This document shows positions 1 to 36,872 of a stretch of DNA of 36,872 nucleotides, piece by piece (position 1 is the first letter of the stretch; every line of letters starts with the position of its first letter). This DNA is from Betaproteobacteria bacterium (GTDB taxonomy: Bacteria; Pseudomonadota; Gammaproteobacteria; Burkholderiales; Burkholderiaceae_C): NCBI GenBank assembly GCA_010030205.1, contig RGQD01000008.1:1-36872 (forward strand), written 5' to 3'. The position numbers were made by a program, and so were the translations under genes. Below the pieces are notes generated by a model that was not told the DNA's origin, did not search any database, and was given only the letters and a program-made list of their open reading frames with translations.

Positions 1-103
1 TCTTTCGACACCTGGCACTCGCCTTCTCACGCCCACGCTTATCGGCTGTTAGTTGTTAAAGAGCTGGGTCTTTCGACGCCCGCCGCTCGTGAGCAGCAAA
101 GAG
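1..103 (-). other. rRNA operon leader with boxA; 16S lies off the left edge
   Basis: Read on the minus strand, positions 64-53 give GCTCTTTAACAA, a match to the boxA antitermination element of rRNA operons, which binds NusB/NusE. It is followed by CTAACAGCCGATAAGCGTGGGCG, written here as CTAACAGCCGATAAG then CGTGGGCG, a sequence typical of Burkholderiales rRNA leaders and spacers. No mature rRNA lies inside the window, so the 16S gene to the left is inferred. A 16S-23S spacer can carry the same boxA, but the promoters just upstream favour a 5' leader. Confidence 0.75.
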
Positions 104-108
104 ATGGG

Positions 109-137
109 ATTCTGACCTGCTTTCCCGACCCTGTCAA
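109..137 (-). promoter_or_regulatory. Promoter-proximal sigma70 promoter of the rRNA operon
   Basis: On the minus strand there is a perfect -35 TTGACA (137-132), a 17-bp spacer and CAGAAT as -10 (114-109). Transcription would start near position 102, about 40 bases before boxA. The consensus -35, ideal spacing and position upstream of boxA make this the best-supported promoter in the window. Confidence 0.75.
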
Positions 138-291
138 GCACTAGTTTTTCCTTGCGCTCCCCGTGGCCTAGACCTTGGTTATGCTGAGGATCACTTGCTG
201 TCGGAGCGGCGCGCTCGACACTTTTCGCCACTCGACCTTCTCTTGGGACCAAAGCTGCTTTGCGCATCCAAAGCTCCTAGCGAAGCCCACG

Positions 292-321
292 ACTATAGCA
301 TTAAATTCTGGCGGCTGGCCA
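292..321 (-). promoter_or_regulatory. Candidate upstream rRNA promoter
   Basis: On the minus strand TATAGT (297-292) is preceded by TG at the extended -10 position, by an AT-rich stretch, and, 18 bp upstream, by TGGCCA (321-316), a 4/6 match to TTGACA. It lies about 180 bp upstream of the consensus promoter. Tandem P1/P2 promoters are usual for rRNA operons. The rest of 140-419 shows no convincing gene: the short ORFs there lack family resemblance and overlap the promoters. Confidence 0.45.
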
Positions 322-419
322 TTTCTGCGAAGGGTTGGCTTGTAGAGGCCGCCCCGACTGCTTCAGGATGGCTGACGAAGCCTGCCTTTCGCGGTCACAG
401 CACGCCTGGCGGGGGGGGG

Positions 420-2195
420 TCAACGGCTTGCTGCCCTGGTGCCAGTTTTGTCGTTGGCACTCAGCCACGCTCGCTCGGGGTCTTCACTAGCAATGGCGCG
501 GCGTGCCGACTTCGCGAGCTTGACGCTGTCTGAGCGCAGGATCCTTTGTTTGACTGCCGAGATCTGACTCGGGTGCATCGACAAGCTTCTAAGCCCCAAA
601 CCCAGCAGCAACTGCGTGAACGCTGTGTCGCCGGCCATCTCGCCGCAAACGCTGACCGGTTTGCCGGCTGCGTTGGCAGCCTCGATCACATTGGCGATCA
701 GGCCAAGAACGGCCGGGTGCCACGGGTCGTAGAGGTGGGCTACGGCCTCATCGGCCCGGTCAATCGCCAAGGTGTACTGGATCAGGTCATTGGTGCCGAT
801 TGAAACGAAGTCAAAGTGCCTCAGCAACAAGGGCATGGTCATTGCTGCGGCGGGCACCTCGATCATGGCGCCCACTTCGATGTGGTTGAAGGCTTGTCCG
901 ACGACCTTTAGCTGTTGCCTTGCCCCCGCCAGTGCTTCCATGATGGCGAGTATCTCGCCGCGCTGCGCGACCATGGGGATCAGAACGCGCACTTTGCCGT
1001 ACGCGCTGGCGCGCAGAATCGCTCGAAGCTGCTGTCGGAACATCGCGGGCTCCGACAGACTCCAGCGTATTGCCCGCAATCCAAGAGCCGGGTTGAGAGC
1101 ATGCTCATGGCGCAATTCATGCAAGGCCATCCGATCGAGCGGCTTGTCAGCGCCGATGTCGACCGTGCGGATGGTCACAGGCAATCCATTCATCGATTGC
1201 ACAGCCGCGCGATAGGCTTCGAACTGCTCGTCTTCGTCTGGCAGGTCGCCATTGCGATTCATAAACATGAATTCACTGCGAAACAGACCCACGCCAACCG
1301 CGCCGGCCTCCAAAGCGTTGGCGGCATCTGCGGGGAGTTCGATGTTGGCCAAGAGTTCTATCGCTTGGCCATCGAGCGTGACCGACGGCATGTGGCGCAG
1401 TCGGTGCAGCTTGGCACGCTCCAGTTCACTTTGGCGCTGGCGGAACCTGTACTCCTCCAACACGATCGGCGTGGGATTGACCACCACCACACCGGTGTCG
1501 CCGTCGATGATCAACCAGTCGTCCTGGCGGATCAGACGACTGGCTTCGCGGGCCCCGACCACAGCTGGGATGCCCATGCTTCGGGCAACAATCGCCGTGT
1601 GCGAAGTACGCCCACCGACGTCCGTGACGAAGCCGATGAACACACTGCCTTTGAACTGCAGCATGTCTGCTGGCGCGATGTCGTTGGCCACGAGTACCAG
1701 CTGATCTTTGCCTCCGAAGGCTTTGGCGTGAACCACTTGCGGCAACAAAGACTCTTCCTTGGCCAATACCCGCAGCACTCGCTCGGCCACCTGCTCGATG
1801 TCAGCCTTGCGTTCGCGCAGATAGTCGTCTTCCATTTCATCGAACTGCCGCGCCAAAACTTCAGTTTGTGCCGTCACAGCCCACTCGGCGTTGTAGTGCC
1901 TCGCCTCGATCCAATGCTTGGTGGCCTCGATCAGCATCGGGTCACGCAACAACATCAAATGGACTTCAAGCAAGGCCGCAAGTTCGGGAGGCGCCTCGCT
2001 GGTCAGATCGTTCTTGAGTGTTGTGAGTTCGCTTGAAACTGTATCGCGCGCGTGACGCAAGCGAGTGACTTCGGCCGCAGCATTGCCGGGCTCAATGAAG
2101 TAGTGCGCGACGTCCACCCTGCTGGAAGCCACCAACACAGCGCGCCCGATAGCCACACCTCCCGAGACCGGCAGGCCAAACATCTGGATGCTCAT
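420..2195 (-). CDS. ptsI: Phosphoenolpyruvate-protein phosphotransferase (PTS enzyme I)
   Basis: A 591-residue enzyme I, which autophosphorylates from PEP and passes the phosphate to HPr. The N-terminal phosphohistidine domain carries GGRTSHTAIVARSMG, so the active histidine is His199. The C-terminal PEP-binding barrel carries the EVGAMIEVPAA, SIGTNDLIQYTLA and VSVCGEMAG signatures. The length is normal and the gene looks intact. It is the last gene of EIIA-ptsH-ptsI and lies 186 bp after ptsH, an unusually wide gap. The ATG at 2195 gives the expected N-terminus (MSIQMFGLPVSGGVAIG), but no good Shine-Dalgarno precedes it; a GCTGC/GCAGC hairpin lies just upstream. No EIIB or EIIC gene is nearby, so a regulatory PTS is inferred. 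Confidence 0.97.
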   Translation of the reverse strand: MSIQMFGLPVSGGVAIGRAVLVASSRVDVAHYFIEPGNAAAEVTRLRHARDTVSSELTTLKNDLTSEAPPELAALLEVHLMLLRDPMLIEATKHWIEARHYNAEWAVTAQTEVLARQFDEMEDDYLRERKADIEQVAERVLRVLAKEESLLPQVVHAKAFGGKDQLVLVANDIAPADMLQFKGSVFIGFVTDVGGRTSHTAIVARSMGIPAVVGAREASRLIRQDDWLIIDGDTGVVVVNPTPIVLEEYRFRQRQSELERAKLHRLRHMPSVTLDGQAIELLANIELPADAANALEAGAVGVGLFRSEFMFMNRNGDLPDEDEQFEAYRAAVQSMNGLPVTIRTVDIGADKPLDRMALHELRHEHALNPALGLRAIRWSLSEPAMFRQQLRAILRASAYGKVRVLIPMVAQRGEILAIMEALAGARQQLKVVGQAFNHIEVGAMIEVPAAAMTMPLLLRHFDFVSIGTNDLIQYTLAIDRADEAVAHLYDPWHPAVLGLIANVIEAANAAGKPVSVCGEMAGDTAFTQLLLGLGLRSLSMHPSQISAVKQRILRSDSVKLAKSARRAIASEDPERAWLSANDKTGTRAASR

Positions 2196-2381
2196 GCTGC
2201 ACTGTAGCAGCGCGAATCATTGGCAACCTGGCTCAAACAGCGGGATTCGCCCGCAGCCGGGGTTGGCTGACCACGATTGAATGCCTTCGAGCCACCGTCC
2301 TTGCTGCACCCTGAATCATGGCCGGTATGTGCGGTTGGCGCCAACACCGCAGCGCCAGCAGCTGGCATCAGGGCGAATCGG

Positions 2382-2651
2382 CTACTGACCCTCGCCAAAC
2401 TTGTCGTTGATCAGCGCCAATAGCGCGACCGTGGCGGCCTGCTCGTCGACACCGTCGGCCTCCAGGACCACATCGCTGCCCAAGCCGGCAGCCAGCATCA
2501 TCACGCCCATGATGCTCTTGGCGTTGATGCGGCGGCCATTGCGCGACAAGTGAACTTCGCTTTGGAAGCTGCCGGCCAGCTTGGTGAGCTTGGCAGAGGC
2601 CCGGGCATGCAAACCGAGCTTATTGCTGATGGTGACGGTTGATTGAATCAT
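2382..2651 (-). CDS. ptsH: Phosphocarrier protein HPr
   Basis: An 89-residue HPr, which receives phosphate from enzyme I and donates it to the EIIA encoded upstream. The start at 2651 gives MIQSTVTISNKLGLHARAS, placing the phosphorylated histidine at His15 and the regulatory serine at Ser46 (INAKSIMG), both at the family positions. The conserved Ser46 context is compatible with control by an HPr kinase/phosphatase, which is not in this window. An in-frame start further upstream would add residues unlike HPr. The gene overlaps the end of the EIIA gene by 32 bp, suggesting translational coupling. Confidence 0.95.
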   Translation of the reverse strand: MIQSTVTISNKLGLHARASAKLTKLAGSFQSEVHLSRNGRRINAKSIMGVMMLAAGLGSDVVLEADGVDEQAATVALLALINDKFGEGQ

Positions 2652-3069
2652 CGGTGCTGGGCTTGATCGCCTGGTTCTGAGGACGTGACACAGCCACCTG
2701 CATGACGCCCTGGCTGGCACCGGCAAGCGCCAGCACCACCATGTCATCCAGCGACTTGCTCCGGTAGTTGACTGCTCGCCACAACATCGGCACGTTCACA
2801 CCCGCCACCACCCGAACGCCAGGGCTATCGGCCAGACGCCTGGCGATATTGCAAGGCGTGGCGCCGAAAACGTCGGTCAGGATCAGCGTTTCAGCCGTGC
2901 CTAACCGGGCCAGCAATTGCGCCGCCTCGGCTTCGTAGGCCTGCGTGTCTGCCCCGGCGGGGACGTCATAGGCCTCAACGGAAGCCGAAGCGTCTGGAAA
3001 AGCGTGCATTGCCGTGGCCCGAAGGGCACTGGCCAATGGCGCGTGGGCAATGATGAGCAGGCCGGTCAT
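2620..3069 (-). CDS. PTS EIIA component, mannose/fructose (ManX-like) type
   Basis: A 149-residue cytoplasmic protein starting MTGLLIIAHAPLASAL. His9 in the IIAHAPLA motif matches the phosphorylated histidine of mannose-family EIIA domains. LTDVFGATPCNIARRLA and VNVPMLWRAV are also family-typical. It accepts phosphate from HPr. It stands alone, without fused or neighbouring EIIB, EIIC or EIID, as in the regulatory PTS of many betaproteobacteria. The ATG at 3069 was chosen because homologues begin at this motif; the longer frame upstream reads through the MFS gene. It starts 26 bp after that gene and runs 32 bp into ptsH. The last ~20 residues look less conserved. Confidence 0.9.
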   Translation of the reverse strand: MTGLLIIAHAPLASALRATAMHAFPDASASVEAYDVPAGADTQAYEAEAAQLLARLGTAETLILTDVFGATPCNIARRLADSPGVRVVAGVNVPMLWRAVNYRSKSLDDMVVLALAGASQGVMQVAVSRPQNQAIKPSTDDSINRHHQQ

Positions 3070-3095
3070 TGAGCGATTGAGGAAGCCAGCGTCGA

Positions 3096-4355
3096 TTATC
3101 CGCCCGCCGGTGCCTCGCTTGGAAACCGGCGTTGCAGCCAGCCGACCACGTTGAGCCACAGGAATGACAGGGTGCAAACCGCCATGAAGAGCCCGAACAC
3201 GAGTCGGTAAGCCTGGACCACCGGCCAGCCCATGGCGAGCAAGGCATCGAGACCCAGACCGATCGTCCACTGCAGCGTAAACACCCCTGAGAAGATCAGC
3301 AGATTGAACGCCGACAAAGCCCGCCCCGCCAAGGCCGCCGGAAAGGCCTGACCCAGCGCCGGCTGGCCGAGCGTGACAACGCTGGCGCAGACACACCACA
3401 GTGTCCAGAGCGAGGGTCCAGCCTCGGGGCCCTGCCAGACAATGGCGGCCAAGCACAACACATTGGCCGGCCAAGCCAGCGCGATCAGCCGCTCACCAGC
3501 CCAACCGGCGCGGATCAGTCGAGGCATCAACAAGCCCCAGCTGAGAAAAGCCACCAGCATCGCTAGATTGACCAGAAACAAGCCTTGCGCCGCACCGACT
3601 GCGCTGCGGCCCGTCACCTGGGTCAGCCAAGGGCCGATCCACAGCGACTGCATCGCCACCATGCCCCCGTAAACAAAAAACCCCATCGGCGCCATGCGAA
3701 CAAAGACCGGGTGCGCAAACACCTGGCGGTAGCCACCAACCGACGCTTGAGGCTGCGAGCTGACCCGCGCGTCTGGCGGCACCAGCCACGCGATCAAGCC
3801 GCCGGCCAATGCAAACAGCAGCGCCACCGCCATGAACAAGCCGCGCCAGCCCAGCACAGGCAGCAGCCACTGCACAGGCAACGTGGATGCCAACATGCCC
3901 ACCGAGCCGCTCATCAACATCCACGCATTGGCGCGCAGTTGCAGGGCACTGGAGAACAAGCGCCGGAAACAGGTCAGCGGCGCCATCAGGCAAGCAGAAA
4001 CGCCCGCGCCGATCAAGAACCGCGCCAGCAGCAACTGCCGCAGGCTCCCCGACAGCGCAAACGCCAGACAGCCCAAGACCGCCAGCGCCAGAAAAGACAA
4101 GAGCACACGCTTGGCGCCCCAACGGTCCAAAGCGCTGCCCAGCGGCAACTGCATCAACGCGAAGCCAAGAAAATAAGCACCGCCCAGCAAACCCAGTTGC
4201 CCTGCATCCAGCCCGAGTTCGGCGCTGAAGATCGGCGCTAACGTGGCGGTCACCGCGCGCACCAAGGCCGAGAAGAAATAGGCAAATGCAAAAGCCAGGA
4301 ACACCCACACCGCCTGCTGGCGGGTGAGGATCACCGCATCAGGCGCAGCGCTCAT
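3096..4355 (-). CDS. MFS transporter, substrate unknown
   Basis: A 419-residue major facilitator superfamily protein of the inner membrane. It has about twelve hydrophobic segments beginning near residue 14, and the motif ALDRWGAKRVL between TM2 and TM3 corresponds to the MFS loop signature G-x3-D-R-x-G-x-R/K. The substrate cannot be told from sequence. It overlaps the upstream lipoprotein gene by four bases (ATGA) and ends 26 bp before the EIIA gene, so it probably shares a transcript with both. In many relatives a glutathione synthetase gene precedes the PTS trio; here this transporter occupies that place. Confidence 0.85.
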   Translation of the reverse strand: MSAAPDAVILTRQQAVWVFLAFAFAYFFSALVRAVTATLAPIFSAELGLDAGQLGLLGGAYFLGFALMQLPLGSALDRWGAKRVLLSFLALAVLGCLAFALSGSLRQLLLARFLIGAGVSACLMAPLTCFRRLFSSALQLRANAWMLMSGSVGMLASTLPVQWLLPVLGWRGLFMAVALLFALAGGLIAWLVPPDARVSSQPQASVGGYRQVFAHPVFVRMAPMGFFVYGGMVAMQSLWIGPWLTQVTGRSAVGAAQGLFLVNLAMLVAFLSWGLLMPRLIRAGWAGERLIALAWPANVLCLAAIVWQGPEAGPSLWTLWCVCASVVTLGQPALGQAFPAALAGRALSAFNLLIFSGVFTLQWTIGLGLDALLAMGWPVVQAYRLVFGLFMAVCTLSFLWLNVVGWLQRRFPSEAPAGG

Positions 4356-4912
4356 CGGGCCAGTTCGATCGAATCGAAGAACGGCTTGGCCCTAGCCTCA
4401 TCTGCGGCCGGCCCAACCAGACTGGCCTGGAACACCCGCAGGCCATGGGCGAACACCAACACTTGTTCGCGAACCTGCGTACCGTCGGGCAGCTTGCCTC
4501 GGAGAACCCATTGCCTCGCCGCTGACTGCGGCGTCATGCCGGGGACAGTGGCGGCACGTTCAGCCTCTACAACACCTTGCACATTGACACGTGCGGCATC
4601 ACCCAAGGCCAGCAGCGCTGGACCGACCCGCGCCGGATCGGCCATGTCGGCCGAGGCCACTGCGAAGGTATGCGCATCGGCGTGGCAGGCCAGCAAATGG
4701 AGTTCGACCGCCGACCCCGCCAGCGGCACCTGCCGGACCTGGTTGCTCGGTCGACACGGCATGGCCAGATCAAGCCCCCAGCCTTCCGGCCGAACCTGGC
4801 GCCAATCAAGCGTCGGCGAACAAGCACAGAGCAAGAAGCCGCAGGCGATCCCCGACAGCCAGTGGCGAGTCGAGAATCGTCCTCTGGCACTGGTTTCGCT
4901 AGCTTGGATCAT
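4352..4912 (-). CDS. Small putative lipoprotein, function unknown
   Basis: A 186-residue protein with a positively charged N-terminus, a hydrophobic stretch (WLSGIACGFLL) and a lipobox-like LCAC, so Cys31 would be lipidated after signal peptidase II cleavage. The rest is soluble and contains no domain I can name. It overlaps the MFS start by four bases, which suggests coupled expression and possibly a linked envelope role. The start at 4912 is preceded by AAGG at suitable spacing. It lies 54 bp after the DUF4197 gene. Confidence 0.7.
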   Translation of the reverse strand: MIQASETSARGRFSTRHWLSGIACGFLLCACSPTLDWRQVRPEGWGLDLAMPCRPSNQVRQVPLAGSAVELHLLACHADAHTFAVASADMADPARVGPALLALGDAARVNVQGVVEAERAATVPGMTPQSAARQWVLRGKLPDGTQVREQVLVFAHGLRVFQASLVGPAADEARAKPFFDSIELAR

Positions 4913-4966
4913 CGGACCTTATTATCCCGGCGCATCGGGCGGCATCTCGGCCGGTGCCACGGCAGG

Positions 4967-5644
4967 TCAACCGCCAAACACTTTGCGCAGGATTGCGCTG
5001 CCTGTGGCCAGTGGATCGCGACGGATCTTGCGTTCCTCCTCGGCGATCATCAGGTACAGCCCATCCAAGGCCTTGGTTGTGACATAGCGCTCGACCTTGG
5101 CATCGTCACCTTTGAGCACGCCCAGCTTGACCGCCTGGCCCGCCACCGCGTTGAACTTCGCCGCCAACGCCACCTTCTCGGTGGTCTCGGTGACGATCGG
5201 CAGGAACTGCTCGGTCAACGGCGCCCGCGTCTTGCGGACAAAGAAGTCGGTGGCGGCGCGGTCGCCGCCGCGAACGATTTGAATCGCGTCGCTGATCGAG
5301 ATCGATTTGACCGTGTTCACCAACATTGCACGTGCCAGCGGCATCGCCGCCTCGGCAGCACGGTTCATCGCCGTCACCAACTCGTCGACACGTTTTTGTT
5401 GACCCGTGGCTTTGAGCAGCTTCGCCGCGTCTTCGAGCAAAGGCGGCAAAGGAATTCGCACCTTGGGGTTGCCGAGGAAGCCATCGCTATGGCCCAGCCC
5501 CTCGACCGCTGCGACCGCGGCACGCTCGAGCATGCCGCGCACGCCCGATCCAGCCTCGGCCTCACCAAGCTCGGCGGCACGTACCGCCGAGCAAGCCAAG
5601 CCTGAGGCGACCAGCAAGCCGGCCGTAAACTGTCTTCTGCGCAT
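4967..5644 (-). CDS. DUF4197 family exported protein
   Basis: A 225-residue protein matching the DUF4197 family, whose function is unknown. It has an N-terminal signal peptide (MRRRQFTAGLLVASGLACSAVRA), then an alpha-helical body with the family-like stretches GFLGNPKVRIPLPPLLE, TDFFVRKTRAPLTEQFLPIV and TTKALDGLYLMIAEEE. The final residues ATGSAILRKVFGG are typical. The ATG at 5644 was preferred over one at 5656 because GGAG lies about eight bases before it. Its start is only 10 bp from the start of the divergent thioredoxin-like gene, so any promoter must lie inside the opposing coding region. Confidence 0.85.
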   Translation of the reverse strand: MRRRQFTAGLLVASGLACSAVRAAELGEAEAGSGVRGMLERAAVAAVEGLGHSDGFLGNPKVRIPLPPLLEDAAKLLKATGQQKRVDELVTAMNRAAEAAMPLARAMLVNTVKSISISDAIQIVRGGDRAATDFFVRKTRAPLTEQFLPIVTETTEKVALAAKFNAVAGQAVKLGVLKGDDAKVERYVTTKALDGLYLMIAEEERKIRRDPLATGSAILRKVFGG

Positions 5645-5654
5645 TGAAATCTCC

Positions 5655-6161
5655 ATGATGAACCTGTCCCGACGCCATCTTGCCACCGCCGCACTGACCG
5701 CCTTTGCTGCTGGCGCTTGGTGGCTGCTCGGCGAACGCCGAACGCCCGCACCGCAGGTAAGCTTCAGCTTGCTAGACGGCAGCACGCTGACGACCCGCCA
5801 ACTCATGGGGCAGGTGGTGCTGGTCAATTTCTGGGCCACCAGTTGCAGCAGTTGCGTCGCAGAGATGCCTGACATCACCGCGATGAACGACAAGTTCCAG
5901 GGCCGGGCTTACCAGACGCTGGCCGTCGCGATGCGCTACGACCCGCCAGCACTTGTGGCCGACTTCGCCGAAAGCCGCAAGCTCGGGTTCAAGGTCGCGA
6001 TCGACAATACCGGAGAGATCGCCCGCAGCTTCGGCCAGGTGGAACTCACGCCGACCTCGTTCCTGATCGACAAACATGGCGCCATCGCCAAGCGTTGGAT
6101 CGGTGCACCGGACTTCGCCGCACTGCACCGGGAGATCGAGCAACTGCTGACGGAGGCCTGA
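5655..6161 (+). CDS. TlpA-like thioredoxin-fold protein, membrane-anchored or exported
   Basis: A 168-residue thioredoxin-like protein of the TlpA/ResA/AhpC-TSA type. An N-terminal hydrophobic segment (about residues 8-26, with an RR pair before it) should anchor or export it to the periplasm. The redox motif is WATSCSSC, with the CxxC pair at Cys64 and Cys67. ELTPTSFLID carries the conserved cis-proline, and the last 40 residues complete the fold. The likely role is thiol-disulfide exchange on periplasmic partners, unidentified here. The upstream in-frame sequence overlaps the antisense DUF4197 gene and is not thought to be translated. It is convergent with lipA, with a 22-bp gap and no clear terminator. 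Confidence 0.88.
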   Translation: MMNLSRRHLATAALTAFAAGAWWLLGERRTPAPQVSFSLLDGSTLTTRQLMGQVVLVNFWATSCSSCVAEMPDITAMNDKFQGRAYQTLAVAMRYDPPALVADFAESRKLGFKVAIDNTGEIARSFGQVELTPTSFLIDKHGAIAKRWIGAPDFAALHREIEQLLTEA

Positions 6162-6183
6162 AGCGAGCCTGCCGCGGCCAGAA

Positions 6184-7176
6184 TCAGACGGTGTGGCTCA
6201 CACCTGCGCCTGCAGCCTGCCGGTCGGCGTGGTAACTGCTTCGCACCATCGCCCCCACGGTCGCTTGGGCAAAGCCCATCCCGATGGCCTCAGCCTCGAA
6301 CATCTTGAAAGTATCAGGGTGGACATAGCGCCGCACCGGCAGGTGATGGCCTGAGGGCGCCAAGTACTGGCCGATGGTCAGCATATCGATGTCGTGCAAG
6401 CGCATGTCGCGCATCACCGCCAAGATCTCTTCATCGGTCTCGCCCAGGCCGACCATCAGCCCGCTCTTGGTCGGCACATCCGGGTGCAAGGCCTTGAACT
6501 TCTTCAGCAGATTCAGGCTGAAAGCGTAGTCGCTGCCCGGGCGCGCCTCCTTGTAGAGGCGCGGCGCGGTCTCGAGGTTGTGGTTCATCACATCGGGCGG
6601 CGCGGCTTTCAGAATCTCAAGCGCGCGGTCGTCGCGACCCCGAAAGTCGGGCACCAGGATCTCGATCCGAGTCGCTGGCGACTGCTCGCGAACTTGGCGG
6701 ATGCAGTCGACGAAATGGCCGGCACCGCCATCCCGCAGATCATCGCGATCGACACTGGTGATCACGACATATTTCAGCTTGAGCGCAGCGATGGTGCGCG
6801 CCAGATTGACGGGCTCGCTGACATCGAGCGGGTCGGGACGTCCATGGCCGACGTCGCAGAACGGGCAGCGCCGGGTGCATTTGTCGCCCATGATCATGAA
6901 GGTAGCAGTTCCACGGCCAAAGCATTCGCCGATGTTGGGGCAGGATGCCTCTTCACAGACCGTGTGTAGCTTGTGCTCGCGCAGGATCTGCTTGATCTCG
7001 TAGAAACGGGTGGTCGGCGAGCCAGCTCTGACGCGAATCCAGTCAGGCTTTTTCAAAACCTCGGCCGGCACCACCTTGATCGGGATTCGGGCTGTCTTGG
7101 CCTGCGCTTTTTGCTTGGCGCTGGCATCGTAGCTGTCGCTGGGCTGCGATTGATGGACGACATTTTCGGTGGCCAT
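6184..7176 (-). CDS. lipA: Lipoyl synthase (radical SAM)
   Basis: A 330-residue LipA that inserts two sulfurs into protein-bound octanoyl groups. With the ATG at 7176, the auxiliary [4Fe-4S] cluster cysteines are Cys74, Cys79 and Cys85 ([12 protein letters not shown]). The radical SAM cysteines are Cys100, Cys104 and Cys107 (CTRRCPFC). The C-terminal [10 protein letters not shown] motif carries the expected conserved serine. A GTG at 7227 could add 17 residues, but they do not resemble the family. lipB lies directly upstream (gap about 70 bp), so octanoyl transfer and sulfur insertion are encoded in reaction order. Confidence 0.97.
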
Positions 7177-7247
7177 AAGGGGTATTTGCCGGCTATTCGT
7201 CGAAGAGGTGTGGACAAGCGAGACCACCGCACGAGCGTCGATGCGGC

Positions 7248-7916
7248 TCAGGGCGTGAACTGGGACGCCAAGCGATCACCGAGTTGATGCGCCACGGTGC
7301 ACCAATCGGTGTAAACCCCCAGTGTAGCGAGGTCAACTGTACGCAGGCCGGCATAACCACAGGGGTTGATGCCGGCAAACGGACCCAGGTCCATCGCCAC
7401 ATTGAGCGCAACGCCGTGGTAGCTGCAGTGCCGGCTGACCTTGATGCCCAGCGCGGCGATCTTGCCCAGCCCTCGGAACCTGTCCACACCCGGCGCAGGA
7501 CCCGTCAGCGCCGCATGGCTGTGTGGGTCGGCCAAGCGGACGAAAATTCCCGGCGCGCCAGCCACACGGTGACCGGTGATCTGTTGAGTCTCCAAAACCT
7601 TGAGCACAGCGTGCTCAAGGCGATAGACATATTCCTTGACGTAGATTCCCAGGCGCCTGAGGTCGATCAACGGGTAGGCCACCACTTGCCCAGGACCGTG
7701 GTAAGTGATCTGGCCGCCGCGATTGCTGGCCAGCACCGGGACACCGCCAGCGTCCAACAAGTGCTCGGCCCGACCGGCCAGCCCCTGGGTATAAACCGGA
7801 TCATGCTCGACCAGCCAGATCTCGTCAGGCGTGTCTGCAACACGGCCTTCGGTGAAAATGCGCATGGCCTCGGCCGTCTGGGCACAGGGCCGGCGACCCA
7901 GGTTGACGATCTTCAT
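7248..7916 (-). CDS. lipB: Octanoyltransferase
   Basis: A 222-residue LipB that moves octanoyl from acyl carrier protein to lipoyl domains. The family signature [17 protein letters not shown] spans about residues 66-82. The acyl-thioester cysteine is Cys186 (GINPCGYAG) and the paired lysine is Lys152 ([11 protein letters not shown]). An insertion with [13 protein letters not shown] before that lysine is slightly longer than in E. coli LipB. The gene lies between DUF493 and lipA in the gene order shared with enteric bacteria (dacA-ybeD-lipB-lipA). Confidence 0.96.
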
Positions 7917-7956
7917 GTCGAGAGACTCTTCATGCCGAAGCCGATCACGCGGTCAA

Positions 7957-8247
7957 CTACAGCACCACCTTGACCATCGGGTGCCCGGACAGCGCGCGGT
8001 ACAAATCGTCGAGTTGCGCGCGACTGGTCGCTGTGACGGTCAGCGTCAGACCCAGGTAGCGGCCACCACTGCTGGACCGGCGCACCAAACTTTGATCATC
8101 AAAACCGGGGTCAAACTGCCGCGCCACAGCCAGCACCGCCTCGACGAAGCCTTCGACCTGCGCGCCCATCACCTTGATCGGAAACGCGCAGGGATATTCG
8201 ATCAACGAGGGTTCAGTCGTGGCCGCAAGGCTTGGGTCGGCCGGCAT
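7957..8247 (-). CDS. DUF493 (YbeD-like) protein
   Basis: A 96-residue cytoplasmic protein matching the DUF493/YbeD family of small ACT-like alpha/beta proteins of unclear function. Typical stretches are SLIEYPCAFPIKVMG, GGRYLGLTLTVTA and LDDLYRALSGHPMVKVVL. The start at 8247 follows the transaminase stop by two bases. Its place between that gene and lipB is the conserved one. Conservation next to lipB suggests a link to lipoate metabolism, but that is inference. Confidence 0.9.
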   Translation of the reverse strand: MPADPSLAATTEPSLIEYPCAFPIKVMGAQVEGFVEAVLAVARQFDPGFDDQSLVRRSSSGGRYLGLTLTVTATSRAQLDDLYRALSGHPMVKVVL

Positions 8248-8249
8248 GG

Positions 8250-9125
8250 TCAGATCGATTGCTCGGCCTTGGCCCGCTGATAGGCTTCGTAGATACGGCC
8301 ATAGACCGGTCCGGGCTTGCCACGCAAAGCACCATGACCCACCGATTGGCCGTCGAGCCGAGTGATGGGCAGGATTTCCTTGGTCGCTGAGCTGAGCATC
8401 AACTCGTCGGCAGCGAAGACATCGGCCTCGGCGATAGGCCGCAAGTTGTAGGCAATGCCCACGTCCTCGCACAACTCCGCAAACAGCTCGTAACGTATGC
8501 CTTCGAGCACATGGTCGCCCTTGGGCGGACCCAGCAGCGCGCCCTCGTGCACCACCCAGACGTTGCAGCCTGAACCTTCGGTCAGCCAGCCGTCGCGGAA
8601 CATCACCGTCTCAGCCGCACCGTGGTCGGCCGAGATTTGCCGGGCCAGCACATTGCCCAGCAGGGAAATGCTCTTGATATCACCGCGCTCCCAGCGAAAG
8701 TCGCGCGCCGTGACGCAGGCCACGCCTTGGTGCCTCATCTCGGCTGACGGCGGCTTCAACTCGCTCGTCATCGCGAACACGGTGGGCGAGATGCCTTCGG
8801 GCATCACATGGTCGCGCAGTGCCACGCCGCGCGTGACCTCGATGTAGACCAGTTGATCGTGCGCGGGCTGCGCGCCCACGAGTTCGCGCACCAGCGCCAG
8901 CCAGCCCTCGCGGGTGTGCGGATTGGCGATGCGCAGCTTGGTCAGGCTGCGCTGCAGGCGTGCCATGTGCTCATCGAAGCGAAACAAACGGCGACCATAA
9001 ACCGGGATCACTTCGTACACACCATCGCCGAAGATGAATCCTCGATCGAGCACCGACACCTTCGCGTCGCAAAGCGGCAAGGTCTGGCCGTTCAAATGGC
9101 AGAGGGTGTCAGGAAGCGTCAGCAT
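8250..9125 (-). CDS. Class IV aminotransferase, D-amino-acid transaminase-like
   Basis: A 291-residue fold-type IV PLP enzyme. Lys151 (GDIKSISLLGNVLA) is the expected Schiff-base lysine and TEGSGCNVWVV is the cofactor-phosphate motif. LDRGFIFGDGVYEVIPVYGRRLFRFDEH is written here only in part, LDRGFIFGDGVYEV, and is typical of D-amino-acid transaminases. The likely role is interconversion of D-alanine and D-glutamate, which suits its position after dacC, whose product releases D-alanine. A branched-chain or aminodeoxychorismate specificity cannot be excluded by sequence alone. It is followed two bases later by DUF493. Confidence 0.88.
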   Translation of the reverse strand: MLTLPDTLCHLNGQTLPLCDAKVSVLDRGFIFGDGVYEVIPVYGRRLFRFDEHMARLQRSLTKLRIANPHTREGWLALVRELVGAQPAHDQLVYIEVTRGVALRDHVMPEGISPTVFAMTSELKPPSAEMRHQGVACVTARDFRWERGDIKSISLLGNVLARQISADHGAAETVMFRDGWLTEGSGCNVWVVHEGALLGPPKGDHVLEGIRYELFAELCEDVGIAYNLRPIAEADVFAADELMLSSATKEILPITRLDGQSVGHGALRGKPGPVYGRIYEAYQRAKAEQSI

Positions 9126-9187
9126 GTCAGACCTCAGTAGAAACCAGCGCAGCTTAGCCGATAGCAGACCACCCGGCTTGATCCAGC

Positions 9188-9216
9188 ATCAAGTGGGCGC
9201 GACAAGCTCACTTGAT
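9188..9216 (-). repeat. Inverted repeat at the 3' end of dacC
   Basis: ATCAAGTG (9188-9195) and CACTTGAT (9209-9216) form a perfect 8-bp stem with a 13-base loop, overlapping the dacC stop codon. A third partner, CTTGAT, at 9178-9183 can pair with the left arm instead. There is no T-run on either strand, so this is not a standard terminator. It may be an mRNA 3' structure. Confidence 0.35.
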
Positions 9217-10374
9217 CCAAAGCCGGATCGAATCCCAGGCCCGGCCGAGCAGACCGGCCTGCGGCACCGCCTTGAGCACCACCAGCGGCAGGCTAGCAAT
9301 CTTGACGCCAGCCAACGTGCTGACCTCCAAGGTACCGATGCGCTGGCCCTCGGCCAGCGGCGCGACCAATGGATCGCTGCGCGAGATCACGGTCTTGAGC
9401 TTGTCGCCTTCGCCCTTGGGCACCGAAACGACCACGGCCTGCACGGAGCCCAGTGCGGCGGTCGCCTGCTGACCCTTCCAAACAGGCACCTGCGCAGCGG
9501 GCTTGCCTGCCTCGAACAAGCGCACGGCGTCCCACGCGGTGTAGCCCCAGTTCAAGATCTTCTGGCTTTCGCTGGCTCGGGCTTCACGCGAGGCAGCGCC
9601 CATCACGACGCTGAGCAGGCGGCGCTTGCCGTTGGGCAGTTCACGCTGGGCGCTGGCGACCAAACAGTAGCCAGCGGCATCGGTATAACCAGTCTTCATG
9701 CCGTCGATGGCCGGGTCTCGCCCCAGCAACATGTTGCGGTTGTCCTGACGGATGTTGTTGAAGCTGTAGCTGCGAAGCGCGTAATAGGCCGCGTAGTACT
9801 CTGGAAAGTCCCGCACCAGATGGGCGGCAATGACGCCCAGGTCGCGGGCGCTGCTGTAGTGGCCCGGGGCGGTCAAGCCTGTGACATTCTTGAACTGGGT
9901 GTTCTTCAAGCCCCAGGCCTGCGCCTGCCGGTTCATCGTCGCCACAAACCCGTCGAGCGAGCCCGCCACGCCCTCGGCCAAAGCCACCGCTGCGTCGTTG
10001 CCCGAGACCGCGATCATGCCGCGCAACAAATCGTCGACCTTGGGCGCCATCTTGGGGTCGATGAACATCAGCGACCCGCCGCCCTTTCGCTCACTCCAGG
10101 CGCGCAGCGATACCGGCAGCTTCTGCTCGAATGTGAGCTTTTTGGCCTTGATCGCATCAAACACCAGCCACGCCGTCATCAATTTGGTCAGTGAGGCCGG
10201 ATCGGTCTGCAGGTCGGCGCCCCGCTCGGCCAAGACTTGGTCGCTGCTCACATCGAGCAGCAGATAGCTCTTGACCGCCATCTCAGGCGGCTGAGGGGCT
10301 TGCGCCAACACGCTCATGCTGACACAAGCCAGCAGCACAGCCATCAGTTGTCTCATCCGGATCAGCTTGAACAT
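9208..10374 (-). CDS. dacC: D-alanyl-D-alanine carboxypeptidase (PBP5/6 family)
   Basis: A 388-residue low-molecular-weight penicillin-binding protein that trims the terminal D-alanine of peptidoglycan pentapeptides in the periplasm. The three active-site motifs are present: SLTK at 61-64, SGN at 124-126 and KTG at 227-229. It has a signal peptide (charged MFKLIRMRQ, then a hydrophobic core ending at LAQA), a C-terminal beta domain and a terminal amphipathic helix (GLLGRAWDSIRLWIK) for membrane attachment. Starts at 10374 and 10356 are both plausible; the longer gives the better charged n-region. The dacA/dacC name split between paralogues cannot be decided here. Confidence 0.94.
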   Translation of the reverse strand: MFKLIRMRQLMAVLLACVSMSVLAQAPQPPEMAVKSYLLLDVSSDQVLAERGADLQTDPASLTKLMTAWLVFDAIKAKKLTFEQKLPVSLRAWSERKGGGSLMFIDPKMAPKVDDLLRGMIAVSGNDAAVALAEGVAGSLDGFVATMNRQAQAWGLKNTQFKNVTGLTAPGHYSSARDLGVIAAHLVRDFPEYYAAYYALRSYSFNNIRQDNRNMLLGRDPAIDGMKTGYTDAAGYCLVASAQRELPNGKRRLLSVVMGAASREARASESQKILNWGYTAWDAVRLFEAGKPAAQVPVWKGQQATAALGSVQAVVVSVPKGEGDKLKTVISRSDPLVAPLAEGQRIGTLEVSTLAGVKIASLPLVVLKAVPQAGLLGRAWDSIRLWIK

Positions 10375-10417
10375 CGGAACAACCCAGCAGGGCATGGCAG
10401 CAACGGTCGGCTGAGGT

Positions 10418-11041
10418 TCAGACATGCCAAGCCTGGACCAACTGCTGCTTGAGCAGCGTGAGCTGGCCGTGAAAGAAATGACCAACGCCCGGTAGCACGA
10501 TCACCGGCAGCGTCTGCGGTCGAGCCCAGTCCAAGGTGGCCGCAAGTGGCACCACCTCGTCGACCTCACCGTGGATCACCAGCGTGTCAGGTGCCACGGC
10601 GGCAGGCATCTCGAATCGGCTGATCGCTGGGCCGACCAGCACCAAGCGTTCGACCGGCGCCAGTGCTGCCAGACGCGAGGCAGCCATCGCCGCAATGTAG
10701 CCTCCGAAAGAAAACCCGGCCAAAGCCAGCGGCAGATCTGGCGCCGCGGCGCGTTGCCAAGCGATCACGGCCAGCGCGTCGTCAATCTCGCCTCGGCCAT
10801 CATCCCAGACGCCGGCCGAGCCACCGACGCCGCGGAAGTTGAACCTCACCGCGCGGTAACCCAACTCCACGAAAGCCCGCGCCAAAGTTTGCACCACCTT
10901 GTTGTCCATCGTCCCGCCGTGCTGCGGGTGAGGATGGCACAGCACGGCCAAGCCGCGCGGCGCCGTTTTGGGTTCATCGACCGCGCAATCGATCGGTCCT
11001 GCCGGCCCGGCGACAGTCGTCAAGCGGGTGTCTGACTTCAT
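10418..11041 (-). CDS. Alpha/beta hydrolase (COG2945-like)
   Basis: A 207-residue alpha/beta hydrolase. The N-terminal HPHPQHGGTMDNKVV motif is typical of this short subfamily. GFSFGG carries the nucleophile serine, HGEVDEVVP the acid, and GVGHFFHG the catalytic histidine. The substrate is unknown; members are usually called predicted esterases. The ATG at 11041 was chosen because the frame upstream of it overlaps the ferredoxin gene and does not resemble the family. It sits 31 bp after the ferredoxin gene and 43 bp before dacC. Confidence 0.85.
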   Translation of the reverse strand: MKSDTRLTTVAGPAGPIDCAVDEPKTAPRGLAVLCHPHPQHGGTMDNKVVQTLARAFVELGYRAVRFNFRGVGGSAGVWDDGRGEIDDALAVIAWQRAAAPDLPLALAGFSFGGYIAAMAASRLAALAPVERLVLVGPAISRFEMPAAVAPDTLVIHGEVDEVVPLAATLDWARPQTLPVIVLPGVGHFFHGQLTLLKQQLVQAWHV

Positions 11042-11072
11042 CGCCGCGATGCGCAATTCGATGCGAGTTGCA

Positions 11073-11399
11073 TCAGCGGCCCAGTTCCGGCGCCACAAGA
11101 AGGCGCTCGACGACGCGGCCGTTCTTGAGGTGCGATTCGACGATTTCATCGACATCGGCATTGTCGACAAAGGTGTACCACACGGCTTGCGGATAGACCA
11201 CCGCCACCGGCCCGCCCGCGCAGCGATCCAGGCAACCCGCCTTGTTCACCCGCACACCGCCAGGACCCGAAAGCCCCTGGGCCTTGACCTGCTGCTTGCA
11301 GTGATCGAAGGCTGCCTGGGCACCCTGGCCTGCGCAACAGGATTCCCCGTTGTTGCGCTGATTGAGGCAGAAAAAGATGTGGTGACGGTAATAGCTCAT
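11073..11399 (-). CDS. Thioredoxin-like [2Fe-2S] ferredoxin
   Basis: A 108-residue ferredoxin of the thioredoxin-fold, Shethna-like group. Candidate cluster ligands are Cys11, Cys22, Cys56 and Cys60 (FFCLNQ, SCCAG, GCLDRC). The sequence begins MSYYRHHIFFCLNQR, as in many proteobacterial members. The electron partner is unknown. Translation upstream of the ATG at 11399 gives low-complexity sequence and was rejected. It lies between the VanZ-like and hydrolase genes in a tight codirectional run. Confidence 0.92.
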   Translation of the reverse strand: MSYYRHHIFFCLNQRNNGESCCAGQGAQAAFDHCKQQVKAQGLSGPGGVRVNKAGCLDRCAGGPVAVVYPQAVWYTFVDNADVDEIVESHLKNGRVVERLLVAPELGR

Positions 11400-11442
11400 A
11401 GCCCGAGGATTGTAGAGAGCCCGACCCGCGCGATGGCCGGGT

Positions 11443-12561
11443 TCAGCGCGAGCCCATCCGACCCAACAGCCAGGCCAGCGCAGCGTAGGGCCACAGCCAA
11501 CCCACCCACTGGGCCAGGCCGTGGAAACGCACAAAACGCCCCTGCTCCCAGCCGAGCAGGCTTTGCGCGAAGTACGGATCGGTCGGCGCCTGGTGCACCA
11601 GCATCACCAGGCCGGTCAGCGACACCAGTGCCAACGCGCCGGCCAGGCGCGGTTTGAGCCACAGACTGGCCAGCGCCAGCGCCAACGCCAGCGCCATCGC
11701 GGTGGCAGTGCTGCGGGTGCACCAGGCCAGCGCATGGTCGGGGCCAAAATTGAGCAGCGTCGACAGCGTGGACGCCGCCACGGCAGCCCCGCCCAGGCCC
11801 AGCGCCAGCGCTATCCGCCGGCCACCCGGCGGCGATGCGGCATAGGCCAAATAGCATGGTGACAACAGGCCGAAGCCTACCGCCAATGCCTCGGCCAAGG
11901 GCGACATGACATGCGGCGACACAGCGCGGGCATCCAGCCAGGCCGACATCGGCTCGACCCAAGGCACACCAGCCAACTCTTGCGCCAGCGTGGAGCGCAA
12001 GACTTCCCCAACCTGACCAAGCCCCAGCGGCACCGGCGTTGGAAACAACAGCGCCACCGGCCACAGCACCAGCAAGGCCAGCGCACCGCCATGACCCCGC
12101 TCAAGCCAGCGTTCGCGCCAAACTTGCCAGCGGCTGAGCAGCCCCAGCCAATGCAGTGACAACGCCAGCAGGGCGCCCAGACCGGCGCCGGCGGTGTTGA
12201 GCACCCAATCGAGCCCAGAAGGAACGCGCTGCGGCAACAGATGCTGGATCATCTCCATTGCATAAGAAAGCCCCGCACCTGTGGCGATCGCGCCGAGCAA
12301 GGCCTGTGACATCGGCGCACCGTGGCGCAATCGTGCCACACCGACCAGCAAACCCAAAGGCGCGTAGCCCAACAGGTTGCTGCTGATGTCGAACCAGATG
12401 AAATAGCGTGGCCAAGGCAGGTGCAGCAATGCCCACACCGTCTGCCCAGGTGGCCAGCGCCAGTTGCCAAATGGAAACAAGCTGGCATAGAGGATCAAGG
12501 CCGACCAAGCCAGGGCCAGTGGCACGGCCGAGCTGCGATCGACGACTTCGTTGCCCCGCAT
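11443..12561 (-). CDS. VanZ-like family membrane protein
   Basis: A 372-residue polytopic membrane protein. The N-terminal third matches the VanZ-like domain: LILYASLFPFGNWRWP, DISSNLLGYAPLGLLVG and the block around AMEMIQHLLPQRVPSGLDWVLNTAG. The remaining two thirds are several more hydrophobic segments with no assigned domain. The family is named after the teicoplanin-resistance protein VanZ, but most members, probably including this one, have no proven role. It lies 30 bp after hemJ and 43 bp before the ferredoxin gene. Confidence 0.85.
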   Translation of the reverse strand: MRGNEVVDRSSAVPLALAWSALILYASLFPFGNWRWPPGQTVWALLHLPWPRYFIWFDISSNLLGYAPLGLLVGVARLRHGAPMSQALLGAIATGAGLSYAMEMIQHLLPQRVPSGLDWVLNTAGAGLGALLALSLHWLGLLSRWQVWRERWLERGHGGALALLVLWPVALLFPTPVPLGLGQVGEVLRSTLAQELAGVPWVEPMSAWLDARAVSPHVMSPLAEALAVGFGLLSPCYLAYAASPPGGRRIALALGLGGAAVAASTLSTLLNFGPDHALAWCTRSTATAMALALALALASLWLKPRLAGALALVSLTGLVMLVHQAPTDPYFAQSLLGWEQGRFVRFHGLAQWVGWLWPYAALAWLLGRMGSR

Positions 12562-12591
12562 CCTGGCTGCCTTGAGCTCGCCGCGACGGGC

Positions 12592-13026
12592 TCAGAAGGG
12601 CTTGACCACTGTCAGCACCACGATGGCGGCAAACAGCAGCACCGAGACCTCGTTGAAGACGCGAAACCAGCGGTGGCTGCGACGGTTCGCGTGCTGCTCA
12701 AACCGGCGCAGGTGGCCACGGCACATGTGTAGGTAGCCGATCACCGCAACCACCCCCAGCAACTTGGCATGCAGCCAATAGCTGCCGGCAAAACGTGCCG
12801 CGCCAAAGCCCAGCCACAGCCAGAAACCCAGCGCCAGTGCGACGACCATCAGCAAGTTGGTAAATCGGTAGAGCTTGCGCGACATCAACAGCAAGCGTTC
12901 GCGCTCGGCGTGGCTGTCGTCGGGCACCATCGCCAGATTCACCAGCAGGCGCGGCAGGTAGAACAGGCCAGCGAACCAACTCGCGATAAAGACGATGTGG
13001 AAGGCCTTGATCCAGAGATAGTTCAT
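12592..13026 (-). CDS. hemJ: HemJ-like protoporphyrinogen oxidase (CopD family annotation)
   Basis: A 144-residue membrane protein with about four transmembrane segments. It begins MNYLWIKAFHIVFIASWFAG and continues LFYLPRLLVNLAM, the HemJ signature, with His10 at the conserved haem-binding position and LHAKLLGVVAVIGYLH further on. HemJ oxidises protoporphyrinogen IX to protoporphyrin IX. Many databases call such proteins CopD family. Location next to divergent hemB supports the haem assignment. The start at 13026 matches family N-termini. A terminator-like structure lies 50-80 bp upstream on the same strand. Confidence 0.85.
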   Translation of the reverse strand: MNYLWIKAFHIVFIASWFAGLFYLPRLLVNLAMVPDDSHAERERLLLMSRKLYRFTNLLMVVALALGFWLWLGFGAARFAGSYWLHAKLLGVVAVIGYLHMCRGHLRRFEQHANRRSHRWFRVFNEVSVLLFAAIVVLTVVKPF

Positions 13027-13074
13027 CGGCCGAATTATCGCGGCGAGACGGCAAGCGTGCGCGATCGAGCTGCC

Positions 13075-13189
13075 TAAAAAAGAACCCCAGTCACAGGGAC
13101 TGGGGCAGCAAGCTTTGACGTTGTTGAAACCCCAAAGCACCTGCTCAGGGAGGAAAAGCAGGGGACAACCACCTCACAGCAGCTGTCCA
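13075..13189 (-). ncRNA. Candidate structured small RNA or hemJ leader
   Basis: Between divergent hemB and hemJ, the minus strand can fold into four consecutive hairpins. These are GGACA/TGTCC (13188-13184 with 13167-13163), CCTGCT/AGCAGG (13162-13157 with 13145-13140), GCTTTG/CAAAGC (13138-13133 with 13117-13112), and a final CCCCAGTC/GACTGGGG (13105-13098 with 13092-13085) followed by six T residues. The second loop is UUUCCUCCCUG, complementary to a Shine-Dalgarno. A TAATAT -10-like hexamer lies at 13201-13196, but no good -35 is seen. It could be a free small RNA of about 115 nt or an attenuator in the hemJ leader. I do not recognise a known family. Confidence 0.5.
13076..13105 (-). terminator. 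Rho-independent terminator upstream of hemJ
   Basis: On the minus strand a perfect 8-bp stem CCCCAGTC/GACTGGGG with a 5-base loop is followed by TTCTTTTTT. It is the clearest intrinsic terminator in the window. There is no T-run in the plus direction. It would stop transcripts that start in the hemB-hemJ gap before they reach hemJ. Confidence 0.8.
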
Positions 13190-13290
13190 ATTTCAATATT
13201 AGCAGATTGACACGCCGAGTACCGAGCGAAGCGGCGACAGATTTTCTTGGCGCAAAGTCCGGCATGCCACGACCGTGCAAAATCGGATAA

Positions 13291-14325
<1,035 letters not shown>

Positions 14326-14343
14326 CGCCGATCACTGGAATTT

Positions 14344-14796
14344 TCAGCGCCGATACGGGTCGGCAATGCCCAGGCTGAGCAAGATCGCGGTCTCCCGCGA
14401 CTCCATCGCCGCAGCCTCCTCATCGACCTCGTGGTCATAGCCCTGGGCGTGCAGTGCGCCGTGCACCAGCAAGTGAGCGTAGTGGTCGACGACAGCGATT
14501 CCAAGATCGATCGCTTCGCGCTCAAGCACACCGGCTGCGAGCACCAGATCGGCCTGCACGACCGGCTCATGCTCGTAATCGAAAGTCAGCACGTTGGTGG
14601 CGTAGTCCTTGCCACGGAAATCACGGTTCAGTGCCTGTCCCTCGTCATCACCGACGATGCGAACGGTGATCTCGGCGGGACACTCGAGCGCGGCGCGCAG
14701 CCAGCGCGCCACCTTGTGACGCTTCAGCAGCGCCCGGTGGCGCGCGTCGGCGAACTGCAGCGACAGCGTCAACTCGGGCTTGGCGATGCGGCTCAC
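14344..14796 (-). CDS. ybeY: Endoribonuclease / rRNA maturation factor YbeY
   Basis: A 150-residue YbeY, a metal-dependent factor in 16S rRNA 3'-end maturation and ribosome quality control. The zinc motif [11 protein letters not shown] gives His112, His116 and His122. [14 protein letters not shown] is the other conserved block. It overlaps the end of phoH by four bases (ATGA), the usual phoH-ybeY coupling. Confidence 0.95.
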
Positions 14797-15764
14797 GGTG
14801 TCGGATCCGCGGCACGCTTGGCTGCGTCATAGGCGTCGACGATTCGCGCGACCAGCGGGTGCCGAACCACATCGGCCGAGCTGAAACGCGTGAAAGCGAT
14901 GCCGGCAACGCCGGCGAGCACGCTTGCGGCATCGACCAGGCCACTGGCCGCGCCACGTGGCAAGTCGACCTGGCTGACGTCACCGGTGACCACCGCGCGC
15001 GAGCCGAAGCCGATGCGCGTCAGGAACATCTTCATCTGCTCGGGCGTTGTGTTTTGCGCTTCATCCAGGATCACGAACGAATGGTTGAGCGTTCGTCCGC
15101 GCATGAAGGCCAGCGGCGCGACCTCGAGCAAGCCTTTCTCGAACGCCACCGTGACACGCTCGAAACCCATCAGGTCGTAGAGCGCGTCGTAGAGCGGACG
15201 CAAATAGGGGTCAACCTTCTGCGTCAGGTCGCCCGGCAGAAAGCCCAGACGCTCGCCAGCCTCGACCGCTGGTCGGGTCAACACGATGCGTTGCACGCTA
15301 CCGCGCTCGAGCGCATCGACCGCGCAGGCCACCGCCAGAAAGGTCTTGCCGGTGCCCGCGGGCCCTATGCCCAGCGTGATGTCATGACTGAGAATGTTGT
15401 GCAGGTACTGCACCTGGCTGGGCGTGCGGCCGCGCAAGTCACTGCGCCGGGTGTGCAGGCTGATGGCCTCGGCGCCAGGCGGCAAGGCCGGTCTGGCGCC
15501 GTCGGGCGCAGCGCGCGCTTCCACCAAAGCGAGTTGCAAGGCGTCGCCCGGGATCGGCCGGGCTGCGCGCTCGTACAAGGACTGCAGCAGCGCCAGCGCA
15601 CGCGCCGCATCGAAGCGGGCGCCTTCGACCCCAAAAGCACCGCCGCGGCGGCTGATGCGCACTGACAGCGCCGCCTCGATGGCTCTCAGGTGTTCATCAA
15701 ATGCGCCACTCAGATGGGCAAGACGGGTGTTGTCGGTAGGCTCGAAGACGTGGCGAAGGATCAC
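14793..15764 (-). CDS. phoH: PhoH-like ATPase
   Basis: A 323-residue PhoH/PhoL-type protein. Walker A is GPAGTGKT at about residues 134-141 and Walker B lies in [31 protein letters not shown] and [21 protein letters not shown] are strong family blocks. The role is probably RNA-related ATPase activity, given the tie to ybeY. The GTG at 15764 gives [20 protein letters not shown], like family N-termini; a GTG at 15800 would add 12 unlikely residues. The usual upstream neighbour miaB is absent; a divergent sensor kinase gene is there instead. Confidence 0.93.
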
Positions 15765-15856
15765 AAAAGGGCAGCGCCAAGGCGCGCAACAAGATGGCAC
15801 AAGCTGTGGATTTTGCGACGAACGCCAGCGGCATGCACATCTGACAATTCGCAGTG

Positions 15857-17437
15857 ATGCCCAAACCCCGTCCGCTCAGCGGTGCCGCTCAGCCACGGCA
15901 TGACCTGAAGTCCAGAACACCGCGGTCGACTCACTGGTGGCGCTGGGCTTGTTGCTGGGCTTGTTGGGGTCTGCTGGCACTGCCGGCACAGGCACAGGTG
16001 CAGTGGCTGACCGATGCGCTCGTCGTCACCGAGGCCAGGGGCGCATCACCGGTTTGGCGGGACGCCAGACCGGTCACACTGCCAGACGACTGGGCCGTCA
16101 ACCATCCCGGCCAGAGCGGCGTGCTGTGGTACAGGATAGCGCTGAGACCGCCTAAGCTCAGCCCGTCGGCCGACAGGCTCTACGGCTTGTACGTGGAGCG
16201 CGCCTGCAGCGCCCTTCAACTGCGCTTGAACGGGCAACTGATCCACGATAGCGGCAGCTTCGAGGAGCCAGGATCGCACCACTGCCACCGGCCACAGCTG
16301 GTGCCTGTGCCCGCTGCGCTGCTGCGCGCCGGCAGCAACACCATGGATCTGCGGGTCAGAGGTTATGCGCTTGAAGAGCTGAGCTCGCGCCAGCGCACGG
16401 GCGGCCTGTCGGCGGTGGAGTTCGGCCCTTACGAGCTGATGGCAGCCCACCACGCACGCCACTTGCTGTTTGCGATCCGCATGCCGGAAGTGATGAGCGG
16501 CGCCCTGGTGCTGATGGGCAGCTTCATGTTCGTGATGGGCTGGTTCAACCGGGCACAAAGCTATCTGGCCTATTTCGGGGCGCTGATGATGGGCTGGTCA
16601 TTGCAGCTGGCACGGCTGTGGGCCACGGACCTGCCGTTCGACGACCGCGACATCGAACTCGCACTGGCTTCATTGACAGGCTTGCTCACACTGGCGGCGG
16701 TGCAATTCCTGATGCGCTATGCCGACCGCCGGCTGCACTGGCTCAACCTCGCGCTACCCGCCCAATGCCTGCTGATGCCCTTGTCGCTGCTGGCAGCCGG
16801 GACCGCCCGGCTGTATGCGATGACCGAGCTGTGGTCGGCGCTGCTGGGCGCCGAGCTCGCCATCGCCGCCGGGTATTACCTGGTCCAGGCCTGGCGCCAG
16901 CGAAGCCGCCAGTTCTGGCCGATGGCCGGCTTGTTGTGCTTGTTGGGGCTGTCGCTGGGGCTGGGCTATGGGGCGCAGGCCTTCTCGCTCGATGCGCGCA
17001 TCGGCTATGTCGCCGAACTGGTGCCTGCGCTTGGCTTTCTGGCCTTGGGCTTGAGACTGGTGCAGCAATATGGGCGAGCTTTCCAGAGCGTCGAGCAAAA
17101 CCGCGCCGAACTCGCGCTGCGGGTTCGCGAAGCCACCGCGCAGATCGAACTCAACTTCATCCAGCTGTCCGAACTCAAGGTCGAACAGGTCACCGACCGC
17201 GAGCGCAAGCGCATCGCGGCTGACCTGCACGACGATCTGGGTGCCAAGCTGCTGACCATCGTCCACACCAGTGACAACGAGCGCATCAGCACGCTGGCGC
17301 GCGAGGCCTTGGAGGAGATGAGGCTGTCTGTGCGCGGCATCACCGGCAAACCGGTCAAGCTGGTCGACGCAATGGGAGACTGGCGTGCCGAGGTTGCCGC
17401 TGCAAGCCCACACCTCAGCGTGAGGAACCGCTGCTAG
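15857..17437 (+). pseudogene. Sensor histidine kinase lacking its ATPase domain
   Basis: A 526-residue protein with a signal peptide (ending near LALPAQA), a periplasmic sensor region resembling the 7TMR-DISM extracellular type, about seven transmembrane segments (residues ~205-400), a short coiled coil, and a HisKA_3 dimerisation region. The phosphoacceptor His458 lies in RKRIAADLHDDLGAKLL, as in NarL-partner kinases. The protein then stops about 68 residues later, so the whole HATPase_c domain (usually ~120-150 residues) is missing. Only 45 bp separate the stop from the response regulator, so the domain is not present in another frame. As sequenced it cannot autophosphorylate. It could be a deletion, an assembly fault or a repurposed sensor. 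Confidence 0.75.
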
Positions 17438-17482
17438 CATGAAAAAGCGCCACTTCGGCGCGGCAATGAACGGCCTTACTAG

Positions 17483-18130
17483 ATGAAAAACATCCTGCTG
17501 CTTGAAGATCTGCCAGAGATTCGAATTTGGCTCAAGAGCTTGGTGTTGCAGGTATTCCCCAAGGCGACGATCACCGAATGCTCGAGGATTCACGACGCGC
17601 TGCACCAAGTGCAAGCCCAGTGCTTCGACCTCGCACTGTGCGACTTGGGTCTGCCCGACGGCAACGGCACTGATGTGGTGGCCAGGCTGCATGAGTTGCA
17701 GCCCGAAGTGCTGTCGGTGGTGGTCACGATCCACGACGATGACGAGCATTTGTTCCCGGCGCTGCAAGCCGGCGCATATGGCTACATCCTCAAAGAGCAG
17801 CCGCGCGAGCTGATCATCGAGCAGTTGCAACGCATCGCACAGGGCGAGCCGCCGCTGTCACCGTCGATCGCACGCAAGGTGATCAAGTACTTCGCCAGCA
17901 TGCCCAAACCAGTGACAGACAACCTGCCCGAGGTCTCGCTCACCGAGCGCGAGAGCGAGGTGCTGCTGCGGGTCGCGAAGGGTTACACCTTGCCCGAGAT
18001 TGGGGTCCAGCTCGGCTTGTCCCGGCACACCATTGCCGACTATGTCAAGCAGATTTACCGCAAGCTCAATGTCAGCTCGCGCGCTGAGGCCGCGCTCGAA
18101 GCGCAGCGGCTGGGTTTGTTCAGACGCTGA
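17483..18130 (+). CDS. NarL/LuxR-family response regulator
   Basis: A 215-residue regulator. The receiver domain spans about residues 1-120, with acidic residues Glu8 and Asp9, phosphoacceptor Asp54 (LALCDLGLPDG), and the conserved lysine in GYILKEQP. The C-terminal HTH (about 150-210) reads LTERESEVLLRVAKGYTLPEIGVQLGLS and HTIADYVKQIYRKLNVSSRAEA, typical of NarL. It should be the partner of the kinase just upstream. Its targets are unknown. The start overlaps by four bases the end of a 15-codon mini-ORF (17439-17486), which may couple its translation. Confidence 0.93.
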   Translation: MKNILLLEDLPEIRIWLKSLVLQVFPKATITECSRIHDALHQVQAQCFDLALCDLGLPDGNGTDVVARLHELQPEVLSVVVTIHDDDEHLFPALQAGAYGYILKEQPRELIIEQLQRIAQGEPPLSPSIARKVIKYFASMPKPVTDNLPEVSLTERESEVLLRVAKGYTLPEIGVQLGLSRHTIADYVKQIYRKLNVSSRAEAALEAQRLGLFRR

Positions 18131-18180
18131 AGCAGCGCGAGGCGTTTGAGACGCGGCGCCTGCCGCGATAATCGCCAACC

Positions 18181-18530
18181 ATGATCGGACGACTAACAGG
18201 CATCCTGGCGGAAAAATCGCCCCCTCAAGTGCTCATCGACGTCAATGGGGTCGGCTACGAAGTCGACGTGCCGATGAGCAGCTACTTCAACCTGCCGGCA
18301 TCGGCAAGAAGACCGCCGAGCGCTTGCTGCTAGAACTCAAGGGCAAGCTCGGGCCCGACCTCGGCTTGCCCGGCGCGGCAGTGGCGAGTGAAGCCCAGAC
18401 CGACATCGTCCAAGCGCTGGTCGCACTGGGCTACAGCGAGCGCGAAGCTGCTGCAGTCTTGAAGACCTTGCCGGCCGATGTGGGCGTCAGTGACGGCATC
18501 AAGCTGGCGCTCAAATCCTTGTCTCGATAG
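18181..18530 (+). pseudogene. ruvA: ruvA with internal deletion and frameshift
   Basis: RuvA holds Holliday junctions for the RuvB motor. The first 39 codons ([20 protein letters not shown] ... YFNLP) are normal RuvA domain I. The sequence then jumps to [19 protein letters not shown] and the normal C-terminus ending [15 protein letters not shown], but in another frame (from 18297). About 75-85 codons that should carry the rest of domain I and the first helix-hairpin-helix are absent. Frame 1 stops after 50 residues at 18333. Junction bases near 18290-18300 (CTGCCGGCATC) fit a join between two CTGCCGG-like sites. Real deletion and assembly collapse are both possible. ruvB downstream is intact. 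Confidence 0.85.
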
Positions 18531-18575
18531 AACAGTGCGCGGCCATCGTGCGCCCACAGGTGGACAATAGACTGT

Positions 18576-19637
<1,062 letters not shown>

Positions 19638-19685
19638 ACTGCGGCGGGCAACAACCGGCGATGCAGGCCTGTTGCTGCGAATCAA

Positions 19686-20657
19686 TCACTCCGCCGGCTT
19701 GCCCCGCCGCTGCTGCCAGGCAATCAACTCGCCGACGAATCCCTTGCGGAAAGCCAGCACGCAGACCACGAAAATCGCGCCGATGATCACCGTGACCCAA
19801 GACCCTACCCGGTCGGCCAGATAGTCCTGCAGGCCGATGATCGTGAACGCGCCGATCACTGGGCCAGCGAAGGTGCCCATGCCACCGAGCAGCGTCATCA
19901 ACACCACCTCGCCCGAGAGCGACCAATGTGCGTCGCTCAGTGTCGCGAATCCCAGTACCAGGGTCTTCAGCGAGCCGGCCAAGCCTGCGATCGCGGTCGA
20001 CAGCACGAAAGCCAGCAGCTTGTACTTGTCGACGTCGTAGCCCAGCGAGATCGCGCGCGGCTCGTTCTCGCGGATCGCCTTGAGCACCTGTCCGTAGGGC
20101 GAATGCACGATGCGGATGATGGCCAAGAACACCGCAACGAACACCGCCAGCACCACGTAGTACAGCGCCACGTCACTCTTGAGCGGGATCAGCCCACCGA
20201 ACAGCGCACCGCGCGGCACACCCTGCAAACCGTCCTCGCCACCGGTGAACGGCGCCTGCAGGCAGACAAAGTAGATCATCTGCGCCATCGCCAGCGTGAT
20301 CATCGCGAAGTAGATGCCCTGACGCCTGATCGCGATCATGCCCACCACCAAGCCCAGCACCGCCCCGATGCCCATGCCCGCGAGCACGCCCATTTCGGTC
20401 GACCAACCAGCCGAGCGTATCAGCCAACCCGTGCCGTAAGCGGCCGCGCCCAGGTAAGCCGCATGGCCGAAAGACAGCAGACCGGTGTAGCCCAGCAGCA
20501 GGTTGAACGCGCAGGCGAAGATCGCATAGCACATGGCCTTCATCATGAAGACCGGGTACAGGCCTATGAAAGGCGCAGCCAGCAGCAGCGCCAGCGCGGC
20601 GCCCCAGGCCCAGCGGCCGCGGGCCGTCATCTTGTGGCTCAGGTCGCCGCCCATCAC
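19686..20657 (-). CDS. livM: Branched-chain amino acid ABC transporter permease LivM
   Basis: A 323-residue inner-membrane permease of the LivM type. LLLGYTGLLSFGHAAYLGAAAYG (quoted in part: GYTGLLSFGHAAYLGAAAYG) and the cytoplasmic coupling-loop stretch AIRENEPRAISLGYDVDKYK are family signatures. About nine to ten hydrophobic segments are visible. It starts inside the end of livH (four-base overlap) and is the last gene of the liv operon, convergent with ruvB. A GCAACA/TGTTGC inverted repeat lies in the 48-bp gap to ruvB, without a T-run. Confidence 0.94.
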   Translation of the reverse strand: MMGGDLSHKMTARGRWAWGAALALLLAAPFIGLYPVFMMKAMCYAIFACAFNLLLGYTGLLSFGHAAYLGAAAYGTGWLIRSAGWSTEMGVLAGMGIGAVLGLVVGMIAIRRQGIYFAMITLAMAQMIYFVCLQAPFTGGEDGLQGVPRGALFGGLIPLKSDVALYYVVLAVFVAVFLAIIRIVHSPYGQVLKAIRENEPRAISLGYDVDKYKLLAFVLSTAIAGLAGSLKTLVLGFATLSDAHWSLSGEVVLMTLLGGMGTFAGPVIGAFTIIGLQDYLADRVGSWVTVIIGAIFVVCVLAFRKGFVGELIAWQQRRGKPAE

Positions 20658-21538
20658 ATCTCCTTGCCGAACAAGCCGGCGGGTCGGATCATCAGCACGA
20701 TGGCCATGATCACGAACACCACGATGCTCGAGGCCTCGGGGTAGAACACTTTGGTCAAACCCTCGATCAGACCCAGTGCCAAGCCGGTCAGGATCGAGCC
20801 CAGGATCGAGCCCATGCCACCGATCACGACCACCGCGAAGACGACGATGATCAGGTTGCTACCCATCAGCGGCGTGATCTGTATCACCGGCGCGGCCAGC
20901 ACGCCGGCCAATGCGGCGAGGCCAGCGCCGGCGCCGTAGGTCAGCATCACCATCACCGGCACATTGATGCCGAAAGCCTGCACCAGCTTGGGGTTCTCGG
21001 TGCCGGCACGCAGGTAGGCACCCAGGCGCGTGCGCTCGATGAGGTACCAGGTTGACAGGCAGACCAGCAGCGAGGCGCCGATCACGAACCCGCGGTAGTT
21101 GGGCAGCACCATGAAACCCAGGTTGGTCGCGCCTTGCAGCAAATCAGGCACCGGGTACTGCTGGCCCGAGACGCCGAACTGGTCGCGGAAGATGCCCTCA
21201 GCGATCAGCGCCAGGCCGAAGGTCAGCAACAGGCCGTAGATCGGATCGATGTCGTAGAGCCGCTTGAGCATGCTGCGTTCGACCGCCACCCCGAGCGCGC
21301 CGACGACCAGCGGCGCAATCACCAGCGCGACCCAGAAGTTCAGCCCGAACACCTCCAGACAAAACCAGGCCGCATAAGCGCCCATCATGTAGAGCGCGCC
21401 GTGGGCGAAGTTGACGATGCCCAGCAGGCCGAAGATCACCGCCAGACCGAGGCTGAGCATGGCATAGAACGAGCCGTTGACCAGGCCCAGCATCAGCTGG
21501 CCCAAGAAGGCCTGCAACGGGATACCGAAAATTTCCAT
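20654..21538 (-). CDS. livH: Branched-chain amino acid ABC transporter permease LivH
   Basis: A 294-residue permease. The N-terminus has FLGQLMLGLVNGSFYAMLSL and GIVNFAHGALYMMGAYAA, typical of LivH. The coupling loop reads RAGTENPKLVQAFGINV and the end has the usual GGMGSILGSILTGLALGLIE. It forms the membrane channel together with LivM. The gene follows the binding-protein gene after a 127-bp gap that contains an 82-bp hairpin repeat, and overlaps livM by four bases. Confidence 0.95.
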   Translation of the reverse strand: MEIFGIPLQAFLGQLMLGLVNGSFYAMLSLGLAVIFGLLGIVNFAHGALYMMGAYAAWFCLEVFGLNFWVALVIAPLVVGALGVAVERSMLKRLYDIDPIYGLLLTFGLALIAEGIFRDQFGVSGQQYPVPDLLQGATNLGFMVLPNYRGFVIGASLLVCLSTWYLIERTRLGAYLRAGTENPKLVQAFGINVPVMVMLTYGAGAGLAALAGVLAAPVIQITPLMGSNLIIVVFAVVVIGGMGSILGSILTGLALGLIEGLTKVFYPEASSIVVFVIMAIVLMIRPAGLFGKEM

Positions 21539-21578
21539 GCGCTATTAACCTATCGCGTCGCGTTTCTGCCACCCATCA

Positions 21579-21660
21579 GACGCCGCGGATCCGGCTTGGC
21601 CGGGCCGCTGGCGTCCGCCCCCTTGAGGGGGAGCGGCGAAGCCGCTACGGGGGTGGGTCA
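21579..21660. repeat. 82-bp hairpin repeat, copy 1 (between binding-protein gene and livH)
   Basis: The first half folds as GACGCC-GCGG-CCGGC against GCCGG-CCGC-GGCGTC. The second half holds CCCCCTTGAGGGGG and AGCGGCGAAGCCGCT, then a G-rich end with GGGTCA. It begins five bases after the binding-protein stop codon in the direction of transcription. A second copy of equal length is at 23679-23760. Similar elements are widespread in Burkholderiales genomes, from general knowledge. Confidence 0.85.
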
Positions 21661-21665
21661 AGCCA

Positions 21666-22877
21666 TTATTTCCAGAGCGCGCACTTGCTCTCGGCCTTGG
21701 TGGTCCAGGCGGCTTCGCCCTTGATGACCTCCGCCACGTTGTAGTAGTCCCAGGGCTCGACCGACTTGTCGGGCGATTTCACCTGCATCAGGTACATGTC
21801 GTGGACCATGGTGCCGTCATCGCGGATGTAGCCGCCCTTGGCGAACATGTCGTTGACCTTGGTCTTCTTCATATGCGCCAGCACCTTGTCGGAGTCATCG
21901 CTGCCGATGGCCTTGACCGCGTTGAGGTATTGCAGCGTGGCCGAGTAGTCGGCGGCCTGGATCGAGGTCGGCATGCGCTTGATCTTCTCGAAGAACTTGC
22001 GGCCCCAGGCCCGGGCTTCGGCATCCTTGTTCCAGTACCAGCTGTCGGTCAGGTACATACCTTGCGTGGTCTTCAGGCCCAGCGAATGGATGTCGGTGAT
22101 GAACACCAGCAGTCCCGCGAGCTTCATCGTCTTGGTGATGCCGAACTCATTGGCCGCCTTGATCGCATTGATGGTGTCGCCACCAGCGTTGGCCAGACCC
22201 AGGATCTGCGCCTTGCTGGCCTGCGCCTGCAGCAGGAAAGACGAAAAATCGCTGGCCGACAACGGGTGCTTGACAGCACCGACGACCGTGCCGCCTGCGG
22301 CCTTGACGACCGTGCTGGTGTCGCTCTGCAGCGCCGCGCCAAATGCGTAGTCGGCCGTCAGAAAGTACCAGCTCTTGCCGCCGCTCTTGACGACCGCGTT
22401 GCCAGTGCCCTTGGCCAGCGCCACGGTGTCGTAGGCCCAGTGCACGGTGTAGGGGCTGCACTGCTCGTTGGTCAAGGCCGAGGTGGCACCGCCGACCGAG
22501 ATGAACAGCTTCTTCTTCTCCAGCGCGACCTTGGCCATTGCCAGGTTGGCACCAGAGTTGCTGCCGCCGATCAGCATGTCGACACCCTGGGTGTCGAACC
22601 ATTCGCGGGCCTTGCCGGCGGCCACGTCGGCCTTGTTCAGGTGGTCAGCCGACAGCACTTCGATCTTCTTGCCGTTGATCGCACCGCCGAATTCGGCCAC
22701 CGCCATCTTGATGGCCTCGACGCCTGCAGGTCCGTCGATGTCGGCATACAGGCCCGACATGTCGGTGATCAGGCCGATCTTGATCGTGTCACCCGAGATC
22801 TGGGCCTGGGCCGATGCGGCCAGCATCGTGGCGACGGCCACGATGCAAGACGCTGCGATTTGCTTGAGTTTGAACAT
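21666..22877 (-). CDS. Branched-chain amino acid ABC transporter substrate-binding protein
   Basis: A 403-residue periplasmic binding protein of the Leu/Ile/Val (Peripla_BP_6) type. It has a signal peptide MFKLKQIAASCIVAVATMLA ending ASAQA, then ISGDTIKIGLITDMSGLYAD and DGPAGVEAIKMAVAEFGG. The family-typical IGGSNSGANLAMAKVA follows. The start at 22877 has AGGAG at seven bases. The true ligand may be another amino acid, an aromatic or an amide, since this family is broad. It lies 37 bp after livF and is separated from livH by a hairpin repeat. Confidence 0.92.
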   Translation of the reverse strand: MFKLKQIAASCIVAVATMLAASAQAQISGDTIKIGLITDMSGLYADIDGPAGVEAIKMAVAEFGGAINGKKIEVLSADHLNKADVAAGKAREWFDTQGVDMLIGGSNSGANLAMAKVALEKKKLFISVGGATSALTNEQCSPYTVHWAYDTVALAKGTGNAVVKSGGKSWYFLTADYAFGAALQSDTSTVVKAAGGTVVGAVKHPLSASDFSSFLLQAQASKAQILGLANAGGDTINAIKAANEFGITKTMKLAGLLVFITDIHSLGLKTTQGMYLTDSWYWNKDAEARAWGRKFFEKIKRMPTSIQAADYSATLQYLNAVKAIGSDDSDKVLAHMKKTKVNDMFAKGGYIRDDGTMVHDMYLMQVKSPDKSVEPWDYYNVAEVIKGEAAWTTKAESKCALWK

Positions 22878-22914
22878 ACGGGACTCCTGTGGGAAACGGG
22901 GACAACAGCGTCGC

Positions 22915-23619
22915 TCAGACGCCAAGGTATTCGTGCAAGCGCTCCAGTCGCGAAGGCAGTTCGGCCTGGGTGAACTCCTGAATCACCTCGCCATGCTCCA
23001 TCACCAAAAAGCGGTCGGCCAGCGGCGCAGCGAAACGGAAGTTCTGTTCCACCATCACGATGGTGTAGCCCTGGCGACGCAGCGTCGTGACCATCTCGGC
23101 GAGCTTTTGAACGATCACCGGCGCCAGACCTTCGGAGATCTCGTCGAGCAGCAGCAACCTCGCGCCGGTGCGCAGGATGCGCGCCACCGCCAGCATCTGC
23201 TGCTCGCCGCCCGACAGCCTTGTGCCCTGGCTGCCAGCGCGTTCGCGCAGGTTCGGGAACATCTCGTAAATCTGCTCGACACTCATGCCGCCTTTGGCCA
23301 GTTCGGGTGGCAGCATCAGGTTCTCCTCGGCCGACAGGCTGGAGAAGATGCCGCGCTCTTCGGGGCAATAGCCCAAGCCCAGCCGCGCGATGCGGTGCGT
23401 GGCCATCGCGACGGTCTCGGCGCCACGGATCTGGATCGAGCCCGTGCGGCGCCCGATCAAGCCCATGATCGCGCGCAACGTGCTGGTGCGACCGGCGCCG
23501 TTGCGGCCTAGCAGCGTGACGACCTCGCCCTCATCGACATGGAGGTTCACGCCATGCAGCACATGCGACTCGCCGTACCAACCGTGCAGGTTCTTGATCT
23601 CGAGAAATCGGTTGGCCAT
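22915..23619 (-). CDS. livF: Branched-chain amino acid ABC transporter ATPase LivF
   Basis: A 234-residue ABC ATPase. The signature LSGGEQQMLAVARIL and Walker B LLLLDEISEGLAP are normal, and VMVEQNFRFA carries the H-loop region with Asn-Phe in place of the usual histidine context. Walker A reads GRNGAGRTS, with arginine where most ABC proteins have the invariant lysine. I recall this Arg variant in some LivF-like proteins, so it may be a subfamily trait. It follows livG after a 142-bp gap filled largely by a repeat, and precedes the binding-protein gene. Confidence 0.93.
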   Translation of the reverse strand: MANRFLEIKNLHGWYGESHVLHGVNLHVDEGEVVTLLGRNGAGRTSTLRAIMGLIGRRTGSIQIRGAETVAMATHRIARLGLGYCPEERGIFSSLSAEENLMLPPELAKGGMSVEQIYEMFPNLRERAGSQGTRLSGGEQQMLAVARILRTGARLLLLDEISEGLAPVIVQKLAEMVTTLRRQGYTIVMVEQNFRFAAPLADRFLVMEHGEVIQEFTQAELPSRLERLHEYLGV

Positions 23620-23678
23620 CTCAGATTTCCCTGGTGGCTGCCGCCACGGTCGGCGAATGAATCGGACTGAACCGAGCG

Positions 23679-23760
23679 GACGCCGCGGAACCGGCTTCGC
23701 CGGGCCGCTGGCGTTGCCCCTTGGGGGGGAGGCGTCGAAGGCGCTCCGGGGGGGAGGTCA
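23679..23760. repeat. 82-bp hairpin repeat, copy 2 (between livG and livF)
   Basis: Same length and start (GACGCCGCGGA) as copy 1. The first 36 bases differ at two positions, both outside or at the tip of the stem, and the inner stem CCGGC-TTC-GCCGG is intact. The second half has diverged in sequence but keeps its C-run, G-run and GGTCA end. It starts one base after the livG stop codon in the direction of transcription. Confidence 0.85.
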
Positions 23761-23761
23761 T

Positions 23762-24538
23762 CTAATGCGCTCCCACCAGTTCGGTCTGCGCAGTGCCCAT
23801 ATAGGCCTCGATCACCGCCGGGTCTTTCGACACCTGCTCGTAAGGACCCTCGGCCAGCGTCGCGCCTCGCTGCAGCACGGTGATGGTGTCGGCGATGCTG
23901 GCCACCACGCTCATGTTGTGCTCGACCATCAGCACCGTGCGGTCGGCGGCCACTTTCTTGATCAACTGGCGAATGCGGTCGACATCTTCCAGCCCCATGC
24001 CCTGGGTCGGCTCGTCGAGCAGCATCAGCTTGGGTTCCATCGCCAGCGTGGTGGCGATCTCTAGCGCGCGCTTGCGGCCGTAGCTCAGCTCTACCGCGGT
24101 GAGCTGGGCGTACTTTTCCAGATCCACCTGACCCAGCAACTGCAAAGCACGGTCGTTGAGCGCATCAAGCGATCGGTCGGAACGCCAGAACTGAAAACTG
24201 CTGCCGAGCTTGCGCTGCAGCGCCACCCGCACGTTCTCCAGCACCGTGAGGTGGGGAAAGACGGCCGATATCTGGAACGACCGGATCACGCCGCGGCGGG
24301 CGATGTGGGCCGGCGCCTCTGCGGTGATGTCCTGGCCCTCGAAAAGGATCTGGCCTGCGGTGGGCGTCAGGAACTTGGTCAGCAGGTTGAAGCAAGTGGT
24401 CTTGCCAGCACCGTTGGGCCCGATCAGCGCGTGGATGCTACCGCGCTGAACCTTCAGGTTGACCTTGGCGACGGCGACGAAACCCTTGAATTCCTTGGTC
24501 AGCTCACGGGTTTCAAGAATGATGTCGCTGGGGCTCAT
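23762..24538 (-). CDS. livG: Branched-chain amino acid ABC transporter ATPase LivG
   Basis: A 258-residue ABC ATPase. Walker A is GPNGAGKT, the Q-loop region reads IRRSFQ-like (GVIRSFQISAVFPHLTVLEN), the signature is ELSYGRKRALEIA and Walker B LMLLDEPTQGM. VLMVEHNMSVV carries the switch histidine. It is the first gene of the liv operon. The ATG at 24538 gives the family start MSPSDIILETRELTKEFKGF; a frame extension to 24601 is unlike the family. It is divergent from the pilin cluster across 250 bp. Confidence 0.94.
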   Translation of the reverse strand: MSPSDIILETRELTKEFKGFVAVAKVNLKVQRGSIHALIGPNGAGKTTCFNLLTKFLTPTAGQILFEGQDITAEAPAHIARRGVIRSFQISAVFPHLTVLENVRVALQRKLGSSFQFWRSDRSLDALNDRALQLLGQVDLEKYAQLTAVELSYGRKRALEIATTLAMEPKLMLLDEPTQGMGLEDVDRIRQLIKKVAADRTVLMVEHNMSVVASIADTITVLQRGATLAEGPYEQVSKDPAVIEAYMGTAQTELVGAH

Positions 24539-24750
24539 GCCGACGCTGCCGGTTGGGATTAGAAGTGGCGCCGATGCCAACGCCTGTGTGTGCTTTAGCA
24601 ATACCTATCACCAACCCTTGATTTTAGTCGCAGCAGGCTCACCGCAGGCGCTGCGCTTGTTCTGGCGCCGCAATCGGACACAAAGCAAGCCCTCAAGCGG
24701 CTCTTGTGGCTGTCGATATACGAGCACAGCCTGCTGATGGCCCCCATCCG

Positions 24751-24768
24751 CAGGCGGCAAGTCGCCTG
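24751..24768 (+). repeat. Inverted repeat in the leader of the pilE-like gene
   Basis: CAGGCG (24751-24756) and CGCCTG (24763-24768) form a perfect 6-bp stem with a six-base loop, 21 bases before the ATG at 24790. It could be a small leader hairpin or a binding site. The rest of the 250-bp gap between livG and this gene shows no clear sigma70 or sigma54 promoter to me. Confidence 0.3.
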
Positions 24769-24789
24769 TGAGCCTCAACAAACGACACC

Positions 24790-25215
24790 ATGGTGCGCTG
24801 CACAAGACTCGGCTTCACATTCATCGAATTGCTGGTGGCTCTGTCCATCGTCGGCATCCTCACCGGCGTGGCCCTGCCCTCCTACATCGACTATGTGCAG
24901 CGGTCACGGGTTCCGGTGGCCTTGGATGCGCTGTCATCCTATGCCACCCGGATGGAGCAGCGCTTTCAAGACACTGGCAGCTATGCCAGCGATGGCAGCT
25001 GCGCCGCATCCCTGCCGACTGCCGCCAACTTTGCACTGAGTTGCAGCATCACCAACAGCGGCCAGGGATTCAGCGCTGTCGCCACCGGATCGGGCAACAT
25101 GGCGGCTTACAGCTACAGCATCGACCAGATGAGCAACCGGCTCACGCTGTCTCACCCCAAGGGTGTGCCAGCGGTGCATTGCTGGAGCATGCGGGGCCTG
25201 ACATGCGATACCTGA
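24790..25215 (+). CDS. Type IV pilin, PilE-like
   Basis: A 141-residue prepilin. The leader MVRCTRLG is cleaved before FTFIELLVALSIVGILTGVALPSY, the class III signal with Glu at mature position 5, followed by the hydrophobic helix. PSYIDYVQRSRVPVALDAL continues the N-terminal helix, and the C-terminal half carries paired cysteines (DGSCAASLP/LSCSIT and HCWSMRGLTC). Conservation with PilE is good, and since it lies in a minor-pilin cluster it is probably a minor pilin. It is first in the cluster, and its stop overlaps the next start codon. Confidence 0.9.
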   Translation: MVRCTRLGFTFIELLVALSIVGILTGVALPSYIDYVQRSRVPVALDALSSYATRMEQRFQDTGSYASDGSCAASLPTAANFALSCSITNSGQGFSAVATGSGNMAAYSYSIDQMSNRLTLSHPKGVPAVHCWSMRGLTCDT

Positions 25216-25799
25216 TCGCCCCGAGGCCGGCCGGAGCCGGCCGCCCCCGAAGGGTGTCAAGCAAAGCGGCAAAGCCACATTTGCTCGAGAGCGCCCCGAG
25301 GTCGGCCGAAGCCGCCCGCCCCCCATGGGGGTTACGGCTAGGTCTGACACTGGTCGAGCTGATGGTCGGGCTGACCATCGCCGGCCTGCTGGCCATCACC
25401 GCGATGCCGCATTTCGCCGACTACAGCCAAAACGTCCGGCTGCGCGAAGGCGGTCATCTGTTGCTGGCCGAAGCGATGGCCGCCCAGAGCGAGGCCATCA
25501 AGCGCAACAGCCGTATCCGCCTGTCCGCCAGCAGCAGCACGGTGCAGTTGCTAGACCTGGCCGACTTGACCCAGCCAGTCCTGGTGCGAGAAAACAGCTT
25601 GTCAAACGGCTTGACCGCCGCAACCGCCAGCATTGACTTCGGCAGCGATGGCCGTACGCTGCCGTTTGGCACCGTCGGGGCGATCGACCTGTCAATCACC
25701 GGCATGACTTGCTCAAGCGAGCTGCGCTGTCCGGGCCTGCGCGTCGACGCGGGCGGGACCGCCAGGCTTTGCATCGACCGCCGGGTCGGCTGCCCATGA
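25203..25799 (+). CDS. FimT/GspH-like minor pilin with a repeat-derived leader
   Basis: A 198-residue prepilin if started at the ATG at 25203, which overlaps the pilE-like stop by 13 bases. The pilin part is LRLG followed by LTLVELMVGLTIAGLLAITA, with Glu at mature position 5, and a GspH/FimT-like body ending in RLCIDRRVGCP. The 47-residue leader (or 30 from a GTG at 25254) is rich in Arg, Pro and Ala and is encoded by a tandem GC-rich repeat. Most type IV leaders are far shorter. Cleavage by the prepilin peptidase remains plausible because Gly precedes the hydrophobic segment. Confidence 0.8.
   Translation: MRYLIAPRPAGAGRPRRVSSKAAKPHLLESAPRSAEAARPPWGLRLGLTLVELMVGLTIAGLLAITAMPHFADYSQNVRLREGGHLLLAEAMAAQSEAIKRNSRIRLSASSSTVQLLDLADLTQPVLVRENSLSNGLTAATASIDFGSDGRTLPFGTVGAIDLSITGMTCSSELRCPGLRVDAGGTARLCIDRRVGCP
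25217..25335. repeat. Tandem 75-bp GC-rich repeat inside the FimT-like leader
   Basis: CGCCCCGAGG begins at 25217 and again at 25292, exactly 75 bases apart, and about 40 bases after each start are closely similar (GGCCGGCCGGAGCCGG against GGTCGGCCGAAGCCG, then a C-run). Hairpins GCCGGCC/GGCCGGC and CCCCC/GGGGG are visible. On the minus strand the layout (C-run, G-run, hairpin, G-run) resembles the second half of the liv repeats. The unit is a multiple of three, so the reading frame stays open through it. Confidence 0.8.
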
Positions 25800-26224
25800 C
25801 GCGCGGCCTCGGCCTGCTCGACGCAATGATCGCGCTGGCGATACTGTCCTTCGGGCTGCTCGCGCTGACAGGACTGCAAAGCCGAACGATCGCCCGCGGC
25901 ACCGAAGCCCAGTCGCGCCTGCTGGCAAGCCAGTTCAACGACGAACTGCTGAGCAGGGTGCTGGTCGATGTCGCCAACGCCCGCTGCTACACCCTGCCGC
26001 AGGTCGGCAACTGCACCAGCGCCAGCGCCCTGGCCAGCACCGCAGACTGGGCCACCAGCGTGGCCGCAGCACTGCCGCCTCCGGTGAGCACGAGCTCAAC
26101 GCTGGATGCTGCAAGCGGGCAACTCTCAGTGCTGATCACCTGGACCACCAAGGACCGCGATGCCGGCTCGATGGCCAGCGACATCATGCGCCAACAGCTG
26201 GCGGTGACCGATGTCCGCCCCTGA
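25796..26224 (+). CDS. pilV: Type IV pilus minor pilin PilV-like
   Basis: A 142-residue PilV-like prepilin. The short leader MTRG precedes LGLLDAMIALAILSFGLLAL, so mature position 5 is Asp rather than the usual Glu. QSRLLASQFNDELLSRV is PilV-like. Residue 5 normally aids N-methylation and assembly; Asp keeps the charge. The ATG overlaps the stop of the FimT-like gene (ATGA), and the stop overlaps the start of pilW. Confidence 0.85.
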   Translation: MTRGLGLLDAMIALAILSFGLLALTGLQSRTIARGTEAQSRLLASQFNDELLSRVLVDVANARCYTLPQVGNCTSASALASTADWATSVAAALPPPVSTSSTLDAASGQLSVLITWTTKDRDAGSMASDIMRQQLAVTDVRP

Positions 26225-27278
26225 GCGCCGACATCTCCGGCCGAAGCCCGGCCGGCGGCGCGGCATGTCCATCGTCGAGTTGATGGTCGGCATGGTGGTG
26301 GCGCTGTTGGTCGGCTTGGCCGCTGCCGGCAGCGCGATCGTCTTCACCGCGTCGCAACGCCAGGGCCTCGGGGTAGGCAGCGCCAACCTCAACGGTGCGA
26401 GTGCGCTGGCCGGGATCAAGCGCGACGTCGCCGCAGCCGGGCTGGGATTTTTCGGCGACTCGACATTTCGCTGCAACACCCTGAACCTCAGCGTCAACAA
26501 CACGGTGCTCACCGACGCCAGCAGCTTCTCGCCCGCACTGATCACCAGCCAGGGCAACAACGACCGCATCGACATCGTCTATGCCAGCCAGATCAGCGCC
26601 GGCATCAGTGTGCTGCTCAACGCGGCATCGGACGGCAGTTCGGCAGAACTGCGCTCGCTGCTGCCGGCAAGCGTCGGGCAGGCCGTTCTGCTGGCGCCGG
26701 CCACGCCTGGCTCGCCTTGCCTGCTGCGGTCGATCACCGCCATGGCCGTCGCGACCGCAGACAGCAAGCAGCAGCTGAGCTTTGCCAGCACGGGTCGCTA
26801 CAACCAAGCGGTGTTCAGCAACAACCCCGCATTCCCGGACAAGAGCAGTGCAGCGCTGCTCGGAGACCTGATCTGGAGCCGCTATCGGCTGGACGGCACA
26901 AACCTGCTGCTTGAGCGTCCATTGTTGGGTGACTCGGCTGTGTTGCAACGCAACGTGATCGGTCTGCGGGCGCAGTACGGCGTTGCCGCTGTCGGCGGCA
27001 CCACGATCGAGAGCTGGCAGAACGCGAGCGGGTCAGACTTTGCCACCCTGACCAGCGCGGCATTGCCTCGCGTGCGTGCGCTGCGCATCGGGCTGGTGAC
27101 GCGCAGCGCGCAGCGCGAGAAGGAATCCGCCTCCGGCCACTGCGAGGCCAGCATGAACAAGCCCAAGCTGTTGGGCAACACCGTCGAACCCGACCTCAGC
27201 GACTGGGCCTGTTACCGCTACCGCAGCGCGGTCACCGTGGTGCCACTGCGCAACTTTGTGTGGGGCCTCGCGCCGTGA
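26211..27278 (+). CDS. pilW: Type IV pilus minor pilin PilW-like
   Basis: A 355-residue PilW-like protein. The leader of about 18 residues ends KPGRRRG and is followed by MSIVELMVGMVVALLVGLAA, with Glu at mature position 5. Then comes the PilW block LAGIKRDVAAAGLGFFG and the usual large beta-rich body, with LRALRIGLVTRS-like (RVRALRIGLVTRSA) near the end. It is the largest pseudopilin of the set. It overlaps pilV by 14 bases and pilX by four (GTGA). Confidence 0.88.
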   Translation: MSAPERRHLRPKPGRRRGMSIVELMVGMVVALLVGLAAAGSAIVFTASQRQGLGVGSANLNGASALAGIKRDVAAAGLGFFGDSTFRCNTLNLSVNNTVLTDASSFSPALITSQGNNDRIDIVYASQISAGISVLLNAASDGSSAELRSLLPASVGQAVLLAPATPGSPCLLRSITAMAVATADSKQQLSFASTGRYNQAVFSNNPAFPDKSSAALLGDLIWSRYRLDGTNLLLERPLLGDSAVLQRNVIGLRAQYGVAAVGGTTIESWQNASGSDFATLTSAALPRVRALRIGLVTRSAQREKESASGHCEASMNKPKLLGNTVEPDLSDWACYRYRSAVTVVPLRNFVWGLAP

Positions 27279-27802
27279 AACAAGACCAAAGCGGGATGGC
27301 GATGATCGTCGTGCTGGTGCTGCTGTCGGTGTTGCTGATGGGCGCACTCGCGCTGGCTCGACTCACCGAGGTCGGCACCCTGGCCGCTGGCAACGCGAGT
27401 TACCGAGAGGCTTCGATACAAGCTTCAGCGGTGGGCATGAACACCGCCTACCTTGCCGTGCGAGATCTCACCAACGAGGACCAGAGCATCACCGGCTGGT
27501 ATTGGTCCACGATGCAAGCCACCCAAGGCGACGACATCTCAAATCTGAACTTCGACAGCGCGCCAGAACTCCTGGTCGGCAACTACCGGGTGCGCTATGT
27601 CGTCGACCGGCTGTGCAACACCGCGCCTGTAACCAACACGCTGCTGCAATGCCTGGTCAAGCAGATACCGCAGACCGAGAGCAGCAAGGCCGGCGGCGAG
27701 TCGGTCGACCCACCCAATGCCAGACAGTTCAGGGTCACGGTCCGGGTGACCGGGCCCAAAAACACCCAGACCTGGACTCAAGGCCTCGTCACCAAGGGCT
27801 GA
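27275..27802 (+). CDS. pilX: Type IV pilus assembly protein PilX-like
   Basis: A 175-residue protein with one N-terminal transmembrane segment, starting VKQDQSGMAMIVVLVLLSVL from a GTG at 27275, inside the end of pilW. The QSG-hydrophobic start is typical of PilX, which lacks the glutamate and often lacks a classic cleavage site. The body is small and polar, with two or three cysteines (DRLCNTAP, LLQCLVKQ). In the P. aeruginosa cluster PilX sits between PilW and PilY1, as here. Confidence 0.85.
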   Translation: MKQDQSGMAMIVVLVLLSVLLMGALALARLTEVGTLAAGNASYREASIQASAVGMNTAYLAVRDLTNEDQSITGWYWSTMQATQGDDISNLNFDSAPELLVGNYRVRYVVDRLCNTAPVTNTLLQCLVKQIPQTESSKAGGESVDPPNARQFRVTVRVTGPKNTQTWTQGLVTKG

Positions 27803-27847
27803 GCCGCGCCCTGGGTATCCCATCCCCAAAAGCTATCGAGGTGCCGC

Positions 27848-30800
27848 ATGCATGCGCTTGTTCGAACCCTGAGCCGCGACACAGCCTTGTTGTGCCTGCT
27901 CGTCAGCCTGAGCGCAGCAGCCACCAACCTGGCCGAGCTGCCGCTCAAGGCCTCGGTGCTGGCCAAACCCAATGTGGTGTTCGGCCGCGATGACTCCGGA
28001 TCGATGGACTGGGAGGTGTTGCTGAGCACCGACGACGGCATTGCCTGGTGGAACGGCAGCAACTCGGCCTGGGACAGCGCCGCCAACAAAGCGGTCTACA
28101 CATCGGCCACAAGCGGTAATCGCTTGACGCATCTGTTCCCGATGGGAACCGCCACCGGCGGCCAAATCTACGCGATCGGCTCCGACAACGGGCGGATCGC
28201 ACCACCGATCGCGCAACTCGGGTGGCTGCGGTCCAGCGCCTTCAACCCGCTGTACTACAACACCAAGACCAGCTACCCGGCTTGGTCGCCGGCCTATGTC
28301 AGCGCCGCGCTGCGCAACTATGCCGATGCGCCAACAACGGCCGCGCCATCGCACCCCGGGCCGCTGTCGCCCACACCAGTCACGCTCAACGTCGGCACGC
28401 AGTGGAGCTCGACCAACACCAACTTCAGCAACAGCGACTACCAGTTCAGCGTGATGCCGGGCATGGTGTTGCCGATCGGCACCAAGATCAAGGCGAGCAG
28501 TTCGAGCTCGGGGCTGTGCAGCGGCAGCACGCTGCAAACGCTCAGCGCGGCGACCGTGGTCGGTTCGGGCAGTCGCTGCCAAGCCTCGCTGCCCTATTAC
28601 CCGGCCACCTTCTGGCAGCGCACGGTCTGCCCGGCTGGCGACGCCGGCTGCACCGCGGCGCCCGACTGTGTCGCCAGTAGCCCGGTGACGAACCCGGACG
28701 CCGACTGTGTCAGCGCGCCCGACGGCCTGGGCAAATTGCGCCGCTACGAGATCAAATCAGGGATTAGCTTCCCGTCGGGCCGCAGCTTTGCAGCCGAGTT
28801 GCAAAACTTCGCCAACTGGTTCACTTACTACCGCAAGCGCAAGCTGATGCTCGCTGGCGCGATGGGCCGCGCGCTAGAGCCACTGACCGGCGTGCGGCTG
28901 GGCGTGGTGCCGTTTTGCGACGGCAGCAGCAGCGACGCCTGCGCGGTGCCAACGATGTTCGACGCCGACAGCAGCAACAACGCCAGCAACCGGCGCGCCG
29001 CCGCAGGCACTTTCTACCTCAACGCCCTGAGCTCGCAAGGCACGCCAACCCACAACACGATGAAGTACATCGCCGACCAGTTCAACACCAACACCAACAT
29101 CGTCCAGTACGCCTGCCAACGCAACAACCTGTTCGTCGTCACCGACGGCTTCTCCAACACGACGGCGATCACGCCGCCGTCCTGGGACTCGGGCAAGTCG
29201 GCCAGCACCTGGGGCGCCGGCGCGCCCTACCAGACCAGCGCCAACGGCTCGCTGGCCGACCTGGGACTGCGCTACTACACCAACCGGTTGCGCGCCAGCG
29301 GCGCCAATGCGCTGAGCGCAGGCCGCCTGCCCTCGGGAGACCCCACACGCCGCAACCCCGATCTCAACACCGATCTGCACATCACCACCTACGGCATCAC
29401 GCTCGGCGCGCGCGGCAAGCTGTTTCCAGACGTCAGCAACCCTTTCGCGACCGACGTTTTCGCCACGCCACCGACCTGGCCGACCCCGGTAGCGGATGAC
29501 CCATCGATGATCGACGACCTCTGGCACGCGACGGTCAACGGCCGCGGCCAGATGTACCTGGCCGGTGACGTCGAGTCACTGAAGGCAGCGATCCAATCGG
29601 CATTCAACGACATCCTCAACCAAGAGGGCTCACAAGCCAGCGTGGCCGTCAGCTCGGTCAACCTCGACCGCGGCGACTCGCAGGCCTACCTCGGCTCCTA
29701 CAACCCGGCCGGCTGGTCGGGCGACCTGTCGGCCAACCCGATCGACCCCGGCACCGCCGCGCTGTCAACGACCGAGAACTGGTCGGCCGCGAGCCTGCTG
29801 GCGACTCGCGACTGGACGTCCAGGCTGATGTTCAGCTCGGTTGGTAGCAGCGGCCTGGACTTCAACGCTGCCAATGTCGGGGCTGCAATCAACCCCAACG
29901 CGGCCAGCTTCACCAACCAGCAGGTGGTGGACTACCTGCGCGGCAACCGCAGCGGCGAAGGCAGCATGTTCAGAGCGCGAACCAGCCTGATCGGCGCGGT
30001 GGTCAACGCCGAGCCGGTGCTCGCGCGCGACGAACGGGCGGTCTACCTGGCATCAGGCGACGGCATGCTGCATGCGCTCGACACCCTCAGCGGCAAAGAG
30101 GAATGGGCCTATGCGCCGCCCGACACCTTGGCCAACCTGGGCCAATCGGTGCAGCGTGGCTGGGTCTACCAGACCCTGCTCGATGCGACGCCAGCCTATG
30201 GGCGGCTGTCGTCGGGCAAGAAGTTGCTCGTCGGCGGACTTGGCGCGGCTGGGCGAAGCTATTACGCGCTCGACGTCAGCAATCCCAAGAATCTGAACAC
30301 GGCTGCCGCCGTGGCACAGTTCCGCTGGATTTTCCCAGCCAGCGCCGACGCAGCCAACCGCGCCAAGATGGGTTACACCATCGGCAAGCCGGTGATCACC
30401 AGGACTGGCGACGGCGATGTCGTGCTGCTGAGTTCAGGCGTTGACAACGCCCAAGCCGTGGGCGACGGCAAGGGTCGCTTGTGGGTGATCAATGCCAGCA
30501 CCGGCGCAGTGATCAAGGCCTTCAAGACTGCCGCCGGCAGCACGGCAGCCGAAGCTGGTTTGTCCCACGTCTCGGCCTTCAAGGAGACCGACGGCAGCGT
30601 GCGCTATGCCTTCGGCGGTGACTTGCTGGGCAATGTCTGGCGATTCGACCTGGAAAAGACCGGCGTGGGGGAACTCGACGCCGACCTCGTCGCGGTGCTG
30701 CTTGACGCGTCGGGCAACACCCAACCCGTCACCTCAGCACCCGAGATGATCAGCCTGAACGGCAAACGCATCATCCTGCTAGGCACCGGCAGGCTGCTCG

Positions 30801-31312
30801 ACATCAGCGATTTTGGCAACAGCCGCACCCAATCGTTCTACGCCATCGCCGATGGCCCGACGCTGAACAATGCGCGCGCTAGCCTGGTGCGCCAGGTCTA
30901 CAGTCGCGGCAGCAATGGCGCCGGCACGCTGACACGGAATACGGTGAACTGGGTGAGCGACCGGGGCTGGTATATCGACCTGCCTGCCGGTGAACAAGCC
31001 AACACCGACCCGATCGTCACCTACGGCGCGGTGGCTTTCGTCAGCAACATCAACGGCGCGACCGACTGCAGCCAGTCGTCCTACCTCTACCTGATCGACG
31101 TCGGCTCAGGCAGTCTGACCTCAGGCGAGACCACCGCGTCTTGGCTGATCGCAGCCAACGCCTCGTCGTCGAGGGTGATCACGCTGCGTGTGATCGACGG
31201 CAAGATCGTCGGCGTGACCCACCGATCCGACAACGGCGTGTTCCAGCAGCGCCTGCCGCTGGGCCAGACCATCACCCCGGCCAAAAGCGCTTGGCGCGAA
31301 ATTCGACGCTAA
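27848..31312 (+). CDS. pilY1: Type IV pilus tip-associated adhesin PilY1
   Basis: A 1154-residue exported PilY1. The signal peptide spans about residues 1-25. The N-terminal part is von Willebrand A-like, with the metal-site motif DDSGSM at 48-53 and the later strand NNLFVVTDGFSN. The C-terminal half, from about residue 715, is a beta-propeller: VYLASGDGMLHALDTLSGKE, DATPAYGRL, LLVGGLGAAGRSYYALDVSN and GGDLLGNVWRFDLEKTG. PilY1 acts at the pilus tip in adhesion, surface sensing and control of retraction, with the minor pilins encoded just upstream. GAGGTG lies seven bases before the ATG. Its TAA stop overlaps the stop of the convergent phosphatase gene. Confidence 0.95.
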   Translation: MHALVRTLSRDTALLCLLVSLSAAATNLAELPLKASVLAKPNVVFGRDDSGSMDWEVLLSTDDGIAWWNGSNSAWDSAANKAVYTSATSGNRLTHLFPMGTATGGQIYAIGSDNGRIAPPIAQLGWLRSSAFNPLYYNTKTSYPAWSPAYVSAALRNYADAPTTAAPSHPGPLSPTPVTLNVGTQWSSTNTNFSNSDYQFSVMPGMVLPIGTKIKASSSSSGLCSGSTLQTLSAATVVGSGSRCQASLPYYPATFWQRTVCPAGDAGCTAAPDCVASSPVTNPDADCVSAPDGLGKLRRYEIKSGISFPSGRSFAAELQNFANWFTYYRKRKLMLAGAMGRALEPLTGVRLGVVPFCDGSSSDACAVPTMFDADSSNNASNRRAAAGTFYLNALSSQGTPTHNTMKYIADQFNTNTNIVQYACQRNNLFVVTDGFSNTTAITPPSWDSGKSASTWGAGAPYQTSANGSLADLGLRYYTNRLRASGANALSAGRLPSGDPTRRNPDLNTDLHITTYGITLGARGKLFPDVSNPFATDVFATPPTWPTPVADDPSMIDDLWHATVNGRGQMYLAGDVESLKAAIQSAFNDILNQEGSQASVAVSSVNLDRGDSQAYLGSYNPAGWSGDLSANPIDPGTAALSTTENWSAASLLATRDWTSRLMFSSVGSSGLDFNAANVGAAINPNAASFTNQQVVDYLRGNRSGEGSMFRARTSLIGAVVNAEPVLARDERAVYLASGDGMLHALDTLSGKEEWAYAPPDTLANLGQSVQRGWVYQTLLDATPAYGRLSSGKKLLVGGLGAAGRSYYALDVSNPKNLNTAAAVAQFRWIFPASADAANRAKMGYTIGKPVITRTGDGDVVLLSSGVDNAQAVGDGKGRLWVINASTGAVIKAFKTAAGSTAAEAGLSHVSAFKETDGSVRYAFGGDLLGNVWRFDLEKTGVGELDADLVAVLLDASGNTQPVTSAPEMISLNGKRIILLGTGRLLDISDFGNSRTQSFYAIADGPTLNNARASLVRQVYSRGSNGAGTLTRNTVNWVSDRGWYIDLPAGEQANTDPIVTYGAVAFVSNINGATDCSQSSYLYLIDVGSGSLTSGETTASWLIAANASSSRVITLRVIDGKIVGVTHRSDNGVFQQRLPLGQTITPAKSAWREIRR

Positions 31313-31935
31313 TGCTCCAAGGCCTCCAAGTGCCCTGCATCATGCCAGCCCACCAGCGTGAAACCCTGCGGCGTGTGCAGCAGTCGGTTGATCGCCGCGT
31401 TGCCCAGGGTCCAGCTGCGCGGGGCATCCAGCGCGGTGCGGGTCGCTGCGCGGTACAGGCAGTCGAGCACCCCACCGTGGCTGACCAGCGCGATCGTTCG
31501 ACCGGTGTGAGCCGCGACGAGACCTTCGACCGCGGCGATCGTTCGAGCGTAGAACACACGCAGGCTCTCGGCACCCTCTGGCGCGAAATCTGGATCACGG
31601 CTGTGCCAACGCCGCGCGAGCTCGGGCGATTGCTGGTCGATCTGCTGCCGGGTCTGGCCTTCGAGCACGCCGAAACAGCGCTCGCGCAGGCCAGGGTCTG
31701 CGCTCAGCGGCAGACCCAGCGGCGCGGCCAGCGCCTGCGCGGTCTGCCACGCGCGGCCCAGGTCGCTGGCGATCACCGCGCTCAGGCCTTCGTCGCGCAG
31801 TGCATCTGCCAAGCTGGCAGCCTGGCGCTGGCCGACCCGATCGAGCGGGATGTCGATCTGACCTTGCAACCTGAACTCGGCATTCCAGGCCGTCTGGCCG
31901 TGACGAATCGCGACGATGCGGGTGGCTTCAAACAC
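31309..31935 (-). CDS. Histidine phosphatase family protein (GpmB/CobC-like)
   Basis: A 208-residue phosphatase of the phosphoglycerate-mutase-like family. The catalytic motif is IRHGQTAWNAE with the nucleophile histidine in RHG. ASDLGRAWQTAQ and ALVSHGGVLDCL carry the second arginine and second histidine. Many such genes are called phosphoglycerate mutase, but a broader phosphatase activity is likely. It starts at a GTG that overlaps the upstream PEBP gene by eight bases, so the two are probably coupled. Confidence 0.9.
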   Translation of the reverse strand: MFEATRIVAIRHGQTAWNAEFRLQGQIDIPLDRVGQRQAASLADALRDEGLSAVIASDLGRAWQTAQALAAPLGLPLSADPGLRERCFGVLEGQTRQQIDQQSPELARRWHSRDPDFAPEGAESLRVFYARTIAAVEGLVAAHTGRTIALVSHGGVLDCLYRAATRTALDAPRSWTLGNAAINRLLHTPQGFTLVGWHDAGHLEALEH

Positions 31936-32551
31936 GCAGTCGTCGGTTCAGCGTGTAAGTGCCCGACAGCGTGGCCGCGTCCAGCACATAGTCGATCAGC
32001 GCGTCGCGCACCTGAGGGCCGGTGAAGCTGCCCTCGACCGGCAGCCTAGCGATGTCCAGCGCGTAGAGCGTGAACACATAGTGGTGCACCAGCGCATCGT
32101 TGAAAGGCGGAAACGGGCCGTCGTAGCCAAAGTACTGCCCGCGCTTGTCGGCGTCGCCGTCAAACCAGCCGGTATAGTCGTTCAAACCCTGGCGCGCGCC
32201 ATCTGCCTGCGGACCGGGCTTGCCTCGCGGGGTGAAGCCGTCGCTCCACTGACCCGCTGCGAAACCACTGCAGCTCGGTGCCAGGTCGACCATCACCCAG
32301 TGGAAAAAATCGACCCTGGGCGCGTCGACCGACACCTCGCGATCGGTTTGGTTGACATCGTCCGCGACGCCCGGCACGTCGAAATCCTGGCACAGCAGCA
32401 CCAGCGAGCGGGTACCAACGGGCAACTCGCTCCAGGCCAGCGGTGGACTGAGGTTGTCGGCGAAATCGACACCGGCCTCGGTCAGCCTGCCGGCAGCATA
32501 GCGCTCGGGGATCGCCTCACCGTTGGCCCAGCCATCGCTCCATAACTTCAT
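31928..32551 (-). CDS. YbhB/YbcL-family (PEBP-like) protein
   Basis: A 207-residue member of the phosphatidylethanolamine-binding-protein family. LVLLCQDFDVPG and FFHWVMVDLAPS, plus GYDGPFPPFNDALVHHYVFTLYALD (quoted in part: YDGPFPPFND and HHYVFTLYALD), form the family ligand pocket. The long acidic loop around DDVNQTDREV is typical of the betaproteobacterial subgroup. The role is unknown. The start at 32551 has AGGAG nine bases upstream. No signal peptide is seen. Confidence 0.92.
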   Translation of the reverse strand: MKLWSDGWANGEAIPERYAAGRLTEAGVDFADNLSPPLAWSELPVGTRSLVLLCQDFDVPGVADDVNQTDREVSVDAPRVDFFHWVMVDLAPSCSGFAAGQWSDGFTPRGKPGPQADGARQGLNDYTGWFDGDADKRGQYFGYDGPFPPFNDALVHHYVFTLYALDIARLPVEGSFTGPQVRDALIDYVLDAATLSGTYTLNRRLRV

Positions 32552-32605
32552 TCGATTTCTCCTGCACACATGTCGGGCTGAGCCCGGACCGGACGGTAGG
32601 CGTGC

Positions 32606-32929
32606 TCAGACACCCCAGACCACCGGCACCTCTTGGGCAGCAGCACGCTTGAGCAGATCGACCATCGGCCACATCCGCTGGCGCATGCTCACCCCATCTC
32701 GGGGCCGCAGGGTTCGGCCCTGCGCTGCGGCTTCGGACTCGGCCTCGCGGCGTGCCGCCTCGTCGACCGCAACAGCTTGTTCGATCGCAGCGATCGCGGC
32801 GGCCATCGCGGGCGGCTCGATGATGCCTTTGGCTGCCGGGTCGCGACCGATCGCGCGCAGCAGCGCATCGCCGTTGGGGCCGAGCATCAGGATGTCACCG
32901 CCAGCCTTGGATTTGAACTTGTAGATCAT
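32606..32929 (-). CDS. DUF1840 family protein
   Basis: A 107-residue cytoplasmic protein matching DUF1840, a family mainly of Burkholderiales with unknown function. It starts MIYKFKSKAGGDILMLGPNG and continues ALLRAIGRDPAAKGIIEP, then an alanine- and glutamate-rich helix and VDLLKRAAAQEVPVVWGV. The start at 32929 agrees with the family. It lies 54 bp upstream of the PEBP gene. Confidence 0.93.
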   Translation of the reverse strand: MIYKFKSKAGGDILMLGPNGDALLRAIGRDPAAKGIIEPPAMAAAIAAIEQAVAVDEAARREAESEAAAQGRTLRPRDGVSMRQRMWPMVDLLKRAAAQEVPVVWGV

Positions 32930-32974
32930 CTGCGCTGCGCGCCCGGGTTGCAACGCCTCGATTGTGCACAGCCG

Positions 32975-33738
32975 CTAGCGCAGCACCAAAGCACGCCAGG
33001 CTGTCGGCGTGTGCCCCGTCAGACGTTGAAAGAACCGGGTGAAGTAGCCGGCATCGGCAAAACCCAGCCCAAGACCGATCTGCTTGATGCTCTGTGTGGT
33101 GTATGCCAGGTCACGCTGGGCCTCGAGCACCAATCGGCCGTGCAACACGCCCAGCGCCGAATGGCCCAGCACTTGGTGGCAGACCCGGTTGAGCTGGGTC
33201 GGCGTGATACCCATCGTCCTTGCCATGGTGGCCAGCGAGGGTTGCTGGCGGAACCCGGACTCGACCAGCTCGCGCAAGCGCCTCACATGGGCCAGCGCGC
33301 GCGAGTTGCCCGCCGGTGCCGGATCACCGGTCATCGCAGGGTCGGGCAACAGGCGACCGAGCATCACCGCCAGGTGCAGCAGCGCGGCGTCGAGCGCCAA
33401 GTCGCGCCAGGGTGCGGCTTGGGCGAATGCTTCGCGCAGACGCGCCACCGCATCATGCAGGGCCTGACCTTGCGGGTCGGCCGCAGGCCAGGCCAGCCAT
33501 CGTGTTTGCACCAGCCGATCGGCCAAGGCCGGCGCACGCTGCAGCAGTCGCAGCAGGTGCTGCTCAAGCAGCGTGATCACCGTGCCTTCGATGTCGGGCG
33601 CGAAAACGAAACCATGCGGCACCAACGCGGGCACCAACGCGGGCACCAGCGTGCATAGCTGGGCAGGCTGGCCGACGCCGCGCTCCGACCGTACGGCGCC
33701 GGACCGGGTTCAAGCTTGACGGAGACGGCGTCGCGCAT
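32975..33738 (-). pseudogene. pobR: AraC-family regulator, PobR-like, N-terminally damaged
   Basis: The frame from 33646 to 32975 encodes 223 residues. It begins within a cupin-type sensor domain (LVPHGFVFAPDIEGTVITLL) and ends with two intact AraC helix-turn-helix units (SLATMARTMGITPTQLNRVC; GFADAGYFTRFFQRLTGHTP). About 80 N-terminal residues usual in PobR are missing, and the frame meets a stop upstream without a good start. In another frame, from ATG 33738, the sequence reads MRDAVSVKLEPGPAPYGRSA and later SLPSYA, resembling a PobR N-terminus. This suggests a deletion with frameshift near 33650, next to a 12-bp tandem repeat. Divergent pobA supports the identity. A short functional protein cannot be excluded. 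Confidence 0.65.
33621..33644. repeat. 12-bp tandem repeat at the pobR break
   Basis: ACCAACGCGGGC occurs twice in direct succession (33621-33632, 33633-33644) and a degraded third copy follows. On the minus strand it encodes a repeated Leu-Val-Pro-Ala. It lies where the reading frame of the pobR-like gene seems broken. Confidence 0.7.
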
Positions 33739-33777
33739 GTTCGAATGGTGCAATTACTTGCGACATCCGTCCATTGA

Positions 33778-35001
<1,224 letters not shown>

Positions 35002-35053
35002 TCCGCTGACCCATCGCCGCACCGAACCCGCCCCTCCAACCCAGCCGACCCAC

Positions 35054-36112
35054 ATGACCACAAACAACAGCCCTGCAAGCCGCGAATCGAACGATTTCAT
35101 CGCCTTGAATCCGCAGTGGCTGGCGCTGCGGACCGAAGCGGTGCTGGCGCCGGATCAGCCGATCGTCGACCCGCATCACCACCTGTGGGACCACGACGGC
35201 GACCGCTACCTGATGCCCGAACTGCTGCTCGACACCGGCGGCGGGCACAAGGTGCTGAGCACGGTGTTCGTCGAGTGCCGCGCGATGTACCGGGTGGACG
35301 GCCCGGAAGAGCTGAAATCGCTGGGTGAGACCGAGTTTGTCAACGGCATTGCCGCGATGAGCGCCTCCGGCGCCTATGGTCCGACGCGTATTGGCGCGGG
35401 CATCGTCGGCAATGTCGACCTGCGCCTGGGCGCTCGCGCCGAAATTCCGCTGCAAGCCCACATCAGCGCCGCCGGCGGGCGCTTTCGCGGCATCCGTCGC
35501 GGCTCGGCCTGGCACCCGGCCGGCCTGAAGGTCACCAGCGCCAATCCGCCACCAGGGCTGCTGATGCAGCCGGACTTCCGCCTCGGCTTTGCGCTGCTGG
35601 CGCGGTTGGGCTTGTCATTCGACGCCTGGCTGGTGCACACCCAGATCGACGAAATCATCGACTTGGCACGCGCCTTTCCAGACACCACCATCGTGTTGGA
35701 CCATGTCGGTGGTCCCTTGGGCATCGGCCCTTACGCGGGCAAGCGCGACGAAGTGTTCACCGTCTGGCGCCAGTCGATACGCCAGTTGGCAAGCTGCGCC
35801 AATGTCTGCGTGAAGATCGGCGGACTGGGCATGCACACCATGGGCTTGGATTTCCACACCCGCGACCTGCCGCCAAGCTCAGAAGAACTGGCGCAAGCCT
35901 GGAAGCCCTACGTCGAGACCGCGATCGAATGCTTCGGCGCGAAGCGCGCCATGTTCGAGAGCAATTTCCCGGTCGACAAAGGCAGTTGCAGCTACACGAC
36001 GCTGTGGAATGCCTTCAAGCGCCTGAGCGCCGGCTGCTCGGCAGACGACAAGACGGCGCTGTTCAGCGGCACGGCGAGCCAGGTCTACCGGCTCGACGCT
36101 ACAGCGGCTTAA
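35054..36112 (+). CDS. Amidohydrolase family protein (COG3618-like)
   Basis: A 352-residue metal-dependent hydrolase of the amidohydrolase_2/TIM-barrel type. IVDPHHHLWDHDG holds the HxH metal motif near residue 40. IVLDHVGGPLG and AMFESNFPVDKGSCSYTTLWNAF match conserved C-terminal blocks, the latter with the catalytic Asp region. The substrate may be a lactone or carboxylated aromatic, but this is unknown. It lies 52 bp after pobA and converges on a TRAP permease gene. Confidence 0.88.
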   Translation: MTTNNSPASRESNDFIALNPQWLALRTEAVLAPDQPIVDPHHHLWDHDGDRYLMPELLLDTGGGHKVLSTVFVECRAMYRVDGPEELKSLGETEFVNGIAAMSASGAYGPTRIGAGIVGNVDLRLGARAEIPLQAHISAAGGRFRGIRRGSAWHPAGLKVTSANPPPGLLMQPDFRLGFALLARLGLSFDAWLVHTQIDEIIDLARAFPDTTIVLDHVGGPLGIGPYAGKRDEVFTVWRQSIRQLASCANVCVKIGGLGMHTMGLDFHTRDLPPSSEELAQAWKPYVETAIECFGAKRAMFESNFPVDKGSCSYTTLWNAFKRLSAGCSADDKTALFSGTASQVYRLDATAA

Positions 36113-36142
36113 CTACAGTGGCTTAACTACAGCAGCTTGAAA
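36101..36142. repeat. 14-bp tandem repeat at a convergent gene junction
   Basis: ACAGCGGCTTAACT (36101-36114), ACAGTGGCTTAACT (36115-36128) and a degraded ACAGCAGCTTGAAA (36129-36142) follow one another. The first unit carries the amidohydrolase stop (TAA) and the join of units two and three carries the permease stop (TAG on the minus strand). Confidence 0.8.
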
Positions 36143-36872
36143 AAGCGCGGCACCACCAGCGTGAACCAGGGCACGGCGATGATCACCGCCAGCCCGAGGC
36201 ACAGCACCGCGATAAAAGGCAGGATGACGCGCGTGACGCGGTCGATCGACACCTCCGCAATCCCACAGGCGATGAACAGCCCGACACCGATCGGCGGTAA
36301 GAACAGACCGATGCCCACGGCCGCGACGATCACGATGGCGTAGTGGATCGGGTCGATGCCGAGTTGGATCGCCACCGGCAACAGCGTCGGCAGCAGGATC
36401 ACCACTGCCGGCAGGCCTTCGACCACCGCACCGAAGACGATGAACACCAATGCCGTGGCAACCAGGAACACCAGCGCACTGCCCGGCACCAAGGTCATCC
36501 ACCCGACCAGCAAGGCCGGCAACTGCTGAACCGTGAGAAACCAGGAGATCACGCCTGCGGTGGCCAACAACAGGCCAACCGAGCCGCTGATCGCGCAGGC
36601 CTGGATCAGGATCTCCGGCAGCTCGCGCCAGGCGATTTCGCGGTAGACGAACAGCCCGACGATCGCGGCGTAGAGCACGGCGATCACCGACGCTTCAGTC
36701 GGCGTGGTAATGCCGCCGAGAATGCCGCCGAAGATGATCGCGGGCATGCCCAGCGGGATGACAGCGCCTGCGAAGGCGCGGCCGACCGCGGCCATGTTGG
36801 GCCGCGGTGCAACCGCGATGCCGGCGCGACCGGCGATCATCCAGATATGGCCCATCAGCGCCAGCGACAGCA
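36127..36872 (-). CDS. TRAP transporter large permease (DctM), C-terminal part
   Basis: The visible 248 or so residues are the C-terminal part of a DctM-type permease, which moves organic acids by a sodium- or proton-coupled mechanism with a periplasmic binding protein. GGILGGITTPTEASVIAVLYA is the family signature (quoted in part: GGITTPTEASVIAVLYA). Later blocks are GLPAVVILLPTLLPVA, GIDPIHYAIVIV and IGLFLPPIGVGLFI, and it ends VPRFFKLL. The frame continues off the right edge (LSLALMGHIW), so the ATG at 36855 is internal. The small permease and binding protein are probably beyond the window. Confidence 0.93.
   Translation of the reverse strand, partial: LSLALMGHIWMIAGRAGIAVAPRPNMAAVGRAFAGAVIPLGMPAIIFGGILGGITTPTEASVIAVLYAAIVGLFVYREIAWRELPEILIQACAISGSVGLLLATAGVISWFLTVQQLPALLVGWMTLVPGSALVFLVATALVFIVFGAVVEGLPAVVILLPTLLPVAIQLGIDPIHYAIVIVAAVGIGLFLPPIGVGLFIACGIAEVSIDRVTRVILPFIAVLCLGLAVIIAVPWFTLVVPRFFKLL

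Follow-up and report, generated by a model that had tools for sequence, protein, structure and literature searches.

The anti-hemB RNA of Burkholderia cenocepacia, ncS04, is described as a transcript of 105 nt with a 3' end determined by RACE, and seven qPCR conditions including low iron are reported to have caused no significant change (PMC5688073). ncS04 co-purified with Hfq, and its neighbour order is given as <- -> <- (PMC4603805). The anti-hemB RNA of B. pseudomallei has been entered as trans-acting (PMC3521395). hemB is described as the predicted target of Bc7, an Hfq-copurified RNA of B. cenocepacia (PMC6321483). Almost no biology on the anti-hemB family was found in literature searches, and its accession RF02837 was unmentioned in the papers searched.

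Small RNAs at the polA locus are better described. ErsA of Pseudomonas aeruginosa is located in the gap between polA and engB (PMC8575079). It is presented as depending on sigma22 and as functionally orthologous to Spot 42 (PMC8395346; sigma22 also in PMC6321483). sX13 of Xanthomonas lies downstream of polA. Its homologues were reported as absent outside the Xanthomonadaceae, and its authors raised the question of small RNAs at the polA locus in other bacteria (PMC3771888). For NcS27/BdhR1 and S17 of Bordetella, pairing with ribosome binding sites has been proposed (PMC5688073, PMC11722255). The anti-hemB family is known but little studied, and new here is its link to the polA-engB locus, which was not found in literature searches for a connection to Spot 42, ErsA and sX13.

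The RNA gene between hemB and hemJ

The window, i.e. the whole analysed stretch of 36,872 nucleotides from contig RGQD01000008.1 of a Betaproteobacteria bacterium, carries an RNA gene of the anti-hemB family on its minus strand. Family, structure, covariation, position and promoter motifs were computed. The whole transcript is placed at 13076..13189(-), with a presumed 5' end about 7 nt past the -10 box and a presumed 3' end at the U run. When the whole window was scanned against Rfam at gathering cut-offs, RF02837 (anti-hemB) was the sole match, at 13077-13165(-) with 62.9 against 49.5 bits; this is the family that the original prediction had left unrecognised. This 81-position model covers the three 3' hairpins. 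A covariance model built from 41 beta and class-level sequences, the window RNA among them (R1), matched the window only at 13076-13206 at E up to 1 (72.1 bits). The Betaproteobacteria toxic sRNA model RF02278 scored the RNA at 22.3 bits (cut-off 50) and the Spot 42 model RF00021 at 23.3 bits (cut-off 80); sX13 (RF02232) had no match in 12900-13400 at E up to 1.

The RNA gene adjoins hemB (13315..14325(+); NF006762, porphobilinogen synthase, 509 bits, NCBIfam cut-off 297) and diverges from it, the position that gave the family its name. Downstream on the same strand lies a hemJ-like gene (UPF0093, 12592..13026(-)), identified by PF03653 with 137.5 bits (cut-off 34.2). Its protein is below the NCBIfam HemJ cut-off (99.2 vs 138.05), and its start codon was chosen by the authors from the start of the Pfam match. 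YbeY and PhoH-like genes at 14344-15800(-) are convergent with hemB.

Four minus-strand hairpins ending in a U-run terminator had been predicted for this gap, and the folding agrees. RNAfold gave an MFE of -49.4 kcal/mol for 13077-13187(-) (z -4.56), equalled by 0 of 200 shuffles. Hairpin 1 (13163..13188(-)) lies outside the Rfam model; its stem, first given as 5 bp, comprises 11 pairs once G-U is allowed. Hairpin 2 (13140..13162(-)) contains the CU-rich loop UUUCCUCCCUG at 13146-13156, complementary to Shine-Dalgarno sequences as originally claimed and presumed to be the seed. Hairpin 3 occupies 13112..13138(-). The stem of hairpin 4 (13085-13105(-)) and the U run (13076-13081(-)) form an intrinsic terminator (13076..13105(-)), whose 3' end likely binds Hfq. 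The TAATAT box (13196-13201(-)), already noticed as -10-like, is part of an extended -10 promoter element, TGCTAATAT, at 13196..13204(-), recognised by the pattern TGNTANNNT.

Covariation was assessed in an alignment (A1) of 25 sequences with the window-type core, window included, out of 49 retained; two loci without a terminator match, duplicates and cut loci had been left out. Across the four hairpins 94.3% of 755 cells are paired, and both sides changed in 14 of 31 pairs, which provides the covariation in relatives by which the structure was to be checked. On each of five measures the observed value was reached by 0 of 500 shuffles, although kinship alone can let sequences beat shuffles where structure is absent. 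Partners slid by 1 to 3 columns lowered the pairing to 28.8-54.6%, in a control that favours the tested structure because its pairs were taken from the window sequence. Hairpin 1 is the best supported (both sides changed in 8/11 pairs, 92.7% of cells paired). The corresponding values are 3/6 and 96.7% for hairpin 3, and 3/8 and 90.1% for hairpin 4. Stem and loop (CCUCCC) of hairpin 2 show no variation across the 25 sequences, which were selected for this core type; this is uninformative on pairing but fits selection on sequence, as for a seed. In a larger alignment (A2, 48 sequences), hairpin 1 was found misaligned by eye and excluded from pair counts. The window RNA in itself is an ordinary member of a known family, while the history of the family is unexpected and testable.

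Neighbouring genes and promoters in relatives

RF02837 matched 35 of 40 genomes of relatives above its cut-off, the own genome included. The window's family is represented by 23 loci, from 22 of its 24 genomes (G006 and G021 without match) and from G146. hemB lies upstream on the opposite strand in 22/23 and hemJ follows on the RNA's own strand in 22/23, with engB at none; one neighbour each was not found at L009 and at L059, the latter at a contig end. Thirteen loci from 16 genomes stand for the other Burkholderiales, after G024 gave no match and the weak matches of G026 and G032 were dropped. There, engB adjoins the RNA in 13/13 (convergent downstream in 11/13), hemB in 10/13 and hemJ in 0/13, and the RNA sits between hemB and engB in 10/13. 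Second, weaker anti-hemB-like matches away from hemB, hemJ, engB and polA were obtained in G019 (L078, 44.0 bits) and G012 (L079, 33.5 bits), genomes that also carry the RNA copy beside hemB; they are possible paralogues.

GTDB places Burkholderiales within the Gammaproteobacteria, and for this reason the class-level genomes were taken as gammaproteobacteria. Twenty-eight class-level loci (L011-L038, several with short flanks) were returned automatically and form the unbiased count, since ten others (L081-L089, L091) were picked by hand; L090 was taken from the sX13 matches. engB or polA is present in the flank of 22/28 and both in 8/28, hemB or hemJ in none, and 6/28 have none of the four neighbours. 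hemB stands beside the RNA in 0/38 class loci. Among the class-level matches listed, own genome included, 63 of 122 rows have engB or polA as a neighbour and 32 have both, in a tally that holds one RNA match per genome except for three genomes with two, leaves out most further and tandem matches and treats genes missing from the lists as unlisted. Typically polA precedes the RNA on its own strand and engB follows on the opposite one; E. coli shows the same arrangement, strands included, with polA, spf and yihA (engB). Where engB was listed, the RNA adjoins it in 50 of 72 rows and is apart from it in 22; for polA the numbers are 45 and 31 of 76. The share beside engB or polA drops with match strength among the matches listed, from 22/36 (E under 1e-8) to 5/16 (E 1e-4 to 1e-3). 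Of the 124 class genomes with a match, 110 score below the Rfam cut-off; some of the weak matches are false, because sub-cut-off RF02837 matches also occurred in 3 of 14 control genomes, including Deinobacterium. On three named gammaproteobacterial contigs (L093, L097, L147) the RNA is beside engB, and on L144 (Proteobacteria) between polA and engB.

Several loci have additional features. Tandem RNA copies, two to five, occur at L091 (G302), L081 (G210), L157 (Nitrosospira briensis), L014, L017 and L027. A c-di-GMP-I riboswitch match (L021:2037-2121(-), 77.9 bits) lies inside a polA-engB locus. The alphaproteobacterial ar14 model has an overlapping match at L037:1497-1600(+) with 40.5 bits, below its cut-off of 58.8.

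The promoters differ between these groups. A sigmaE/AlgU-like pattern (GAACTT-like, 13-18 nt, then TCNNA or TCNA; the pattern was drawn up with the alignment already in view) was found upstream in 10/13 other Burkholderiales and in 27/38 class loci, ten of the 38 hand-picked, against 20/3044 control windows. It was found upstream of the RNA in 0/23 loci of the window's family. The extended -10 element precedes the RNA in 22/23 loci of this family, 0/13 other Burkholderiales, 3/38 class loci and 45/3044 controls. A search with the core pattern gave at least 120 stretches, of which 80 named loci were analysed. The sigmaE-like motif occurred in 24/33 loci with engB downstream, 1/30 with hemJ downstream and 5/17 others; the extended -10 occurred in 0/33, 17/30 and 2/17, respectively. 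The hemJ group includes Variovorax, Ramlibacter, Rhizobacter, Rhodoferax and Hydrogenophaga, and the engB group Burkholderia, Cupriavidus, Azoarcus, Dechloromonas and Nitrosospira. Burkholderia ambifaria and Burkholderia sp. TSV86 have engB, and the sigmaE-like pattern is unmatched there. Four loci from Pelomonas, Mitsuaria and Roseateles (L122, L123, L133, L159) carry the exact core but match no promoter motif and have none of hemB, hemJ, engB and polA in the surrounding 1.5 kb; they may hold a moved gene or a paralogue.

RpoE was matched in 39 of 40 genomes, including that of the window with 241.7 bits (cut-off 236.15). Loss of RpoE as the cause of the promoter change is unsupported: the window's genome has RpoE, so the change is unexplained by sigma-factor loss. 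The best RpoE matches score 235-265 bits in the window's family (e.g. G000:C502:11936-12511(-)) and 285-334 bits in those other Burkholderiales having one. The lower scores perhaps reflect an altered promoter preference.

Descent, targets and rival explanations

All 23/23 loci of the window's family share the exact 10-mer CTCCCTGAGC of hairpin 2, as do 11/13 of the order and 21/28 of the class (25/38 with those hand-picked), although the model search that found these loci favours it. CCTCCC is present in 23, 12 and 27 loci, respectively. Shared lineage of anti-hemB and the class-level polA-engB RNAs is strongly supported. For sX13 the support is moderate. Three of the 12 sX13-model matches, in G210, G121 and G273, coincide with anti-hemB matches, all three below the sX13 cut-off. 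A fourth sX13 match, in G176, lies between polA and engB. For Spot 42 the case is mainly positional. In 6.5 kb of E. coli DNA surrounding spf, R1 matched spf and nothing else, with 13.3 bits, a score that would not stand out genome-wide because matches near 13 bits have E above 1; the Spot 42 model matched 0/274 class genomes under strict filters. ErsA may be set beside anti-hemB by the published description of its locus and promoter.

Convergence is the rival that survives best and is nonetheless unlikely. Unrelated RNAs with C-rich loops would have arisen repeatedly at engB and polA, with anti-hemB of separate descent. Such loops and GC-rich terminators may arise easily, and the covariance-model search selects them. 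Nine of the 12 sX13-model matches coincide with no listed anti-hemB match, and in two sX13 genomes the sX13 site is the top R1 match but barely above noise (32.7 vs 31.5 and 25.8 vs 25.4 bits); the low score of Spot 42 points the same way. Against convergence stands the exact 10-mer at the three taxonomic levels, together with position, orientation and promoter type. Convergence is a fair explanation for Spot 42 and a poor one for the class-level polA-engB RNAs.

Target searches came up empty. AGGGAGG-N4-12-ATG occurs 4 times in the window's genome against 8 for the reversed control, without enrichment, and CAGGGAGGA-N3-11-ATG 0 times against 2. In relatives, the latter pattern occurs at 27 places in 7 of 8 genomes (2 reversed-control places, both in G000); these show little, because the pattern holds a Shine-Dalgarno sequence and one place (G015) is the RNA gene itself, read on its other strand. 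A repeated target candidate are DUF898 genes, present in 10/40 genomes and encoding membrane proteins. GGGAGG, complementary to the loop, stands directly before the assumed DUF898 start in 5/7 window-family genes (L241, L242, L244, L246, L247), a count that left out 3 of 10 loci, all outside the window's family. The DUF898 family had no match in the window's genome.

A cis-acting regulation of hemB, as the Rfam name implies, is unlikely, and somewhat less probable than convergence. The divergent hemB neighbour in 22/23 and 10/13 loci speaks for it, as does the predicted targeting of hemB by Bc7, should Bc7 correspond to ncS04. However, the RNA does not overlap the hemB coding sequence and is kept away from hemB in all class loci. 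Seed pairing with the hemB start region was predicted at -9.8 kcal/mol, weaker than the median of -11.1 for 500 random 81-nt window stretches, and hemB as a direct target is unsupported.

A terminator-controlled 5' leader of hemJ, attenuator- or riboswitch-like, had been offered as the alternative to a free RNA and fits the shared strand, the terminator about 50 bp before hemJ and the downstream hemJ in 22/23 window-family loci, but it is rejected as highly improbable: RNA and terminator are kept beside polA and with an opposite-strand engB downstream (11/13 other Burkholderiales), the GGGG of the proposed hairpin 3-terminator antiterminator is kept in only 3/25 A1 sequences, window included, so that terminator and antiterminator are not both conserved, and the B. 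cenocepacia homologue is described as a separate 105-nt transcript (PMC5688073).

A trans-acting free small RNA that pairs with Shine-Dalgarno regions fits best, and the free half of the earlier alternative stands. Very probably, the window RNA is a free trans-acting anti-hemB RNA with its own promoter, the Burkholderiales form of the polA-engB RNA, with a promoter changed in the window's family. Transcription would start from the extended -10 element and stop at the intrinsic terminator ahead of hemJ. Three covarying hairpins flank the invariant hairpin 2. Most likely, the loop of hairpin 2 binds Shine-Dalgarno regions in several mRNAs by base pairing and, together with Hfq, blocks their translation. 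By descent, the RNA would correspond to the polA-engB small RNA of other orders in the class. In the window's family the locus would have been rearranged, hemJ taking the place that engB has elsewhere, and the promoter would have become housekeeping-like; this direction of the changes is presumed. The sigmaE/AlgU-like promoter at polA-engB and at most other Burkholderiales loci suggests that the RNA there is probably an envelope-stress RNA like ErsA. The housekeeping-like promoter of the window's family suggests a probably constitutive RNA.

Comparison with known systems

The results suggest that anti-hemB represents the Spot 42/ErsA/sX13 locus in the Betaproteobacteria, as one branch of it. 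A wider proposal, for and against which the balance is about even, unites anti-hemB, ErsA, sX13 and Spot 42 in one lineage predating the beta/gamma split. It would have begun as a sigmaE-driven envelope-stress RNA at polA-engB; in the window's family this RNA would have left both its locus and its sigma factor and become a constitutive regulator, with every letter of the seed kept. Should anti-hemB, ErsA, sX13 and Spot 42 prove to be one gene, the work on Hfq, porins and carbon and envelope control by the latter three could be transferred to the Betaproteobacteria for testing. The question raised by the sX13 authors would receive a broad answer (PMC3771888). The promoter change would give an example from nature of a small RNA that drops out of a stress regulon while its seed stays the same.

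The window RNA resembles ncS04 in scoring above the anti-hemB cut-off, adjoining hemB, sharing loop and terminator and having a presumed length near 105 nt. It differs by the same-strand hemJ downstream (a convergent gene in ncS04), the extended -10 element and the covarying 5' hairpin beyond the model. NcS27/BdhR1 (RF02278) and S17 of Bordetella likewise have a CU-rich anti-Shine-Dalgarno region followed by a terminator hairpin, as described in PMC5688073 and PMC11722255. However, NcS27 and its homologues are given as genes apart from ncS04 in B. cenocepacia (PMC5688073), and S17 is described as adjoining other genes (PMC11722255).

ErsA, placed in the polA-engB gap and reported as sigma22-dependent, has counterparts in those homologues of the window RNA that lie at polA-engB and carry sigmaE/AlgU-like promoters. 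The window RNA itself adjoins neither polA nor engB, and its family, judged by motif alone, shows no ErsA-type sigma22/sigmaE promoter (0/23). sX13 has C-rich loops as well, and a position downstream of polA (L049, L050) is common to sX13 and the class-level homologues; the window stretch is unmatched by the sX13 model. With Spot 42, the class-level homologues have in common the order polA-RNA-engB and its strands. The window RNA lies between hemB and hemJ instead, and the polA-engB position is held by its class-level homologues.
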